Translations under genes and position numbers: made by a program | NCBI RefSeq assembly: GCF_014695385.1 | Contig: NZ_JACJOD010000013.1 | Location: 372,001-436,000, forward strand | Direction of reading: 5' to 3' | From: Trichocoleus sp. FACHB-46 | GTDB lineage: Bacteria > Cyanobacteriota > Cyanobacteriia > FACHB-46 | Length of the DNA stretch: 64,000 nt | The notes under the pieces: generated by a model | The model's input: only the letters and a program-made list of their open reading frames with translations | Database searches by the model: none | Told to the model about the DNA's origin: nothing | Part shown: piece after piece, positions 1 to 64,000 of the stretch | How the letters are laid out: each line of letters begins with the position of its first letter | How positions within the stretch are numbered: the stretch's first letter is position 1

Positions 1-121
1 AATCATTCGCCCAAGGCTTGAGATCAGCTCTGGCATCAGGAAACTTTAGCTTAAATAAATTAACCACCGTTGCGATTTTGCTGGCGGTTTCAAGGTCGAG
101 GGCCTGTTCGGCTGCGTTCAC
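1..121 (-). CDS. hypothetical protein, N-terminal part only, cut by the window edge
   Basis: Reverse-strand open frame running off the left edge. I place the start at a GTG (119-121) because GGAAGGAG lies 8 nt upstream of it; an in-frame ATG at 140-142 has no such site. About 40 residues are visible, beginning VNAAEQALDLETASK and continuing with a mixed helical, lysine-rich segment to PWAND. The frame stays open upstream of the GTG to about position 199, so a longer product is possible. I do not recognise the family. It is divergent from the next gene, and the two share the 122-294 spacer. Confidence 0.5.
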   Translation of the reverse strand, partial: MNAAEQALDLETASKIATVVNLFKLKFPDARADLKPWAND

Positions 122-294
122 CTGAACCACTCCTTCCGACATACCAAAGGGACGAGAAACAATAGGAACTTGATAAGTAATGGTGCCAATTGTTCATCAA
201 TGGGCAGACTGAACTTGGCGAAACTGCGATGCTAGGTTCATTTGCAGCTCTGTATATAAGCAGTTCAACGCCGAACTATCAGGAGTTCAACCAC

Positions 295-672
295 ATGGCT
301 ACACCCTGTCACATCATCGTAGAAGGTAATCCAGCAATCATCTACGCCAGTAGAGAAGGAACTCCCACGAAAATCTTGCCTCGGCTTCAGCCTTTCTTAG
401 CAAAATTTTGGCAGGAAAGAGACAGCTCTGGAGAATACTGTGATACGCCAGAGTGTTTAGTAGCTCAGTTGGTCGTGAGATTTGGGTATGAAATGTGTGA
501 GGATGACTTCTCCCATCTACGGGTAGGACTCACTTATCGCCCAGAAGTTGATTACCTTTACTACATTGCTACCAACCGCACTGTACGTATCTGGGTTCCT
601 AGTGCAGCTTATCGCAGCACTCCCAGCTTAGGGCTCCAAGGCTGCGAGCTGCTAGTCAATGAATTTTGTTAA
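295..672 (+). CDS. hypothetical protein, 125 aa
   Basis: The open frame extends back to 190, but I choose the ATG at 295 because AGGAG (281-285) sits 9 nt upstream, and because the upstream residues are low-quality sequence. The product starts MATPCHIIVEGNPAIIYASREG and has a mixed alpha/beta pattern, with several Tyr/Trp residues in the second half (DYLYYIATNRTVRIWVP). There is no signal peptide, membrane segment or motif I recognise. It resembles a small soluble cytoplasmic protein; its function is unknown. It may be single-cistron, because the next gene starts 110 nt later without an obvious shared ribosome binding site. Confidence 0.5.
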   Translation: MATPCHIIVEGNPAIIYASREGTPTKILPRLQPFLAKFWQERDSSGEYCDTPECLVAQLVVRFGYEMCEDDFSHLRVGLTYRPEVDYLYYIATNRTVRIWVPSAAYRSTPSLGLQGCELLVNEFC

Positions 673-782
673 CTACTAAAAAATAATTCTGTCAGCATAG
701 CCTTCTGAGTGCTCTTTATGACCAAAGGGACAGGGCTCTAAACCAGTGGCAAGTTTACATTTAAAAATAAAACTTACTTGCT

Positions 783-1022
783 ATGTTTTCTGAGTCCCCT
801 TCAGTCAAAAAACTCTACGAGCGTCTTTCCCACAAAATCAAAGTTGTTTCTCAAAATATTGACGACAAAGTTCAGAGCGCCATTGCAGATCGGGTTAGCG
901 CTCCCTCTGACAACCTAAATGCACCCACTTACTTGGATGAAATGCTCATCCTACAAACCCTCAAGACCATTGAGAGTAAAGCCAAGGACCAGATAGAGCA
1001 GTCTGACAACTCTTGGTCGTAG
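783..1022 (+). CDS. hypothetical small helical protein, 79 aa
   Basis: Short frame coding for an almost entirely helical, charged peptide (KKLYERLSHKIKVVSQNIDDKVQSA in the first half; a conserved-looking LDEMLILQTLKTIESKA in the second). There is no cysteine, membrane segment or recognisable domain. I see no convincing Shine-Dalgarno sequence upstream of the ATG, which lowers confidence. The gene ends 33 nt before the stop of the convergent kinase gene. Confidence 0.4.
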   Translation: MFSESPSVKKLYERLSHKIKVVSQNIDDKVQSAIADRVSAPSDNLNAPTYLDEMLILQTLKTIESKAKDQIEQSDNSWS

Positions 1023-1054
1023 TATCGCGATCGCCCACAACCCAACAGCCATAC

Positions 1055-3676
1055 CTAGGTTTGGCGCAAAGGAATTTCAATCAAGAACTCGGTGCCTTTT
1101 CCTGGGGCAGAGTTACAGTGCAGTACTCCCCCATGTTTATCAGTCACAATCTGGTAACTAATTGACAACCCCAATCCTGTTCCTTTGCCGATAGGTTTGG
1201 TCGTAAAGAAGGGGTCAAATAATCGCCGTTGATCAGCTTTAGCAATGCCAGGACCATTGTCAGCAATCCGAATTTCAACGGATTGGGAGCCTAGCTGGCG
1301 GGTGTGAATTGCAATCGTTGGGGTTTGCGGAGGTTCAGAAGCTGGAGTTTGGCCATCCTCTAAAGCATCGATCGCATTAGTGAGCAAGTTCATAAAAACT
1401 TGGTTGAGTTGCCCTGCATAACACTCGACGAGCGGCAGATTCCCGCAGTCTTTGACCACCGCAATCTCAGGGCGATCGCTCTTGGCTTTGAGCCGATTCT
1501 GCAAAATCATTAAGGTGCTATCAATCCCTTCGTGGATGTCAACCGCTTTCATCTCGGCTTCGTCCATGCGGGAGAAGTTCCGCAGAGACAAGACAATCTT
1601 CTGAATCCGGTCTGCGCCTACTTTCATGGAAGCGAGAAGTTTGGGCAGGTCTGCTAGCAAGAAATCAAGGTCAATTGCTTCTATTTCCTCAGCAATTTCA
1701 GGGGTAGGATGCGGGAACTGTCGCTGATAAAGCTTCAATACCCCAGTTAGGTCTTGAATGTACTCTCCGGCGTAGTTGAGGTTGCCGTAGATGAAATTCA
1801 CGGGGTTGTTAATTTCATGAGCTATGCCTGCCACAAGCTGGCCTAGGCTGGACATTTTCTCGCTTTGTACCACTTGGGCTTGGGTTTGTTGCAGTTCACG
1901 CAGCGTCTGTTCTAGCTCTTGCGCCTTCTCTTGCAGTTCGGCGCTAGTCTTTTGCACTTCCGCAAATAAACGTGCATTATCCAGCGCTGTAGCAATTTGC
2001 CCCGCCAAGGTATTGAAGGTTTCTAAATCCATTGGGCTGAAGCGATCGCTCTGTTTATCCTCAATGTTGAGCACGCCTAGCAAAGAACCACGAGTCACCA
2101 AAGGCACTACCACTTCAGAGCCTAAAGTTGCTGAGTAGACACCTTTTACCTCAGGGTTAGAGTGCGCCTGATCCACACAAATAATCTCTTGGGTGCGAGC
2201 GGCAGTGGCAATCAAGCTTTCATCATCATCTAAAGCAATTCGAGTCGGTTGCCCCAGTCTCGTAATATCTTCCTGGCTAGACTCAACTTCTTTGTACAAG
2301 ATTTGTTGCTCAGGATTGAGCAAGTAGATTTGAATATAGTGCAGGTGGAAACGACTTTGCATCAAAGCGATCGCTTCTCGTAACAAGCGTTTAGGGTCTA
2401 AGACGACCCGCGACAGCTCGGTGACAGCCCCCGTCACTTGTTGGCTCACTTCTAGCTCTTGCGTTCGTTCCTCCAAATTTTGCAGCAGCTTACCCACCTG
2501 CTCAGCCATTTGGTTGAAGCTACCTGCTAGCACCCCAATTTCGTCTTCAGTCTGGATGGTACTACGAGCTTTCAGGTCACCCGCTGTAAAGCTGGTAACG
2601 ATGCTAGTCAGCCCAATTAGGGGTTTTGTGAGCAATTCGCTGAGGGTAATGGCAGCGGCTGCGACTAGAACGGCGATCGCGATCGCCAACAACAGGGTTG
2701 CCCGGATTTGAGCTTGGATAGGCCCTAGAAACAAACTCTGTGACTCAACAAAAACGACCGACCAAGGCTGAGTTTTTAACTTCGTCACCGCCGCTGAATT
2801 TAACTCATCACTATTAACGGCTAAAGGAGTTGTAAAAAAAGCAGATTGATTAGTATTCTTAAGTCCCTGCTCAAACGCTGGCAAATTAGTCGCTAGCTCT
2901 GCTGGAGTTCCCTGGGGTAATCGTCCTGCTGCTTGTAGCGCTTTGACTTTTGCAGCAGGCAGCGGCGTAACCGACTTAAAAACCAACTCCGGAGCATACC
3001 CTTGCGCTAAACGAATCTGGTTCTCGTCTAATAAAATTGCAAACGAGCCTTTGCCACCCGCCACTAGAGCACTGTTTTGCGCGACTAATCTTTGAATGGC
3101 ATTGGCGTTGTAACGCACTCGTAAAATGCCGATCGTCTTGCCCAATGCATCACGGATGGGACTCGTGAAATATAAGCTGGCTACTCTGTCACCGGCTGAA
3201 TATTGTATGGGCGAAACGTAAGGCAAACCAGTTTTGAATGGTTGCTGGAAGTAGGGACGGTCCGTTTCGCTAGTTCCTATATTGACTGTGTAAGTATCAA
3301 TTACATTTTGCCCTTGTGCGTCAAGTAAGGCATAGGACAGGATGTTGAGCGTATCTTTACGACCTAAAGCTAGCAAGGTAGTTTCCACCTCAGTTCGCAT
3401 GGCCGTTCTTTGTACAGCAGGCAGACTCAGGTACTTGGCTAGAATAGGGAGCTGGGCTTCAACTCGGACTGCATCAAGATTGGTTTTGATGAACGAATCT
3501 AGGCTCAGGGCCGTTTGGGAAGCAGCGCCCAAGAGAGCCAAGTTAGCATTATTAGTTAGAGCTTTTTGGGTCGATCGCTGGTTCAGCAGGGCCAAGATTA
3601 AGATCGGCAATAGTGCGACACCCAAAAGCGAAAAAATGAGTTTGCTACGCAGTGTGGAGAATTTGAGGAAGTTCAT
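1055..3676 (-). CDS. membrane sensor histidine kinase (periplasmic sensor-HAMP-GAF-HisKA-HATPase)
   Basis: 873-residue two-component sensor kinase. Visible order: transmembrane helix near residues 14-32; a long periplasmic domain of about 290 residues, compatible with a double-Cache/PAS-like ligand sensor; a second helix near 327-347; HAMP linker; a GAF domain (about 415-570); a coiled coil (about 575-610); a HisKA domain with phospho-acceptor His620 in AGIAHEINNPVNF; and a HATPase domain with N box (NQVFMNLLTNAID), G1 (ADNGPGI) and G2 (GKGTGLGLSI). There is no receiver domain and no response regulator gene nearby. The start ATG overlaps the stop of the upstream lipoprotein gene by one base (TAATG), so the two are almost certainly co-translated and functionally paired. 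The EINNPVNFIYGN H-box type is common in cyanobacterial hybrid-type kinases. Confidence 0.93.
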   Translation of the reverse strand: MNFLKFSTLRSKLIFSLLGVALLPILILALLNQRSTQKALTNNANLALLGAASQTALSLDSFIKTNLDAVRVEAQLPILAKYLSLPAVQRTAMRTEVETTLLALGRKDTLNILSYALLDAQGQNVIDTYTVNIGTSETDRPYFQQPFKTGLPYVSPIQYSAGDRVASLYFTSPIRDALGKTIGILRVRYNANAIQRLVAQNSALVAGGKGSFAILLDENQIRLAQGYAPELVFKSVTPLPAAKVKALQAAGRLPQGTPAELATNLPAFEQGLKNTNQSAFFTTPLAVNSDELNSAAVTKLKTQPWSVVFVESQSLFLGPIQAQIRATLLLAIAIAVLVAAAAITLSELLTKPLIGLTSIVTSFTAGDLKARSTIQTEDEIGVLAGSFNQMAEQVGKLLQNLEERTQELEVSQQVTGAVTELSRVVLDPKRLLREAIALMQSRFHLHYIQIYLLNPEQQILYKEVESSQEDITRLGQPTRIALDDDESLIATAARTQEIICVDQAHSNPEVKGVYSATLGSEVVVPLVTRGSLLGVLNIEDKQSDRFSPMDLETFNTLAGQIATALDNARLFAEVQKTSAELQEKAQELEQTLRELQQTQAQVVQSEKMSSLGQLVAGIAHEINNPVNFIYGNLNYAGEYIQDLTGVLKLYQRQFPHPTPEIAEEIEAIDLDFLLADLPKLLASMKVGADRIQKIVLSLRNFSRMDEAEMKAVDIHEGIDSTLMILQNRLKAKSDRPEIAVVKDCGNLPLVECYAGQLNQVFMNLLTNAIDALEDGQTPASEPPQTPTIAIHTRQLGSQSVEIRIADNGPGIAKADQRRLFDPFFTTKPIGKGTGLGLSISYQIVTDKHGGVLHCNSAPGKGTEFLIEIPLRQT

Positions 3677-4731
3677 TATGGCTGTTCCTGACTGAGCGCC
3701 TGCACAAATGAGGGAACAATTAACTTCTCAACTTCGGGGGCAGTACTCAATCCACCAGTACGAATAAAGAAGTCAGCATACAACTGAGCTGTGTAGTAAA
3801 GAGACTCGGTGGTGGTACCGGGGGTCAGTGCTTTGAGATTTTTGGGTAGCGTCATCAACTGCACCCCTGCGGTGGAGACATCTGCTGTCTTGAGTTTGAG
3901 CGCTTGGGCAATTAAGGCCGCTCCTTCTTGAGGATGCGTTAGCCAGTAGTCCTGAGCCTGAAACCAAGCCTTCATAAAGGCTTTTAGCTCTTGGGGGCGA
4001 TCGCGAATCACTGAGCTGTGAAACACAATGCCACTGGGAATCAAGCCTGGTGTTTCCTTGCTAGTAAACAGAGTATGAGCACCCGTTCGGACGGCTTGGG
4101 TGGCATAAGGGTCCCAGGTGTGTCCTGCTTGAATATCGCCGCTTTGCAGTCGAGCTGGTACTGACTCCCCTTCCATATTCACCAGAGTAAAATCATCGGA
4201 TGTCAGGTTGTGAGCTTCCATTAACTGCCTGACAAACAACTCGCCAAAATCCCCCAACTTGGCTCCAATTCGCTTGCCCTTCAGGTCTTTTGCACCAGTA
4301 ATTTCAGGCTGAACCACTAAAGCATCAGAACCCGCAGACTGATCGGTGAGCATGACCATTTGAATATCTGGGTTCTGCCCAATGATGCCCATTAAGCTAC
4401 CCATTGCCAGTGTCACCCCATCGGTTTGGCCTGCACTGAAGTTAGAGATCGGCTCTAAATAGTTTTCAGAATAAACAGGTTCAACTTTCACGCCTTGCTC
4501 AGCAAAAAACCCTTTCTCTTGAGCAATTACCATCGGGAAATACCCAGGCCACAGACTATAACCCACTTTTAGAGGTGTTTGATTCGACTGTGGTGTGACT
4601 GAAGTAGAGCTGTGGCAAGCAACGCACAGCAGCATACTCAATAGAAATAAACTTAGAAGCTTGAGAAAGTGGGCTTGAACTTGACGCAAGGAGATCACCT
4701 GAATAAACCGTAGGGCCACCAAGCTGCTCAT
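3676..4731 (-). CDS. substrate-binding lipoprotein, NMT1/SsuA-like
   Basis: 351-residue periplasmic binding protein. A basic N-terminus and hydrophobic stretch (LLSLFLLSMLLCVAC) end in Cys39, a near-consensus lipobox, so it should be a lipid-anchored export product. The mature part begins with the typical LKVGYSLWPGYFPMVIAQEKGFF, and contains KDLKGKRIGAKLG and HTWDPYATQAVRTGA. These are features of the NMT1/THI5-like and SsuA/TauA families that bind sulfonates, nitrate, bicarbonate or pyrimidines; the ligand cannot be read from sequence. There is no permease or ATPase gene adjacent, and the only partner is the kinase starting at its stop codon, so a ligand-presenting role for that kinase is plausible (inference). 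An upstream in-frame region gives no better start. Confidence 0.85.
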   Translation of the reverse strand: MSSLVALRFIQVISLRQVQAHFLKLLSLFLLSMLLCVACHSSTSVTPQSNQTPLKVGYSLWPGYFPMVIAQEKGFFAEQGVKVEPVYSENYLEPISNFSAGQTDGVTLAMGSLMGIIGQNPDIQMVMLTDQSAGSDALVVQPEITGAKDLKGKRIGAKLGDFGELFVRQLMEAHNLTSDDFTLVNMEGESVPARLQSGDIQAGHTWDPYATQAVRTGAHTLFTSKETPGLIPSGIVFHSSVIRDRPQELKAFMKAWFQAQDYWLTHPQEGAALIAQALKLKTADVSTAGVQLMTLPKNLKALTPGTTTESLYYTAQLYADFFIRTGGLSTAPEVEKLIVPSFVQALSQEQP

Positions 4732-5077
4732 GCTCGGTTAGAGCATCACTGGCGATCGCTGAGTTCTCCCGTAAACCCACCAGCTTTTTAGTGACCTAAT
4801 ACCTAGTTTTTCCCATTTAATTCAGGGCTATAAGCCCGGAGTCAAGGATATTTATCAGCCATGTTGCTGATCCTGCCAAATTAAGCCCGCGATCGCGGCT
4901 GTAGAGCCCCGCATGCAAAGATGAAAATTGCCGGTCTAAAGCATGGCAATAGTATTTCCGACGAATTCTCCACCCGACCTGGAGCGAAAACGATTAATCT
5001 GGATAAGTGGGAAAGCAACAGTTTGCTTCTAAACGCACCTCTGGATTGAAGACTCATTATCTGACAGTCATTAAGTT
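4732..5077. other. divergent intergenic region between lipoprotein gene and ffh
   Basis: No gene is seen. It holds two copies of the HIP1 octamer, one at 4752-4759 and one inside the 12-nt palindrome CCGCGATCGCGG at 4887-4898. It must carry the promoters of both divergent transcripts, but I cannot assign a convincing -35/-10 pair. Confidence 0.5.
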
Positions 5078-6532
5078 ATGTTTGACGCGCTCGCTGAACG
5101 CTTAGAATCTGCCTGGAAAACCCTGCGGGGTCAAGACAAAATTTCTGAATCGAACGTTCAGGAAGCCCTGCGGGAAGTTCGTCGCGCTCTCTTGGAGGCG
5201 GATGTCAACCTCCAAGTGGTGAAAGATTTTGTTGCAGAGGTGCAGACCAAAGCCCTAGGCGAAGAGGTAGTCGCTGGCGTTCGGCCTGACCAACAGTTCA
5301 TCAAACTGGTTTACGACGAGTTGGTATCCGTGATGGGGGAAACCAATATTCCCCTGGCAGAAGCTAGCCCAGCGCCCACCGTGATTTTGATGGCAGGTCT
5401 GCAAGGAACGGGTAAAACCACTGCGACCGCTAAACTGGCTTTGCATCTGCGTAAAGAGAATCGCAGCACTCTCTTGGTCGCTACCGACGTTTACCGTCCT
5501 GCCGCGATCGACCAGCTCGTCACCTTGGGTAAACAGATCGAAGTGCCCGTATTTGAACTGGGCAAAGATGCTGACCCCGTTGAAATTGCTCGCCAAGGAG
5601 TAGAACGAGCCAGGGCAGAAGGAATTAATACTGTCATTATCGACACTGCGGGCCGTCTGCAAATCGACCAAAACATGATGTCGGAGTTGGCGCGCATCAA
5701 AGAAACCATTCAGCCTCATGAGACGCTGCTGGTCGTAGATGCCATGACAGGGCAAGAAGCTGCCAGCTTGACTCGCACCTTCCACGACCAAATTGGCATT
5801 ACTGGGGCAATTCTCACCAAAATGGATGGCGACACCCGAGGTGGTGCTGCCCTTTCAGTTCGCCGCATCTCTGGCCAACCCATCAAGTTTATTGGGGTGG
5901 GCGAAAAAGTTGATGCGTTGCAACCCTTCTATCCAGACCGGATGGCTTCCCGAATTCTGGGTATGGGAGACGTACTCACCCTGGTAGAGAAAGCCCAGGA
6001 AGCCGTGGATCTGGCCGATGCCGAGAAAATGCAGGAGAAAATCCTCTCGGCCAAATTCGACTTCACTGACTTCCTCAAGCAAACCCGCTTGTTGAAAAAC
6101 ATGGGTTCCTTGGGTGGCATCATGAAGCTGATCCCAGGCATGAACAAGCTGAGCAACGAGCAACTCCAGCAAGGAGAGACTCAACTGAAGCGGGCTGAGT
6201 CGATGATCAACTCCATGACGCCTGAGGAGCGAAAAGACCCTGATTTGTTAGCGGGTTCTCCTGGCCGCCGTCGTCGTATTGCCCGTGGTGCAGGTTATGC
6301 CGAATCGGATGTAGCCAAGTTAGTAGCCGATTTCCAGAAGATGCGATCGCTGATGCAACAGTTGGGACAGGGCCAACTTCCCATGCCTGGGATGTTTGGT
6401 GGGGGACCGTTCGGTGGCGGGCCTGGCTATGGTGGCAACCAACCCCCGCAACCCGGTTGGCGTGGCTATCCTGGGGGAGCTCCTACCAAGAAAAAGAAGG
6501 AGAAAAAGAAAAAAGGCTTTGGCAATCTGTAG
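5078..6532 (+). CDS. ffh: signal recognition particle protein Ffh (SRP54)
   Basis: 484-residue GTPase subunit of the signal recognition particle; it binds 4.5S/SRP RNA and signal peptides of nascent membrane proteins and docks with FtsY. Visible: the helical N domain (1-90); G domain with P loop GLQGTGKTTATAKLA (about 107-121), DTAGRLQ, TKMDGDTRGGAAL and a closing GVGEK; then the methionine-rich M domain (about 325-435) including GMNKLSNEQL and GSPGRRRRIARGAG, the RNA-binding segment. The tail is Gly/Pro-rich and ends in a lysine run before GFGNL, as in other cyanobacterial Ffh. It heads a conserved translation-related block with rpsP and the KH gene. Confidence 0.97.
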   Translation: MFDALAERLESAWKTLRGQDKISESNVQEALREVRRALLEADVNLQVVKDFVAEVQTKALGEEVVAGVRPDQQFIKLVYDELVSVMGETNIPLAEASPAPTVILMAGLQGTGKTTATAKLALHLRKENRSTLLVATDVYRPAAIDQLVTLGKQIEVPVFELGKDADPVEIARQGVERARAEGINTVIIDTAGRLQIDQNMMSELARIKETIQPHETLLVVDAMTGQEAASLTRTFHDQIGITGAILTKMDGDTRGGAALSVRRISGQPIKFIGVGEKVDALQPFYPDRMASRILGMGDVLTLVEKAQEAVDLADAEKMQEKILSAKFDFTDFLKQTRLLKNMGSLGGIMKLIPGMNKLSNEQLQQGETQLKRAESMINSMTPEERKDPDLLAGSPGRRRRIARGAGYAESDVAKLVADFQKMRSLMQQLGQGQLPMPGMFGGGPFGGGPGYGGNQPPQPGWRGYPGGAPTKKKKEKKKKGFGNL

Positions 6533-6700
6533 CAATTAGCATTGGGCAACTAACTATGAGCGATGAGCCTTTCGCGCGTTAGCACTTAAGTCACCCAGCC
6601 ATCCTTAACAGTCTCAAATAATTTGAGCGGAGTAGCGGGTGAGTCCAGGCAAATGGTATGATGATCAATTCAGTAGTGCTTATTGGGTAAAGCCTGATAG

Positions 6701-6708
6701 GCGATCGC
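6701..6708. repeat. HIP1 octamer GCGATCGC (representative copy; dozens across the window)
   Basis: The palindrome GCGATCGC recurs throughout coding and spacer DNA, for example 4752-4759, 6701-6708 and in both arms of the terminator at 41780-41820. Such density is a known signature of many cyanobacterial genomes. It explains the repeated Arg-Ser/Ile-Ala codon contexts in the genes. Confidence 0.9.
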
Positions 6709-6768
6709 TAAAAGCCCATAGCTATTAGCTTTAAAACTTGTAATTCCCTAGGAGCAAACCCTTCAAGC

Positions 6769-7017
6769 ATGATCAAACTGCGGTTGAAGCGATACGGCAA
6801 AAAGCGTGAAGTCAGTTACCGGATTGTGGCAATGCATAGCACCACTCGCCGGGATGGTCGTCCCCTGGAAGAGTTGGGCTTTTATAATCCCAGAACGGAT
6901 GAAGTGCGTCTAAAAGTTGACGCGATCGTCAAGCGGCTCCAAGAAGGAGCTCAGCCTACCGAAACGGTACGCAGCATTCTTAGAAAGGCCAATGTCTTCG
7001 AACAGGTCAATGCCTGA
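6769..7017 (+). CDS. rpsP: 30S ribosomal protein S16
   Basis: 82 residues, the usual length for bS16, starting [20 protein letters not shown] and containing the family signature [15 protein letters not shown]. It binds 16S rRNA and is needed for 30S assembly. A ribosome binding site (CTAGGAGC) precedes the ATG by about 10 nt. The 3' end overlaps the start of the following KH-domain gene, so the two are translationally coupled. The 236-nt gap to ffh contains a HIP1 octamer (6701-6708) and presumably a promoter. Confidence 0.97.
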
Positions 7018-7420
7018 GTCATCCAGTCGAGAGGGGTTGGGTCACTCAACTCCGCCTCGCTCTGCTATCCCCAACTATGTTGAATTGGTGCGGTTCCTAA
7101 TTCAACCTTTTCTGGAGTCGCCGGAGTCCTTAAAAGTAGACTGTGAGCTATCTGCTAGCCGACCCAAAATTTGGATTCGGTTAGCTTTTGATAGCTTGGA
7201 TAAAGGGCGTGTATTTGGTCGCGGTGGACGTAACATCCAGGCTATTCGGACTGTCTTAGAAGCTGCGGCTCAATCTTCGGGCCAAGCCATCTACTTAGAT
7301 GTTTTTGGCGGTGACCCAGTAGGTAACCGAGACGAAGCAGCGGAGCCGGAGTCTAGCTCAAAGTCTCAGCCTCCTCGCTCTGCACCCCCCAAATCTGCTC
7401 CTAAACTACGGACTCAATAA
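7010..7420 (+). CDS. khpA: KH-domain RNA-binding protein (KhpA-like)
   Basis: 136-residue protein built on a single KH domain: [22 protein letters not shown], then the nucleic-acid loop [19 protein letters not shown] with its GxxG motif (GRGG). The C-terminal ~40 residues are Ser/Pro/Lys-rich and probably disordered. KhpA proteins are small RNA chaperone-like proteins involved in RNA metabolism and division. The gene directly follows rpsP, as in many bacteria. Start choice: ATG 7010 gives an 8-nt overlap with rpsP and fits translational coupling; ATG 6992 would add six residues and is possible; the frame extends further upstream only as a shadow of rpsP. Confidence 0.87.
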
Positions 7421-7526
7421 GGTATAAATTAGGAACGTGAGCAGGGCTTCCGCCTGCTTAAAGTGTGGTTGCGCTTAAAACACAGCCCTATCCTACAAAT
7501 CCAAAGCAAGGAGGTGAGCACAGCGA

Positions 7527-7700
7527 GTGGCAGAAGTGCGTCTAGGTGAAAATGAGTCTATTGAATCAGCGTTAAGACGCTTCAAGAAGAAGATTCAGAA
7601 AGCAGGAATTTTATCTGAAGTTAAACGTCGCGAACGTTACGAGAAGCCTAGTCTTCGTCGTAAGCACAAGTCCGAAGCTTCCCGCAAGCGTCGCCCTTAA
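7527..7700 (+). CDS. rpsU: 30S ribosomal protein S21
   Basis: 57-residue gene starting with GTG, too short for ordinary ORF filters. Translation begins [19 protein letters not shown] and continues [21 protein letters not shown], the bS21 signature, ending in a basic tail SRKRRP. AAGGAGGTGA at 7508-7517 lies 9 nt before the GTG, nearly perfect against the 16S anti-SD. bS21 sits near the mRNA exit/anti-SD region of the 30S subunit. A 6-bp hairpin (AGCAGG/CCTGCT, 7440-7458) precedes the gene and a clear terminator follows it, so it may be an independent transcript. Confidence 0.95.
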
Positions 7701-7790
7701 GTGCATGAGATGTAAATTAAACCCCGATGTAGATAGCAAATATACGCTTTTACAGTGGTTTCCAGGGGTAGCAAAATATTAAAGTGAGTA

Positions 7791-7833
7791 GACGCCTGCC
7801 AACCAAGATTGCATTCGGTTCAGGCGTCTTTTT
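7791..7833 (+). terminator. rho-independent terminator after rpsU
   Basis: Perfect 8-bp stem GACGCCTG (7791-7798) / CAGGCGTC (7821-7828), extended inside the loop by AACC/GGTT, followed by TTTTT (7829-7833). It separates rpsU from the PhoH gene. Confidence 0.85.
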
Positions 7834-7919
7834 GTGATTCAAAAACGATTTTTTATAACACTTTGGTTCACGATTAAGCAAGCTGGCGCAAAAACCTTTT
7901 TAGGAGCACCGATATTCGC

Positions 7920-8873
7920 ATGGTAGAGGCTGCATCCATTCAGTTACCCACGGCTGAGAGTGCGATCGCCCTGGCTGGTTTACAAGAAGAAAATCTCAAA
8001 ACTCTTGCTCGCCAAACTGGAGCCACGATTGTTCTCCGGGGACAGGAACTGTTGATCTCTGGAACTGCAACTCAAGTTGATTTGAGTTGTAAAGTGGTGC
8101 GATCGCTCGAAGACCTTTGGAGCAAAGGTAAAAGTATTTCTAGAGCCGACATTCTCACCGCTCGTCAAGCCTTGGACACCCATCGCCAAGATGAGTTCAA
8201 CGAGATGCAGCATGACGTTTTAGCGCGGACTCGTCGAGGGGAAGATATTCGAGCTAAAACGTTTCGGCAACGGCAATACATTCAGGCAGTCCGCACCCAT
8301 GATCTGACATTTTGCATTGGCCCAGCGGGAACGGGTAAAACCTTTTTAGCGGCGGTGTTAGCGGTACAAGCGTTGCTGTCTAATCAGTGCGAACGCTTGA
8401 TTTTGACTCGTCCGGCGGTGGAGGCGGGTGAAAAATTGGGGTTTTTGCCAGGAGACTTGCAGCAGAAGGTTAACCCCTATTTACGCCCGCTTTACGATGC
8501 TTTGTATGAGTTCATTGACCCGGAGAAGATTCCGAATTTAATGGAGCGGGGGGTGATTGAAGTCGCTCCGATCGCCTATATGCGAGGCCGCACTCTCAGC
8601 AACGCTTTTGTGATTTTGGATGAAGCGCAGAACACAACTCCGGCTCAAATGAAAATGATTTTGACTCGTCTGGGGTTCAAATCGCGCATGGTAGTCACGG
8701 GCGATCTGACTCAGACGGACTTGCCGACTCAACAAACCTCTGGTTTGGCGGTGGCTCAGAAAATTCTGCAACATGTCGAAGGCATTGCTTTCTGCCACTT
8801 CTCTCAAGCCGATGTGGTGCGCCATCCTTTAGTCCAGCGAATTGTTGCTGCTTACGAACAGTACGAACAATAA
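7920..8873 (+). CDS. phoH: PhoH-like ATPase
   Basis: 317-residue PhoH/PhoL-type P-loop ATPase. After an N-terminal KH-like segment (LKTLARQTGATIVLRGQELLISG, about 27-50) come Walker A GPAGTGKTFLAAVLA (about 138), RPAVEAGEKLGFLPGDLQQK, Walker B FVILDEAQNTT and VVTGDLTQTDLP. Bacterial PhoH proteins of this type are cytosolic and linked to RNA metabolism and phosphate stress; the biochemical role is not settled. GGAGC precedes the ATG. The gene sits directly after the rpsP-rpsU block, consistent with a role near translation or RNA turnover. Confidence 0.93.
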   Translation: MVEAASIQLPTAESAIALAGLQEENLKTLARQTGATIVLRGQELLISGTATQVDLSCKVVRSLEDLWSKGKSISRADILTARQALDTHRQDEFNEMQHDVLARTRRGEDIRAKTFRQRQYIQAVRTHDLTFCIGPAGTGKTFLAAVLAVQALLSNQCERLILTRPAVEAGEKLGFLPGDLQQKVNPYLRPLYDALYEFIDPEKIPNLMERGVIEVAPIAYMRGRTLSNAFVILDEAQNTTPAQMKMILTRLGFKSRMVVTGDLTQTDLPTQQTSGLAVAQKILQHVEGIAFCHFSQADVVRHPLVQRIVAAYEQYEQ

Positions 8874-8926
8874 TTGATTGGTTCAACTTAGCCATTAGCG
8901 TAGGGAAGTTTAGGAGCCGATCGCAG

Positions 8927-9808
8927 TTGAAGCAATGGAGTTTTGATTGGCGCAATCTGCTTTGGTGTTGTCTCAGCATCTTGATCATGCTGTGGCAACC
9001 GATCGCGCAAGCAGGGCCTTTAGGCGATCGCATCGCAGCTTTTCCACAGTGGCAGGAACAACCTCCCGTTCAAGCGGCTGAGGGAGATCTGGTTTACCCG
9101 GAATGGTTTGCGGGCAACTGGGATCTGACTAGCACACTGGTAGATTTAGTGGCACCTTTAGCTCCAGAGGTGATCAGCCCAGGTTTTGAGAGCAATCGTC
9201 AGTATTTGCAACAACCCGTGCAATTTCGGGTGCGATTTGCGCCACCAGCAACATCCAATAAACCTAAGTCTTTGCTCCTGCCTACGACCAGACCTAAAAA
9301 TGGAGTTGGAGTGGTGGCCGATCGCGCCTTTAATGGCTTGAATATTGCTAAAGCTTATTTGGGCGATCGCGCTGTTCTAGCAGTCAAAGCAGACTCCAGT
9401 TCTCCTAATCGTCAAATCACGTTGTTACGCGGCGATCGCCAATTGGTTTCGATTGTGACTGGACGAGCGACTGAAACTCCCCAGGCTGATCAATTTATTA
9501 CGACTGAGGTGTTTCAACAGCAATTTCGCGGGGCACCGCAGCTTTACTTCAATCAAGTCGAGACAACTACCTCTTATCAAAAATCTGCTCAAAAATCTGC
9601 TCAAAAATCTGCCGATGCTGAAGCCCCAGCGATCGTAGCTGACCAGATCACCGCTGTTTATCTTTCTCCCCAAGACCCTGATTATTTCAAGGCTGGAGGA
9701 TTAAGCAATCGTCGTCCCGTTGCGTTATATCGTTATCGATTAGACTTCTTTCCGGCTAGCTCAGCCGCGAGTGTCATAGGCACTTCAACGGTAAAGACGG
9801 TGCGGTGA
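8927..9808 (+). CDS. exported cyanobacterial protein, DUF6816-like
   Basis: 293 residues beginning at a TTG codon with AGGAG 10 nt upstream. Residues 1-30 form a signal peptide (basic start, CCLSILIMLW core, cleavage likely after PIAQA), so the product should act in the thylakoid lumen or periplasm. The mature start GPLGDRIAAFPQW and the motif YPEWFAGNWDLTSTLVD recall a family found in cyanobacteria and plastids that I know as DUF6816; function unknown. Residues around 215-228 contain an imperfect triplet repeat (QKSAQKSAQKSAD), probably a flexible insert. Its last 76 nt overlap the end of the convergent kinase gene. Confidence 0.75.
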   Translation: MKQWSFDWRNLLWCCLSILIMLWQPIAQAGPLGDRIAAFPQWQEQPPVQAAEGDLVYPEWFAGNWDLTSTLVDLVAPLAPEVISPGFESNRQYLQQPVQFRVRFAPPATSNKPKSLLLPTTRPKNGVGVVADRAFNGLNIAKAYLGDRAVLAVKADSSSPNRQITLLRGDRQLVSIVTGRATETPQADQFITTEVFQQQFRGAPQLYFNQVETTTSYQKSAQKSAQKSADAEAPAIVADQITAVYLSPQDPDYFKAGGLSNRRPVALYRYRLDFFPASSAASVIGTSTVKTVR

Positions 9809-12714
9809 TTAGCGCTCTCTACATAGACCTGACCTTGCAGATGCCTAGTTAGTTTTTGCACCAAAGCTAAGCCTAAGCCAGTGCCACCTTGCTTCCAGGG
9901 GTCCGCACTAGGAACCCGATAAAACTTGTCGAAAATTCGTGACAGTTCATGAGCAGGAATTTCTGCTCCCAGATTAATTACCTGAAATCGTATCCGCTCG
10001 GCTTGGGCTTGCACCTTCACGCAAATGCGATCGCCCGGTGGTGTGTACTTACAAGCGTTATTTAGTAGCTCGCCAAGAATGCGCTCCAACCCTAACAAGT
10101 CAGAAACCAAAGGAGGCAGCTCAGGCGCGATCTCTACTTGTAAAGTTTGCTGTCTAGCTCGCATCCGGTCTTCAAAAGGTTTTACCAACTGCTCGACCCA
10201 GGTATATAAATCAATCGTGGTCAAAGTGAGCGGTTGAACTCCTACTTCTAAGCGCTGCAAGTCGAGCAAGTCATTGATTAAGCTGATTTCCCGTTCACAC
10301 TCATCCTGCAAAATCCGCAGATAGCGCTCAGACTTTTGGGGCTGGTTGCTGGTGGGGACTTCTTGCTTCAGCGCCAACTCCAACATCCGAATTGACATTT
10401 TCATATTGGCGACTGGAGTCCGCAACTCGTGAGAGACCGTGCTGAGAAAGTCATCTTTGAGTTGGTTCAGTCTTTCTAGGGCTTCGACTTGCGCTTGAGC
10501 GGCTTGATACAGTCGAGCTTGGCGAAGCGCGATCGCCCCCTGATTGGCAATCTGCTGCACTAGGCGAATCTCTTGCTCCGTAAAGATGTACTCTGGCCGA
10601 TGCCGCAACCATAAATCACCCAACACCCCTTGGTCATCTAGGACCGGACAAGCCAGCAGGGCCGCTTGGTCTTGGCGAGAGGAGGACATAATGGAGCAAA
10701 ATTGCACACACTGACCTTGCAACAAAGGCTGATAAATTTCTGGAAAGGATTCTAGGTGCAGACGTCGGCCTTGGAAAGCAAAGGTTGAGGTGGTGTACTC
10801 ATAACAAACGTCTGCCGTCCCTTGCTCCAGGTCATAAAGCGCCGCGTTACAACTATCTGCCTGTAGCACAAGTGCCAGTTCTCGGACGGCAGTTTGCAGG
10901 ATGTGGCCCTCATCTAAGCTATCCCGCACCTTATCAGTGATCCGTTTTAGTACTGCCTCAAAGTTGAGCGCTTGCTGCAACTGTTGCATCCGTTCTTGGA
11001 CTTGGTGTTCCAAGTTGGAGTTGAGTTGCTGAACCTGTTGGTAAAGCTGGGATTGTTGGATGGCGATCGCTAACTGAGCCGCTAGCTGTTTTAGCAGATC
11101 AATTTCTAAAGCTTGCCATTCATGCGCTGAAGCACAATGGTGTACTACCAATAAGCCCCACAGTTCCTCGCCTTGCAAAATTGGGATGACCAAGTCTGCT
11201 CGGATTTGGAACTGCGTTAACAAGTTCAGGCAATCTGGTTCTAGGGGAGTTGCATAAATATCTGACAGTGAGGATACTTGGCCTGCTCGGTATAGCTGCA
11301 GCAAGGGTTCCTCCAAGGGGGGAACCACCGTGCCTTGAAGGGAAGTCCACTCTGGAGCGATCGACTCTACAACAACAACTCCACTCTGATCAGCCTGAAA
11401 CTCATAGATGATCACTCGATCGGTTTGTAGGAACTGTCGCACCTCAGCAACTGCTGTGTTGAGGATCTCTTCTAGATTAAGAGACTGTCTTAATCGCTGA
11501 GCGATCGCCCCAATCAAGCGTTCCCGTTCGGTTTGCTGCTGCAAGGCCAGTTCTGTCTGCTTCCGCTCAGTCACATCCATGTTAGTGCCTAGCATCCGCA
11601 CAACTTCGCCTTGATCATTCAAGAGCAGCTTGCCTGCTCCTGCAATCCAGTGAATAGAACCATCGGGCCAGGTGACCCGGAACTCCTGAGCGTAATCTTT
11701 TTTGGTCTCCAGTGCCTTAGCTACCGCTTGGACAACTTGGTCGCGATCGCCAGGATGAACAGCTTCTAGAAAAGTTTCGTAAGTTTTGCTAAAAGTGCCT
11801 GGAATCAAACCTAATAATTGTTCGGTTTTACTGGACCAACTTACAGTTCCGGTGGGCAAATTCCAATCCCAAATTCCTGCTTGAGAAGCATCCAGTGCCA
11901 AGCGTAATTGCTCCTCACTTCGCTGTAGAGCAGCTTCTGACTGCTGACGTTCAGCTTCGGCACGCTGGCGATCGCTGATGTCGCGTACAAGTTTCGAGAA
12001 GCCACGCAGTTCTCCTGCTTCATCCCATAAAGCAGTCATTAGGAGATGAGACCAAAATCGAGAACCATCTTTGCGGACCCGCCACCCCTCTTCCTCAAAG
12101 CGCTCTTGGGCGATCGCCGCCGCTATGACTCGTTCTGGCTTCCCTTGGGCCACATCTTCTGGAGGGCAAAAACGGGAGAAGTGTTGGCCGATGATCTCTT
12201 CGGCCCGATACCCTTCGATCCGCTCAGCTCCCGCATTCCAACTCATCACATAGCCTTGAGCGTCCAGCAGATAAATGGCGCAGTCTTTAACCCCATCGAC
12301 CAAAAGCCGATACTGCTCTTCGCTAGAGCGCAAAGCCTTTAGAGTGGCTTCACTGCCTCTGCGCGATCGGTGCAGAACTTCATTTACCCAACTCAAGCCA
12401 ATACCAGCCGTGAGAAACAGCCCTAATAGAATCAGGTTTCTAAACCCCACGACGTCTGTACCATTTGACCTTAGCCAGAAGTAATGGATGATCCCGGCAC
12501 TCAGGCCAGTCGATAGCAAACCTGGCCGCAAACCGCCATACCAGGCACTAAATAGTACAGCTAAGATAAATGGCAAGAATGGTGCTGCATTGCCCAACAA
12601 CGGGTTGAGCAGTAATCGCACTACAGTTGCCGCTACAACCACTAATACGGCCACACCATATCGCAACCATCGGAAGTGCTTTAAAGCCCATCCGTCTTTA
12701 TAGTTCATAGTCAC
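9733..12714 (-). CDS. sensor histidine kinase, DUF4118-PAS-PAS-GAF-GAF-HisKA-HATPase
   Basis: 993 residues. An N-terminal KdpD-type four-helix membrane unit (DUF4118, about 13-115) precedes two PAS/PAC domains (about 130-255 and 268-390; EVVRMLGTNMDVTERK closes the second). The first GAF (about 395-560) resembles bilin-binding GAFs (RVIIYEF, LVIPILQGEELWGLLVVHHC) and the second GAF spans about 590-735. HisKA carries His762 in DDFLSTVSHELRTPVANM; the HATPase has N box ELLNNACKYTPPG and G2 GGTGLGLALVQKL. No receiver is attached and no partner regulator is adjacent. At the position where bilin-attaching GAFs have Cys-His, this protein has Asp494-Cys495. Likely a light- or redox-type sensor kinase, but the signal is not determinable from sequence. 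The 3' end overlaps the convergent upstream gene by 76 nt. Confidence 0.92.
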   Translation of the reverse strand: MTMNYKDGWALKHFRWLRYGVAVLVVVAATVVRLLLNPLLGNAAPFLPFILAVLFSAWYGGLRPGLLSTGLSAGIIHYFWLRSNGTDVVGFRNLILLGLFLTAGIGLSWVNEVLHRSRRGSEATLKALRSSEEQYRLLVDGVKDCAIYLLDAQGYVMSWNAGAERIEGYRAEEIIGQHFSRFCPPEDVAQGKPERVIAAAIAQERFEEEGWRVRKDGSRFWSHLLMTALWDEAGELRGFSKLVRDISDRQRAEAERQQSEAALQRSEEQLRLALDASQAGIWDWNLPTGTVSWSSKTEQLLGLIPGTFSKTYETFLEAVHPGDRDQVVQAVAKALETKKDYAQEFRVTWPDGSIHWIAGAGKLLLNDQGEVVRMLGTNMDVTERKQTELALQQQTERERLIGAIAQRLRQSLNLEEILNTAVAEVRQFLQTDRVIIYEFQADQSGVVVVESIAPEWTSLQGTVVPPLEEPLLQLYRAGQVSSLSDIYATPLEPDCLNLLTQFQIRADLVIPILQGEELWGLLVVHHCASAHEWQALEIDLLKQLAAQLAIAIQQSQLYQQVQQLNSNLEHQVQERMQQLQQALNFEAVLKRITDKVRDSLDEGHILQTAVRELALVLQADSCNAALYDLEQGTADVCYEYTTSTFAFQGRRLHLESFPEIYQPLLQGQCVQFCSIMSSSRQDQAALLACPVLDDQGVLGDLWLRHRPEYIFTEQEIRLVQQIANQGAIALRQARLYQAAQAQVEALERLNQLKDDFLSTVSHELRTPVANMKMSIRMLELALKQEVPTSNQPQKSERYLRILQDECEREISLINDLLDLQRLEVGVQPLTLTTIDLYTWVEQLVKPFEDRMRARQQTLQVEIAPELPPLVSDLLGLERILGELLNNACKYTPPGDRICVKVQAQAERIRFQVINLGAEIPAHELSRIFDKFYRVPSADPWKQGGTGLGLALVQKLTRHLQGQVYVESANHRTVFTVEVPMTLAAELAGKKSNR

Positions 12715-12998
12715 TGATGAACCAGATAATCGGAACTGAATCGTTGGTGGAGGGGATACAACAATTGAGGAGGCTCACTGAAATTACGATACAAACTGAG
12801 TGCTAAAGGAATAGATAGTCGCTGGCTTCAAGCAACCTCTAAGCCTTCTTTCCCAACTGACAAGCCGGATCAGCTCTAAACCAGAATTTTCTCTCGCGCC
12901 TGACTGATACTGGTAACCCATTTATTATGAGTTCAGTATGCCCACTTAGATGAGGCAGATCCTAAGTTCTGACTGTATTTTAATGAAGCGTCGTCATT

Positions 12999-13433
12999 TC
13001 AACGGTATTCCACATATTGTTTTAGCTCTCGTGCCATTCGTCTCAAGCCCTGCTGCTCGTCAGCCCGAATAAACGGCCAAAATATGCGAGCCAGCCAACC
13101 TGAAAAAGCTTCTCGATGAATATACTTAGTGCGCTCTCGATCAATTTCCTGAAGTTCAAACACATGCTCGTTTTGCAAGCCTGGAATCGCCGAGAACCAC
13201 TTCAAGCACACCTCGGGTTGAATCAAAGTGACTAAAGGTTCAAATTCGGTTTCTTCTTCGCCTGGAATTCGTCGTAGAGAGAGTAGCACTTCCTGACCTT
13301 GCTTGAAGGGGCGCGACGCATCACAGTCATACAAAAACGTATTCCAGTACATCCACTGATCTTTTTGCACGAGCGCTTGCCACACTTTTAGTTTGGGGGC
13401 ATCAATTTCAATTTCAGCATAGAGGCTTGGCAT
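12999..13433 (-). CDS. SRPBCC-family ligand-binding protein
   Basis: 144 residues with the START/Bet v 1-like pattern: MPSLYAEIEIDAPKLKVWQALVQKDQWMYWNTFL at the start (EIDAP..VW..L), a central LQNEHVFELQEIDRERTKYIHREAFSGW, and a long C-terminal helix ADEQQGLRRMARELKQYVE. This is the polyketide-cyclase/SRPBCC fold that forms a hydrophobic pocket; enzymatic activity cannot be inferred. Soluble, no signal peptide. It is alone on this strand, between the kinase and the divergent malic enzyme, with about 140 nt separating it from the latter. Confidence 0.8.
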   Translation of the reverse strand: MPSLYAEIEIDAPKLKVWQALVQKDQWMYWNTFLYDCDASRPFKQGQEVLLSLRRIPGEEETEFEPLVTLIQPEVCLKWFSAIPGLQNEHVFELQEIDRERTKYIHREAFSGWLARIFWPFIRADEQQGLRRMARELKQYVEYR

Positions 13434-13575
13434 AGCTGCAATTCAAACCTATCAGTGTGACTCAGTACAATCGTGGCTCTTTAATTTCTTTAAGCTAAAA
13501 ATGACCACAAGACTTTTGCCTCTCTCCCACTCCATCTAACAACGTCTTTGAGCCAGCAGAGGAAACGACAGCATT

Positions 13576-14967
13576 ATGGTGAATTTAACTCCTAATCCTA
13601 GTTTTAGCCTAACGATTCGTTTCCAACTGCCTAACCGGGCGGGCATGTTGGCTAGCGTCACCCAAGCGATCGCCGGGGCTGGAGGCAACCTGGGCCACAT
13701 TGATTTGATCGAGCAGACCCGCCAGTTTTCTTTGCGCGATATTACCGTTGATGCAGCCAGCACTGAGCATGCGGAAACCATTGTTCAAGCAGTCAAAGAT
13801 TTGCCAGACATCAAGTTCATTAACGTTTACGATCGCACCTTTAACTTGCACCGAGGCGGCAAAATTCGGGTAGAAAGCAAAATCTCGCTCAAAAACCAGG
13901 GAGATTTGGCGATGGCCTATACCCCAGGAGTGGGCCGTATTTGTCATGCGATCGCCCAAGACCCAGAGCAAGCTTATAACCTAACCATTAAGCAAAACAC
14001 AATCGCCGTGGTGACAGATGGCAGCGCCATTTTAGGGTTGGGCAACCTTGGGCCTGAAGCGGCTTTACCTGTGATGGAAGGTAAGGCGATGCTATTCAAA
14101 GAATTTGCTGGAATTGATGCCTTCCCGATCTGCTTAGCAACCCAAGATACGGATGCGATCGTTGAAACCGTGAAGAATATCGCGCCTGTGTTTGGCGGGA
14201 TCAATCTAGAAGATATTTCGGCTCCTCGCTGCTTTGAGATTGAAGATCGCCTGCGGCGTGAACTCGATATTCCGGTTTTTCATGATGATCAGCATGGCAC
14301 TGCCATTGTCACCCTGGCAGCCCTAACCAACGCTCTGAAGTTAGTCCATAAACCTCTAGACCAAGTGCGAATTGTGATTAATGGCGCGGGCGCGGCAGGA
14401 GTCGCGATCGCTCGTCTGCTATGTAAAGCCGGGGCGACCAGGATTTATATGTGCGACTCTAGAGGTTTGCTTTGCCTGGATCGCCTTGACTTGACAGCAG
14501 AGAAACGAGAATTTGCCGTCACCCAAAGTGGCACCCTAGCTGATGCCTTAGTCGGGGCAGATGTCTTTTTAGGTGTTAGTGCTCCTGGCGTTTTAACGCC
14601 TGAAATGGTGCGATCGATGGCGAGCGAGCCGATTGTGTTTGCCATGGCCAACCCGATTCCAGAGATTCAACCCGAGCTAGTCGTGAATGATGTTGCGGTG
14701 ATGGCGACGGGCCGCAGCGACTACCCCAACCAAATTAATAACGTCTTAGCGTTTCCCGGTATCTTTCGAGGTGCTCTAGATTGTCGGGCCGCCGCCTTAA
14801 CCACCAGCATGTATCTAGAAGCCGCAGCAGCGATCGCCTCGTTGGTTAAGCCTTCCGACCTAGATCGAGAACATGTAATTCCGTCTGTCTTTGATGAGCG
14901 AGTAGCAACTTCTGTAGCGGCAGCAGTGCAACGGGCGGCTCGCCAAGATGGAGTTGCCCGCAGTTAA
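13576..14967 (+). CDS. malic enzyme with N-terminal ACT domain
   Basis: 463-residue NAD(P)-dependent malic enzyme converting malate to pyruvate and CO2. Residues ~9-80 form an ACT-like regulatory domain (LTIRFQLPNRAGMLASVTQAIAGAGG), an arrangement typical of bacterial short malic enzymes. The catalytic core starts AMAYTPGVGRICHAIA, with VVTDGSAILGLGNLGPEAALPVMEGKA, the metal site EDISAPRCFEIE and HDDQHGTAIVTLAAL, then the Rossmann motif VINGAGAAGVAIARLL and the closing YPNQINNVLAFPGIFRGAL. The ACT domain implies allosteric control by a small metabolite (inference). In cyanobacteria, malic enzyme feeds pyruvate and NAD(P)H from C4 acids. Confidence 0.95.
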   Translation: MVNLTPNPSFSLTIRFQLPNRAGMLASVTQAIAGAGGNLGHIDLIEQTRQFSLRDITVDAASTEHAETIVQAVKDLPDIKFINVYDRTFNLHRGGKIRVESKISLKNQGDLAMAYTPGVGRICHAIAQDPEQAYNLTIKQNTIAVVTDGSAILGLGNLGPEAALPVMEGKAMLFKEFAGIDAFPICLATQDTDAIVETVKNIAPVFGGINLEDISAPRCFEIEDRLRRELDIPVFHDDQHGTAIVTLAALTNALKLVHKPLDQVRIVINGAGAAGVAIARLLCKAGATRIYMCDSRGLLCLDRLDLTAEKREFAVTQSGTLADALVGADVFLGVSAPGVLTPEMVRSMASEPIVFAMANPIPEIQPELVVNDVAVMATGRSDYPNQINNVLAFPGIFRGALDCRAAALTTSMYLEAAAAIASLVKPSDLDREHVIPSVFDERVATSVAAAVQRAARQDGVARS

Positions 14968-14985
14968 GCCAGCTAAAGATCAAAC

Positions 14986-15012
14986 AAAAAAAGGGGTGTA
15001 AAGCTACACCCC
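14986..15012 (-). terminator. rho-independent terminator of the downstream reverse-strand gene
   Basis: Perfect 8-bp stem GGGGTGTA (14993-15000) / TACACCCC (15005-15012) with a 4-nt loop. The run of seven A residues at 14986-14992 reads as a T tract on the minus strand, so it terminates the gene ending at 15054; it also lies just past the end of the malic enzyme gene. Confidence 0.85.
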
Positions 15013-15053
15013 GCCCTCTCTTGAGCGTTTTCTTTCAAGCCTGAGCCGTAGGT

Positions 15054-15467
15054 TTAGATCATGCCAGGACCTTTGCCACGACTGTCATGTTCCATTGACA
15101 GTTGGCCGTCCTTGTCTTGATTGGCTTCGTTGATTTCTCCTGTACGCTCAGCTTTTAGCTGTGCTTCTTTTTCTCTTAAATCTCCTGGTTCATCCACATA
15201 CATTTCTGGCTCGATCGCGTAGTTATTAATTAAGCCTTCTTTGTCGGAGGTGTAACCTTCAGTTGTTTTGATGCTGTTGCTATCGGTTTCATCATCATTT
15301 CTAGCCTGCTGCTGACTAGCTTCAGTTGGGTGCTGCTTAAATGCACTCCCTTCTCTTTCTTTACGGGCAGCTGTTTCGGCGGGCACAATGCCGCGATCGT
15401 AAGTATCTACTTCAGCACGACCTTGGCTATCAACAGCGGGTGAATTTTTATCTGTTTTATTATCCAT
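15054..15467 (-). CDS. acidic, probably disordered hypothetical protein, 137 aa
   Basis: Start placed at ATG 15467 (MDNKTDKNSPAVDSQG) because GAGGA lies about 8 nt upstream; the longer frame to 15509 lacks a site. The product is extremely hydrophilic, rich in Asp, Glu, Lys, Gln, Ser and Asn, with almost no aromatic or large hydrophobic residues, no membrane segment and no cysteine. Segments such as ETAARKEREGSAFKQHPTEA and LREKEAQLKAERTGEINEAN look helical or disordered. It resembles stress-associated hydrophilic proteins in composition only; no family is recognised. It has its own terminator and a long upstream spacer, suggesting an independently regulated single gene. Confidence 0.7.
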   Translation of the reverse strand: MDNKTDKNSPAVDSQGRAEVDTYDRGIVPAETAARKEREGSAFKQHPTEASQQQARNDDETDSNSIKTTEGYTSDKEGLINNYAIEPEMYVDEPGDLREKEAQLKAERTGEINEANQDKDGQLSMEHDSRGKGPGMI

Positions 15468-15911
15468 AAATCTATCCTCAAACAAGATTAAAAGTGTTGA
15501 CTGATACAAGTTCAGCTTAATCGACGCAATCAGTCGAAAACTATTAACCCAAGGACAGAGAAAAAATTATACCCTCGCCCTAAAGTGGTAAACAAATCGA
15601 TAGAATTCCTCAACTTAGATGAAATCTTCAAGCTGAATTCAGGCATGTAACCCTGCTATAGTATGCGCCCTAAAGAACCTGCATCTAAAGATAGATTCGC
15701 TTGAATAAGATAAAAATAGAAGTCAGAAACTAGAGGTGAATTTATTTAGTATTAGTTTGAAAATTTTTATAGCGTTTATAGATCGAATAGAGCGATCGCC
15801 CTATTGATCGCTAGAAAGCTATTTTAATGCTTCCGATAGACTCAACCTCTCATCGCGATTGAAATAATAAAAGGGCTTCACACTAAGTTCTATTGATGAG
15901 TAGTTTTTCAA
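15468..15911. other. intergenic region without a recognised gene
   Basis: A/T-rich spacer between divergently transcribed genes. It contains one HIP1 octamer near 15793 and several short A/T tracts. No RNA gene, repeat family or convincing promoter pair is identified, although the promoters of both flanking genes must lie here. Confidence 0.5.
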
Positions 15912-16799
15912 ATGACCTTTAGTTTTCTAGACCTATTTTGGGTTTTTCTATTAATTTCTTCGCTACAACCGATGTGGCAGCGTCGCCGCATTGAATCCTC
16001 TCGTCTGCAAGCTTTGCGGGGGCTAGAGCAACAACATAACAGTCGAGTAATTCTCTTAATTCACCGTCAAGAATCAATCAATTTATTAGGAATTCCTTTA
16101 TCTCGTTACATCACGATTGAGGATTCCGAGCAAATCCTACGAGCGATTCGCCTCACTCCACCCGATATGCCCATTGACCTGGTTTTGCATACTCCTGGTG
16201 GTCTGGTGCTGGCGACAGAACAAATTGCTAGAGCCCTGATTCGTCACCCTGCCAAAGTGACAGTTTTTGTGCCTCACTACGCCATGAGTGGCGGCACCAT
16301 GCTGGCTTTAGCTGCGGATGAAATTGTCATGGATGCCAATGCAGTGCTCGGCCCAGTAGACCCGCAGTTGGGTAACTTTCCAGCCGCTAGTGTCCTAAAG
16401 GTGGTTGAAGAAAAACCAATCAGTGACATTGATGATCAAACTTTGATCATGGCTGATTTGTCTCGCAAGGCGATTCAACAAGTCCAAAAGTTTGTCAGAA
16501 CCCTGCTCAAAGACAATGTACCTCAGCAGAAAATTGCAGATGACAAAATTGAATTGATTATTGACACCTTAACCACTGGCAAAGTCACTCACGATTACCC
16601 AGTTACCGTGGAAGAAGCAACTGAGTTAGGTTTACCGATAACCGTAGGTTTACCCACCTCGATCTACAACTTGATGGAGCTTTATCCTCAACCTCAAGGC
16701 GGCAGACCTACCGTTCAATACATTCCTACGCCTTATGAACGGCGGCCAGCTTTGCCAGAACCCAAGGGCAGACCCCTGCCAGAAGGAGCCCGGATCTAG
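15912..16799 (+). CDS. membrane-anchored Clp-fold serine protease (SDH/SppA-like)
   Basis: 295 residues. An N-terminal hydrophobic helix (FLDLFWVFLLISSL) anchors a ClpP/crotonase-fold protease domain. Visible: MPIDLVLHTPGGLVLATEQIARAL (oxyanion/GG strand) and PHYAMSGGTMLALAADEIVM, where Ser126 in the A-M-S-G-G motif is the expected nucleophile, followed by GPVDPQLG. This is the serine-dehydrogenase-proteinase-like (SDH_sah) group related to signal-peptide peptidase. The C-terminus is Pro-rich. Probable role is membrane-associated proteolysis; substrate unknown. The terminator just after the stop is shared with the convergent glycosyltransferase. Confidence 0.88.
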   Translation: MTFSFLDLFWVFLLISSLQPMWQRRRIESSRLQALRGLEQQHNSRVILLIHRQESINLLGIPLSRYITIEDSEQILRAIRLTPPDMPIDLVLHTPGGLVLATEQIARALIRHPAKVTVFVPHYAMSGGTMLALAADEIVMDANAVLGPVDPQLGNFPAASVLKVVEEKPISDIDDQTLIMADLSRKAIQQVQKFVRTLLKDNVPQQKIADDKIELIIDTLTTGKVTHDYPVTVEEATELGLPITVGLPTSIYNLMELYPQPQGGRPTVQYIPTPYERRPALPEPKGRPLPEGARI

Positions 16800-16823
16800 C
16801 CTCTCAAGTGTCTTTAAATCGAT

Positions 16824-16860
16824 AAAAGCAGGGGTGGTTCAAAGATACCCCTGCTTTTTA
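16824..16860. terminator. bidirectional terminator between convergent genes
   Basis: Perfect 12-bp stem AAAAGCAGGGGT (16824-16835) / ACCCCTGCTTTT (16847-16858) with an 11-nt loop. The ends of the stem supply T tracts on either strand, so it can stop both the protease gene and the glycosyltransferase gene. Confidence 0.88.
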
Positions 16861-16898
16861 AGGTGCTTTTTAATGGCCTTGAAATTAGAAACGCGAAT

Positions 16899-17867
16899 CT
16901 AAGAATTCATCAGCATTGCTGCTGGCGCAGAGGAGCGAACATCCAGTAAGACCAACTTGCGAACAGCTGGGTTTGGTTGATGTCCTTTGCGAGCTCCTAA
17001 CAACAATTTCCAAGCAGCAGGAGATGCCGTAGCGGGTAGCACCATCTGAAGACCATTCACAATTTTCTTTTGCTTCAAGGCGACTAAGCCCCAATGCAGG
17101 CAGAGATAATGACGGATATCTTGAATGGCTGGAATCGCTGAGCGGTATTTTTCATTCACCAACGCATGAATTCTTTCCTTCATCAGGATGTTTGTATTCA
17201 TGCGGGTTTCTAGGGCAATCTTTTGGTCGTATCCACCTGGCCAAACAGTCCGGTAGGTCAGACACTGATTGATGAAAATGGCATCGCCATATTTGGCAAT
17301 TCTGATCCACGAATCAATATCGTCACAGCTCGTTAAGCTGGTATCCCAACCCCCAGATTCTAAAAATGCGTCTCTCCGAAAGGCAACTTGAATCGGAGTA
17401 CCGAAGGGAACTTGCTCCAGCAACATCCCATAATGAATATCTTCTTGCGGGATGTAGAAGGCTTGCCCTGGCCCCACCTGTCGCGTTCGGCTCAGTTCAA
17501 CTCCGTTGTCATCGACTTGGGCCGCTTGGCAAGAACAGATGGCAGCTTGGGGGCGCAGAGCGATCGCTTTGGCCATTTCCTCAATGCAGTTAGGCGCTAG
17601 ATAGTCATCGTCATCTACGGGTTTAATCCAAGTACCCTTGGCAACTTTGACTCCAGTATTTACTGCCCCGGAATGGCCCAAGTTAGCGGAATTGCGATGA
17701 TAAACAACCTGGTTGCCTAAACTGCGCACATACGCTTCAGTGCCGTCTGAGGAGCAATTATCGACAACGACCACCTCACAAGGCACCGTTTGGTCTAGGG
17801 CTGAAGCAATTGCTCGCTTCAACAGAGACAAGCGGTTGTAAGTTGTGATCACAATGCTGAATCTCAT
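16899..17867 (-). CDS. family 2 glycosyltransferase
   Basis: 322 residues, GT-A fold. The nucleotide-binding start is MRFSIVITTYNRLSLLKRAI, followed by CEVVVVDNCSSDGTE and the metal-binding acidic run KPVDDDDYLAPN (about 79-90). A second region, GGWDTSLTSCDDIDSWIRIAKYG, is the acceptor/base motif (ED-like). No membrane segment except a weak C-terminal hydrophobic patch, so it is cytosolic or peripheral. Sugar donor and acceptor are not predictable. It is isolated here rather than in a polysaccharide cluster; the 3' terminator is shared with the convergent protease gene. Confidence 0.9.
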   Translation of the reverse strand: MRFSIVITTYNRLSLLKRAIASALDQTVPCEVVVVDNCSSDGTEAYVRSLGNQVVYHRNSANLGHSGAVNTGVKVAKGTWIKPVDDDDYLAPNCIEEMAKAIALRPQAAICSCQAAQVDDNGVELSRTRQVGPGQAFYIPQEDIHYGMLLEQVPFGTPIQVAFRRDAFLESGGWDTSLTSCDDIDSWIRIAKYGDAIFINQCLTYRTVWPGGYDQKIALETRMNTNILMKERIHALVNEKYRSAIPAIQDIRHYLCLHWGLVALKQKKIVNGLQMVLPATASPAAWKLLLGARKGHQPNPAVRKLVLLDVRSSAPAAMLMNS

Positions 17868-18246
17868 AGCGGCAACCTGAGGAATTTCAATCAGTACGAA
17901 AGGATAGGGTTGGACCTTAGCTTGAGCTTGGCTAAATCAGCGAGGCAGAATTTCGTAACACTGTCTTAACACATCTTCAGCTCACTCGTTCTAGAAGCAG
18001 CCCTTATGGCGCTGAAACCCTGCCAGCAGCAAGCAGTTATCTTCTAACCTTGCTTTAGCTACAAATACCTAAGTATCTATACGGGCTTTTCTGTCCCATC
18101 TTCATCCAAGTGCCGAGAATCAGCCATAGCTGGCACACAAAGTTCATCAACTCTTTAAGATAAACAGTCATTGCTAATAAACTTGAGGTGGTGCCAGCTA
18201 GGCGATCGCAACCAAGTCGTAACCAGCGCGGGTAAAGCATTCCAGG
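17868..18246. other. intergenic region, nothing recognised
   Basis: Contains a 61-codon reverse frame (18055-18240) that I do not accept as a gene: no ribosome binding site, unusual composition, and a HIP1-like sequence inside. No RNA gene or repeat is identified. Confidence 0.45.
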
Positions 18247-19779
18247 CTAGCGATCGCGTCCAAAGTATGCAGGAGTGAAGCTACCATGCAAGCCGTAGGG
18301 CACATGATGCTTCAGATGCAACCGCGCGACTGGTCCTTGGTTGAGGTCGCGAGCATCCAGAATCACGACATCCGATCGCTCCCGCTTCGAGTCATAAACC
18401 AAGGTCAACACCCAACCGTCATCTTCTTCCCCGGTCATCTCAGCCTGCGGTAATCCTTGCTCGTTATAACCCGAGCGGGGCACAAACACGGGTTCACCGA
18501 CATAGCCTTGGGGCGCTGCGCTCCAAAGTTGGCGATCGCTCGACTCCAAATCTACTTTCAGGATCGCTTGCAAAGGTGCATTCCCAGTTGCTGCATGGGC
18601 TGCACCTAAATAGGCATAACGGTAGGGACGGCCTACTTTGGATGGATGCACAAAGGGAAACTCGCAACAACGGCTCTCTATAAGTTGCCGCTCAACTTGC
18701 TTGCCTGCGAGATCTAGGTGAAACCGCCACAGATGACCCGGCGCTAAGCTGGCAAAATCGACTTCTCGGAAATCCGAGCCAGGTTCTACTTCTGGAAAAG
18801 CTTCGTAGCAAACCGAATCAATGTAGATCGATCCATCTTGCTCAAAGGCATTGGCATGGTGGAAGACAAATCCCGATTTGGTTTCTAAGATCTGCATCGA
18901 CTCTGAAGCGCGTCGAGGAATTACCAAGATTCGGGTCGGTTGCTCTGGTTGGAAAGTGATGCACTCTGCGGCTCCGCGTAAACCCAAGGCAAAGGGCAAG
19001 GGATTAAAGTGCACCGGATTTTGGAAAAACACACAATAGTTTGGTGTAATCGCAAAATCGTGAATGAAGGCAAATCCAGGCACTGAGTGGACCGATTGCC
19101 GCACGACTTTACCGTCTGGATTCAGCTCATAGACCGTAATGTTGGTCGATAGCCCAGGTTTAATCGCGAAGTTGACTAAACAGGGAGCGCCATTATCTTG
19201 AGCACAGCCCGGGTCAATCCAAGGGTGAGCGGCAAACGCTGACCCCGGAGACAAGACACCATCTAAATATTCTCTGCCTAAAGTCTCCAGTGTCTGCGGA
19301 TCAAGCCGATGTGGTTCTGCCGCTTCCCACAGAGCCAACAGCTTGCCACCCCAGTAAATCACTTGCGTATTGGCAATATTTTTGAGGTTGAAGTCAAAGG
19401 CATTAGCCAGTGGTCCCCCTGGCTTTTGGGTGCCAAATACGCCGCGATGGAGGATCTTGCCAGCTTTTTGTTCTTTCTGAAAGCCTTCGGTACGAACAAA
19501 GCGATTGCGGAAATGGGCTTGACCGTCCTTAAAAGCGATCGCGCAAATCATGCCATCGCCATCAAAAGGGTGGTGCAATAACTGACCATTGACGTCAAGC
19601 AATCCTGGGCCGTTACGGAACAAAGTACCTTGGAGCTCGGGAGGAATTTCGCCCTCCACCTCATCAATGCGGTAGTCGTACTCCTTAGGTAAGGAACGAT
19701 AGCCTTTTTGCCAATCCTGAGGATTGTAAGGATCAATTGGGACAGTTGTGGCGCGCTCTTGGAGCTGAAAACTCTGCAT
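18247..19779 (-). CDS. carotenoid cleavage oxygenase (RPE65 family)
   Basis: 510 residues; non-heme iron dioxygenase cleaving carotenoids or apocarotenoids. The N-terminus includes EVEGEIPPELQGTLFRNGPGLLDVNG and the conserved HPFDGDGMICAIAFKDG. Iron-ligand histidines are expected in AAHPWIDPG, FAFIHDFAITPNY, FVFHHANAFEQDG and the C-terminal VPYGLHGSFTP, all visible. Length and motifs match cyanobacterial apocarotenoid 15,15'-oxygenase-type enzymes that form retinal; the exact substrate is uncertain. Followed on the chromosome by a folate-type carrier on the same strand, with its start 57 nt from that gene's stop. Confidence 0.92.
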   Translation of the reverse strand: MQSFQLQERATTVPIDPYNPQDWQKGYRSLPKEYDYRIDEVEGEIPPELQGTLFRNGPGLLDVNGQLLHHPFDGDGMICAIAFKDGQAHFRNRFVRTEGFQKEQKAGKILHRGVFGTQKPGGPLANAFDFNLKNIANTQVIYWGGKLLALWEAAEPHRLDPQTLETLGREYLDGVLSPGSAFAAHPWIDPGCAQDNGAPCLVNFAIKPGLSTNITVYELNPDGKVVRQSVHSVPGFAFIHDFAITPNYCVFFQNPVHFNPLPFALGLRGAAECITFQPEQPTRILVIPRRASESMQILETKSGFVFHHANAFEQDGSIYIDSVCYEAFPEVEPGSDFREVDFASLAPGHLWRFHLDLAGKQVERQLIESRCCEFPFVHPSKVGRPYRYAYLGAAHAATGNAPLQAILKVDLESSDRQLWSAAPQGYVGEPVFVPRSGYNEQGLPQAEMTGEEDDGWVLTLVYDSKRERSDVVILDARDLNQGPVARLHLKHHVPYGLHGSFTPAYFGRDR

Positions 19780-19835
19780 AGTCCGTAATCAGCGAAGTTT
19801 AATTAAAACGAGTTCAAAACTTGCAAACCAAATGA

Positions 19836-21326
19836 TTAATCAATGGTTTCTTCCACAGGCTCCCGCATCGACTGCGGTACCCATTCCGACATCAAATCTG
19901 GCAAAAATGGCTGACCTAATTGCTTGGTAGTCGATAGGTCTCGCTCCATAGCGGGTGTGGCTTGCAAACTGGCAGTCCCAGACTCTGTCTTCGGGTCAGC
20001 TCCTGGCAGCCAACCTAAAAATGGCAGTGGCAACAAAGTACTGAGATTGGTAATTAGCACCAGCAACCAGAGAGAGCTGAAATTGGTTTCAGTAATCCCT
20101 AACCAGTGCATCAACACGGCTCCCAGCTCGTAGGACACCAGCCCTGCTAGATTTGTAATTGACATTAGCAAGGCAAACAGAGTCGCTTCTACCCCCGCAG
20201 GACAGAGACGCGCCGCTAACACTAAGACGGGCATGTAGGCAATCTGGCCCATCACCGTCAGAATTAAGCTGTCACCCAAGCTAAACCAATGGTCATCAAT
20301 TCCTAAAGCTCGGTTGGCGTGGGTTACGAGCAGCAGCATGCTCATGCCCAACACAGCCGAGAGCAATGTCGTCCAACCGAAAAAGGCGCGAAACGGTACT
20401 TCTTTGAAAAAACGCTGAAATAGCCAGATCCCTACCAAAGACGCCAAACTCGTGACCAACCGCACCCGCCCCAAGAACTCGGGTTGAAATCCTAGCTCAT
20501 TGGTTGTGAAGTAGAAAAAAGCAGAATCAGCAGTGGGGGTGGCTTGCCAAAGAAAGAGAAAAGCTGTAGGTAACCAAATTGCCTTCTGCGTCACTGCTTG
20601 GCGCAACTGACCTAATTGATGACTCACCACTGACCAGTTGGGCCTAGCACTGACGCGGGACTCAGCAATCAGGCCAGCTACGGCTGAGACAATGAGAGGA
20701 AAGGAAGCGGTAATAGCGAAGATGGTATGAGCATCAAAGCGCTGTAGCAAGGAGCCACTAAAGTAAGCAGTCAACAGCCCCCCTAGCGCCGAAGAGCCCC
20801 AACACAAAGATTGCAGCGAGCCCGCAGTACTCACCGACTCCTCGCGGGCCCGTTCTACCACCAGCGAGTCCACAATCACGTCGCTAACCGCTACAGACAG
20901 CGAGCCAAGGGCGATCGCGAGCGTAGCAGCCCAAGCCGTATGCACCATCGTCGCCAGAGCAATCCAGGAGCTTGCTCCTAGCACACCCGACAAAATTAGG
21001 TAGGGACGGCGACGATAGCCAAAAATGGGCAACCCATCGGAAACAAAGCCAAAGACAGGCTTAATCATCCAGGGCAGCGCCGCAATCCCCATCAAAGCTG
21101 ATACTTGCGCTGGACCAATCCCTAACTCATCTTTGAGAAAGAAGCTAATGGCTAAGCGAGCCAAGCCGAGAATGCCTTGCACAAAGTAAACCAACAAAAT
21201 CGCTGTTAACTCTGCGCTTGGCTCCTGCCCAAAGAAAACTTTTTCTGTGAAAGATGACTTGATTTTGGACCAACCAGATTCAGAAACAATCATTGATAAT
21301 TGTTCATAAATATCAATGCCTACCAT
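19836..21326 (-). CDS. folate/biopterin transporter family MFS carrier
   Basis: 496 residues with about 12 hydrophobic segments. The family signature is clear: VYFVQGILGLARLAISFFLKDELGIGPAQVSALMGIAALPWMIKPVFGFVSDGLPIFGYRRRPYL, the arrangement of the BT1/FBT family, known in cyanobacteria, plastids and Leishmania as folate or biopterin carriers. The short C-terminal tail is hydrophilic. It is probably an inner-membrane (or envelope-type) pterin/folate transporter; individual substrate is inferred from family only. A second in-frame ATG at residue 12 (MIVSESGW) is an alternative start. Confidence 0.9.
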   Translation of the reverse strand: MVGIDIYEQLSMIVSESGWSKIKSSFTEKVFFGQEPSAELTAILLVYFVQGILGLARLAISFFLKDELGIGPAQVSALMGIAALPWMIKPVFGFVSDGLPIFGYRRRPYLILSGVLGASSWIALATMVHTAWAATLAIALGSLSVAVSDVIVDSLVVERAREESVSTAGSLQSLCWGSSALGGLLTAYFSGSLLQRFDAHTIFAITASFPLIVSAVAGLIAESRVSARPNWSVVSHQLGQLRQAVTQKAIWLPTAFLFLWQATPTADSAFFYFTTNELGFQPEFLGRVRLVTSLASLVGIWLFQRFFKEVPFRAFFGWTTLLSAVLGMSMLLLVTHANRALGIDDHWFSLGDSLILTVMGQIAYMPVLVLAARLCPAGVEATLFALLMSITNLAGLVSYELGAVLMHWLGITETNFSSLWLLVLITNLSTLLPLPFLGWLPGADPKTESGTASLQATPAMERDLSTTKQLGQPFLPDLMSEWVPQSMREPVEETID

Positions 21327-21450
21327 GATAGCCGTCCGTTCTCTAGCCTGTCTCTAAATCCACCTTGCGACCCATAAAGCTCTAGTCAGCCTAGGACCAC
21401 ATCCCCTCATTACAGTATGTTTGAACAGGAGCAAGCAGGGAGTAGGAGTC

Positions 21451-22428
21451 ATGGGGGCCTCTTTGGGTGCTGTACCCAATCGTCGTTATGCAATTTTAGG
21501 TACAGGAGCATTAGGGGGCTTTTATGGGGCGCGGCTTCAGCAAGCAGGCACAGAAGTCCATTTCCTGCTCAGAAGTGACTACGAACAGGTGCAGCAGCAA
21601 GGATTAGTGATCGAGTCACCTGAGGAGAATTTCACGCTACCTCAGGTCTATGCTTACCGTCGAGTCGAGGAGATGCCTCGCTGCGATGTAGTGGTGGTCG
21701 CACTCAAAAGTACCCACAATCACTTGTTGCCAGCCCTACTTCCTCGGGTGCTCAAAGAAGATGGCGTTGTCTTAGTGCTGCAAAATGGCTTGGGCTTAGA
21801 AGCAGAAGTGGCTCAAATTGTAGGTGCGGAGCGCGTCATGGGTGGACTGTGCTTTATTTGTTCCAACAAAGTGGGTCCTGGCCACATTCGCCACCTTGAC
21901 TACGGAGCCATTACCTTAGGTGAGTACGCAGCAAACTATCAAGTGGGTGGTGTCACAGAGCGCATGTCTCAGATCGCTCAAGACTTTACCCAGGCGAGCA
22001 TCTCGATCCACTTGGCGGCAGACCTACTCCTAGCCCGCTGGCGCAAGCTGGTTTGGAATATTCCCTTCAACGGCTTGTCAGTGGTCCTCAACGCCACAAC
22101 TGATGCGCTGATGGCCGATCGCTACACTTATGCTTTGGCAGAGCAATTGATGCGAGAAGTTGCCTTAGGAGCAAAAGTGCAGAGTCGCGCGATCGCCGAT
22201 AATTTTATTCAAGAAATGCTGGATGACACGGTGAAGATGAAGCCCTACCGCACCAGCATGAAAATTGACTACGACGAAGGCAGACCTCTGGAAGTCGAGG
22301 CAATTTTTGGCAACCCACTACGAGCTGCCCAAGCCGCAGGAGTGCAGCTTCCACAAATTGCCATGCTCTACCAGCAGTTGAAGTTTTTGAGCGATCGCAC
22401 CCGAGCCCAATCCCCGGAGAAAGAATAG
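21451..22428 (+). CDS. PanE/ApbA-family ketopantoate reductase-like protein
   Basis: 325 residues from ATG 21451, chosen because GTAGGAGTC immediately precedes it; the frame opens at TTG 21421 but lacks a site. N-terminal Rossmann motif YAILGTGALGGFYGARLQQAG binds NAD(P)H. KSTHNHLLPALLP and VLVLQNGLGLEAEVA are typical, and the C-terminal domain holds the catalytic-lysine segment LLARWRKLVWNIPFNGLS and KMKPYRTSMKIDYDEGRPLEVE. It is likely a 2-dehydropantoate 2-reductase of pantothenate/CoA synthesis, but paralogues of this family have other 2-oxoacid substrates. Convergent with hisB, one base apart. Confidence 0.87.
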   Translation: MGASLGAVPNRRYAILGTGALGGFYGARLQQAGTEVHFLLRSDYEQVQQQGLVIESPEENFTLPQVYAYRRVEEMPRCDVVVVALKSTHNHLLPALLPRVLKEDGVVLVLQNGLGLEAEVAQIVGAERVMGGLCFICSNKVGPGHIRHLDYGAITLGEYAANYQVGGVTERMSQIAQDFTQASISIHLAADLLLARWRKLVWNIPFNGLSVVLNATTDALMADRYTYALAEQLMREVALGAKVQSRAIADNFIQEMLDDTVKMKPYRTSMKIDYDEGRPLEVEAIFGNPLRAAQAAGVQLPQIAMLYQQLKFLSDRTRAQSPEKE

Positions 22429-22429
22429 A

Positions 22430-23107
22430 TTACAAAACGCCTTTGGAACTGGGAATGGTGTGAGCCCGACGGGGATCGGTTTCTGTAGCAACGCGCAAAG
22501 CACGAGCAAATGCCTTGAATGTGGCTTCAATAATATGGTGTGAATTGATGCCATCTAGCTGACGGATGTGCAGCGTCATCTGGCTGTGATTCACCACTGC
22601 CACAAAAAATTCTCGTACCAGTTGCGTGTCGTAAGTGCCGACTCGTTCGGTAGGGATTTGCAGGCCATAGCTAATGTGAGGCCGACCAGATAAATCTAGA
22701 GCTACCTGGATTAGAGCTTCGTCCAAGGGCGCGAGGAAATTGCCAAACCGGACAATGCCTTTGCGATCGCCCAACGATTTAGCCAGAGCTTGACCCAGGG
22801 TAATGCCCACATCTTCGTTGGTGTGATGGTCATCAATTTCTAAGTCACCCGTCGCTCGCACCTCTAGGTCAAACAGCCCATGCGAAGCAATCTGATGCAA
22901 CATGTGGTCGAGAAATGGAATACCTGTGGCTGCTACACAGCGACCCTGTCCATCCAAATTAATGGTGACATGCACATCTGTCTCACCTGTTTTGCGGCTG
23001 ACTGAGGCCACTCGTCCTGAAAATACGGGTTCTAATGATGCTCCGTTGGCCTGCTCGAAGGCTGTGCGGTGCTCTTGGGAAGACGCTTCATGAATGCTAG
23101 TCTGCAT
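22430..23107 (-). CDS. hisB: imidazoleglycerol-phosphate dehydratase
   Basis: 225 residues; catalyses the sixth step of histidine biosynthesis, IGP to imidazole acetol phosphate. Metal-binding signatures are visible: [37 protein letters not shown], and the C-terminal [18 protein letters not shown]. Length is close to the cyanobacterial enzyme; the first ~28 residues (before [13 protein letters not shown]) are a variable extension. No other his gene is in the window, as usual for cyanobacteria where the pathway is scattered. Followed upstream on the same strand by fabI, with 95 nt between. Confidence 0.96.
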
Positions 23108-23202
23108 AGGCCCTACTCAATACTGGGAAGTAAAAACTGGAAGGGAGAAACTTTGAGCCTGCGCAGGCAGGCCAAACGGTTGTAGTCACTTAATGGCAGC
23201 CA

Positions 23203-23979
23203 CTACATCCCCATGATCTCATAGCCAGAATCAACATAGAGGATTTGCCCTGTCATACCGCTGGACAAATCACTGCATAGGAACGCCGCTGTATTGCCAA
23301 CTTCTAGTTGAGTCACAGTGCGCCGCAGGGGTGCCACTTCTTCCACATGATGAATCATGTCCAGAATTCCCCCAACCGCAGAGGAGGCGAGAGTTCTAAT
23401 TGGGCCAGCAGAAATGCCATTGACTCGAATATTGTGGGGGCCCAGTTCTGCGGCCAAGTATTTAACGCTCATTTCTAAGCCCGCTTTGGCAATGCCCATA
23501 ACGTTATAGTTGGGCACCACACGCACCCCGCCCAAGTAGGTCAATGTGACAATGCTGCCGCCTTCTGTCATCAGGGGTTTAGCGGCACCACTGAGCTGAA
23601 TTAACGAATAAGTGCTGATGTCTAAGGCTGTGGTAAATCCTGGCCGCGAGGTGTTGCTAAAGTGGCCAGATAAGTCATCTTTGTTGGCAAAGGCCAGACA
23701 GTGAACCAAGATATCTAGCTTGCCCCACTTCTCCTTCACAGTCTCAAAGGTGGACTGAATCTGAGCATCATCTTGCACATTGCAAGGCACAAACAAGCTG
23801 GGTTCTAGCGGTTCAACCAGTTCTGCTACTTTTTTTTCCATCTTGCCCCGCTCATCGGGCAGATAGGTAATCCCTAGGTTGGCACCCGCTTTATGGAGTT
23901 GTTGGGCAATTCCCCAAGCAATCGAGCGATTGTTAGCAATGCCTGTGACTAAGGCATTTTTTCCGGTCAGATCCAGCAT
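23203..23979 (-). CDS. fabI: enoyl-[acyl-carrier-protein] reductase (NADH)
   Basis: 258 residues from ATG 23979 (MLDLTGKNALVTGIANN), the normal FabI length; the frame opens 13 codons earlier but this start has the better purine-rich sequence (GAAGAG). FabI reduces trans-2-enoyl-ACP in the last step of the type II fatty-acid elongation cycle. Visible: dinucleotide motif GIANNRSIAWGIAQQL and the FabI-type Tyr-x6-Lys catalytic pair in NYNVMGIAKAGLEMSV, with NGISAGPIRTLASSAVG as the substrate-loop region. It is divergent from ntcA. Confidence 0.95.
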   Translation of the reverse strand: MLDLTGKNALVTGIANNRSIAWGIAQQLHKAGANLGITYLPDERGKMEKKVAELVEPLEPSLFVPCNVQDDAQIQSTFETVKEKWGKLDILVHCLAFANKDDLSGHFSNTSRPGFTTALDISTYSLIQLSGAAKPLMTEGGSIVTLTYLGGVRVVPNYNVMGIAKAGLEMSVKYLAAELGPHNIRVNGISAGPIRTLASSAVGGILDMIHHVEEVAPLRRTVTQLEVGNTAAFLCSDLSSGMTGQILYVDSGYEIMGM

Positions 23980-24362
23980 GGCAATCTCTTCGTTAAGGGC
24001 AATTACGAGAATACTCAAAGATGGGGGCTTAAAGATATTGACATCTACTGTCGCTGGCAGGGTGATACGCTGCCTTGAGTCCTATCACAAGATATCTGTC
24101 TTTAGGGGGAGTAAGATAGGGTCTAAATAGATCGCTTACAGCTAAGATCCGTTCGTTTGTAGTCCTCGAAACAGCAGCCAAATTCTTCAGCCATTGGCGA
24201 TCGCTGGCCGATTGTGTATCAAATAGAACAAAAAATGACTCTGGAGTAAGTTTAAGTGTTCTAAAGTCATCAATTGCTTACAGTTGGCTCACCTTCGTAA
24301 GGTTCATCTCCAGACGAGCGGCCCATGAAGGTTGGAGAAGGGCATCGAAAAGGTAAAAGGAT
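23980..24362. other. divergent promoter region of fabI and ntcA
   Basis: No gene. It must hold the ntcA promoter. A near-match to an NtcA site, GTA-N8-AAC, is at 24216-24229, but the required TAC half is altered and no TAN3T element lies at the usual 22-23 nt, so autoregulation is not shown by sequence. Confidence 0.45.
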
Positions 24363-25034
24363 ATGGTAATGACGCAGGATAGGCCGTTAGCATCTGTGTT
24401 TCGTCAACTGGGAGGCGGAGCATTTCCTCCCGTGATCGAAACGTTTGATCGAGGCAAGACGATTTTCTTCCCCGGTGATCCAGCGGAGCGTGTCTACTTT
24501 TTGGTCCGAGGTGCGGTCAAACTGTCTCGCGTTTATGAAGCGGGCGAAGAAATCACCGTAGCCTTGCTGCGAGAAAATAGTGTCTTTGGGGTTCTCTCGC
24601 TGATTACGGGCAATCGCTCCGATCGCTTTTATCACGCAGTTGCTTTTACTCCGGCGGAATTGCTGTCGGTGCCCATTGAGCAAGTGGAAAAAGCCCTCAA
24701 GGATAACCCAGAGCTGTCGATGCTGATGTTGCAAGGGTTGTCTTCGCGCATCTTGCAGACTGAGATGATGATCGAAACCTTGGCCCACCGAGATATGGGA
24801 TCACGCTTGGTCAGCTTCTTGCTCATCCTCTGTCGTGACTTTGGCGTTCCTGGCCCTGACGGGATCACAATTGATTTGAAATTGTCGCATCAGGCGATCG
24901 CAGAAGCGATTGGTTCCACCCGTGTCACAGTCACACGCCTACTTGGAGATCTGCGACAGGAGAAGATGATTTCCATCCATAAGAAAAAAATTACGGTTCA
25001 TAATCCCGTCGCTCTCAGTCAACAGTTCAGTTGA
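24363..25034 (+). CDS. ntcA: global nitrogen regulator NtcA
   Basis: 223 residues, the standard NtcA length. CRP/FNR fold: cyclic-nucleotide-like effector domain with [49 protein letters not shown], a dimerisation helix, and a winged HTH with [25 protein letters not shown] (about 178-202) as recognition region. NtcA senses 2-oxoglutarate and activates or represses nitrogen-assimilation genes at GTAN8TAC sites. An ATG two codons in (MTQDRPL) is an alternative start. AAAAGG just before the ATG serves as ribosome binding site. Confidence 0.97.
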
Positions 25035-25296
25035 TCTGCTATGGTTAACCTCTAGTAATAACAAGCGCTTACAGCGACTTGAATACAGCTCTCTGGCCGA
25101 GGAAGGTGCTTCATGGCACTCCTGCGAGGAAACAAAGAGAGCCCTGATGCTCTCCTGACGCTGAGGCAAGGCAGCAACTTTTGCTATCTGGGTCTGCTTG
25201 TTGTCGTCCTACAGGTGTGATGGCACACAAAACTTCTGGGGCATGAGATAGGCTGTATCTGAGTTGGGTGTGAGCCAAATGGCTTCCTGAGGGTAG

Positions 25297-26916
25297 ATGA
25301 CCAGCGGGTACATCTTAATTGTGGCAATCTTGGTGTTGGGGGGTGTGATCGCAACGGTGGGCGATCGCATCGGTACGCGCGTAGGCAAGGCTCGCCTCAG
25401 CTTGTTTAACTTGCGTCCTCGCAAAACCGCGGTCTTGGTGACGATTGTCACGGGTGGCATCATTTCTGCTTCTACACTCGCCATTTTGTTTGCTGTGAGT
25501 GATCAACTCCGTACTGGCGTTTTTGAATTGGGCAAAATTCAGAAAAACCTCTCTAGGGCGCGAGAAGATTTAGCAAAGACGAGAGTTCAAAAAAACCAAG
25601 TTGAGCAAGAGCTGACCCAAGCTCGCGCGGAGCAAGTTTCGGCCCAACAACGGCTGGATCGGATTAATTTGTTTCTTAAGGCCGCGATCGCCAAGCAAGC
25701 GACGACAGAAGCACAGCTAAATCGTACGCAAACCCAGCTAGGTCGAGTCGAGGCCGAAAGAGCTCGCACCGAAGCTCAGCTCGATCAAACTCAGAGCCAA
25801 CTGAGCCGCGCGGAAGCAGAAAAGGATCGGATTGAAGATGCCAAAGACCGCACCGAAGTAGAACTAAACCGAACTCAAACGCAACTAAGCACTGTTTCTC
25901 AGCAAGCAACGGGACTCCGCTCCGAGATCGACCGACTGGATAACGAGCGCCAAAACTTGATTAAAGAAACTAAAGATTTAGAGATTCAACAAGCCAATTT
26001 AGAGAAAGCTGTTCAAACCTTGCAGCGGTACTACCAGTACTATCAAGCGCAATATGAAACCCTACGCCAAGGCAACGTTGCTCTCTTCCGGGGACAAGTG
26101 TTGTCAGCAGGGGTCGTGCGGATCGTTTCTCCCACAGGCGCTCAGCAAGCAATAGACCAGTTACTGCGAGAAGCAAATCGTAACGCTATCAAGTTGACCC
26201 GTCCTGGTACTGGTCAAGTCAGCGAGCAGATTATTCAAATCACCAGACCGGAAGTAGAACAACTGGTTGACCAAATTGAAGATGGTCGCGATTACGTCAT
26301 TAGAATTCTCTCAGCGGGTAACTATGTGCTAGGAGAAAAGAGCGTTCAGGTGGTGGCGAGCGCTACGCTCAACCAAGTCGCATTTCTTTCTGGTGATGTC
26401 ATTGCTGCCGCTTCAGTTGATCCATCTACCCTAACTGAAGCCGACATTCAAAAGCGGATCGAACTGTTGCTAGCCGCCACGGAGTTTCGAGCCAGAGGTG
26501 CGGGGGTACTCACGGAAGGAGTACAGATCGCTGCAAATGGTCCTAGCGTCACGGCAATTTTGAGCTTTGCCGAGCAGTTGAAGCAGTATCGCCAGCCGCT
26601 CGATTTAAAGGTTGTAACCACGGGTGTGATCTACACAGCAGGCCCGCTGAAGGTGGAGTTGTTAGCGATTCAGAATGGCCAAGTGGTGCTGAGTACTAGT
26701 CGGGACATTCCTCGACCCAATCGTCCTCAACCCAACAGCAGTCCATCTCCTCAACCCAACAATGCCACTCCTAATCCAAACAATCCAAACAACAGCGTGA
26801 CTCAAGAGGACGCTAATTTTGAGTTTCAACATTCAGACCCTTACCCTGGAAAAGCCCCTAATTCCAAGCCGTCAGATGTCTCTCCCAGCCCCTTCGTCAG
26901 TCCTGACGATTTGTAA
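25297..26916 (+). CDS. DUF3084 coiled-coil membrane protein
   Basis: 539 residues. Two hydrophobic helices at the N-terminus (YILIVAILVLGGVIATVGD and VTIVTGGIISASTLAILFAV) flank a conserved basic stretch IGTRVGKARLSLFNLRPRKTAV. Residues about 75-245 are a long coiled coil with an imperfect repeat (TEAQLNRTQTQL / TEAQLDQTQSQL / TEVELNRTQTQL). A C-terminal globular domain follows and the last ~60 residues are Pro/Asn/Ser-rich. I recognise the family as cyanobacterial DUF3084; function unknown. It is followed by a YqgF-like gene on the same strand, an arrangement I recall from other cyanobacteria. Confidence 0.9.
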   Translation: MTSGYILIVAILVLGGVIATVGDRIGTRVGKARLSLFNLRPRKTAVLVTIVTGGIISASTLAILFAVSDQLRTGVFELGKIQKNLSRAREDLAKTRVQKNQVEQELTQARAEQVSAQQRLDRINLFLKAAIAKQATTEAQLNRTQTQLGRVEAERARTEAQLDQTQSQLSRAEAEKDRIEDAKDRTEVELNRTQTQLSTVSQQATGLRSEIDRLDNERQNLIKETKDLEIQQANLEKAVQTLQRYYQYYQAQYETLRQGNVALFRGQVLSAGVVRIVSPTGAQQAIDQLLREANRNAIKLTRPGTGQVSEQIIQITRPEVEQLVDQIEDGRDYVIRILSAGNYVLGEKSVQVVASATLNQVAFLSGDVIAAASVDPSTLTEADIQKRIELLLAATEFRARGAGVLTEGVQIAANGPSVTAILSFAEQLKQYRQPLDLKVVTTGVIYTAGPLKVELLAIQNGQVVLSTSRDIPRPNRPQPNSSPSPQPNNATPNPNNPNNSVTQEDANFEFQHSDPYPGKAPNSKPSDVSPSPFVSPDDL

Positions 26917-26932
26917 CGGCAGGTCGTTACAA
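26911..26932 (+). other. hairpin spanning the DUF3084 stop codon
   Basis: Perfect inverted repeat TTGTAACG / CGTTACAA with a 6-nt loop. The TAA stop (26914-26916) lies inside the left arm. No T tract follows, so it is not a standard terminator. Confidence 0.45.
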
Positions 26933-26997
26933 TAAAGCAGAGTGACGCTGACAAGTTGAGCTGTTTCCTCGTTCTGCTGGCAAATGATTAGAATTTC

Positions 26998-27441
26998 ATG
27001 GTCTTAAATCCTCCCCCCAATCCTGATCAGCCGATCATCTTAGGCTTCGATCCTGGTCGCCACAAATGTGGTTTAGCTGCGATGGGAGTAGACCGGACGC
27101 TACATTACCACCAAGTTATTGCAGCGGATGAAGTGGTAGCTACGATTCAACAGCTCCAAAAACAGCTACCCATCTCAATCGTAGTGATGGGGGATCAAAC
27201 GACTGCGAAAACTTGGAAACAAAAGCTAAGTGATGATTTACCTGATCCGCTCCGGGTCGTCTTGGTAGACGAGCGCTACAGCAGCTTAGAAGCTCGCGAT
27301 CGCTACTGGAAGATGTACCCTCCCAAAGGCTTGTATCGTTTAATTCCTCAAGGGATGCGAACCCCACCGCGATCGCTCGATGATATTGTGGCAATTCTGT
27401 TGATTGAGCGTTACTTAGAACGCCTAGTCGCATCTGCTTAA
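26998..27441 (+). CDS. YqgF/RuvX-like RNase H-fold nuclease
   Basis: 147 residues. The RNase H-like pattern is visible: IILGFDPGRHKCGLAAMGVDR (first catalytic Asp in GFDPGRHKCG), VVMGDQTTAKTWKQKL in the centre, VVLVDERYSSLEARDRY and a final DDIVAILLIERYL carrying the last acidic residues. The family includes YqgF (16S rRNA 5'-end processing) and RuvX-like proteins; this form is divergent from the canonical bacterial YqgF (DxG and E motifs adapted), so its exact substrate is uncertain. It lies 81 nt after the DUF3084 gene and is convergent with DUF3146, two bases apart. Confidence 0.8.
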   Translation: MVLNPPPNPDQPIILGFDPGRHKCGLAAMGVDRTLHYHQVIAADEVVATIQQLQKQLPISIVVMGDQTTAKTWKQKLSDDLPDPLRVVLVDERYSSLEARDRYWKMYPPKGLYRLIPQGMRTPPRSLDDIVAILLIERYLERLVASA

Positions 27442-27443
27442 GC

Positions 27444-27707
27444 TTAGAGCTGGGCGCGAATCGTGAATGAGTAGTCACCACCCGGTTCTAGTTGATAGTC
27501 ACATTTCTCTAAAAAGCGCCCTAGAGGTTCTTGGATCAAAGCTCTACCGAGAGAAGGCTGCACTAATAAGCTGCCTTGCTTAAAACACCACTGAAACTGC
27601 CACTCAAATTGATTGGCTCTGACTTCCCCCTCAATTTTGCCCTGATTCCACGACTGATGCGTGATCCGGACATGAGCAATGGTTTCAGGTAGACGGTTAG
27701 CACTCAC
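27444..27707 (-). CDS. DUF3146 family protein
   Basis: 87-residue soluble protein. RLPETIAHVRITHQSWNQGKIEGEV, then WQFQWCFKQGSLLVQPSLGRALIQEPLGRFLEKCDYQLEPGGDYSFTIRA, a beta-rich pattern I recognise as the cyanobacteria-specific DUF3146 family. No function is known. It lies nine bases downstream of the next gene on the same strand, so the two are probably one transcription unit. Confidence 0.8.
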   Translation of the reverse strand: MSANRLPETIAHVRITHQSWNQGKIEGEVRANQFEWQFQWCFKQGSLLVQPSLGRALIQEPLGRFLEKCDYQLEPGGDYSFTIRAQL

Positions 27708-27716
27708 AGTCTCTAC

Positions 27717-28028
27717 TTATCTCACTACAGGCTTACTAGCCAACTGGGCCTCCGCTTCCAGCACCCACAATACCAAACCTTTCGCTACCTGAGTAAAGAC
27801 AACCGCATTACCTTTGGTAAGCAAACGTCCAGCCGCCTTTTGAGCTGTTTCCAGTGAGGGAAAAAACCGAACATAGCTATAAAAGCACCCTTGATAACAA
27901 ATGGCGCTCATCGGATTAGGCATGTCAGGCAGCTGAATATGGCACCGTTTCACCAGCCTTTGATCTAAAATCGCCAGTGATGTAGCAGCGCTCTCAGCCA
28001 TGAAGAGAGGGTCGGAACTATCCAGCAT
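27717..28028 (-). CDS. hypothetical cyanobacterial protein, 103 aa
   Basis: Start ATG at 28028 with AGGAG about 9 nt upstream. The sequence has ILDQRLVKRCHIQLPDMPNPMSAICYQGCFYSYVRFFPSLETAQKAAGRLLTKGNAVVFTQVAKGLVLWVLEAEA: alternating strands and helices, no membrane segment or signal peptide. I do not recognise the family. It is nine bases upstream of DUF3146, suggesting co-transcription. A hairpin (GAACTAGCCTC paired with GGGGTTAGTTC on this strand, 28093-28119) lies 65 nt before the start. Confidence 0.65.
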   Translation of the reverse strand: MLDSSDPLFMAESAATSLAILDQRLVKRCHIQLPDMPNPMSAICYQGCFYSYVRFFPSLETAQKAAGRLLTKGNAVVFTQVAKGLVLWVLEAEAQLASKPVVR

Positions 28029-28216
28029 AAAGGCTTCTCCTGCAATGGTGGCAAAACCAAAGACCTGATTTGATCTGCCTTTGGTACGAATTGAACTAAC
28101 CCCTATCTGAGGCTAGTTCGACTTAGTGGGGCCATCCAGTAAATGCCAATGTACCGGAGTTCAGTTCATTCAGCCAACAGTTAAAACACAGATTCAGCGC
28201 CTAATACAGGAGTCGT

Positions 28217-28855
28217 TTAAACTTTGGTACTTACAACAGAACGACCGTTGTAGAGGCTCATGGCTTTTTCAAAGCCTTGCTTGAGACTTAGTTCTACAGC
28301 GTCTACGGTCATCTCTAAAACTTGAGTGATGACTTGGGCCTCGGTAGGCGCAAATCGACCTAAGACGTGAGACACGGCATCTTGAGTAGCCGTATTTTCG
28401 TCCTTGGGACTACCAATGCCAATTCGCAAACGAGGGAAATTCTGGGTACCTAAGTGAGCGATCGCTGACTTCATCCCATTTTGTCCACCTGCTGATCCAG
28501 AAAGACGCAACCGGATTTTACCCACAGGCAAATCCATATCGTCATAGATCACTAGCACTGACTCTGGGGGCAACTTATACCAATCCAACACAGCTCGAAT
28601 CGACTGTCCTGAAAGATTCATGTAAGTCAGCGGCTTGAGCAAGCGAATTTTATTGCCTTGAAGACCTGGCCCTTCGCCAAATACACCTTGGAACTTACGA
28701 TTTTCCGATAGCGAAATGCGCCAGGTGCGGGCTAAAGCATCAATAGCAGCAAAACCAATATTATGGCGGGTTTGCTCGTACTTAGCGCCCGGATTTCCTA
28801 ACCCGACAATTAATTGCGGCACCACCAGTTTGGGTGTCGAAGCAGGCTCTGTCAT
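28217..28855 (-). CDS. pth: peptidyl-tRNA hydrolase
   Basis: 212 residues; releases tRNA from stalled peptidyl-tRNA. The active-site region is LIVGLGNPGAKYEQTRHNIGF (Asn21, His31), then LKPLTYMNLSGQSI, VIYDDMDLPVGKIRLRLSGSAGGQNGMKSAIAHLG and FPRLRIGIGSP, all family signatures. The first ~12 residues before VPQLIVGLGN are an N-terminal extension. It follows tatA on the same strand with about 50 nt between, so co-transcription is likely. Confidence 0.96.
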   Translation of the reverse strand: MTEPASTPKLVVPQLIVGLGNPGAKYEQTRHNIGFAAIDALARTWRISLSENRKFQGVFGEGPGLQGNKIRLLKPLTYMNLSGQSIRAVLDWYKLPPESVLVIYDDMDLPVGKIRLRLSGSAGGQNGMKSAIAHLGTQNFPRLRIGIGSPKDENTATQDAVSHVLGRFAPTEAQVITQVLEMTVDAVELSLKQGFEKAMSLYNGRSVVSTKV

Positions 28856-28908
28856 TGGCTTTCAATTACTAATCTACAGGCAGTAAATCTTGACGCTAAC
28901 AACTCAGG

Positions 28909-29229
28909 CTAGCTCTTTGCGTCGTCTGGAGAAACTGCTGCCACGACCTCATCCGTCTCTACTTGAGCTGTAGTTTCGGTAACAGCAGGAGAGAGCACAG
29001 GCTGAGACGGAGGTTCCAGCTTGGCCTCCATTGGCTCAGTGACAATTTGCTCTAGTCGTTCGGCTTCTCGCTTAAATTCATTCTCAAACTCCTTAGAGGC
29101 GTCTTGAAAACCGCGAATCGCCTTTCCTAAACTCCGACCAATTTCTGGCAGCTTCTTTGGCCCAAAAATTAGCAGAGCCAAAACCATAATCAGCGCCATC
29201 TCCGGTAGGCCGATGCCAAAAATATTCAC
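28909..29229 (-). CDS. tatA: twin-arginine translocase subunit TatA/TatE
   Basis: 106 residues. One N-terminal transmembrane helix (PEMALIMVLALLIFG), the hinge FGPKKLPEIGRSLGKAIRGFQDASKEFENEFK and an acidic Glu/Pro/Val-rich tail, the standard TatA layout. It forms the channel component for folded proteins in the thylakoid and plasma membrane. It is encoded between pth and psbH on the same strand, with a terminator upstream marking the end of psbH. Confidence 0.93.
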   Translation of the reverse strand: MNIFGIGLPEMALIMVLALLIFGPKKLPEIGRSLGKAIRGFQDASKEFENEFKREAERLEQIVTEPMEAKLEPPSQPVLSPAVTETTAQVETDEVVAAVSPDDAKS

Positions 29230-29315
29230 GCAAATTCCTCCTAGTCAAATCCCGGACGGCTCAGTTTCTCTCTGGAGCATTGCTCAGTTTGGCCTTCTCT
29301 CTAGTATAAAGCCAA

Positions 29316-29338
29316 CAAAAAACCCGGTCGAAGCCGGG
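29316..29338 (-). terminator. terminator after psbH
   Basis: On the minus strand the sequence reads CCCGG - CTTCGA - CCGGG followed by TTTTTTG. The 5-bp all-GC stem with a UUCG-type loop and T tract ends the psbH transcript before tatA. Confidence 0.8.
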
Positions 29339-29381
29339 AACATCTAGATACTGAACTTTAAGCTCTAGGCATTCGCTAGCC

Positions 29382-29585
29382 TTAGCCGCCTAAGCTTCTC
29401 CAGTCCACATCGACGTTTTCAATCAACAGCGAGGAGTTGTAAACCTGCAAGATGATCAGCAAGAAGACAAAAAATAACAGCATAAAAACGCCCATCAATG
29501 GCGTGGTACCCCAGCCGGGCGCGACCTTACCATATTCAGAATTCAAAGGTTTGAGAACATCTCCCAACCAAGTGCGTTGAGCCAT
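29382..29585 (-). CDS. psbH: photosystem II reaction center protein H
   Basis: 67 residues, as in other cyanobacteria. Starts [32 protein letters not shown], followed by one transmembrane helix ([17 protein letters not shown]) and a short lumenal tail. PsbH is needed for PSII assembly and quinone-site stability, near CP47. Divergent from psbN with 84 nt between, the arrangement seen in most cyanobacteria. Terminator follows. Confidence 0.97.
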
Positions 29586-29669
29586 GGGTCACCTGTATGT
29601 GGATCTCGACAGAACTTTTTAATGCTTCGTAATATTATAGAGGGAGAGTCCTCATAATCGATCGAACCT

Positions 29670-29801
29670 ATGGAACCCGCAACAGTTCTTAGCATTTCCG
29701 TTTGTGCCATTGTCATTGCCATTACAGGGCTTTCAATCTATACCTCTTTTGGTCCGCCTTCAAAGGAATTGAGCGATCCCTTTGAAGATCACGAAGACTA
29801 G
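29670..29801 (+). CDS. psbN: PSII assembly protein PsbN
   Basis: 43 residues, missed by length filters. Translation: MEPATVLSISVCAIVIAI, then TGLSIYTSFGPPSKELSD and an acidic end PFEDHED. One membrane helix followed by the conserved SFGPPS..L.DPFEDHED motif identifies PsbN, an assembly factor for PSII (not a core subunit). Between psbH and psbN is an inverted repeat (ATTATAGAGG, 29634-29643, with CCTCATAAT, 29650-29658; one bulged A), just upstream of the ATG in the psbN leader. No strong Shine-Dalgarno sequence is visible. Confidence 0.96.
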   Translation: MEPATVLSISVCAIVIAITGLSIYTSFGPPSKELSDPFEDHED

Positions 29802-29861
29802 AGTTTGTCGGAGGAGTCAGACAGGTGCTGAGTTCTCACTTAGGCCGAGTTGGAGCCAACT

Positions 29862-29887
29862 AGCCTGCCCTTGCAGGCTTACTTTTC
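29862..29887 (+). terminator. terminator after psbN
   Basis: Perfect 7-bp stem AGCCTGC (29862-29868) / GCAGGCT (29873-29879) with loop CCTT, then TACTTTTC. The remainder of the 29802-30207 spacer has no gene; it holds a near-repeat GAGTATAA/GGGTATAA close to the TPR gene and one HIP1 copy near 29999. Confidence 0.75.
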
Positions 29888-30207
29888 AAGTTTTCTAAGA
29901 TTCATTTACAAGACTACTTAATTTTTACTCATAGTTTTGAGTGCGCTTTATATTGGCAAGCGCTTCACACTTACAGGCTTCCTGTATTGCCCCACTGGCG
30001 ATCGCGCTCTAAGTTATAAGTACAGAGAGGATTGCAATCTCAGGAGCCAAAAATTAGGGTTTTCAGTATAAATACTAGCGATTTGACAAACACTTAATGA
30101 TCAAGCCTGAGGATGGTACTGAGTTCTAGGCTTCATCCGACGCGTTACGCTCTGAGTATAAGTTATGCTCCGGGTATAAATAGTGCTACTACTAACCAAG
30201 GCGCTAG

Positions 30208-31230
30208 ATGCTAATGGGTGATCTTGTGAGAGATGATCAAGGAACTCTGACAGCAACCGAGTGGAATGAGGGGATTCAAACCATTGGAGATAACCCTCAA
30301 CAGCTAGTTGCCAACAATTTACTCAGGCAAGGAGTTGAGCAGCTCCAGGTCAATCAGTCTGGTATAGCTTTGCAATTTTGCCACGAAGCTTTGACCCTCT
30401 ACCAAGATTTGAAAGATCTAAGAGGGATCGGGCAAGCCCTAGGTAGCCTTAGCAATATTCATTACGACTTAGGCGAATATGGCAAAACGGTTGAGTATGC
30501 TCAGCAAAGGTTAGCGATCGCCCGTCAACTTCAAGACTGCCGCGCCGAAGGCCAAGCACTAGGCCATCTCGGTAATGCTTACCGCCACGTGAAAGATCAC
30601 CCTAAAGCGATCGAATATTCTCAGCAAAGCTTACGAGTGGCTCAAGGAATTCAAGACCGTCGCGCCGAAGTGGCAGCTCTCAACAATTTAGGCTTGGCTT
30701 ACAAGGCTTTAGGAGATTGCAGTAAAGCCATTGAATACCAGCAGCAAAGCTTGCAGATCGCACGAGACCTCCAAGATGGACAAATTGAGGGCCAAGTGTT
30801 GCGCAACTTGGGCAATGCCTACTACGCCCTTGGTGACTACAGGAAAGCCATCGCCTACTACGAACAACGCTTAGCGATCGCTCAAACCACGCAAGACCGG
30901 AAGGCTGAGGGACAAGTTTTAAGGAATCTTGGGAGTGCCTACTCTGCCTTAGAGAACTACCCTAAGGCGATCGAGTATCTGCAAAAGCGGCTGGCGCTCG
31001 TTCAAGCAGCCAAAGACCATCGGGGCGCAGAACAAGCGCTAGGTAGTTTGGGGGTTGCCCACGAATCCCTCGGCAACTACGCCAAAGCGGTGGAATATTA
31101 TGAGCAACGCTTAGCGATCGCCAGACAACTCTGCGACTCTAAGGCAGAACGTCAAGCCCTTGGCAGCTTAAAAATCGCCTGCTATGCCTTGGGAGATTAC
31201 GCGAAAGCGGTGGAGTATTCCATCAATTAG
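30208..31230 (+). CDS. tetratricopeptide (LGN-type TPR) protein, ends inside a repeat
   Basis: 340 residues with at least seven 40-residue TPR units of the LGNAYxxLGDYxKAIEYxxQxLAIA type (for example VLRNLGNAYYALGDYRKAI and ALGHLGNAYRHVKDHPKAI), filling almost the whole protein after a ~45-residue leader. Such arrays are protein-binding scaffolds. No effector domain (kinase, CHAT or similar) is present. The array stops at DYAKAVEYSIN, within helix B of the last repeat where the others continue QQRLAIARQL, and the next gene's end lies only 9 nt away. The C-terminal part was probably lost. A weak AAGG lies upstream of the ATG. Confidence 0.85.
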   Translation: MLMGDLVRDDQGTLTATEWNEGIQTIGDNPQQLVANNLLRQGVEQLQVNQSGIALQFCHEALTLYQDLKDLRGIGQALGSLSNIHYDLGEYGKTVEYAQQRLAIARQLQDCRAEGQALGHLGNAYRHVKDHPKAIEYSQQSLRVAQGIQDRRAEVAALNNLGLAYKALGDCSKAIEYQQQSLQIARDLQDGQIEGQVLRNLGNAYYALGDYRKAIAYYEQRLAIAQTTQDRKAEGQVLRNLGSAYSALENYPKAIEYLQKRLALVQAAKDHRGAEQALGSLGVAHESLGNYAKAVEYYEQRLAIARQLCDSKAERQALGSLKIACYALGDYAKAVEYSIN

Positions 31231-31239
31231 CGCTCAGAT

Positions 31240-32217
31240 TTAGCGGCCAGCATACGCACTTATTGGCTCCTTGATGAAGCGAATATAGAAATGCCTAAAC
31301 GTAGATTTGAGCACGCGAGGCATGGCAAAATCGATCGCCATCCTGCGAGTGGGTAGCTGCCAATCTAGAATCTTGAGGTCTTCGGGTCGCAAATGCGGAA
31401 ACTGCATATCGGCTGGCTCCACGTTTAACCCTAGCCGCTGCGCTGCTGCTGTAATGGGCACTGTCGCTGGATCAACAGTGAGGATCTCCAGCAAGGCGCG
31501 ATCGAGGGCGAAGACATTGGTAGAAGCTCCAATCACACCCAGATGTCGAGGTTCACCACCACTAGGGCCGTTGCCTTCGTGACCAATAATGCCATCGACG
31601 ATCGTGAGGTCAGGGGCGATCGCTCGTGCCGTCTCGACCAACATTTCACCAAAGCGCTGACTATCTTTGCCTGCTTCCATGTGCCACCAAGCTTTCATTT
31701 TGCCGGGGACACAGCCAAACAGATTCTTGACTGCGAGTGTCAAAGTCAGTTGGACGTGGGATTTCACCTTTGGCAGGTTAATCACCACGTCCGCATCCAT
31801 CACTTCCTTAGACAGCAACAAATGATTGAAGTTTTCGCTCACGGTTTCGTACCGTTTGCCACTAAATTCCACAATGGGTAGATTCAGTTCTTCAATCAAG
31901 GGCAAATAGCCATTAGCTACTGCGACTCCTCTGGCACTACCAAAGGCAGGGCTATCTCCTAAAAATGGCTGACCGCCCGCCGCTTGAACCATTTGAGCGA
32001 CACAGTAAACCAATTCAGCGCGAGTAATACATTCTTTGCCAGGACGCGCACCCGTCAGTAAGTTTGGCTTCAGCAGGACGCGATCGCCCGGTTTGACAAA
32101 GGCGCTCATTCCGCCCAAAGGCTCTAGTAGTTGCTCCAAACTGGCTCGAAGTTGACTCAGTTCGTAAGAGTCAGCTCGCAGCAAGCTCACACAAGGTTGT
32201 AATGATGTCATAGTCAA
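31240..32217 (-). CDS. DUF362 domain protein
   Basis: 325 residues. Core features of DUF362: VKPGDRVLLKPNLLTGARPGKECITRAELV, FLGDSPAFGSARGVAVANGY, VINLPKVKSHVQLTLTLAVKNLFGCVPG and TIVDGIIGHEGNGPSGGEPRHLGVIGASTNVFALDRALLE. No ferredoxin-type cysteine cluster is visible, so this is the form without an attached 4Fe-4S domain. Cytosolic; function not established. It is convergent with the TPR gene, its stop only 9 nt from that gene's end. Confidence 0.9.
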   Translation of the reverse strand: MTMTSLQPCVSLLRADSYELSQLRASLEQLLEPLGGMSAFVKPGDRVLLKPNLLTGARPGKECITRAELVYCVAQMVQAAGGQPFLGDSPAFGSARGVAVANGYLPLIEELNLPIVEFSGKRYETVSENFNHLLLSKEVMDADVVINLPKVKSHVQLTLTLAVKNLFGCVPGKMKAWWHMEAGKDSQRFGEMLVETARAIAPDLTIVDGIIGHEGNGPSGGEPRHLGVIGASTNVFALDRALLEILTVDPATVPITAAAQRLGLNVEPADMQFPHLRPEDLKILDWQLPTRRMAIDFAMPRVLKSTFRHFYIRFIKEPISAYAGR

Positions 32218-32348
32218 GCGGAATGATGGGTGAAACAGAGATGAATCGAGAAGCAGCCAGGGCCTGCGGATGCTAGCCTCTATCAGTTGCGATTAAAGGC
32301 ATAGAACCTACCTAAAATTCAGCCCTGTTGCATCTGGGAAGTCAATCT

Positions 32349-32651
32349 CTATCGAGGCCGATTTAGGGCGGTCACCCACTGAGCTTCTGAGAGCACTCCT
32401 TCTCCTTCTAGCGAGGTGATCGGTGGCTTCATCTCAATCTTCACCACCTGGCTGGCATTAATGAAGAGAGTTTCGTCTGGGAGTTTGACAACCCACCACC
32501 CTTCACTCAGAAACCGCCGAATTTCTTGTCGAATGTCTTGTCGTGTCACTCCAGGCTCAGTCAAGTGATGAATGTTGAATGAGTCTGACTGACCGTTCAA
32601 GTAGTGAAAGGTAATGTAAGTCGGGGTTGGCTCGGATTCCTGGCTATACAT
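32349..32651 (-). CDS. hypothetical protein, 100 aa
   Basis: Start taken at ATG 32651 (MYSQESEPTPTYI) because AGAGGG lies 5 nt upstream; the frame extends eight codons further. The protein contains ITFHYLNGQSDSFNIHHLTE, VTRQDIRQEIRRFLSEGWWVVKLPDETLFINASQVVKIEMKPPI: a beta-sheet/helix pattern resembling small cyanobacterial regulators, with no recognised domain. No membrane segment. Function unknown. It is upstream of DUF362 on the same strand with ~130 nt between, so co-transcription is uncertain. Confidence 0.65.
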   Translation of the reverse strand: MYSQESEPTPTYITFHYLNGQSDSFNIHHLTEPGVTRQDIRQEIRRFLSEGWWVVKLPDETLFINASQVVKIEMKPPITSLEGEGVLSEAQWVTALNRPR

Positions 32652-32805
32652 AAGCCCTCTTACTAGTGTTTGCAATCCAGAAATGATTCATCTTAAGTTG
32701 AACCGCTCAGAGATGGGAATTTCTGTACCTTTTCTTTGAAAATTGCGGGCATTTTCAACCCCAACGCTCCAAGTCTCTAAGCTAGTTTGGCAGAGGCGAT
32801 CGCCT

Positions 32806-34248
32806 TTAAGTCGCAGTTTGGGGCTTGGTCATGATGCTCATTTGCTCTAGGTCGAGCACTTTAGCCAAGTCTTCAGCGCTCATCAACCCTTGTTCAAGCA
32901 CAATCTGACGCAATGACTTCCCGGTTTCTAGGGATTCTTTGGCCACGGCAGCGGCGTTGAGATAGCCAATGTGAGGATTCAGAGCGGTCACTAAAGCGAG
33001 ACTGCCCTCAGCGTAATAGGCACAGCGATCGCGATTGGCAGTAATCCCATTGATGCACCGTTCGGTCAAGGCTGCCAACGTGTTGCCTAGAATTTCGATG
33101 CTTTGGATCAGGTTATAAGCAATCAACGGCATCATCACGTTGAGTTCCAGTTGTCCTGCTTGAGCAGCTAGCGCGATCGCTGAGTCGTAGCCCATCACCT
33201 GAAAACAGACCATTGAGGTCATTTCGGCCATCACCGGATTGTACTTTCCAGGCATGATCGAGGAACCTGGCTGCACCGGAGGCAATTGAATTTCCTTGAG
33301 GCCAGTTTTGGGGCCAGAGTCCATCAAGCGCAAGTCGTGAGAGATTTTGACGCAATCTTGAGCCAAATTCCGCAGTGCTCCCGAAACATTCACAAACGGG
33401 GCCATGCTTTGCATTGCGGCCATCAAGTGAGGTGCAGGACGCAGCGGTTGATCGAGCAACTGGGACAAAATTTGGGCTACGCGATCGCAATACTGGGGAT
33501 GCGTATTCAGTCCAGTACCCGCAGCGCTGCCGCCCAAACCTAATACCATTAGATCCTGCGAGGCGGTTTCTAGACGAGTTAAATGATCGCTGAGGATCTG
33601 CGCCCAAGCTCGGAAATTTTCACCCAAGCGCACCGGAACCGCATCTTGTAAGTGGGTGCGACCCGATCGCACAATATCTTGGAACTCCTCGGCTTTAGTA
33701 TCCAGTGCCGCGATCGCCCCAGACAATGCAGGATACAGAGTGTGCTCTAGCGCCAGCAATCCACCAATCCGAATAGCAGTGGGGATGACATCATTGGTTG
33801 ATTGGCCATAGTTGACGTGGTCGTTAGGGTTGACCCGCTTATAATTGCCTTTCTCGTCACCCAACAACTCCAAGGCACGATTCGCCAAGACTTCGTTCAC
33901 GTTCATGTGGTGCGAGGTGCCTGCGCCTGCTTGATACACATCCACCACAAACTGATCGCGCAACTTCCCAGACAGCACTTCATCGGCTGCTTGCACAATT
34001 GCTTGAGCGACCTCTGGCGTAATGCAACCTAGCTCACCATTGGCGATCGCGGTTGCCTTTTTAATCAGTACGCAAGCATCAACATAAGTTGGTAAGGGTT
34101 TGAGACCACTAATGGGAAAGTTCTCGATCGCTCGTAGAGTCTGAATTCCATAATAAGTTTCTGCTGGAATCTGTCGCTCTCCCATCGAGTCCCGCTCAAT
34201 CCGGAAAGACATATTCCCTAGTGCATTCATCATGACTCCCCCATTCAA
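32806..34248 (-). CDS. aspA: aspartate ammonia-lyase
   Basis: 480 residues of the fumarase/aspartase superfamily: L-aspartate to fumarate and ammonia. The signature GSSIMPGKYNPVMAEM (catalytic serine loop) is present, along with VNPNDHVNYGQSTNDVIPTAIR, RTHLQDAVPVRLGENFRAW and GLGGSAAGTGLNTHPQY. The C-terminus, NPHIGYLNAAAVAKESLETGKSLRQIVLEQGLMSAEDL, is as in aspartases. Start is uncertain: ATG at 34248, 34233 or 34230; a GGGGGAG stretch sits just before the second pair and favours them. The enzyme could supply fumarate and ammonia or drain aspartate during nitrogen shifts. Fumarase is a close relative and cannot be excluded on sequence alone. Confidence 0.92.
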   Translation of the reverse strand: MNGGVMMNALGNMSFRIERDSMGERQIPAETYYGIQTLRAIENFPISGLKPLPTYVDACVLIKKATAIANGELGCITPEVAQAIVQAADEVLSGKLRDQFVVDVYQAGAGTSHHMNVNEVLANRALELLGDEKGNYKRVNPNDHVNYGQSTNDVIPTAIRIGGLLALEHTLYPALSGAIAALDTKAEEFQDIVRSGRTHLQDAVPVRLGENFRAWAQILSDHLTRLETASQDLMVLGLGGSAAGTGLNTHPQYCDRVAQILSQLLDQPLRPAPHLMAAMQSMAPFVNVSGALRNLAQDCVKISHDLRLMDSGPKTGLKEIQLPPVQPGSSIMPGKYNPVMAEMTSMVCFQVMGYDSAIALAAQAGQLELNVMMPLIAYNLIQSIEILGNTLAALTERCINGITANRDRCAYYAEGSLALVTALNPHIGYLNAAAVAKESLETGKSLRQIVLEQGLMSAEDLAKVLDLEQMSIMTKPQTAT

Positions 34249-34473
34249 TCCTGGTGTAAGCAGCGGCCAAAGCTTAAAATCCGCAAAATGCCTGAGACAG
34301 TTGAGACATTTGTCTGATTAGTTTATCTGTCTCCGCCTGCACTATAGAAGTACCCAAGCTGTATCTAAAATTTCAGGCTCAATCAGGTGTGAGCTTTAGG
34401 CCCGATCTGGAGTTATGGGCCTGGTGCCAAAGCACCTACCTGTAATCTCTAGAAGGCTACAGACAGAGCCGAT

Positions 34474-35229
34474 TTGATAGGACTGGATAGGTTTGGCAAA
34501 GAACTGCGGAGCATGATTATTCAAATGGTAAGAACAGCAGAGCAAATTAATCCTGCCGCAGGCGAGCACGAATCTGCCACTCATCAGCTCACTCAGGTTG
34601 CAACGAGACAGACCGCAGAGCTTGCTCAAACCCTTAATGCTGGGGAACGAATCACACAATCTGTTCAAGCAGTAGCCGTCAACGCTCAGCAAGCTACCGA
34701 AATTGCAACGTTGACTGGGCTGCAAGGAACAGCCATAGATAAAACTGTCAAGCGTCTCCTCAAACTGCGCGAAACGGTGGCTTGTACAGCGAAGAAAGTG
34801 CAGCAACTTGATGAGTCTTCTCAGAAAATCTCGCAAGTCGTTTCGTTGATTCACCAAATTGCTCTACAAACCTCCTCATTGAGCATCAACCCTACTTTGG
34901 AGACAGCACCGCCTCAAGTTGGGGGTCTGGAACTGCATCCTGCATCAATAGAACTGGACATGGAGTTAATGAACTTAATGAAGGGTATCCAGATGGAAGA
35001 TGCCCAGCGCAGCAGCATAGAACAGATTTTGGAGGCATCTCACCAGGTTGACCAATTAATGCAAACGATTGCTAAAGCAACGCTCTCTCATGCTCAAACG
35101 GCTCAAACAGTTGCTCAATTGCTCCAAGCGATCGCCTTCGCCCCAAAACCTCACCCTGAAACAGCTCAGATCGCTTCGAGCTCCCTTCCTGCATTCTCTA
35201 GCCCTATGAATTGTTGGCAGAACCTGTAA
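34474..35229 (+). CDS. degenerate chemoreceptor-like (MCP signalling-domain) protein
   Basis: 251 residues from a TTG start. The pattern matches the cytoplasmic signalling helices of methyl-accepting chemotaxis proteins: a heptad run HQLTQVATRQTAELAQTLNAGERITQSVQAVAVNAQQATEIA, then KKVQQLDESSQKISQVVSLIHQIALQT, the normal approach to the tip, and a C-terminal coiled coil ILEASHQVDQLMQTIAKATLSHAQTAQTVAQLLQAI. The tip itself is altered: where typical receptors have QTNLLALNAxIEAARAGExGRGF, it reads QTSSLSINPTLETAPPQVGG. No sensor, transmembrane or HAMP region precedes it, and an in-frame stop lies upstream of the start. Cytosolic; probably an eroded or repurposed chemoreceptor rather than a functional one. 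Confidence 0.7.
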   Translation: MIGLDRFGKELRSMIIQMVRTAEQINPAAGEHESATHQLTQVATRQTAELAQTLNAGERITQSVQAVAVNAQQATEIATLTGLQGTAIDKTVKRLLKLRETVACTAKKVQQLDESSQKISQVVSLIHQIALQTSSLSINPTLETAPPQVGGLELHPASIELDMELMNLMKGIQMEDAQRSSIEQILEASHQVDQLMQTIAKATLSHAQTAQTVAQLLQAIAFAPKPHPETAQIASSSLPAFSSPMNCWQNL

Positions 35230-35406
35230 ATACACGCAGTGAGCCTGAAAGCTCTAAGCAAGGTATAAGTTCTGTTGGATACTCATATAAGTTGGGTAGC
35301 TTAAGCTTATAAGCCCCATCACTAAACTGATATAACCTAGGCTAAATTTGAAGTCTAGCTTTCGGTCACCAGCAAATATTCTTATGATTAAGGCAGGCTC
35401 TACCTC

Positions 35407-36243
35407 ATGCTGCGGTGCAATATGAGTCCAGATCAAGACTCTCGTGCCTGGTATAACCACGGAAACACCCTCTATGGGTTAGGCCGCTATGAAGGGGCCA
35501 TCACTAGATATGACCGAGTGCTAGAGAAGCAACCGGATGATTTTGAGGCTTGGAGTTATCGCGGGTATGCTTTGTCCCACTTGCGGCGTTATGTAGATGC
35601 GATCGCTAGTTTTAGCCAAGCCATTGCTCTGCAACCAGATTTTGTCCTGGCTTGGCATGGCAAAGGCATTGCTCAAGCTCAAAGTCATCAATATGAGGGC
35701 GCGATCGAGAGCTTTACTAAAGCTTTAGAGCTAGAACCAGAAGATCCGAAAGCTTGGTATAACCACGGCAATGCTTTAGTGCGCCTGCGCCGACATGCCG
35801 AAGCCATCCTCAGCTTTGATCGCACGCTACATCTCAAGCCTGATTACTACAGAGCTTGGTATCACCGAGGAACCGCTTTAGCCGAGCTGACTTTTTATGA
35901 AGATGCGATTAGCAATTTCGACCGGGCTCTCATGATTAAAGCGAATTGCTACTACGCTTGGAATTACCGGGGTATTGCCTTAGCGAAATTAAAACGTTAC
36001 AGCGAAGCGATTGATAGCTTTGACCAATCACTCGCGGCGAAGTCGCATAATCCAGGAGCTTGGTACAGCATGGCCCGCTGTTACATTGCCCAGGAAAATC
36101 TCAATCAAGCGTTTAAATGTTTACAGAAGGCAATTGAGCAAAGCCCGAATGTATACCGAACAATGGCTAAGATAGACGCTTGTTTTAAGCCAATCCGCCA
36201 AAGTCTAGACTTCCAAATTTTAGTGTTAGGAAGAAATAATTAA
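35407..36243 (+). CDS. tetratricopeptide repeat protein, 7 x 34 residues
   Basis: 278 residues made almost entirely of seven 34-residue TPRs of the AWYNHGNALxxLxRYxEAIxSFDRALxLKPDYY type. No other domain, no signal peptide. Soluble scaffold; partners unknown. The next gene encodes a protein of the same architecture with repeat-by-repeat similarity (GRYEGAITRYDRVLE / GRYEGAIDRYDRVLE in repeat 1; AWHGKGIA / AWHGKGIS in repeat 3; AWNYRGIALAKLKRY / AWNYRGIVLIKLERC in repeat 6), so it is a tandem duplicate. ATG at 35422 (MSPDQDSRAW) is an alternative start that aligns better with its neighbour (MDQSQGSQTW). Confidence 0.85.
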   Translation: MLRCNMSPDQDSRAWYNHGNTLYGLGRYEGAITRYDRVLEKQPDDFEAWSYRGYALSHLRRYVDAIASFSQAIALQPDFVLAWHGKGIAQAQSHQYEGAIESFTKALELEPEDPKAWYNHGNALVRLRRHAEAILSFDRTLHLKPDYYRAWYHRGTALAELTFYEDAISNFDRALMIKANCYYAWNYRGIALAKLKRYSEAIDSFDQSLAAKSHNPGAWYSMARCYIAQENLNQAFKCLQKAIEQSPNVYRTMAKIDACFKPIRQSLDFQILVLGRNN

Positions 36244-36306
36244 TCCGGAAGGGATAATGTTATACAGGAATTGACTCAGTAATGTTTTAATTCCAATCTC
36301 GGTGAT

Positions 36307-37113
36307 ATGGACCAGAGTCAAGGGTCTCAGACTTGGTATAGTCAAGGGCATGTTTTGAGTGAACTCGGACGCTATGAAGGCGCGATCGATCGATACGATC
36401 GCGTGTTGGAGCTAAAACCAGACAATTATCAGGCTTGGTGCGATCGCGGCTATGCCTTAGAACATTTAGAGCGCTACGAAGAAGCACTTGTAAGTTTTGA
36501 GCGAGCTATTTCCTTAGCTCCTAAATTTGCCCCAGCCTGGCATGGCAAAGGCATTTCCCTAGGTAGACTGAACCGTTACGAAGAAGCGGTGGTTTGCTTC
36601 GATCGCATTATTAAATGGAGTCGCGATGACTACCGAGCTTGGTATAATAAAGGCAATGCTCTCAGTCATCTTTGCCAATATAAAGAAGCGATCGCGGCTT
36701 TTGACAAAGTTTTAGAATTTAAGCCTGACAAGTACCAGGCCTGGTACAAGCGCGGTGTAGCGTTGGCATATCTAGGGCGCTACTCGGATGCACTCACCAG
36801 CCTTGAAAATGCCGTGACGATCAAACCCCGTTGTCACTATGCTTGGAACTACCGGGGCATTGTGCTAATCAAGCTAGAACGTTGCCAAGAGGCTCTAGCT
36901 AGCTTCGAGCACTCTCTAAACAGTGAATCCTCCAATCCAAATGCCTGGTATGGCAAAGCCTGTTGCTACGCTTTGTTAGGGGATGTAGAGTTAACTATCA
37001 ACAATCTGTATCGAGCTTTTGACCTTAGCCCCAACCTGCATCGACTGATGGCTAAAACAGAGCCCATTTTTAACGAGATGCAGCAATATGCGGAGTATCA
37101 AGCGCTATTTTGA
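36307..37113 (+). CDS. tetratricopeptide repeat protein, 7 x 34 residues (paralogue)
   Basis: 268 residues with seven 34-residue TPRs in the same order as the upstream protein, plus the closing segment AFDLSPNLHRLMAKTEPIFNEMQQYAEYQALF, which corresponds to AIEQSPNVYRTMAKIDACFKPIRQSLDFQILV upstream. Gene duplication is evident. It begins MDQSQGSQTWYSQGHVLSELGRYEGAI. No catalytic domain. The two genes are 63 nt apart, probably one transcript. They precede a TPR-FHA gene, suggesting a local module of protein-protein interaction factors. Confidence 0.87.
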   Translation: MDQSQGSQTWYSQGHVLSELGRYEGAIDRYDRVLELKPDNYQAWCDRGYALEHLERYEEALVSFERAISLAPKFAPAWHGKGISLGRLNRYEEAVVCFDRIIKWSRDDYRAWYNKGNALSHLCQYKEAIAAFDKVLEFKPDKYQAWYKRGVALAYLGRYSDALTSLENAVTIKPRCHYAWNYRGIVLIKLERCQEALASFEHSLNSESSNPNAWYGKACCYALLGDVELTINNLYRAFDLSPNLHRLMAKTEPIFNEMQQYAEYQALF

Positions 37114-37626
37114 GACTCGCGAGTTTGTAGCACGAGCTGCTGATCAGTTATTTGAGCAGGCTAGGCTCAGCAATGAGTCAGAATTCTTTGCTGGCCAATT
37201 CTAGTTATCGGCTCTAGTTATCGGCCAGATTATTCAACTTTCAGGTTGCTTAGTTTAAAGAAGTGTTTTATTGGTTAGCTTTAAGTACTTTTTTAGATCC
37301 AAAACTCAACTCTTGCTAAGTTTTCCTGTTAAAGCAGTCACTCAGCGACTATAGCAGTCTTAAAATGATTTATAAAATTGGTGGGCTGTGAGAGGCACAC
37401 CCCATGTGGAATCGCGATCGCTACATAAATTAATGTATTTGTGACAGTCAAAGCAGTGACCTAAGGCAGAGACAGTAGTCTCCAGGTTTACTTATACTGG
37501 TAAAGACGTAAAAGCCCTAGCAAGTTTTGCTTCTGTCAGGATTAACTTCCTTTGATAGAAATTTGTCCCATCTGAGCCTTACTGCCCTATTAGCATTCAG
37601 CTCAGATTTACTGAATAATTCAAGCC
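37114..37626. other. intergenic region with a perfect 13-bp tandem repeat
   Basis: No gene. The sequence TCTAGTTATCGGC occurs twice in tandem at 37200-37212 and 37213-37225. An inverted repeat TACAT-6 nt-ATGTA lies at 37422-37437, near a HIP1 copy. The promoter of the TPR-FHA gene presumably lies here. Confidence 0.6.
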
Positions 37627-38721
37627 ATGCTTGACACAGGTCAACTTCCCCTCAGTGGCGAACCTCTACTCTGGTTTCAGCAGGGTCTTCTCTCTGCAAC
37701 CCAAAAAGAGTACGAGCAAGCGGTTGCGAGTTATGACTGCGTTCTTAGAGTCAGACCAGATTGCTTTGATGTCTGGTATGAACGTGGTTTGGCATTAGAA
37801 AACTTAGGTACTTACAACGACGCGATCGCCAGTTACGATAGAGCACTACAACTGCAGCCCCCCAAAGATGTAGCTTGCGTAATCTGGCAAAATCGCGGCG
37901 ATGCCCAGCAATATGGTTTGGGGCAGTATGCCGACGCGATTGCCAGCTATGACCGAGCGTTACAAGTTAATTCAGAACATTACCAAGCTTGGCAAAATCG
38001 CGGCAATGCTCTCTTATATGGGTTCAACCAATATGCCGAGGCGATCGCCAGCTATGACCGAGCGTTACAGCTCAAACCAGATTATTACTTAGCTTGGCGC
38101 AATCGAGGCAATGCTTTGATTGAACTTACTAGATATAGTGAGGCGATTGCCAGCTATGATCGAGCGCTAGAAATTGAACCTAACGACCAAGCGGCTAGTT
38201 ATGGTCGTAGCTGTGCTCTGGAGCGATCGGGTCTAGCTTACAAGCAACCAACTACCAATCCTGTTTGGTATGGGCGGGGCTATTCAGAGTTAAACCCCTT
38301 AGATGAAGCTGCGATCGAAGCAAATGAAACATCCGTTTTTATTGCTCATCCAGGCACTAACCATACCCAGCAGCAACCAATTTTTGTCCTAGAAGATGAG
38401 CAGGGAACGAGAGAAATCACTCTTGAGAAATCTTCCTACTCCATCGGTCGCGACCCCAAAAGTGATATTTGCCTACACTCGCAGTTTGTGTCTCGGCAAC
38501 ATGCAACTTTGCTCAAGATTCTTCGAGATGACGGTACCTATATTTACCAGATTGTAGATGGTGCCTTAGGGGGTAAGCGCAGCACAAATGGTCTAATGAT
38601 TAACGGTCGTAAGCATCGAGCGTGGGATTTAGCTCATGACGATGTTGTAGTATTCGGACCTCAAGTCCGAGCTTTGTACTTTACTTCACCCCAACCACCA
38701 CTGGATTCTAGTCCGGATTAA
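37627..38721 (+). CDS. TPR-FHA fusion protein
   Basis: 364 residues. Five TPRs (about 12-190) of the AWxNRGNALxxxxxYxEAIASYDRAL type lead into a linker and a C-terminal FHA domain (about 262-350): EITLEKSSYSIGRDPKSDICLHSQFVSRQHATL, then TNGLMINGRKHRAWDLAHDDVVVFG. The FHA residues that contact phosphothreonine (Arg in SIGRD, Ser-Arg-x-His in VSRQHA, Asn in TNG) are present. FHA reads pThr, so the protein probably couples a Ser/Thr-kinase signal to a TPR scaffold. No kinase gene is adjacent. Adjacent TPR paralogues could be partners (inference). Confidence 0.9.
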   Translation: MLDTGQLPLSGEPLLWFQQGLLSATQKEYEQAVASYDCVLRVRPDCFDVWYERGLALENLGTYNDAIASYDRALQLQPPKDVACVIWQNRGDAQQYGLGQYADAIASYDRALQVNSEHYQAWQNRGNALLYGFNQYAEAIASYDRALQLKPDYYLAWRNRGNALIELTRYSEAIASYDRALEIEPNDQAASYGRSCALERSGLAYKQPTTNPVWYGRGYSELNPLDEAAIEANETSVFIAHPGTNHTQQQPIFVLEDEQGTREITLEKSSYSIGRDPKSDICLHSQFVSRQHATLLKILRDDGTYIYQIVDGALGGKRSTNGLMINGRKHRAWDLAHDDVVVFGPQVRALYFTSPQPPLDSSPD

Positions 38722-39323
38722 TACTTGCAGGCGGCTGTTCTTCGTGGTTTCTTTATCAGAATTCCACCCTTTTATTAGTAGCTTTACGGATCAAACCAGC
38801 AATCTGTGAGATGTTGGACTTACGCAACCAGAGCCTGAACTTGCCCAATTCACCGCTCTTCATCCTGGTAGGTCACCTTTCAGTTCAGGGTCGCTGTAAT
38901 ACTTCAGGCGACGACTCGCCTAGTCCTCAATCGTTTTGAATTCGAACTTTAGAGGGAGGGTGGTTTATTCGCTCGAGAGTTACAAAGCAAGGCGTGCCGC
39001 CTTATTTTTGGTCTAGGCGCAGGGTTCATCTCTCATAGCAAAGGTAGCCACCCAAAAAAACACTAATCTCAGAATCGATTCTGGGTGACTCCTGCAAGAC
39101 ACTTCTTGTAGGGTTCTACTGCCAGGGTTGAGAACTAAACCTAATTAGGACTTGGTTGAGTCGTAACATCAGCTATCTGTTTTGCTGATCAAGGGATGTG
39201 CTGCCGCTAATGCGAAGCTGAAGACCCTCAAGCTTTCTCAGACAACATCTAGCTAAAAATTACTTCAGAAAAACATCAATACATATTTATTGACACTGAT
39301 ACAAGTGAGTAAAGGGAGTTGAC
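38722..39323. other. long intergenic region upstream of sucrose synthase
   Basis: No gene accepted. It holds a perfect 14-nt palindrome CAGAATCGATTCTG (39070-39083) and, at 38813-38828, GTTGGACTTACGCAAC, whose core resembles ends I associate with cyanobacterial insertion-type repeats; without a partner end it is only a possible relic. AAAGGGAG just before ATG 39324 is the sucrose synthase ribosome binding site. Confidence 0.5.
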
Positions 39324-41747
39324 ATGTCAGAACTGATTCAGGCCGTTCTAGACAACAATGAGAAGACGGATCTGCGCCAATTTCTTAGAGACCTACGCCA
39401 GCAAGAGCAGCGCTACCTATTACGCAACGAGATTTTGAATGCATTTTCGGCTTATTGTAGCCATCATGAAAAACCTGAACAGTTTTGCCATGGTTCTCAT
39501 CTCGGTAAGCTGATTGCTTACACGCAAGAAATTATTTTGGATGAGGGGAGCTTCTGCTTCATTGTTCGTCCCAAAATTGCCAGCCAAGAAGTTTTTCGCC
39601 TCTCTGAAGATGACCTCACCGTTGATGTGATGACGGTACAAGAGTTGTTAGATATTCGTGACCTCTTGGTTAATCGCTTCCATCCCAACGAAGGGGATGT
39701 CTTAGAGCTAGATTTCCAACCTTTTTACGACTACTCGCCAAGCATTCGCGATCCCAAGAATATTGGTAAAGGCGTTCAGTTTCTCAACCGCTTTCTATCC
39801 AGTAAGTTGTTTCAAGACCCACAGGAATGGTTAGAAGCGCTATTTAAGTTTTTGAGTCTCCACCGTCACAACGGAACCCAGCTCTTAATTAATGAACGCA
39901 TCAAAAGTCAGGGTGAGCTTTCTTCCCAGGTCAAAAAGGCTCTGCAATTTGTCAGTGGGCGTCCAGATACGGCTGCGTACGAAACCTTTCGCTTTGATTT
40001 TCAATCAATGGGTTTTGAACCCGGTTGGGGGAACACAGTGGGTCGGGTTAAGGAGACCCTAGAGCTTTTAGACGAACTAGTTGATTCCCCAGACCACCAA
40101 ACTTTGGAAGCTTTCATCTCTCGGATTCCAATGGTGTTCCGGGTGGTTTTAGTGTCTCCTCACGGTTGGTTTGGTCAAGAAGGCGTATTGGGACGACCAG
40201 ACACAGGCGGTCAAGTTGTCTACGTGCTCGACCAAGCCAAGAGTTTAGAGAAGCAACTCCAAGAGGATTTGTGTCTGGCTGGATTGGATGTGACAAAGGT
40301 AAAACCTAAGGTCATTATTCTCAGTCGGTTAATCCCCAATAGTGATGGCACTCGTTGTAATCAGCGCTTAGAAAAAGTCCACGGTACGGATAATGCTTGG
40401 ATTTTGCGAGTTCCTTTCCGGGATTTCAATCCAAATCTGACCCAAAGCTGGATTTCCCGCTTTGAAATCTGGCCTTATTTGGAAACCTACGCGATCGATT
40501 CTGAGAGAGAGCTTCTGGCAGAGTTTGAAGGCCGACCTGACTTGATTGTGGGCAACTATTCAGACGGCAATTTAGTGGCCTTTTTGTTAGCCCGTCGTCT
40601 GAAAGTCACGCAGTGTAATGTTGCCCATGCTTTAGAGAAGTCAAAGTACCTGTTCAGCAACCTCTACTGGCAAGATTCCGAGGAGCAATACCACTTCTCG
40701 CTCCAGTTCACGGCAGACTTGATTGCTATGAACGCTGCGAATTTCATTATCAGCAGCACTTACCAGGAAATTGTAGGGACACCTGACAGCATTGGTCAGT
40801 ATGAGTCTTACAAGTGCTTTACCATGCCAGAGCTTTACCATGTGGTGAATGGTGTGGAGCTGTTCAGCCCTAAGTTTAATGTGGTTCCGCCAGGAGTAAA
40901 TGAAGCGGTTTACTTCCCCTATACCCGCAGCGAAGATCGCTTACCTGACGATCGCGATCGCTTAGAGGATTTGCTTTTCACGCTGGATGACCCAGAGCAG
41001 GTCTATGGAAAGCTTGATGATCCAAGCAAACAGCCTTTGTTTTCCATGGCGAGACTCGATCGCATTAAAAACTTGACTGGGTTAGCCGAGTGTTTTGGTC
41101 GCAGTCCAGAACTACAGGAGCGCTGCAATCTGATTTTGGTGGCAGGTAAGTTGCGGGTAGAGGATACAGCAGATCGCGAAGAAGCTAGCGAGATGGAAAA
41201 GCTCTATCGCATCATTGATGAATACAATCTTCACGGCAAGATTCGTTGGTTGGGGGTGCGTTTGCCCAAGACTGACTCCGGTGAAATTTATCGCGTCATC
41301 GCGGATCACCAAGGCATTTTTGTGCAACCAGCGCTGTTTGAAGCATTCGGCTTGACGATTCTAGAAGCCATGATTTCTGGTATACCCACGTTTGCCACTC
41401 AGTTTGGTGGACCCTTAGAAATTATTCAGGATCGGGTGAATGGCTTCTACATCAACCCGACAAAACTGGACGAAATGGCTGAGAAGATTCTGGAGTTTGT
41501 TTCTAAGTGCGAGCAAAATCCTGATTACTGGCAAGAAATCTCTAGCCGAGGGGTAGAGCGGGTTTACAGTACTTACACTTGGAGAATCCATACCACGCGC
41601 TTGTTGTCGCTGGCTAAGATTTATGGCTTCTGGAATTACACTTCTCAGGAAGACCGAGAAGATATGCTCCGCTACTTGGAGTCTTTGTTCTACCTACTCT
41701 TTAAACCCAGAGCTAAGCAATTGTTAGAACAGCACATGCATCGTTAA
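39324..41747 (+). CDS. sus: sucrose synthase
   Basis: 807 residues, the usual length for cyanobacterial and plant sucrose synthase: reversible UDP/ADP-glucose plus fructose to sucrose. N-terminal regulatory segment (1-~270), then the GT-B catalytic domains: SPHGWFGQEGVLGRPDTGGQVVYVLDQAKSLE, NYSDGNLVAFLLARRL, NVAHALEKSKYLFSNLYW, FSMARLDRIKNLTGLAECFG and EAFGLTILEAMISGIPTFATQFGGPLEII, with the E-x7-E motif. In filamentous cyanobacteria the enzyme links sucrose to glycogen and N2 fixation. Strong AAAGGGAG site precedes the ATG. A HIP1-containing terminator follows. Confidence 0.97.
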   Translation: MSELIQAVLDNNEKTDLRQFLRDLRQQEQRYLLRNEILNAFSAYCSHHEKPEQFCHGSHLGKLIAYTQEIILDEGSFCFIVRPKIASQEVFRLSEDDLTVDVMTVQELLDIRDLLVNRFHPNEGDVLELDFQPFYDYSPSIRDPKNIGKGVQFLNRFLSSKLFQDPQEWLEALFKFLSLHRHNGTQLLINERIKSQGELSSQVKKALQFVSGRPDTAAYETFRFDFQSMGFEPGWGNTVGRVKETLELLDELVDSPDHQTLEAFISRIPMVFRVVLVSPHGWFGQEGVLGRPDTGGQVVYVLDQAKSLEKQLQEDLCLAGLDVTKVKPKVIILSRLIPNSDGTRCNQRLEKVHGTDNAWILRVPFRDFNPNLTQSWISRFEIWPYLETYAIDSERELLAEFEGRPDLIVGNYSDGNLVAFLLARRLKVTQCNVAHALEKSKYLFSNLYWQDSEEQYHFSLQFTADLIAMNAANFIISSTYQEIVGTPDSIGQYESYKCFTMPELYHVVNGVELFSPKFNVVPPGVNEAVYFPYTRSEDRLPDDRDRLEDLLFTLDDPEQVYGKLDDPSKQPLFSMARLDRIKNLTGLAECFGRSPELQERCNLILVAGKLRVEDTADREEASEMEKLYRIIDEYNLHGKIRWLGVRLPKTDSGEIYRVIADHQGIFVQPALFEAFGLTILEAMISGIPTFATQFGGPLEIIQDRVNGFYINPTKLDEMAEKILEFVSKCEQNPDYWQEISSRGVERVYSTYTWRIHTTRLLSLAKIYGFWNYTSQEDREDMLRYLESLFYLLFKPRAKQLLEQHMHR

Positions 41748-41779
41748 GCGGTTTAACTGAACTCAAGGTTTTTAACGGT

Positions 41780-41826
41780 AAGCGATCGCCTCCTATTTAC
41801 GTTGCAGGAGGCGATCGCTTTGTTTT
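41780..41826. terminator. terminator with HIP1 octamers in the stem
   Basis: 15-bp perfect stem AAGCGATCGCCTCCT (41780-41794) / AGGAGGCGATCGCTT (41806-41820), 11-nt loop, then TGTTTTG. It lies between the convergent sucrose synthase and WD40 genes. Both arms contain GCGATCGC. Confidence 0.85.
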
Positions 41827-41831
41827 GCCGC

Positions 41832-42986
41832 TTATTTAGTACAGCTCCAGATTTTGATACTGCCGTCGGTACAACCGCTGGCTAAAGAACAACCATCCAG
41901 GCTAAAGCTAACTGTACTCACCCATTTGGCATGACCAGGCAGTAGACGGCTCCAAGACTTACCGAAGGTTCGAAGTAATCTGCCAGTTAGAGGACACCAA
42001 AGCTTCACCGTTTCATCGGCACTACCACTAGCTACGGTTTGTCCATCAGGGCTAAAGGCAACAGATAGAACATCACCTGCGTGTCCATTCAGAATTATTT
42101 GCAGTTCACCACTGGCCCAGTTCCACAGCCTGATTGTTTTATCCTCACTAGCACTGGCCAAGATAGAACCGTCCGGGCTGAAGGCAAGAGAAGTAACTCG
42201 ATGGGAATGACCGACTAACGTACTTGAGAGTTCGCCTGTCTTAAGATCCCAAAGCTTGATAGTTTGGTCATAGCTACAACTCGCCAAAACTTGGCCTTGG
42301 GGATCGAACGCGACGCCACTGACTGTATCCGTATGCCCCAAGAAAGTTTGCTGCCACGTGCCTGTAGAGAGATCCCAGAGTTTAACGCTATTGTCATAGC
42401 TGCCGCTAGCTGCTATTTGGCCATCGGGAGCGATCGCGACAGTCTTAACTCCAGCCGTATGGTCTCTTAGGGTATGTAATAGAGTCCTGGTTCGTAGATC
42501 CCAAACTTTAATGGCGTCCTCATCAGCACTACTACTCACTAAGTAGGGATGGACTTCTTGGGCAGTTTCTAGCTGGTCATCTGGAGCGGTGCCAATACTG
42601 GCTAGCTTAGCGTTTATAGCTATAGAGCTAACAGCGATGGAACTGACAGAACCAATATGACTCGGAAAGCTATTAAGAAGTTTTCGGGTTTGTCGGTGCC
42701 ACACTTTAATGGTGTGACCAGGTTGCCCACCCCAGGCAGAATGACCACAAATTAAGGTCTGTCCATCTGCACTAAAAGCAACGGATGACACCAAGGCTGG
42801 ATAGACCGAGAAGGTGGACTGGAGCTGAGCCTGTTGCCAAGCTGAACCTACTTGGTTCCCAACCACTGAGCCATTGCCTTTTAGGGCATCCAGAACGGCT
42901 TGGGTCATTCCTGACTTTAGTTTTGAAGCAGTCCAAGCCGTTAAATCTACCAGACCACTCTTTTGAGAAATTTGCTTACCAGTCAT
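41832..42986 (-). CDS. WD40 repeat protein (seven-bladed propeller)
   Basis: 384 residues. After a ~65-residue N-terminal region with a helical segment (VDLTAWTASKLKSGMTQAVLDALKGNG) come seven WD units, for example GVKTVAIAPDGQIAASGSYDNSVKLW, VSGVAFDPQGQVLASCSYD, VTSLAFSPDGSILASASEDKTIRLW and VLSVAFSPDGQTVASGSADETVKLW. Repeats 1 and 2 are more diverged. This predicts one closed seven-bladed propeller. No fused protein kinase or NACHT domain is present, unlike many cyanobacterial WD40 proteins. Function is scaffold/interaction, partners unknown. Confidence 0.9.
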   Translation of the reverse strand: MTGKQISQKSGLVDLTAWTASKLKSGMTQAVLDALKGNGSVVGNQVGSAWQQAQLQSTFSVYPALVSSVAFSADGQTLICGHSAWGGQPGHTIKVWHRQTRKLLNSFPSHIGSVSSIAVSSIAINAKLASIGTAPDDQLETAQEVHPYLVSSSADEDAIKVWDLRTRTLLHTLRDHTAGVKTVAIAPDGQIAASGSYDNSVKLWDLSTGTWQQTFLGHTDTVSGVAFDPQGQVLASCSYDQTIKLWDLKTGELSSTLVGHSHRVTSLAFSPDGSILASASEDKTIRLWNWASGELQIILNGHAGDVLSVAFSPDGQTVASGSADETVKLWCPLTGRLLRTFGKSWSRLLPGHAKWVSTVSFSLDGCSLASGCTDGSIKIWSCTK

Positions 42987-43323
42987 TCAGGCTCGTTACT
43001 CCAATGAGTCAAGGGTGAGGAAGACAGACTTTCAAAGAAATGCCCTGAGCCACTCACTAGTCAGAAGTAGATTGGGTGCCTGAACAATGAGTATCCGGTT
43101 TTACTCAGCGATCGCATTTGAGCGCTCAGCTAAGATTTACACGCTTCAGAGCTTTTTCAAAGGTTCAGCCAGGTTCTTATCAGAAACACACCTGGCAAAC
43201 TATATGTATGTTTCCCAACAAATTAGTAAAATCTGCTACCTAAATTTTTTACTACTGACTTAATAAAGTACTAAGCAACTCAGTGTCAGACTCATGACTT
43301 TGTCCTTGTGAGACATTGCTCTT

Positions 43324-43365
43324 AAAAATTAGGAGGCAAAGACATTAAGTTGCGTCTTTACCTCC
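43324..43365 (-). terminator. terminator after the Ca2+/H+ antiporter gene
   Basis: Minus strand: GGAGGTAAAGAC - 10 nt - GTCTTTGCCTCC with one internal mismatch, then TAATTTTT. It closes the antiporter transcript. The rest of the 42987-43405 spacer has no accepted gene; a 58-codon frame (43087-43263) lacks a ribosome binding site. Confidence 0.75.
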
Positions 43366-43405
43366 AGAAATAGATTGAGAAGCTATAGCTCGTCTTGTAA
43401 TTTCG

Positions 43406-44524
43406 CTAGATCAGACCCTCGACTACAGGGTGAAAGTAAAAAGCAAATCCTAGGACTAAGTAAGCAGCTAGGAGCAAAGTCCCTTCTAGCCAATTAGAGC
43501 GACCATCCGAACTAATCGAGTTGGCAATTAGAACAGCAACGGCAACGGCAACTAGCTCAAAAGGATTGAAGTTTAGGTCCATCGGCTGGTCCATCAGCCA
43601 TCCTGCTAAAACCAACACCGGAGCCACAAATAAAGCAATTTGCAAGCTAGAACCGACCGCCACTGATACCGAAAGATCCATTTTGTTTTTCATGGCCACG
43701 GTCACAGCCGTTGCATGTTCTGCGGCATTACCGACAATGGGTAATAAAATCACTCCTGTAAAGAGGGAAGTCAACCCCAGGCGAGTTGTAGCGACTTCTA
43801 GAGTGTCCACTAGCAACTCTGATTCCACAGCAACGAGAAGCGTGGCACCTAACAAGACTCCGATCCACAAGGGTAAATTGACTTTATGCTCAGAGCCATC
43901 CGGGGCCAAGTTTGCCTCGGCAAGTTCTTCGGGGGCCAGTTCTGCCAGTCCTACATCGTAGAGATAGGTGTGGGTCCGCATGGAGAACAAGAGAGTCAGG
44001 CCATAAACCACGATTAAAACTAGAGCTACAGCGATCGATAGCTTCTGAATAGTGATGGGGCTGATCCCGGTTGAGGTGACATTCACTGCGGTGGGTAGCA
44101 GCAGAGCAATCACGGCCAGGTTCATCGAAGACGCGTTTACCCGCGCCACAATAGGTTGAAATTCCTGCTCTTTGTAACGCAACCCACCCAGCAGCATCGA
44201 GAGGCCCATCACGAGGAGTAAGTTGCCAATGATCGACCCCGTAATGCTGGCTTTGACAACATCAATCAATCCTGCTCGCAAGGCGACTAAAGCAATAATC
44301 AGTTCGGTAGCATTGCCAAAGGTAGCATTGAGCAACCCACCCAAAGAAGGCCCAGCCACAACCGCAATTTCTTCGGTAGCGGTGCCCATCCAAGCGGCTA
44401 GGGGTAGAATTGCTAACCCAGCGGTGATAAAAACCACTAGCGATCCCCAGTCCAACAAATGAGCGGCGATCGAAATGGGCACAAAGATCAGTAATCCAGT
44501 AAAAACTATGTCTTTAATTGTCAT
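43406..44524 (-). CDS. cax: Ca2+/H+ antiporter (CAX family)
   Basis: 372 residues with about eleven hydrophobic helices and the two inverted alpha-repeats of the CaCA superfamily: FGNATELIIALVALRAGLIDVVKASITGSIIGNLLLVMG and GNAAEHATAVTVAMKNKMDLSVSVAVGSSLQIALFVAP. The GNATE/GNAAEH glutamates and histidine are the cation site. An acidic loop (DVGLAELAPEELAEANLAPDG) joins the halves. Expected role is calcium export or vacuole-like storage driven by the proton gradient, important for salt/alkali tolerance in cyanobacteria. Divergent from the GH57 gene across a 550-620 nt gap. Confidence 0.93.
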   Translation of the reverse strand: MTIKDIVFTGLLIFVPISIAAHLLDWGSLVVFITAGLAILPLAAWMGTATEEIAVVAGPSLGGLLNATFGNATELIIALVALRAGLIDVVKASITGSIIGNLLLVMGLSMLLGGLRYKEQEFQPIVARVNASSMNLAVIALLLPTAVNVTSTGISPITIQKLSIAVALVLIVVYGLTLLFSMRTHTYLYDVGLAELAPEELAEANLAPDGSEHKVNLPLWIGVLLGATLLVAVESELLVDTLEVATTRLGLTSLFTGVILLPIVGNAAEHATAVTVAMKNKMDLSVSVAVGSSLQIALFVAPVLVLAGWLMDQPMDLNFNPFELVAVAVAVLIANSISSDGRSNWLEGTLLLAAYLVLGFAFYFHPVVEGLI

Positions 44525-45142
44525 TAAGGTTGAACGCTATAGATTTGCAGTTAGGTGAACGAATCCCGACTCTAGAATACCCAACACCGCACCGGGTGCT
44601 AATTTCGGCTCACTATCTTCCCAAAAGCCACTATTCCAAGCCCAAATTAAGTAACAAAACCTTGCTTTTGGTGTTTTACGCGCAATTCTTGTTGTGAATC
44701 CTTAACTGACTGTTAAATTTATCTGGCCTTTACGGTTCAATCGGGCTATGTTACCCAGCAATGTTTTGCTAGCTTTCGCGCCTTGCATCGCCGTCTGGTC
44801 TTTGATCCCCGAAAAGCCTAATTCTCAAGGCTCAGTTTCAGGACGCTTAGATTGTGCTTTTAGTCAGATTGTTTAGTCGTTTACTCTTAGATAGAGTGCT
44901 ACCTGAATCTTCAAACAGCCTTGGTGCGATCGCAGCTTACCTGTCGTTCTCTGTGCGTTACCTTCTCCAGAAACCACTGGTCAAGCCAAGCTGACGCCCA
45001 TTAATTATTCCTTTCACATCTCACAAGATCACATCTCACAAGGCTTGTTGCTATTGCTAACTCCTGCCATAACACCGTGGTTCCGTGGTGGCTAGGTAAG
45101 TTATTTCTGTCTCGCTCCCTTCTTTATTTGGATAGACCTAAG
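44525..45142. other. divergent intergenic region, nothing recognised
   Basis: Spacer between the antiporter and GH57 genes, A/T-rich near the antiporter. A 42-codon frame starting ATG 44748 was rejected for lack of a ribosome binding site. No RNA gene or repeat seen. Confidence 0.45.
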
Positions 45143-47884
45143 ATGACTTCACACTCCGATGCTTTCACCTCAGAGCATGAGGAATCTGGGCTGATAGATT
45201 TAGCTGAGTTCTCACCATCTCGTAAGGGTGAAGCCACCCATTCTGGCTCCATCACTACTCAGGTGTCTCCTGGAAATGATCCCCTGCAAACGGCATTGGG
45301 AGTCTACGTGACAGTCCATGGTCATTTTTACCAGCCGCCCAGAGAAAATCCTTACCTAGATGCGATCGAGCGGCAACCTAGTGCAGGGCCGTTTCACGAC
45401 TGGAATGAGCGGATTCATCATGAATGCTACCGTCCCAATGCCTTTGCCAGAGTGCTAAATGACCAAGGTGAAGTAACTGGGATCATTAACAACTACGAGT
45501 ATTTGAGTTTTAACATTGGCCCCACGTTGATGAACTGGATAGAGCGTCATGACGTGGAGGTGTATCAACGGATTGTGGAAGCAGACCGCAAAAGTTGCGA
45601 TCGCCTGAATGGTCACGGCAATGCGATTGCTCAGGTCTATAACCACATCATCATGCCCTTGGCGAATGAGCGAGACAAATACACCCAAATTCGGTGGGGC
45701 AAAGCAGATTTTCGTTCTCACTTCGGTCGTGATCCCGAAGGCATGTGGCTGGCAGAAGCAGCAGTAGATTACCCAACTGTTGAGGCTTTGATTGCCGAAG
45801 GGATTCGCTTCATTGTGTTGGCTCCTTCCCAAGCAGAACGTTGCCGCCCCTTCCCGCGTGAACATCAACCGCACCCACAATGGCATGAAGTGGGAGGCGG
45901 TCAGATTGATCCCACCCGTCCCTATCGCTGCTTCTTACCGGGGGGCAATCCCAATTACGATTACATCGACATCTTCTTTTACGACGGTCCCATCTCACGG
46001 GATATGGGCTTTAGTGATGTCCTCTACAACTCCAATCATTTTGTGGGGCGGATTGGTCAAGCCGTACGCGGGGATCAACGGCCTGCTCAAGTCCTTTCGG
46101 TTGCGACCGATGGCGAAACCTTCGGCCACCACAAAGGCGGCACAGAGAAAACCCTGGCCTATGCCTTCCTGAAAGAATTCGCAAATCGTGGTTGGACTGT
46201 CACTAACTTTGCTCACTACCTCAGTATTAATCCCCCGACTTGGGAAGTAGAACTCAAGCCTGTGACTGCTTGGAGCTGTGCCCACGGGGTCGATCGCTGG
46301 CAAGACGACTGTGGCTGTGGTGGTGAAGGCGGGGTTTGGCACCAGAAATGGCGGCGACCTTTGCGAGATGCTTTGGATTGGCTGCGGGAGCAGTTAATCA
46401 AGGTCTACGAGGACAGCGGCAAAAAGTTTTTCCGTGACCCCTGGCTTGCCAGAGATGAATACATTCAGGTGATGCGCGATCGCAGTGCCAGCAATATTGA
46501 GCGCTTCATGATCCGCCATCGCACCCGCAAGCTAAGCGCTGCCGACCAAGTGGATGCCCTGCGCCTGTTAGAAATGCAGCGTCATGCTCTTCTGATGTAT
46601 ACCAGTTGCGGCTGGTTTTTTGAAGAGTTGTCCCGACCGGAAGGAGTGCAAATTCTTCGCTATGCGGCACGGGCACTAGAGTTGGCAGGTGACGTGGCAG
46701 GCGTGCAGTTAGAGAAGGGATTTATCAAGCGCTTAGGCACAGCGCCTAGCAATATTGAATATTTCCGGCATGGATCTGGGGTGTACCGCCATTTGGTGAC
46801 AACTGCGCAAATTACGCTAGAGCAGGTGGCAGCCCACTATGCCATTAGTTCTTTATTCACCACTTACCCCTCAGAGCACCGAGTTTACTGCTACACCGCT
46901 CATCAACTCGACTACCAATTGCAGCGCATGGGATCGCTGACTTTGGCCGTTGGGCAGGTACAGCTCGTTTCTGAAATCACATGGGAAAGCACTCACCTGA
47001 CCTTTGCGGTGCTGCATCTAGGCGGATGGGACTTCCACTGCTGCATTCAAAACTTTTCGGGACGGCGGGACTACAGTCGACTCAAAGACAGTTTGTTCGG
47101 CGCTTTAAAGCAGGCCAGCGCTGCCCAGACTATTTTGGCGATGAATCGCATTTTTGGGGATCAGTCCTACAACTTACAGAACCTGTTTGAGGAAGAACGC
47201 CACCGGATTATGCAGTTGCTGACCCAAGAAACTCTGCTCCGTCTGGATCAGCTCTACACGCAGGTTTACCGAGATAACTACGGCGTATTGATGGCCTTCC
47301 ATCGAGACAAATTGCAGGTACCGCAAGAATTGCAAGTTGCCGCAGAGATTGCCTTGACGAACCGAGCGATCGCCGCCTTGCAAGCTCTAGAGCAGGAAAT
47401 GAGCGATCCTACGACTGCACCACCCCCTTGCCTCGGCCACATCGCTGAGCTAGAAGCGATCGCGACTGAAGCGAACCATTTGCACTGCCACTTGAACCTG
47501 ACCGCAGGCAAAGAAATTCTGGAGCGCTTAATCTTGCGATCGCTCTGGAGTATGCTGCACAACTTCACTCCAGAAGCGATCGCAGATGAGATGAAGCAAC
47601 TACAACGCTTGCTAACAACTGGGAAGCAACTGAAACTGGCCCTCTCAATTGACCGGGCTCAAGAGCTTTATTTCTCATTTTTGCAAAGTCACATTTTGCC
47701 TGTCTGTGTCGATTTACTACAGCGACAGGCTCAGGGGCAGAGCGGAGATAAACTTCAGTTCCATCTCAAAGATTCTGCAACCCCTATTAACTTAAATGGC
47801 CTACAGCAACTACTCCAACTCGGCCCCGTTCTACTGGTAGATACCAGCGATTGGCTAGTTCAGTTAGCAGCCATAGTTAGTTAA
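45143..47884 (+). CDS. glycoside hydrolase family 57-like protein (DUF3536)
   Basis: 913 residues from ATG 45143; the frame opens at GTG 45077, but the extra 22 residues look like leader-frame noise. Catalytic-type N-terminal half: VTVHGHFYQPPRENPYLDAIERQPSAGPFHDWNERIHHECYRPNAFAR, VYNHIIMPLANERDKYTQIRWGKADFRSHFGRDPEGMWLAEAAVDYPTVEAL (the GH57 acid/His region) and LSVATDGETFGHHKGGTEKTLAY. A cysteine-rich stretch CGCGGEGG is included. The C-terminal DUF3536 half (about 480-913) is helical. GH57 covers amylases and branching enzymes; an alpha-glucan substrate is likely but the specific activity is not shown. Near sucrose synthase, so a carbohydrate role fits. Confidence 0.9.
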   Translation: MTSHSDAFTSEHEESGLIDLAEFSPSRKGEATHSGSITTQVSPGNDPLQTALGVYVTVHGHFYQPPRENPYLDAIERQPSAGPFHDWNERIHHECYRPNAFARVLNDQGEVTGIINNYEYLSFNIGPTLMNWIERHDVEVYQRIVEADRKSCDRLNGHGNAIAQVYNHIIMPLANERDKYTQIRWGKADFRSHFGRDPEGMWLAEAAVDYPTVEALIAEGIRFIVLAPSQAERCRPFPREHQPHPQWHEVGGGQIDPTRPYRCFLPGGNPNYDYIDIFFYDGPISRDMGFSDVLYNSNHFVGRIGQAVRGDQRPAQVLSVATDGETFGHHKGGTEKTLAYAFLKEFANRGWTVTNFAHYLSINPPTWEVELKPVTAWSCAHGVDRWQDDCGCGGEGGVWHQKWRRPLRDALDWLREQLIKVYEDSGKKFFRDPWLARDEYIQVMRDRSASNIERFMIRHRTRKLSAADQVDALRLLEMQRHALLMYTSCGWFFEELSRPEGVQILRYAARALELAGDVAGVQLEKGFIKRLGTAPSNIEYFRHGSGVYRHLVTTAQITLEQVAAHYAISSLFTTYPSEHRVYCYTAHQLDYQLQRMGSLTLAVGQVQLVSEITWESTHLTFAVLHLGGWDFHCCIQNFSGRRDYSRLKDSLFGALKQASAAQTILAMNRIFGDQSYNLQNLFEEERHRIMQLLTQETLLRLDQLYTQVYRDNYGVLMAFHRDKLQVPQELQVAAEIALTNRAIAALQALEQEMSDPTTAPPPCLGHIAELEAIATEANHLHCHLNLTAGKEILERLILRSLWSMLHNFTPEAIADEMKQLQRLLTTGKQLKLALSIDRAQELYFSFLQSHILPVCVDLLQRQAQGQSGDKLQFHLKDSATPINLNGLQQLLQLGPVLLVDTSDWLVQLAAIVS

Positions 47885-47948
47885 TTACTGGTTGGCAAGC
47901 TGAGGGCAAAACTATGGGGCAGTCCTTTGGGATTGCCTCAGCGAGTGG

Positions 47949-48899
47949 CTAAAGATAAATAAAGTCAGGGCGCTCTAAAAATTCGGTAGGAAGCTCACTC
48001 CTTGTGCCCTCTTCCATGTTCTTGAACAGAATTGTAAAGGCTCCTGCCCCTAAACCTGAATGGGGCCACATGCGATAGCAGGGAATGTCTGTTAAGTGGG
48101 ACTGTGCCGCAACCAAATGGGGGACGACCAAAGCTTGAAACTGAGGAAATTTAGCTAAAAACCACTCACTCACCTGCTCATTTTCCTCGGGTGAATAAGC
48201 ACAAGTCATATAAGCTAAATAGCCTTGAGGCGCGACCAACTTTGCTGAGTTTGCCAGAATTCGTTTTTGTCGATTGGCATTTTTATTAATCAAAATTGGA
48301 TGGAAGCAACCTGGGGCTTTACTGCCTTTTGCCAATAAAGACTGACCTGTACAAGGAGCATCTACCAAGACTAGTTGAGCAGTATTAGGAATTAGCTCAG
48401 CCAGCACTTGCGAATCTAAACTAAGGGCGATCGCAGGGCTAATATGGCAGCGTTTTAGATTAGAAATCAAAGCTCCCTTGCGCTTCCCAATCACCTCATT
48501 ACTAATCAGCAACCGAGGTTGTAGTGTGGTCCAAGCAAAGACACTCTTACCTCCCGGTGAGGCACACATATCCAAAATCAGATCAACAGGTTGCTCGATG
48601 GTCAATAAAGTGGAAGCAGCAAAAATTGAAGAAAAATCTAGGCAATAGAAGTTCCCGGCATCGTGGAGAGGATGCTTGCCTGGCTTTTCATCTAAGACCA
48701 GTCGTTCAATAAAATTTGGTTGCCAAAGCGTCGGTGGCGCTAATTTAAATGGTGATATCTCAGGCTGTGCTTGACACCACAAAATAGCTGGATTGAAGGG
48801 CTGAGGATTTACCAAAGCATTGATAAATTTCTCTTGATAAACTTCATCTTTGAATAAGCGCTGGCTAAATTTAACCAACAGATTAGAAGGCTTTTCCAT
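47949..48899 (-). CDS. RsmB/NOP-type RNA cytosine-C5 methyltransferase
   Basis: 316 residues. SAM-binding motif LILDMCASPGGKSVFAWTTL, then VDAPCTGQSLLAKG and YMTCAYSPEENEQVSEWFL, which supply the two cysteines used by RNA m5C methyltransferases (TC.YSPEEN catalytic, DAPCxG release). The N-terminal ~75 residues replace the longer domain of RsmB; the protein is shorter than E. coli RsmB and closer to RsmF/NOP-like forms. rRNA or tRNA substrate cannot be told apart. It lies 90 nt downstream of mnmH on the same strand. Confidence 0.87.
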   Translation of the reverse strand: MEKPSNLLVKFSQRLFKDEVYQEKFINALVNPQPFNPAILWCQAQPEISPFKLAPPTLWQPNFIERLVLDEKPGKHPLHDAGNFYCLDFSSIFAASTLLTIEQPVDLILDMCASPGGKSVFAWTTLQPRLLISNEVIGKRKGALISNLKRCHISPAIALSLDSQVLAELIPNTAQLVLVDAPCTGQSLLAKGSKAPGCFHPILINKNANRQKRILANSAKLVAPQGYLAYMTCAYSPEENEQVSEWFLAKFPQFQALVVPHLVAAQSHLTDIPCYRMWPHSGLGAGAFTILFKNMEEGTRSELPTEFLERPDFIYL

Positions 48900-48989
48900 A
48901 ACACCCTATATAGCCAAATCACTATAGCTAAATCAATAAGAGGAAGCGCAACTTTAGAGGTAGATTGTGAATGGTAACGTCTGAGGTCA

Positions 48990-50048
48990 TTAAGTGGCAG
49001 TAGTAGCGATAGGCGTTGTTTGAGAAGTGATCAACCAATCCTGAGTTTTTTCCATTAACAGCGTGGCGCTAGTGGCTGGGGAAGCATCGGCAATGTCTAT
49101 CGAATGAATCGGGACACCTCGCCGTTGCAAATCATGGGTATAGGTTTTGTCGTAATAGTCCAAAACTAAATCAATTGCAGTAGTCAAGTCACCTTGATGA
49201 ATCGCTTCGACGGCTTGTTGAGTCCGCAAGCCACCTAGCTTTTTTCGTAAACGTTCCGTGGCTTCTATGAGTTGTTCTGGTTTGACCGAACCATAGACCT
49301 GGCGCAAAATCTCAATTCGTTTAGGGCGCGATCGCAGAATTTGCAACACAGGGGCCTGGAGCATTTGCTGAAAGATTTCGTCTGGAATCCGACACAGCCC
49401 AATCCGCCGACTTTCCGCCTCAATCCACACAGGCCGTTGGTGATTAAATTGGCTCCAAACCAAAGCAATGTGATTCTCAAATTGCTCGGTCGTGGGTTGA
49501 GCGGGTAACCCCAAACTGCCGTAGCTACTGCCTCGATGGTTCGCTAAGTCTTCTAAGTCCAGAACTTGCTCTCCCTGTTCTGCCAGGGCCGCTAAGATTT
49601 CTGTTTTGCCAGTGCCTGTCATCCCTCCCAAAATTGCCAAAGTTTTTGGAGTAGCCAAGGTGGAGCGCACCCAATGACGAAAGTTTTTGTAGCCACCGCG
49701 CAGCAGAGTGACCTGAAAACCTGCCGTTTCCAGGAGCCAAGTCATGCTGTTGCTCCGCATCCCGCCTCGCCAGCAGTGCAATCGCACCCGACGATCAGGG
49801 GCTAGGGCTTTGGCTTGAGTCACAAAACCAGCGAGTTTGGGACCGACGATCGCCAGACCTAATTCAATCGCTGTTTCTTGTCCCTGCCGTTTGTAGCACG
49901 TACCCACCTCGGCCCGTTCGTCATTACTAAACAATGGGAAACTCTGCGCACCCGGAATGTGCCCCTGAAAAAATTCTCCTGGGCTGCGAACATCCAGAAT
50001 CAGGCCAGGGCAATGCAAAAACTCAGCAACATCAACGACTTGGCGCAT
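48990..50048 (-). CDS. mnmH: tRNA 2-selenouridine synthase
   Basis: 352 residues. N-terminal rhodanese domain (1-~125) with active Cys92 in VRLHCWRGGMRSNSMTWLLETAG, then a P-loop domain with Walker A GGMTGTGKTEIL (about 141-152). MnmH/SelU converts 2-thiouridine at wobble position 34 of certain tRNAs to 2-selenouridine, via a geranylated intermediate, using selenophosphate. It directly follows the SelD fusion gene (25 nt), giving a two-gene selenium unit. The C-terminus beyond about residue 320 is variable. Confidence 0.95.
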   Translation of the reverse strand: MRQVVDVAEFLHCPGLILDVRSPGEFFQGHIPGAQSFPLFSNDERAEVGTCYKRQGQETAIELGLAIVGPKLAGFVTQAKALAPDRRVRLHCWRGGMRSNSMTWLLETAGFQVTLLRGGYKNFRHWVRSTLATPKTLAILGGMTGTGKTEILAALAEQGEQVLDLEDLANHRGSSYGSLGLPAQPTTEQFENHIALVWSQFNHQRPVWIEAESRRIGLCRIPDEIFQQMLQAPVLQILRSRPKRIEILRQVYGSVKPEQLIEATERLRKKLGGLRTQQAVEAIHQGDLTTAIDLVLDYYDKTYTHDLQRRGVPIHSIDIADASPATSATLLMEKTQDWLITSQTTPIATTAT

Positions 50049-50073
50049 GAATCAAACCAAACAGCAAGCAACC

Positions 50074-52383
50074 CTACAGTTCGATCGTAATCGGCTCAGG
50101 GGATGAAGTGGAGGGGAGAACGCCGCCGATCGCCCGACTTTGCCAATAACCCAATAACTGAAGAGCGCTAATACAATCACTGGCTCGCTCTGCGGGAACA
50201 GCAGCAAGCAGACCACCAGAAGTTTGGGGATCAAAGAGTAAAGCGGATTCTGGGCGATCGCTAACTTTAGACCAATTTTGCACCTTCAAGGCAGCCCGTA
50301 AGTTTTGGGGTTGCAGAGAACTGACAATACCTTGTTCTACAACCGTTCTGGCCCCTGCCAACAGCGGAATCGCTTCCAGCTTCACTTCCACCGCGACTTG
50401 AGAAGCTTGGGTCATCTCAGCCAAGTGTCCTAACAGCCCAAACCCCGTAATATCTGTGCAAGCGCTGGCTTGATGTTGCATCAAGCATTCAGCCGCCGCT
50501 TGATTCGACTGCAACATTGACTCTACCGCCGCATCAATCCAACGACCTTTGGCTCGGCGCTGCATATCTGCCGCAAACAAGGCTCCCGTTCCTAACGCTT
50601 TGGTCAAAATCAGAACTTGTCCGGGCTGCGTTCCCGTTTTTCTCAAAAGGCGATCGCGCTCAGCTAAACCATTGCAAGACAAGCCAAACGCCAATTCTGC
50701 TCCTTCTGTCGTGTGTCCCCCAATCAGCGCTGCGCCTGCCTGATGCAAAGCTTTGAGTGCTCCAGACAGCAACTGGTAGAGCGTTTCCTCGACCTTGGCT
50801 TCGAGGGCATAGGGAACCGTCGCGAGCGCCAAAGCACTTTGCGGCACAGCCCCCATCGCAAAAATATCGCTGAGGCAATGATTGGCGCTAATTTGACCAA
50901 ACACAAACGGGTCGTTGATTAAAGAGCGAAAGTAATCGATGGTTTGTACCAAAACTCGATCAGCAGGTATCTGCAAGACGGCTGCATCATCTGGGGCATC
51001 TAACCCAATGAGAATATCGGCGCGATCGCTAGGCTGGGGATATTCTTGCTGAATGCGCTGGAGGACTCGCTCTAAAACGCTGCTACCAACCTTGGCTCCA
51101 CAGCCACCACACCGCATGAGATTTTGAATTTTACTATTAGATTCTGGCTGTAACTGTGCAGTAAGAGTTGAGGCGGGCTGCTGCATCATCTCTGGCAGTT
51201 GACTGAAGCGCTCCATAAACCGCCGATCGATCGCGTCTTTGAGTTGCCACAACCAAGGAGCCTCGTACCCCAACGATCCCCACGAGGCGATCGCTGCATT
51301 GTGTTGATTGGAGTCAGAGTCTTCACTGGTGCCGATTAAGCTGAGATAACGCTTCTGGGGAATATAGGGCTTGAGCGGCTGGCCTGATAAGGTTCGGCGC
51401 AAATTCTCAAACAAGGGCTTGCCTTGACGCACTGCAAACACCCCAGCTTTAGGTCGGGGATGATTTTTCACTGTGGCGATGTCACCGGCGGCAAACACGA
51501 AGGGATGAGAGAGCGATCGCAGATTTTCATCCACTCCAATAAAGCCTTGAGCATCGGTAGCTAAGCCAGATGCTTTTACCCAGTTTGGTGCCGCAGCCTG
51601 CGTGACCCAAAAAGTATAGTCACAAGCAACCGTCAAACCCGATTCACACCTAACTTGATGTGCCTGGACTTCAGTGACTGTTTCTCCAAGGTGGAGATGA
51701 ATGCCGCGCTGAGCCAGGATTTTGTAGAAGCGATCGCTCACCCAACGGCTATACCCTGGCATCAAAACGGTTCCGCGCTGAAATAAATGCAGGGATAGAT
51801 TTTCTGGGGGTTGTTGCGATCGCCTCAGAACTTTGTGCAGATGTCGCTGGACTGCAAGCGACAGTTCCACGCCACCCGCGCCACCTCCGATAATTCCGAT
51901 GCAGATTGGTTTCTCAGGATTTTCTACCACCTGCTCAATCAGCTGATCCCAATGGTCTAGAAAGCGACGAATTGGCTTGACTGGAATACTCGACTCCAGA
52001 GCCCTAGCAATGTCTGGAATCGTCGGGGTACTACCAATATCAATAGAAACGACATCGAAAGCCACAGGCGGGCGATGGGCACAAATCACTCGCTTGTTTG
52101 GTAAGTCCAAGCCCACCACGCGATCGAGATACAGTTGCGCTTGAGCAAATTGAGCGAGGGGTCGCAGGTCGATATGGCATTCATCGTGGCTATAAAAGCC
52201 CGCAATATGTCCAGGCAGCATCCCGGAATAGGGAGTGTCTGAGGCTTCTGTCAGAAGCGTAATCCGCACCCCAGAAAGAGGTTGCATACCCAACATGCGT
52301 AAGGCGATCGCATGGCTATGACCTCCACCCACTAGCACCAAATCTTTGACGATCGGCTCAGAGACTGGGTTCATCATCAGCAT
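50074..52383 (-). CDS. selD: fusion of pyridine-nucleotide oxidoreductase and selenide, water dikinase
   Basis: 769 residues in two parts. Residues ~10-385 form an FAD/NAD(P)-dependent oxidoreductase resembling type-II NADH dehydrogenases: [37 protein letters not shown] and [15 protein letters not shown]. Residues ~420-769 are SelD, making selenophosphate from selenide and [22 protein letters not shown] (catalytic Cys428, Lys431; the second cysteine of E. coli SelD is Ala here), [43 protein letters not shown] and [16 protein letters not shown]. The fusion is known from cyanobacteria. Cytosolic. Immediately followed by mnmH; overlaps yidD by 26 nt at its start. Confidence 0.95.
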
Positions 52384-52609
52384 CAGTAGCAGGCGTTACG
52401 GGAGGGACTGGATCATAGCCACCCGGATGGAAAGGGTGACAGCGAGCAATTCGGCGCAGTGCTAATCCACCACCTCGCCAAGGGCCAAACCGCTCTACCG
52501 CTTCCAATGCATACTGAGAGCAAGTCGGGTGAAAGCGGCAAGCAGGCAGCAACAGTGGCGAAACTAAAATCTGATAACCCCGAATTGACCCAATGATTAA
52601 GCGCTTCAT
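52358..52609 (-). CDS. yidD: membrane protein insertion efficiency factor YidD
   Basis: 83 residues from ATG 52609 ([13 protein letters not shown]), chosen because GGAAGTT precedes it; the frame opens 21 codons earlier. Signature [58 protein letters not shown], with the conserved cysteines, is diagnostic. YidD is a small membrane-associated protein aiding YidC/Sec insertion. The 3' end overlaps the SelD fusion start by 26 nt, so they may be co-transcribed. It is divergent from rpsD. Confidence 0.95.
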
Positions 52610-52770
52610 AACTTCCATTTTAAGCCGCTTGCTTTGTCTGTATTTCTCCCTGACCGTCCCGAACGACGGCATAACAGGTAGCTTCAGACTAATTTGACAT
52701 AGCCTCTTTCTTGTTCTTAAAACAGGGTCTATACTGGGATCTTTGGGTAAATTTTAGTTGAGGAAGCTAC

Positions 52771-53379
52771 ATGTCGCGATATAGAGGCGCTCGCCTCAGA
52801 GTTGTGCGTCGTTTGGGTGACCTACCTGGCTTGACTCGGAAGTCTCCCAGAAAGGCATATCCACCTGGACAGCACGGTCAAGAACGCAAGAAGAAATCTG
52901 AATACGGTGTCCGTCTAGAAGAGAAGCAAAAGCTGCGCTTCAACTACGGTATCACCGAGAGACAGCTACTCCGCTATGTGCGGAAAGCTCGTCGGGCTGC
53001 GGGTTCTACCGGACAAACCCTGTTGCAGTTGCTAGAAATGCGCTTGGACAATACCGTTTTCCGTCTCGGTATGGCTCCTACGATTCCTGCTGCACGTCAG
53101 TTGGTCAACCACGGTCACATTACTGTGAATGGTCGTCCCGTAGATATCGCTAGCTATCAGTGCCGTCCCGGCGAAGTCATTGGTGTTAGAGACCGCGATC
53201 GCTCTCGTCAGTTGATTGAACAAAATCTACAGTATCCTGGCCTCGCTCACCTGCCTAGCCACTTAGAGTTCGACAAAGGCAAACTCACTGGCAAGGTAAA
53301 TGGTGTGATTGAGCGGGAATGGATCGCACTCCAAGTCAACGAACTGCTTGTGGTTGAGTACTACTCTCGCCAAGCTTAA
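52771..53379 (+). CDS. rpsD: 30S ribosomal protein S4
   Basis: 202 residues, usual for cyanobacterial uS4. N-terminus [56 protein letters not shown], and the S4 RNA-binding domain [37 protein letters not shown]. uS4 nucleates 30S assembly. GAGGAAG precedes the ATG and a TATACT -10-like element sits about 35 nt before the start. A terminator follows. It is a stand-alone gene here, as in many cyanobacteria. Confidence 0.97.
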
Positions 53380-53438
53380 TCGTTCAGAACTCTTTTCAGC
53401 ATTCTTGTGTTACCGCGGCATTGAAATATTTGATCAGT

Positions 53439-53476
53439 AGCTCCCGAACCGTCATTTGGGAGCTTTTGATTTTTTT
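53439..53476 (+). terminator. terminator after rpsD
   Basis: Perfect 7-bp stem AGCTCCC (53439-53445) / GGGAGCT (53458-53464) with a 12-nt loop, followed by TTTTGATTTTTTT. It lies between rpsD and the convergent moaA. Confidence 0.85.
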
Positions 53477-53503
53477 AAGCCTTAGTTTTTGGATTATTTT
53501 GGA

Positions 53504-54493
53504 TTAGCCGCCAATTTGAGACATCGTGCGACTATAAGCACCCGACTGAGTTCCAGAGTCGCGTTGCTTGAAGTTAATTTCGGGCTTGAGTTGCAGAAGT
53601 TTTCTGACTTGAGCACGTAACTGAGTGGTAGATACCCCAGAGCGCAAAGCAGTTTTTAAGTCAATTTGCTCATCTTCGTTCAGCAGACAGGGGCGTAGCC
53701 AACCATCGGCAGAGAGCCGCATGCGATTGCAGCGATCGCAAAAACACTCGGACATTTGACTAATAAAGCCTAGGGTTCCTTGGGCTCCAGGAATACGAAA
53801 GACATCAGCGGGGCCGTTTCCTCGCACTTCCCCTTCCGTCAGACCCCAGCGATCGCGAATCTGCTGTCTTAATTCCTCTGAAGCAATCCAACCGCGATCG
53901 CCAAACAACGAAGCATTGCCAATCGGCATAAATTCAATAAACCGGATGTGCCACTCGCGATCGAGGCTCAGAGCCGCCAAGTCTAAAACTTCTTGGTCAT
54001 TTACGCCCGGGATCACCACGACATTCAGCTTCAGCGGGTTAAACCCAACTCGATGAGCCGCTTGAATACCGTCCCAAACTTGCTGCCAACGCGATCGCCC
54101 CCGATGACCAATAATCTTGTCGAAGGTTTCTGGCTCTAGAGAATCCAAACTAATATTGATTCGTCGCAAACCCGCATCGTAAAGCTCCTGCGCTAGGTCT
54201 GCCAACAAAAAACCATTGGTGGTCATGGATAGATCTTGAGTTTCTGGCAAAGCCGCGATCGCCCTAACAATATCCACCACCCCTGGACGAATCAAGGGTT
54301 CGCCTCCAGTCAAGCGAAACCGAGTAAACCCAACTGGAACAAACACTTCGTTGATTAAAGTGAGCAACTCAGCATGAGTTAGCAAGTTTTGCTGAAGTGC
54401 GTACTCTAAGTCTGTCCCCTCCGGCATGCAGTATAGGCACCGGAAATTGCAGCGATCGATCAAGCTGATGCGAAGGTAATCTACCTGATTCAT
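53504..54493 (-). CDS. moaA: GTP 3',8-cyclase MoaA
   Basis: 329 residues; radical-SAM enzyme of molybdenum cofactor synthesis. First [4Fe-4S] site CNFRCLYC (Cys15, 19, 22), [21 protein letters not shown], the second cluster [21 protein letters not shown], and the C-terminal Gly-Gly (MSQIGG) needed for activity. No other moa gene is near. Downstream of an MFS carrier gene on the same strand, 60 nt apart. Mo cofactor would serve nitrate reductase, fitting with NtcA in the same window (context only). Confidence 0.96.
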
Positions 54494-54553
54494 CTACAAC
54501 TGGTATCCCCAGACAACCTATTCTATTGAGTCAGGAATAGGTAATGGATGTCT

Positions 54554-56089
54554 TTATTGTGCCTGATCTGGGAAGGTGGTGGCTTCTACTGCTACAGCTT
54601 GTGGTTTGAGGAGTAGGGGCGATCGCTTCGGTATTCTCAAGGCGTTACTCAAACTCTGTGCGAGAGCTTGCACCGCCTGGCGAACTGAACGTGGACGTTG
54701 CTCCCGGACAAATAGCAAGGGCAAAATTGCCGCTAAGCGAATGACGCTAGAGAGGGCAAACAGCCCCAAGATGCCACCAGAGTTGGTGAACTCGATCAGA
54801 AATCCTCCTGCGGTCGTTCCTAAAGCTCCGCTGACTCCTGCTACAGCCCCGGCGATCGCGAAATAGGTAGCCTGATGCTGGACGGGTGCAACTCCTAGCT
54901 GAATGTTATTGATGCACAGATCGATCGCGGCCCAAGTACCTCCCGCCAGAATATGCAGTAGCGGAAACCAAACGAGTAGGGATGTTAAATCAGTCCCTGT
55001 CCCCAGCCACAGCAAGGGAGTAACCGCAACTAAAATGCCCACTAATACAAGGATCGGTCGATTCCCAATGCGATCGGCTAATCTGCCCCACAGCACCAGC
55101 ATGAGTAAATTAGCTCCCGCTCCCAGGCTCGTATAAGTAGTCACCCAATTGACATCTAAGGACAGGGTATCCAACAGATAAATGTTAAAAAAAGGAGCGC
55201 TTAAGTTGACTGAGAAACCCCACAAGGCAAAGTAGAGCAAGAACATCAAGAAGTTTCTGTCTTGCCAAAAGCTTTTACTCTTAGAAGGCTCAGCTGCTGC
55301 AACTGCATCCAAATCAGCAGATTCCTGGGCCAATGAGTCAGCATGTTCTTGTTGCTGCGCTTGAGGATTGACATCCACCATCCAGTACTGAAACCCAATG
55401 CTCACCAAGCCAACAATCACGCCCAAGAATAGCAACACCCCATACCCTTGGATGCTACCTCCTGGCCAAGCCGTCACCGCCAGCCCCACCAAAGGGACAC
55501 TAAGCAGGTTAGTCAAGCTAATGGCACTATTGCGAATACCAAAATAGCGTCCCCGTAGTTGTCGAGGTACTAGCGCTGCCACCCAACTGAACCAAGAGGC
55601 TCCCCCCAAAGCTCCTAAGAAATGAGTCAGCACAACGATCGCCAAAGCCCATTGCACTAAAAGATGGGGAGGAGTTGGCTGAAGACTGGCGACTCCAATG
55701 CCAAGGACCAGAATCAACCAGAGCAATCTAGCCGGAGCATAAATCCACAAACCGTAGCGGTGGCGGCTGGTAGTGCGGTTGGCTAAGTAAGCTCCCAAAG
55801 GTTGCAGCAGATTGGCTAGCAGTGGAATTGAGGCCAACATCCCTAGCTCTACAGGACTGGCATCCAGCTCCACCAAGAAGTTGCTGAGTAAAACCCCACC
55901 TGCCACATTCGAGAAGATGGTCGCAAAAACACCATCTAGGGTAGAGGCTCTGAGGCTAGTCCGAATTGCTTGCTTAGAAGGTTTGCGAGAGATCGTTATA
56001 GATTCCGGATCGGCAACCGGATCTAAAATCCCAGATACAGGAACCGCTGCCACCTCAACAGTTGTCAAATCCACTGCTTGTCTCAGCAT
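54554..56089 (-). CDS. major facilitator superfamily transporter
   Basis: 511 residues with twelve predicted membrane segments, a ~45-residue hydrophilic N-terminus and a central acidic loop (EHADSLAQESADLDAVAAAEPSKSK). MFS signature-like turns are seen (PRQLRGRYFGIRNSAISLTN; WGRLADRIGNRPILVLVG). It resembles cyanobacterial inner-membrane MFS proteins of unknown substrate; no drug- or sugar-specific motif is recognised. Shares the strand with moaA; its start is ~210 nt from the STAS gene's end. Alternative starts inside the first 20 residues cannot be excluded. Confidence 0.88.
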   Translation of the reverse strand: MLRQAVDLTTVEVAAVPVSGILDPVADPESITISRKPSKQAIRTSLRASTLDGVFATIFSNVAGGVLLSNFLVELDASPVELGMLASIPLLANLLQPLGAYLANRTTSRHRYGLWIYAPARLLWLILVLGIGVASLQPTPPHLLVQWALAIVVLTHFLGALGGASWFSWVAALVPRQLRGRYFGIRNSAISLTNLLSVPLVGLAVTAWPGGSIQGYGVLLFLGVIVGLVSIGFQYWMVDVNPQAQQQEHADSLAQESADLDAVAAAEPSKSKSFWQDRNFLMFLLYFALWGFSVNLSAPFFNIYLLDTLSLDVNWVTTYTSLGAGANLLMLVLWGRLADRIGNRPILVLVGILVAVTPLLWLGTGTDLTSLLVWFPLLHILAGGTWAAIDLCINNIQLGVAPVQHQATYFAIAGAVAGVSGALGTTAGGFLIEFTNSGGILGLFALSSVIRLAAILPLLFVREQRPRSVRQAVQALAQSLSNALRIPKRSPLLLKPQAVAVEATTFPDQAQ

Positions 56090-56302
56090 GCTGAAGCTAG
56101 AAATCTTGATTTGTTAAATATTTTTACTAAGTTTGTAAGCGCAATACCATCAGCCTGTGGTTAAGGCTGCTCAATTCTTTTGACAGTATTTTGGGCGATC
56201 GCCCCTAAACACCATCCAGGCGAAAGATATCTTGCTCAAAGTATTGGAATAATTCCTAAACCTCTCAGCCGCTTGCCCAAAGGTTTTAGGCTGTACGCGG
56301 TC

Positions 56303-56851
56303 CTAAGCAGTCTGCTGCGTTCGCATTTCTAGGTCAGTACTGCCAGCTACATAACTCATGCGTCGTGGAACAGGGATGTTTACCGGGATTTTAGCCGCCG
56401 CTTGAGCCGCTACTGCTTGAGCTGCCACTGATTGCTTCCGAGCCCAACTGTTGGTACGCAAAAACAGCTCAAATTCCTGCTTGCACAAGTCGCTCCAAGT
56501 TCCTAAAGTCGCGGCACGCTGACGACCCCACTCCGTTTCCAAGGCCACCCGCGTCACCCGGCTCATGGACCAGATAGATAGAGATTTGTTCAAGCTCGTC
56601 GCCAGCTTAATTCCTGCTAACAGGACGCTCACTCCTGCTGGCTCTACTGCCTCTACATGCAACAAATCTACAATCACTGCACTCGCTGCCCCTGCCAGTG
56701 CCTGCTCTAGCTCCTGTTGAAATCCTGGACTACTAGCCGTGTTTAAACAACCCTGCGGTTGCAGCACAACAGTAGGAGTCGTAGCCTCCTCTTCTACGCC
56801 GATCGCATCGGAGTTAAGAGTATTCGTAGTCGAGTTTATGACGGTTTTCAT
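56303..56851 (-). CDS. STAS-domain protein lacking the usual phospho-serine
   Basis: 182 residues. Residues ~28-125 have the STAS (anti-sigma-factor antagonist) pattern: VVLQPQGCLNTASSPGFQQELEQALAGAASAVIVDLLHVEAVEPAGVSVLLAGIKLATSLNKSLSIWSM. In SpoIIAA-type proteins the loop reads D-S-S-G; here it is Glu70-Pro71-Ala72-Gly73, so no serine can be phosphorylated at that site. A C-terminal tail with AVAAQA repeats and RRMSYVAGS is not part of STAS. No kinase or sigma factor gene is adjacent. The role is probably protein binding in a switch without the classic phosphorylation, or a decayed regulator. An unusual leader precedes it (see separate entry). Confidence 0.82.
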   Translation of the reverse strand: MKTVINSTTNTLNSDAIGVEEEATTPTVVLQPQGCLNTASSPGFQQELEQALAGAASAVIVDLLHVEAVEPAGVSVLLAGIKLATSLNKSLSIWSMSRVTRVALETEWGRQRAATLGTWSDLCKQEFELFLRTNSWARKQSVAAQAVAAQAAAKIPVNIPVPRRMSYVAGSTDLEMRTQQTA

Positions 56852-56909
56852 TGGGGTCTCCAGGAAACGTCACAAGAGAGGCGGCATTGAGGCTGGACGT
56901 TGAAACCCC
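56852..56909 (-). promoter_or_regulatory. structured leader that can mask the STAS gene ribosome binding site
   Basis: On the minus strand, GGGGTTTC (56909-56902) pairs with GAGACCCC (56860-56853), one G-U; inside, AACGTC (56901-56896) pairs with GACGTT (56871-56866). The right arm contains the GGAG that serves as Shine-Dalgarno sequence directly before ATG 56851, so folding would block translation. Confidence 0.5.
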
Positions 56910-57043
56910 AACTGCCAGAGGACAGACTCCTCCATATCCAATCTGAACCTAAAATTCTTATAAAGAAACTGTGATCAATCACTTACTTTTCGTGATTTTT
57001 GTCACAAAAGTATATTCACGGAGTTGGCCCGAGGATTTTTTAC

Positions 57044-58171
57044 TTGACCGAATTACGAGCTGGATACACGCTGCCTGTCTTTGCTGCCGCTGCCGCGATC
57101 GCTGCCTTACGATGGCTCCGCCAAGGCCCCCAAAGCATCTCTTCCGTTGACCTAGATTTAGTCGAGCCTGCTGAAACGGTGACAATTCCCATTGCCCAGG
57201 TGGCTGGACTCACGTCCAACTCGGCTCTAGCGATCGCCCACAGCGACCCTGGCGATAACTTAGACCTGACTCGCGATACCCCTATTTGGGCTTTAGTCGA
57301 GTGGGGCGCTGTAGACCAGCCAGAGGTAGTAGTGATTCAAGGTGGGGAAGGTGTGGGACGACAGATTAAGGCTGAAAACCAAGAGAATCAGGCAGCGATC
57401 TATGCCTATGCTCAGCGGCTTTTGCACACTAACTTGGAGCGGCAGTTAACTCTAGGCGAAAAAATTCGAGTCACCATTATTCTGCCAGGGGGACGAGCTT
57501 TAGCAGAGCGTACTTCTAACGCAGCCTTTGGAGTCGTAGAAGGATTATCTCTCCTTGGCACTACAGGTATTTCTCAGCCTTTGAGTGCCCCTGGACAACT
57601 CAAAGCATTTAGCGAAGCGCTACACACCAAGCAATCTTATTTCGATGGCTTGGTCTTCTGCGTGGGAGAGAACGGGCTAGACTTAGCCACTCAGATAGGT
57701 ATCAACCCGAATCGTTTGGTTAAAACTGCGAACTGGCTCGGTCCTATGTTGGTCGAAGCAGGCTTAGCAGGAGTACAAGCGGTTCTGTTATTTGGCTATC
57801 ACGGCAAATTAATTAAGTTGGCTGGCGGCATCTTTCACACTCATCACCATGTCGCTGACGGGCGCTTGGAAATCTTGACTGCTCACTGTGCGAACCTAGG
57901 ACTACCGAGCGAAACCCTACCCACCGTCTTTGCCAGTTCTACAGCTGAAGCTGCTTTAAACTACTTGCGATCGCTCGACACCAGCTCTGGCACTAATTGG
58001 GTGCCACAAGTTTATGGGGCGATCGCCCAACAAATTGATCAGCGCTGCCAAGCCTACATCTACACCCATAGCGAGCGCACTGTTCAAGTTGGCTCAATTT
58101 TGTTCGATCGCGATCGCCACATTTTAGTGCGAAGCGAAATCGCGCAGAAATTATTGTCCCAAGTCTGTTAA
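57044..58171 (+). CDS. cbiD: cobalt-precorrin-5B C1-methyltransferase CbiD
   Basis: 375 residues from TTG 57044 (GAGGA at 57031-57035, 8 nt upstream); the frame opens at another TTG at 56999 that has no such site. CbiD methylates C-1 of cobalt-precorrin-5B in the anaerobic-type cobalamin pathway. Visible: LRAGYTLPVFAAAAAIAALRWL near the start, GLDLATQIGINPNRLVKTANWLGPMLVEA and the family's FGYHGKLIKLAGGIFHTHHHVADGRLEILTAHC. No other cob/cbi gene is in the window. It is divergent from the STAS gene across a ~190 nt region. Confidence 0.93.
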   Translation: MTELRAGYTLPVFAAAAAIAALRWLRQGPQSISSVDLDLVEPAETVTIPIAQVAGLTSNSALAIAHSDPGDNLDLTRDTPIWALVEWGAVDQPEVVVIQGGEGVGRQIKAENQENQAAIYAYAQRLLHTNLERQLTLGEKIRVTIILPGGRALAERTSNAAFGVVEGLSLLGTTGISQPLSAPGQLKAFSEALHTKQSYFDGLVFCVGENGLDLATQIGINPNRLVKTANWLGPMLVEAGLAGVQAVLLFGYHGKLIKLAGGIFHTHHHVADGRLEILTAHCANLGLPSETLPTVFASSTAEAALNYLRSLDTSSGTNWVPQVYGAIAQQIDQRCQAYIYTHSERTVQVGSILFDRDRHILVRSEIAQKLLSQVC

Positions 58172-58309
58172 TCTAGCTTAAATGCGCGTACACTTGATTT
58201 AAAAGTAAAGAAATTTTTAGGATTCGTTTTTGGCATTGCTTTTGTGCTTTAGGCACGCCATAGCAAGGGTTTATCTCTACATCTACCCCAACTGCATCAG
58301 GATACGTCC

Positions 58310-59917
58310 GTGACTCTACAGACTGAACCAGTGATTCAAGCTGAAGATTTAAAACAGCTGGATCGACAAATTATTGTCATTTTAGACTTCGGCTCTCAGT
58401 ACTCAGAGCTGATTGCTCGTCGGATTCGCGAAACTCAGGTTTACTCTGAGGTCATCTCTTATCGCACCACGGCGGAACAGCTACGGCAGCTCAACCCCAA
58501 AGGCATTATTCTCTCTGGCGGTCCCAGCTCGGTCTATGACCAGGGCGCTCCTCAGTGTGATCCAGAGATTTGGCAGTTGGGCATTCCAGTTCTGGGAGTC
58601 TGCTATGGCATGCAGTTGATGGTGCAACAGCTCGGTGGCGAAGTGGAGCGGGCCGATCGCGGGGAATATGGCAAAGCAGCTCTCGTGATTGATGATCCCA
58701 CTGACTTGCTCACCAATGTGGACGATGGCACCACGATGTGGATGAGTCATGGCGACTCGGTGACGAAGTTACCAGATGGCTTTGAATTGCTGGCGCACAC
58801 AGATAATACTTCCTGTGCGGCGATCGCTCACCACGAGAGGAAGTTGTATGGCGTGCAATTCCACCCAGAGGTGGTGCATTCCCTCGGCGGCATGCCGTTG
58901 ATTCGCAACTTTGTTTATCACATCTGCCAAGCAGAACCGACTTGGACCACCGCTGCTTTCGTCGAACAATCGATTCGAGAAATTCGGGCCAAGGTTGGTG
59001 ATAAGCGAGTGTTGCTGGCTCTCTCTGGTGGCGTTGACTCTTCGACGTTAGCTTTCTTGATGCACCGAGCCATCGGCGATCAGCTCACTTGTATGTTTAT
59101 CGATCAAGGTTTCATGCGCAAGTATGAGCCAGAACGATTGGTGAAGCTGTTTGAGGAGCAATTCCACATCAATGTTGCCTACGTCAATGCCCGCGAGCGC
59201 TTCTTAGCCGCAGTGGATGGAATTACCGATCCTGAAGAAAAGCGCAAGCGGATTGGTCATGAGTTCATCCGCGTATTTGAAGAAGAATCCAGACGGCTAG
59301 GGCCTTTCGACTACTTAGCTCAGGGTACTCTCTACCCGGATGTGATTGAGTCTGCGGATACTAATGTTGATCCAAAGACAGGCGAACGGGTAGCAGTCAA
59401 AATCAAGAGTCATCACAACGTCGGTGGCTTACCTAAAGACTTGTGCTTCAAGCTGGTTGAACCCCTCCGCAAATTGTTTAAGGACGAAGTGCGGAAGTTG
59501 GGCCGCTCCGTTGGTTTACCTGAAGAAATTGTGCAACGGCATCCCTTTCCTGGGCCTGGTCTCGCCATCCGCATCCTAGGAGAAATCACCGAAGAGCGCT
59601 TAGAAATTCTCCGTGACGCAGATTTAATTGTGCGTCAAGAAATTAATCGGCGCGGCATTTACCACGATTTCTGGCAAGCCTTTGCTGTATTGCTGCCAGT
59701 TCGCAGTGTCGGTGTCATGGGTGACCAAAGAACCTACGCCTACCCCATTGTCCTGCGATTGGTTTCCAGCGAAGATGGCATGACCGCAGACTGGTCTCGC
59801 GTTCCCTACGATCTGCTAGAAACCATTTCCAATCGGATTGTGAACGAGGTACCTGGTGTCAATCGGGTAGTTTATGACATTACCTCTAAGCCCCCCGGCA
59901 CAATCGAGTGGGAATAG
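58310..59917 (+). CDS. guaA: GMP synthase, glutamine-hydrolysing
   Basis: 535 residues; converts XMP to GMP. Start GTG at 58310. N-terminal class I amidotransferase: [36 protein letters not shown] (nucleophilic Cys) and [12 protein letters not shown]. Then the ATP-pyrophosphatase P-loop [17 protein letters not shown] and the C-terminal dimerisation domain with [15 protein letters not shown] and KPPGTIEWE. Length and layout match family. Downstream there is no ordinary terminator; a hairpin and the DnaA-box cluster follow instead. Confidence 0.97.
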
Positions 59918-60039
59918 GTGCGCTCTAGCTTCTACTGGTTCATTTATTGCGATGCCGAGATGACCCGAGATAGCTAAGTCTTCTTATCAGCTAGGTTCTA
60001 CTTCGCCGATCCATCTCGCTAATCACTGCTAATAAATAG

Positions 60040-60072
60040 GGTGCTGCTATTAAAGAAATAAATAGCGGCACC
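60040..60072. other. 12-bp hairpin downstream of guaA
   Basis: GGTGCTGCTATT (60040-60051) pairs with AATAGCGGCACC (60061-60072) over a 9-nt loop, with one T-G pair. No T tract follows. It borders the DnaA-box cluster. Confidence 0.65.
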
Positions 60073-60091
60073 ATAACTCTTATAAATTTTT

Positions 60092-60182
60092 TGTGGAAAA
60101 CAGGGCTAAATCTGTGGAAAAACCCCTTGATCTGTGGAAAACTATAGTCTTTATTAACTGTTTATTAAAAATTAATTAAAAG
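60092..60182 (+). promoter_or_regulatory. cluster of three DnaA-box-like 9-mers next to an A/T-rich tract
   Basis: TGTGGAAAA occurs exactly at 60092-60100, 60113-60121 and 60133-60141, all in the same orientation, start-to-start 21 and 20 nt (about two helical turns). The reverse complement TTTTCCACA is the DnaA box I know from cyanobacterial origins. The following 60142-60182 is roughly 85% A/T, with TTATTA/TTAATTAA runs. No gene lies between guaA and the reverse-strand CDF gene. Interpretation as an origin or DnaA-regulated site is inference. Confidence 0.6.
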
Positions 60183-60255
60183 CTTCCATGGGAAATCTAA
60201 CTCTTGCCTTTCCTCATGAGATGCAGATTTTTGTTTTTAAGCACTAAGTCGGTAA

Positions 60256-61161
60256 CTAAGACAAATCATTTTCGTAACTAATTTGGTTAGACATGTAGGC
60301 AGGAGGCTCCACGTGAATATTAATTCGCGCTGGACCATATCGTTCTTCGAGTCGTGCTTCTAGGGCTTCGGTAATTTGGTGGGCGGTTTCAACATCCGCA
60401 GCATCCACAATCAAATGCATTTCGATGAAGACTTGCCGACCTAAGACTCCTCTTGAAGCAATACTGTGACAGTTGATCACGCCAGGAACTTGAGCTGCGA
60501 TCGCGTGAATGGCTTCTGGAGCGATCGCCATTTCATCCACTAGCCAAGGCAAGTTAGACCGCAACACTGACCAACCACTACTAAATACTAGAACCGCTAC
60601 TGGAAACGACAACACCAAGTCTAGCCATTGCAGATTCCAAGCCCAAATCCCGACCAAACCAGCCAGTACACTAATCGTTACCCAAACATCGCTCATGGTG
60701 TGTTGGGCATCAGCAATCAGAATGGGGCTGTTGACTCGTTGCCCGACTGCCCGCTCATAAAAAGTGACAAAAATATTGATCCCTAATACCGCCAGCAAGA
60801 GCCACAACTCGGAGGCTGAGATTGTGACGGGTTGACTACCTTGGAGTAATCGTTCGGCCGTTCCTTGTAAAATCTCGAAGCAAGCGATCCCCAAAAAAGC
60901 TGCAATTCCTAAAGCACCCACAGCTTCAAATTTCTGATGACCATAGGGATGATCGCGATCGGGTTCGGGAGAGGAAAAACGACTAGCTACTAATCCCAAA
61001 ACATTGTTGACGCTGTCTGTGACGCTATGCAAAGCATCAGCCAGCAAGCTCAGCGAACCTGTGGACCATCCCACCACTGCCTTTAAGAGCATCACAAATA
61101 GATTGAGCACCAAGGTAATGAGCAATACCTTGCGAACTTGTGAACGGTTGTCAACGACCAT
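60256..61161 (-). CDS. cation diffusion facilitator metal exporter
   Basis: 301 residues, six membrane helices. Metal-site motifs are His45-x3-Asp49 (ADALHSVTDSVNN) in helix 2 and His154-x3-Asp158 (ADAQHTMSDVW) in helix 5. In the CDF family HxxxD pairs like these are typical of Zn2+-type exporters, so Zn2+ (or Co2+) efflux is likely; iron or manganese are less so. The C-terminal cytoplasmic domain (about 210-290, VFIEMHLIVDAADVETAHQITEALEARLEE) is the usual dimerising ferredoxin-like fold. A conserved SSPEPDRDHPYGHQKFE loop is present. Divergent from the next small gene. Confidence 0.92.
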   Translation of the reverse strand: MVVDNRSQVRKVLLITLVLNLFVMLLKAVVGWSTGSLSLLADALHSVTDSVNNVLGLVASRFSSPEPDRDHPYGHQKFEAVGALGIAAFLGIACFEILQGTAERLLQGSQPVTISASELWLLLAVLGINIFVTFYERAVGQRVNSPILIADAQHTMSDVWVTISVLAGLVGIWAWNLQWLDLVLSFPVAVLVFSSGWSVLRSNLPWLVDEMAIAPEAIHAIAAQVPGVINCHSIASRGVLGRQVFIEMHLIVDAADVETAHQITEALEARLEERYGPARINIHVEPPAYMSNQISYENDLS

Positions 61162-61294
61162 GATCGAACTCTCCTGAACCCGGATCAGAGTTCTCTGGCC
61201 TTCAGTCTAAATGAGATATCTGTTCAGATCACTAGTATTGTGCAGACCGTTTCCCCGGTACGATAAACACTCAGACTCTCAAAATAGACCGATT

Positions 61295-61645
61295 ATGGCT
61301 GCGACTCTACTCACTCTCAATTTGGGCGAAGGCTCTGTTGCTTTTAGTTTTACGGCTCAGGCGGCCCAAGAGCTAAAAGCTACTTTAACAGGACTGTTAG
61401 AAAGCTTGAAAACTGTTGCAGCAACTACTACTCCAGGTGGCAGACCTAATCCACAGAAATCAGTCGAGTATCGTTACACCGGGGATGTGTTTTTAGAAAT
61501 CTTTTGTAATCCCAACATTTGGCCTACTCCCTTTGCCGCCAAAGTACTAGTCACGTTACGCGACGATCGCATTCGGTTAACGACTGAAACAGAACTAACG
61601 CGTTTAGTCGAAGACGTAAATCAGTACCTAGAGCAGGTTGCCTAA
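61295..61645 (+). CDS. hypothetical protein, 116 aa
   Basis: Start placed at ATG 61295 (MAATLLTLNLGEGSVAFSF), 28 codons into a longer frame whose first part is A/C-rich noise. The sequence has beta-strand/helix alternation (FSFTAQAAQELKATLTGLLESLKTVA, then VEYRYTGDVFLEIFCNPNIWPTPFAAKVLVTLRDDRIRLTTE). No signal peptide or membrane segment. I do not recognise a domain. Next gene is 57 nt downstream on the same strand, so a small operon is plausible. Confidence 0.65.
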   Translation: MAATLLTLNLGEGSVAFSFTAQAAQELKATLTGLLESLKTVAATTTPGGRPNPQKSVEYRYTGDVFLEIFCNPNIWPTPFAAKVLVTLRDDRIRLTTETELTRLVEDVNQYLEQVA

Positions 61646-61702
61646 TCGTGACTTACAGTAAAATCGAGGCAACCAATCACCATTAGCACTTAATTCCTAC
61701 CA

Positions 61703-62101
61703 ATGGATTCTAATAACCTGACATACTTACTGCAAAAAGGATTACGGGTCACCCTCGGGGCAACTGCTTCCTTGATTGAAGTGCTGCAAGATCCCCAAAA
61801 GCGGGAGCAAAACTTGACGCAGCTAAGAACTGACCTCAGTCAGTTGGCAGAGGAATGGGATGCTAAGGGCGCTATGACCGAGCAAGAAGCCCGCAACTTT
61901 GTTGATACGATTTTAGAGCAGCGCCAGCGTCAACAAGCTCAGCCGCCTTACGATGCTACGACTCAAGCTCAGACAAACACTGCTACAGCTACCCCGGCTG
62001 CCCCTCCAGATGTGCAGCTTGAGTTGCAAGAATTAACTGCCCAAATTGCCGCAATTCGAACTGAATTGGAGAAACTTAGGAGTCAAAACCCAACCGAATA
62101 G
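61703..62101 (+). CDS. hypothetical helical protein, 132 aa
   Basis: N-terminal half TYLLQKGLRVTLGATASLIEVLQDPQKREQNLTQLRTDLSQLAEEWDAKGAMTEQEARNFVDTI is helical with a modest hydrophobic face; middle is Gln/Ala/Thr-rich; the end LQELTAQIAAIRTELEKLRSQN is a coiled coil. The pattern resembles phasin-like or poly(3-hydroxyalkanoate)-granule-associated helical proteins, but I cannot claim membership. Follows the previous small gene by 57 nt. Confidence 0.6.
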   Translation: MDSNNLTYLLQKGLRVTLGATASLIEVLQDPQKREQNLTQLRTDLSQLAEEWDAKGAMTEQEARNFVDTILEQRQRQQAQPPYDATTQAQTNTATATPAAPPDVQLELQELTAQIAAIRTELEKLRSQNPTE

Positions 62102-62210
62102 TAGGGTTGTAGCGATCGCCTTTTCAAATTAACTGGCTCATCTCACAGGAGAAATATAGCGAGTGAGGCGTCTTCGGATCAGACGTCTAGACTTGATATT
62201 TAGGGATTAT

Positions 62211-62432
62211 TTAGTCGTTTTCCCAACTTTCGCAGCTAATCAGATCTCCAATGCGGTCTCTGAGCAAGAAATTGCTGCGCTCTAGTTCGCATTCCACCAA
62301 GGCCCATTCACGGGCTGGAATGTATTTGCACAGGGCATAAATCGGCTGCTGACGACTTACAACGCCTTGCTGCACCAGGTGCAACGCTTCATCTTGAATC
62401 AAGTTAATAGAGTATTGAATGGACTGAATCAT
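62211..62432 (-). CDS. DUF4327 family protein
   Basis: 73 residues. IQYSINLIQDEALHLVQQGVVSRQQPIYALCKYIPAREWALVECELERSNFLLRDRIGDLI matches my memory of the cyanobacteria-specific DUF4327 family (VVSRQQPIY.LC.YIPAREW..VECELE). Small, soluble, unknown function. The region 62102-62210 separates it from the convergent gene. Confidence 0.82.
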   Translation of the reverse strand: MIQSIQYSINLIQDEALHLVQQGVVSRQQPIYALCKYIPAREWALVECELERSNFLLRDRIGDLISCESWEND

Positions 62433-62865
62433 ATTTACCCTTTTGAGCGCAACTGGAAAACTACAAAGGATCCAAACAAAATAACGTAGTTAGAAAATTT
62501 GTAGCTCAGATAACTTTGTAATCAGCTATACTGAATGTTTTTTATTTTCACGCTAGTTTTTACTCGATTATATTAATAAACATTGCAAAAGTCATTAAAG
62601 GTTGATGTTTTCTGCATGTTTATTTTCGCAATTACACTGTCTTGAGACAGATTTAGTTTGATTGGAGCGAGTTTGCAGCTTCAGATTTATGAGTCTTATG
62701 GGTCTAGGATGACCTCAAGTTCCAAAAACTTAGCGCCAACTTAACATATCTACATCGCACTCAATCTGTCTTAACAAATGGCAGGGCGATCGCTGCACTG
62801 GATCGGGCTAGCACTGCCATCATTGTCTGGGCTTCATTAGCAATACCCACATCAGGTGCGTTTAT
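62433..62865. other. A/T-rich intergenic region, nothing recognised
   Basis: Between the DUF4327 start and the pdxA end. Contains A/T runs near 62520-62600 and a HIP1 copy near 62787. The DUF4327 promoter should lie here. No RNA gene or repeat family is identified. Confidence 0.45.
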
Positions 62866-63981
62866 TTAGGTTGATGGAAAAGACTTCATTCTGCGCCTCG
62901 CTAATTCCGCTGCCAATTGCACCGCAGCTTTCATACTGTTGGCGTTGGCAACTCCTCGACCCGCAATATCAAAAGCAGTACCGTGATCGGGAGACGTGCG
63001 GACAAAAGGCAAACCAATAGATGTGTTAATAGCTCGGTCAAAAGCTAGCAACTTGACAGGAATTAAGCCTTGGTCGTGATACAGCGCTAAGTAAGCATCA
63101 TGAGCCGAGGAATCTGCACCAGCGGCACCATACCAAGCTTGTCCAGGCTTCACCCAAAGCGTATCCGGAGGGACTGGACCTTCGAGTTGTAACTGCGGCC
63201 ACTGACGACGGGCTTGCGCCAACCACGGAATCAGCCACTCCTGCTCTTCTCGACCTAACTGGCCTTGCTCACCGCTATGAGGATTGAGACCGGCGATCGC
63301 AATTCGAGGGGTACTGAGACCAAAATCCTGTTGTAAGCAGGCTGCTAATAGCTCTAACTTAGCCGTCATCAACTCTGGCGTTAGAACATCAGGCACTTGA
63401 CGCAGCGGAATGTGAGTAGTTGCAAGCAGCGTTCGCAACGTCCAATTACTATGAGGCGATCGAGCTACGAACAACATACCGAAGCGTTGAGTTCCAGAGC
63501 GCTCTGCCAGCAATTCTGTCTGCCCAGGATACTCATGCCCTGCTGCTTTCCAGGCTGACTTGGCAATGGGAGCCGTGACGATACCATCAAACTCTCCTGC
63601 CAAAGTACGGGCGATCGCCGTTTCTAAATAAGCAAAACTTGCAGCTCCACTAGCAGCATTGCCAGTCCCTACCGTAATTTGGGACTCAGTTGCTTCATCC
63701 AGAGGCAAATCTAAGATCAAAAGTTGATCTGGATCTGCCAGGGCTTCAGCTTCGCGATCGCCCAAACTCTGTTGCCGCTTCAATTGCAGATAAGCTTGGC
63801 GTAGTAATCTTTGGCTGCCTACCACCGTGATCTCGCAGGTTGAGGTCAGGCTAGGTTCAGCCAACGCTTTCAAAACAACTTCGGGACCAATTCCCGCCGG
63901 ATCACCTAACGTTACAGCCAACCGAGGACGCTGTGGCAACGCCGTTGTAGGCAAAGCAATTGGAGTAGATTGAATCCTCAT
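62866..63981 (-). CDS. pdxA: 4-hydroxythreonine-4-phosphate dehydrogenase
   Basis: 371 residues; oxidises 4-phosphohydroxy-L-threonine in DXP-independent-free (PdxA/PdxJ) vitamin B6 synthesis. Visible: [21 protein letters not shown] at the start, [27 protein letters not shown] (metal-ligand His), [18 protein letters not shown] and [47 protein letters not shown]. All hallmark motifs are intact. The ~17-residue N-terminus before PRLAV is variable; ATG 63981 is only 19 nt from the window edge, so upstream context is missing. Confidence 0.95.
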
Positions 63982-64000
63982 AGAACCTGGGAGCTTACCG

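Follow-up and report, generated by a model that had tools for sequence, protein, structure and literature searches.

A STAS-domain protein without the usual phospho-serine, encoded divergently from cbiD in Trichocoleus behind a leader that may damp its translation

The gene, its neighbours and its relatives

The window analysed here is the whole 64,000-nt stretch of Trichocoleus sp. FACHB-46 DNA. The gene under study encodes a protein made up of a STAS domain only; an MFS transporter gene lies downstream of it, and a cbiD gene faces it across the intergenic region (Table 1). Membership in the STAS domain family is supported by a PF01740 score of 26.9 bits, above the cut-off of 22.6. The score against PF13466 (STAS_2) is 28.6 bits, slightly below the cut-off of 29.2, and that against TIGR00377, the NCBIfam model of anti-sigma antagonists, is 24.2 bits, far under the cut-off of 53.45, which leaves the protein outside that family. 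Single-sequence structure prediction returned a mean pLDDT of 39.9 and was unusable. On the other side of the intergenic region, a GAGG begins 13 nt upstream of the TTG at 57044 that we read as the cbiD start. The mechanically delimited cbiD ORF opens further upstream, at 56999, and overlaps the CRP-like palindrome between the genes.

Table 1. Features of the STAS gene, its leader and its surroundings (positions in the window)
Feature	Position	Strand	Remarks
MFS transporter gene	54554-56089		downstream of STAS gene; profile match
STAS-domain-only ORF	56303-56851	-	182 aa, ATG start, loop E-P-A-G replacing D-S-S-G; ORF list, Pfam, orthologue comparison
Competing hairpin C	56836-56875	-	TTGTGACGTTTC with GAAAACCGTCATAA; Shine-Dalgarno region and first codons
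Right outer arm	56850-56860	-	GAGACCCCAAT; invariant in three species
Shine-Dalgarno GGAG	56858-56861	-	6 nt before ATG
Right inner arm	56866-56871	-	GACGTT; GGCGTT in both sisters, pair kept as U-G
Upstream frame, ATG to TGA	56870-56935	-	21 codons and stop, in phase with STAS ORF
Competing hairpin A	56883-56916	-	GGCA-TTGGGGTT with AGCCTCAA-TGCC; reuses left outer arm
Left inner arm	56896-56901	-	AACGTC
Left outer arm	56902-56912	-	GTTGGGGTTTC; invariant in three species
Possible -10 TATAAG (guess)	56957-56962	-	within stretch invariant in three species
Palindrome	56971-56982	-	GTGATTGATCAC; arms invariant, one central base varies in three species
CRP-like palindrome	56991-57006	-	TGTGACAAAAATCACG; between STAS gene and cbiD; arms invariant in three species
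cbiD	57044-58171	+	divergent neighbour; TTG start inferred from the sequence itself; profile match

A search for relatives with the single protein as query gave no confirmed relative. Relatives at E up to 1e-12 were found in 32 of the 388 genomes of the class; named relatives include the cyanobacteria Leptolyngbya sp. FACHB-321, Tildeniella nuda, Phormidesmis priestleyi and Stenomitos frigidus. Three genomes were available in the order, those of the window's species and its two sisters (G001 and G002), and covariation is countable on these three species only. The distant set comprises 27 loci obtained by an alignment-based profile scan, the best at 52% identity. The divergent arrangement extends well into this set: cbiD adjoins the STAS gene divergently in 17 of the 27 distant loci (L026-L052), and a partial cbiD match lies 1.3 kb from the STAS gene in one more (L044). 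These counts were made with the cbiD start set 3 nt too far in and on loci spanning only 1.5 kb on each side, so that a missing cbiD there does not amount to its absence. A narrow keyword search of the literature for the STAS domain together with cbiD found nothing.

The phospho-site in orthologues and paralogues

The first-pass annotation had read the canonical D-S-S-G loop as E-P-A-G in this protein, and hence as devoid of the phosphorylated serine. Alignment of a profile of 19 orthologues with the sequence of TM1442 (1sbo) confirmed this reading, placing E-P-A-G on D-S-A-G. We then asked what residue occupies the position in 30 of the 33 places where relatives occur, namely those with extracted loci. 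Serine is found in four orthologues and is absent in 26, the position being taken by A in seven, Q in four, P and D in three each, T and E in two each, and L, R, I, N and V in one each; P and Q are the residues of the two sister species. The 6.56 Mb genome holds 13 STAS places, the window gene included, and the other 12 carry serine in ten cases, threonine in one and proline in one. Judged by these alignments, the missing serine is a trait of the orthologue group and not a peculiarity of the window gene, and the comparison shows a group that does not depend on the phospho-serine of RsbV and SpoIIAA. An exact-phrase search of the literature for a STAS domain that 'lacks the phosphorylatable serine' returned no paper.

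A search for a partner anti-sigma gene elsewhere in the genome had been suggested along with the loop. Twelve matches to HATPase_c_2 exceed the cut-off elsewhere in the genome, some of them near other STAS genes (on contigs C6, C30 and C32), but none adjoins the window gene. The neighbours of that gene are MFS and cbiD, and no kinase gene was found among ten chosen neighbouring ORFs of nine related loci, which include MFS, moaA-type, guaA-type and PspA genes. An unlinked anti-sigma kinase partner for the STAS protein is possible.

Fold and conservation of the leader

The leader had been described as folding into nested stems of 8 and 6 bp whose right arm contains the Shine-Dalgarno sequence. 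Both arm pairs exist, the inner one with the 6 bp described (AACGTC/GACGTT), but the outer stem is longer and pairs over 11 bp, two of them G-U. The right outer arm covers the GAG of GGAG and the AU of the start codon, while the first G of GGAG is bulged in that fold. The consensus fold of the three leaders (-24.2 kcal/mol) places the whole Shine-Dalgarno sequence in a UCCAG/CUGGA stem. Of the 25 usable distant orthologues, 17 carry a GGAG, GAGG or AGGA at a distance of 4-16 nt upstream of the start chosen for them. Full sequestration of GGAG might nevertheless have a limited effect, because Cyanobacteria are named in an excerpt of PMC5397173 among the phyla with a small fraction of Shine-Dalgarno genes; structure at the start codon could matter more. 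A known Rfam leader family was considered and rejected: the covariance models of Rfam 15, run on 56000-58000 with E values up to 1 allowed, hit nothing in the leader. The scan yielded one match under the gathering score, an S-element at 57829-57880.

An outer stem scoring at least as high (24.6) is reached at 68 of 14,178 positions sampled on both strands of the window, and dinucleotide shuffling of the leader produces one in 32 of 5,000 cases. With such frequencies of 0.5-0.6%, the stem is unusual at a given site but not beyond chance for a genome as a whole; a rate of 0.5% would give, we infer, tens of comparable stems among several thousand genes. Among 38 ATG-initiated ORFs of 150 aa or more in the window, the STAS leader ties for first place with a 154-aa ORF (5719-5255, minus strand) that sits inside a 484-aa ORF of the opposite strand. 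The folding energy had been proposed earlier as a check. The 74-nt segment has the lowest energy among 40 gene starts of the window, but the z-scores are modest, -1.34 for 121 nt and -1.59 for 74 nt (13 of 200 shuffles as good); in the two sisters the 74-nt piece reaches -2.36 and -2.35. The distant leaders were searched for contiguous stems only, with starts taken as the first in-frame ATG and a few set by hand; 25 of the 27 rows were usable, L040 having no recognizable start and L049 being placed out of frame. None of the 25 holds a stem of such strength, the best comparable one scoring at most 18.8, but folding energies among distant leaders reach -20.7 kcal/mol (L042), and other kinds of structure may occur there. 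As far as the available genomes show, the stem is restricted to the genus.

This distribution bears on the central proposal of the first-pass annotation, that regulation has shifted from phosphorylation to translation. The proposal drew on the occurrence of a missing serine and a foldable leader in one gene, but the serine is missing family-wide (in 26 of 30 orthologues), and the stem is seen only in the three genus genomes and, at comparable strength, in none of the 25 usable distant leaders. Because the two features differ in distribution, the causal link between them fails and was rejected; we consider it very unlikely that control by phosphorylation was replaced by translational control through this leader.

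The hairpin covering the start competes with two others, A and C. Hairpin A has a predicted energy of -14.3 kcal/mol in the window's species and -10.9 in the sisters, and hairpin C one of -12.0 and -11.4, respectively. Taken together, A and C reach -26.3 kcal/mol versus -21.5 for the covering hairpin in the window's species, and -22.3 versus -24.4 in the sisters. The covering stem prevails in each of the three species when only the 74-nt segment is folded, with mean pair probabilities of 0.85-0.98. In longer RNA (90-120 nt upstream, 30-90 nt of ORF) its mean pair probability is 0.016, 0.085 and 0.0 in the window's species, 0.59-0.80 in G002 and 0.82-0.86 in G001. When the transcript is grown from -100, the left arm of the sisters swaps its partner with the position of the 3' end, and at +20 it pairs upstream in both. 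The Shine-Dalgarno sequence is partly paired in either fold, and the start region, folded within 150 nt of sequence, has a mean pairing of 0.45, a value that is not high among 40 starts.

Two further roles have been weighed against these predictions. The leader could be a bistable switch that controls a STAS protein acting without phosphorylation. Its conserved left arm would choose between the ribosome binding site (off) and local pairing (hairpins A and C) under the influence of a ligand, a small RNA, a protein or upstream translation, and a small number of substitutions within and near the loop, including one that makes the TGA of the upstream frame, would have moved the balance between the sister species. 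We think this unlikely. Control by temperature, also suggested earlier, is met by only a gradual predicted loosening between 15 and 70 °C: between 15 and 50 °C Shine-Dalgarno pairing drops by no more than 0.13, and at 70 °C it still amounts to 0.50-0.78 in the contexts tested. An RNA thermometer is disfavoured by this prediction, even if a hairpin of similar general type covers the ribosome binding site of cyanobacterial hsp17 (according to the available portion of PMC4477652), and the STAS gene is not a heat-shock gene; we regard a thermometer as extremely improbable.

The region upstream of the gene is more conserved than the gene itself. Over the 156 bases before the ATG, identity with G001 and G002 is 94% and 93%, and over the STAS protein it is 72% and 73%. 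In the three-way synteny alignment, invariant columns make up a fraction of 0.93 in the 60-nt leader, 0.88 in the opening 60 nt of the ORF and 0.72 in the remainder. The STAS gene combines the lowest body value with the largest leader excess among 15 of the 16 genes compared, a comparison in which the gene labels other than cbiD and MFS come from reading the translations and the cbiD start lies 3 nt too far in. Among 415 overlapping 60-nt segments that lie entirely between genes, 39 equal the leader in conservation, and eight of these fall in the STAS/cbiD intergenic region. Within that region the stem does not stand out significantly, with 33 of 34 columns invariant versus 144 of 163 for other intergenic columns (Fisher p 0.10). 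Pairing of the arms is preserved throughout the three species (51 of 51 cells): 16 of the 17 pairs are invariant, and one shows a one-sided change, U-A here and U-G in the sisters. Compensatory changes in relatives, whose lack the first-pass annotation would have taken as a refutation, number zero in 17 pairs, a count with almost no power on three near-identical leaders; covariation neither supports nor refutes the fold. The first 20 nt of the STAS ORF (56832-56851) are also invariant in the three species despite the fast-evolving body of the protein.

Conservation of the intergenic region could also stem from transcriptional signals. A scan with a sigma-70 promoter pattern found no site. The TGTGACAAAAATCACG palindrome fits the cyanobacterial CRP consensus TGTGAN6TCACA, as quoted in an excerpt of PMC2633013, except for its last base, and a 41-nt pattern spanning both palindromes occurs once in each of the three genus genomes. 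Shorter patterns, composed after inspection of the sequence, were sought upstream of 24 distant orthologues (leaving out the 3 genus members, L040, L042 and L049): GTGAN4T[ACT]AC is present in six, GTGAN6TCAC in three and TGTGAN6TCAC in one, with shuffle means of 0.24, 0.09 and 0.04, respectively. The two palindromes may control both divergent genes, STAS and cbiD.

Such operators underlie a rival account, in which the hairpin has no function: its conservation would come from two divergent promoters with palindromic operators, and its 11-bp stem would be a chance product of the kind expected in about 0.5% of genes. The frequency of the stem among sampled positions and shuffles agrees with this account, as do the conservation of the whole region from the cbiD start to the ATG, not of the arms in particular, the genus-wide invariance of the palindrome arms with similar sites upstream of some distant orthologues, and the failure of the stem to emerge as the predicted fold in longer RNA of the window's species. 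It accounts less readily for arms that remain fully paired in three species while about 28% of the columns of the ORF body vary, and for the sole change within the arms, which keeps its pair. We hold a functionless hairpin to be quite possible, if short of probable.

One further feature of the leader is the upstream frame, whose ATG at 56935 is conserved in the three species. Its TGA (56872-56870) is TGG in both sisters, where the frame continues into the STAS ORF; the annotated start may therefore differ between species. The codons that change in the upstream frame do so non-synonymously in six cases and synonymously in none; in the STAS ORF, the first 60 nt hold 4 codons changed non-synonymously and 2 synonymously, and nt 61-546 hold 46 and 49, respectively. 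Because all six changes are non-synonymous, the leader looks conserved as nucleotide sequence and not as protein, and the upstream frame probably has no conserved coding role. The same counts led us to reject the idea that the leader encodes a conserved N-terminal extension. Translational coupling is a related alternative: ribosomes would start at 56935, stop at the TGA, open the hairpin and re-initiate at 56851, and the sisters would make an N-terminally extended protein. The kept ATG, the shared phase and the TGA-to-TGG difference speak for coupling, but no properly spaced Shine-Dalgarno sequence can be read before the ATG at 56935, the codon changes point the other way, and the distant orthologues align from the methionine of 56851, 17 of the 25 usable ones with a Shine-Dalgarno-like element at their start. 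Coupling is, in our judgement, distinctly unlikely. We take the leader to be untranslated and the TGA/TGG difference to be a passing change.

Interpretation and comparison with known systems

The explanation that we prefer overall, tentatively and with slightly less than even confidence, is that of a STAS-only protein encoded divergently from cbiD, independent of the phospho-serine, whose leader hairpin serves as a translation damper. The mRNA would probably start about 100 nt upstream of the ATG. Folding predictions suggest that the leader hairpin can take up the Shine-Dalgarno sequence and the start codon, which would lower translation. The left arm may instead pair locally, which would bring the leader close to bistability, the covering form being computed as the favoured one in the two sisters and the alternative in the window's species. 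The simplest function of such a hairpin would be that of a damper setting a low level of STAS protein, opened by trailing ribosomes or by a factor in trans. Most likely, the gene is vertically inherited, STAS-only and divergent from cbiD, and its product is translated at a low or conditional level through the conserved promoter-leader, which may damp its translation.

If the leader works in this manner, the locus would offer translation-level control of a STAS protein without the usual phospho-switch, and alongside it a cbiD-linked STAS lineage without a conserved phospho-site that would be worth separating from the anti-sigma antagonists in annotation. At present, the main message of the locus is that the absence of the serine and the fold of the leader are distributed differently.

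Several known STAS proteins resemble the window protein in part. The PDB entry 7ch8_K, listed as 'STAS domain-containing protein', matches the orthologue profile; we take it to be part of an Mla complex, and MlaB to be a subunit of the STAS_2 type. The window protein approaches MlaB-like subunits in its STAS_2 score (28.6 versus 29.2 bits), but its gene is not located beside an MlaE gene, the single MlaE match of the genome lying on another contig. With the antagonists SpoIIAA and RsbV it has in common the STAS domain and the single-domain architecture; it differs from them in having no serine at the phosphorylated position, no adjoining kinase gene and a score far below the TIGR00377 cut-off. 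A cyanobacterial example of the phosphorylated kind is Ssr1600 of Synechocystis, in which S59/S60 are phosphorylated by Slr1861, as reported in an excerpt of PMC12329169. SypA, BtrV and HmpV are STAS-only like the window protein and illustrate that the target may not be an anti-sigma factor, but the portion of PMC8256260 available describes them as having a kinase partner or a serine that is conserved or phosphorylated, and the window protein has no serine there. At the RNA level, the closest likeness is to the cyanobacterial hsp17 thermometer as portrayed in the same portion of PMC4477652, where a hairpin likewise covers the ribosome binding site and the start codon; the STAS leader departs from it by lacking a predicted sharp melting and by having a competing alternative fold.

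Follow-up and report, generated by a model that had tools for sequence, protein, structure and literature searches.

A phased triplet of DnaA boxes between guaA and a cation-efflux gene is a candidate DnaA control site outside oriC in cyanobacteria

The effects of the chromosomal loci datA and DARS depend on their position on the chromosome. To our knowledge, little is known of the ways in which cyanobacteria keep DnaA in check, and a conserved non-coding DnaA site would offer a direct handle on them. In Escherichia coli, datA is a non-coding locus that lies apart from oriC, on the downstream side of a transcription unit, and contains a few DnaA boxes essential to it, and it requires an IHF site besides those boxes (PMC10380432). 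DARS1 and DARS2 of the same species each have a three-box core (I–III) in a non-coding region, and DARS2 needs IHF and Fis. The DnaA-box clusters (DBCs) of Bacillus subtilis are intergenic groups of consensus boxes away from oriC and, according to the account of Okumura 2012 given in PMC5295017, removal of all six advances initiation. The layout of a DnaA box with DnaA-trios has been described for bacterial origins, with Synechococcus elongatus among the species tested (PMC8287927). Cyanobacterial origins, as in S. elongatus and Cyanothece 51142, have the gene order dnaA-oriC-dnaN. Domain IV of Cyanothece 51142 DnaA bound cyanobacterial DnaA boxes co-operatively, with clear binding to boxes in pairs but not to a lone box (PMC4674748).

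We examined a 64-kb stretch, here called the window, of a 6.56-Mb draft genome (G000; contig 13, 372001–436000). In it, the 338-bp gap that separates the convergent guaA and CDF genes houses three exact copies of TGTGGAAAA on the plus strand, equal to TTTTCCACA on the minus strand, at steps of 21 and 20 bp (Table 1), bearing out a sequence-only reading of this DNA that had described three 9-mers in one orientation with a 20–21-nt period. The boxes at the oriC of G000 have the same motif; the 9-mer is the cyanobacterial DnaA box, and we infer that DnaA binds at this locus, the guaA site or site A.

Table 1. Positions of features in and around the guaA–CDF gap (window coordinates) and of site B
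Feature	Position	Strand	Evidence
guaA (GMP synthase), convergent neighbour	58310–59917	+	Pfam GATase and GMP_synt_C
12-bp hairpin between guaA and the boxes	60040–60072	+	Fold computation, z −4.2
Conserved block (boxes, spacers and A/T tract)	60074–60182	.	103/109 columns invariant, three congeners
Putative DnaA box 3, exact TTTTCCACA	60092–60100	−	Motif match; invariant in G001 and G002
Putative DnaA box 2, exact TTTTCCACA	60113–60121	−	21 bp from box 3; conserved in congeners
Putative DnaA box 1, exact TTTTCCACA	60133–60141	−	20 bp from box 2; conserved in congeners
A/T-rich tract, 41 bp, 85% A+T, CDF side	60142–60182	.	Composition; kept in three congeners
CDF cation-efflux gene, convergent neighbour	60256–61161	−	Pfam Cation_efflux and ZT_dimer
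Site B, ~150-bp non-coding element, 5–6 phased putative DnaA boxes	G000 contig 14, 280654–280801 (L007:6654–6804)	−	Alignment and sequence model

Like the B. subtilis clusters as summarised in that account, the guaA site is an intergenic cluster of consensus boxes away from oriC; unlike them, it is a fixed triple with 20–22-bp phasing and conserved neighbours, and it is found in Cyanobacteria. It resembles datA in its few boxes, its non-coding location away from oriC and the transcription unit upstream of it, whereas its boxes are evenly spaced on one strand and its distance from oriC is not conserved. As to a datA-like location near oriC, the site lies 0.57–0.58 Mb from oriC in two complete genomes (G002 and G013) and over 1.3 Mb away in two others (~1.4 Mb in G016 and ~2.9 Mb in G101). 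These complete genomes rule out a fixed distance of site A to oriC and therefore weaken any mechanism that relies on early duplication of the site. The likeness to DARS1 and DARS2 is one of box count and non-coding location, and the likeness to cyanobacterial oriC is that of the 9-mer itself, whereas the inverted arms, ten or so boxes, GC spacer and DnaA-trios seen at oriC are all lacking at the guaA site. Box clusters outside oriC are already known as such; what is new here, as far as we have found, is the architecture and its phylum-level conservation in cyanobacteria, and our search of the open-licence literature turned up no description of such clusters in this phylum.

Within the genus, which we sampled with three genomes (G000, G001 and G002), the block comprising boxes, spacers and A/T tract is 94% invariant, with all 27 box positions identical, compared to 134 of 244 columns in the remaining intergenic region and 60 of 100 (60%) guaA third codon positions; within the genus, constraint thus extends beyond the boxes to the spacers and the A/T tract. 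This tract corresponds to the A/T-rich stretch of ~40 bp that had been pointed out from the sequence, and although kept in the three congeners it is not recognisable in other genera. Exact boxes number 64 across the G000 genome, against 38 for the reversed pattern, and close same-strand pairs occur at only three places, which are the same in all three genus genomes: oriC, the guaA site and a position near ispE (site B). Searches for Rfam families and tRNA genes at sites A and B returned nothing relevant.

Site A recurs in distant cyanobacterial families, beside guaA and/or the same CDF gene. A scan of 386 genomes from across the phylum recovered the exact triple with 10–13-bp gaps in 34, compared with one match for the reversed pattern, and among the genomes of 49 relatives 46 had exact box pairs, the control giving one match in all. 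When about eighty places with pairs or triples were sorted by their neighbouring genes, one class, apart from oriC, was the guaA/CDF site. Read along the boxes, the CDF gene is upstream and co-oriented in 22/22 loci and guaA is downstream and opposed in 20/21, the sole exception (L131) being a member of site B by its flanking sequence. The site is retained with CDF after guaA has gone and with guaA after CDF has gone, as in the single-neighbour loci that are still boxed (CDF alone or guaA alone: L107, L111–L115, L125, L149; L174, L175, L178, L185). Successive steps in the class are mostly of 20 or 21 and then of 21 or 22 bp. The letters of the spacers are wholly different between families, so that conservation at this level lies in the boxes and their phasing. 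We also drew a set of 80 loci chosen by guaA alone, allowing the triple at most two mismatches in all; 14 had it downstream on the same strand, with none for either the reversed or the opposite-strand control. Presence beside guaA requires at least 11 changes on the GuaA tree, partly because site A also sits beside CDF elsewhere. At six Oscillatoriales-like loci (L134, L138, L140, L146, L167 and L168), an AAAnTTAAGrrAAAGrTTAAG-like sequence follows the last box of site A.

Judged from sequence comparison, the guaA site is probably a DnaA-binding control locus outside oriC, of the datA/DARS/DBC kind. As in that class, it has several consensus boxes in non-coding DNA outside oriC, and they are conserved in relatives. 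A secondary, datA-like DnaA-binding site was among the options raised by the sequence-only reading, and as a class assignment it is supported because boxes and phasing are conserved both in congeners and across families. With three high-affinity boxes on one strand and two helical turns from each to the next, three DnaA molecules would line up head-to-tail on one face of the DNA, where their assembly may be co-operative. Such a complex could hold a share of the cell's DnaA, possibly altering its nucleotide state, and would in this way set the amount of initiation-competent DnaA that stays available to oriC. It might simply titrate DnaA, the role put forward for the B. subtilis clusters, or act by catalysis, either of ATP hydrolysis as at datA or of nucleotide exchange as at DARS. 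An NCBIfam scan of G000 for Hda gave no match above the curated cut-off.

The distribution of site A bears on this reading in both directions. In Nostocales, the convergent guaA–CDF pair was without boxes in 11/11 loci, whereas boxes were present in 8/11 other loci with the pair (Fisher p = 0.001, not corrected for descent). All Nostocales rows fall in one clade without site A on the GuaA tree (support 99), so the pattern reflects at most one loss and the p value overstates the case. Several Nostocales genomes retain boxes at oriC (L156–L162). Replication without DnaA has been reported for Nostoc 7120, Synechocystis 6803 and Synechococcus 7002 (PMC7198777), and the presence pattern fits site A mattering where DnaA drives initiation, a correlation broken by Microcoleus loci, in which guaA–CDF synteny is kept and the boxes are absent. 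The Nostocales contrast counts as one event, and the patchy distribution of site A weighs against a control site, as does its variable distance to oriC beside the position effects of datA and DARS. The contrast between Nostocales and other cyanobacteria would allow the question of how lineages came to be independent of DnaA to be tested at specific sites.

DnaA at the guaA site might instead act on transcription, either as a roadblock that parts the converging guaA and CDF transcripts or by regulating an unseen RNA. The location exactly between two convergent genes, in constant orientation to both, would suit such a role, as would the standing of DnaA as a known transcription factor, with guaB listed among the genes it represses in E. 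coli (PMC12371093). However, the boxes persist where CDF or guaA alone remains, they are missing in Nostocales that keep the convergent pair, a hairpin is already present after guaA, and promoter-like matches are at chance level. A roadblock is possible, and it explains the single-neighbour persistence and the Nostocales loss less well than a control site does; action on transcription appears somewhat unlikely to us. The more specific suggestion of a DnaA-regulated promoter, also made from the sequence, is not supported, because rather than lying upstream of or in a promoter the site is flanked by two 3′ ends, a convergent placement that argues against a promoter, and the single promoter-like match is within chance expectation.

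The phased boxes could also serve chromosome architecture, segregation or recombination, or be the target of another protein in place of DnaA. The sequence itself does not dictate which protein binds, and the nearly constant spacing of two helical turns is compatible with such functions, but the motif is the same as that of the boxes in the genome's own oriC, and we consider these roles improbable.

The sequence-only reading had also raised an unannotated origin, for which the DnaA boxes adjoining A/T-rich DNA, kept in congeners, might speak. As it had noted, dnaA and dnaN are missing from the window; in G000 they are neighbours on contig 23, and between them lies a separate, normal oriC with 10 boxes in about 195 bp (C23:7715–7910), eight exact and two with one mismatch, in inverted arms. 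There a box pair is followed by GGCC and then by CTACTACTACTACTT trios, which matches the box-and-trio layout of bacterial origins, and the region also holds a 21-bp head-to-tail box pair. This cluster, and not the three boxes beside guaA, is the densest. The best trio score is 14 at the G000 oriC versus 2 at the guaA site, and DnaA-trios sought at sites A and B were absent as a class, with two site B loci scoring 7–8. Of the classical origin layout that had been proposed, phased boxes beside an A/T tract do stand, but the tract lies on the wrong side: it is 5′ of the boxes along TTTTCCACA, whereas the unwinding side of the G000 oriC, with its trios, is 3′ of TTTTCCACA. For the complete congener G002 (5.458 Mb), we further computed cumulative GC skew from samples covering 40 × 20 kb. 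Its minimum, at ~2.61–2.63 Mb, coincides with dnaN (2.6324 Mb) and the oriC boxes, and the guaA site, at 3.212 Mb, is about 0.58 Mb away. The origin reading is rejected because of the 10-box cluster at dnaA–dnaN and the skew minimum found there in G002, to which the lack of trios at the guaA site is added; a role as a main or secondary origin is highly improbable. Of the findings that the sequence-only reading had named as speaking against an origin, the skew minimum and the denser cluster elsewhere were both seen, whereas the three 9-mers, contrary to the third, are conserved in relatives.

A chance cluster or neutral repeat, favoured by the shortness of the motif only, is a negligible prospect given the conservation across families, the clean controls and 300 dinucleotide shuffles of the window, which held a mean of 0.72 exact boxes each and yielded one pair and not a single triple within 60 bp, in line with the sequence-only view that the triple is not there by chance.

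Site B, near ispE, has the order TTTGCAATTCTTAT, boxes about 11 and 22 bp apart, and a conserved end CTGGGGATTTT in an alignment of 21 loci, and its flanks are conserved even more strongly than those of site A. When a sequence-only model of site B was run on the 145 genomes of the class, 131 gave a match at E ≤ 0.001; the weaker matches may be oriC or other arrays. The model found site B in most of the cyanobacterial families sampled. Near full-length matches occur in many family groups; one of these groups (f7) we take to be Nostocaceae, and the named Nostocales loci L154 and L155 have site B. With site B, control of DnaA through several sites becomes more likely. We tentatively raise the possibility of a two-site DnaA control in cyanobacteria, in which site A (guaA/CDF) and the near phylum-wide site B (ispE/DUF3082/hemJ), as phased head-to-tail arrays unrelated in sequence to E. 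coli datA or DARS, would set the timing of initiation, with A lost in Nostocales, one member of which reportedly replicates without DnaA.

Site B is often followed, after some 500–900 bp, by hemJ or by an unrelated protoporphyrinogen oxidase (PPO) gene, both named by eye, and at several loci a small DUF2811 gene stands in between. A PPO-type oxidase gene is found downstream at L106, L122, L137, L150, L151 and L164, and a HemJ gene at L145, L172, L179, L184, L187, L191, L196, L198, L202 and L204, the two non-homologous types alternating beside site B as if the gene had been replaced in situ. This DUF2811 gene follows site B at ~240–480 bp at L135, L139, L142, L150, L172, L199 and L204, and site B could be the regulatory region of this gene. 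Genome G393 has two DnaA-box arrays 7 kb apart (L187:4078 and L187:10942), one of them preceding a gene judged by eye to be PD-(D/E)XK-like and the other preceding DUF2811–hemJ.

The 12-bp hairpin noticed on the guaA side is real, with 12 pairs including one T·G and a computed energy of −18.8 kcal/mol. Its pairing is maintained across congeners through T·G↔T–A switches, and in G001 the terminal pair has changed from G–C to A–T with pairing maintained. A T-run adjoining the hairpin was looked for and none was found. The hairpin probably forms the 3′ end of the guaA transcript or serves as its terminator, and it is separate from the DnaA site. Elsewhere in the window, a 12-bp unit, TCAAAAATCTGC, stands in three tandem copies at 9577–9612 and is the only other source of 9-mers tripled within 60 bp.
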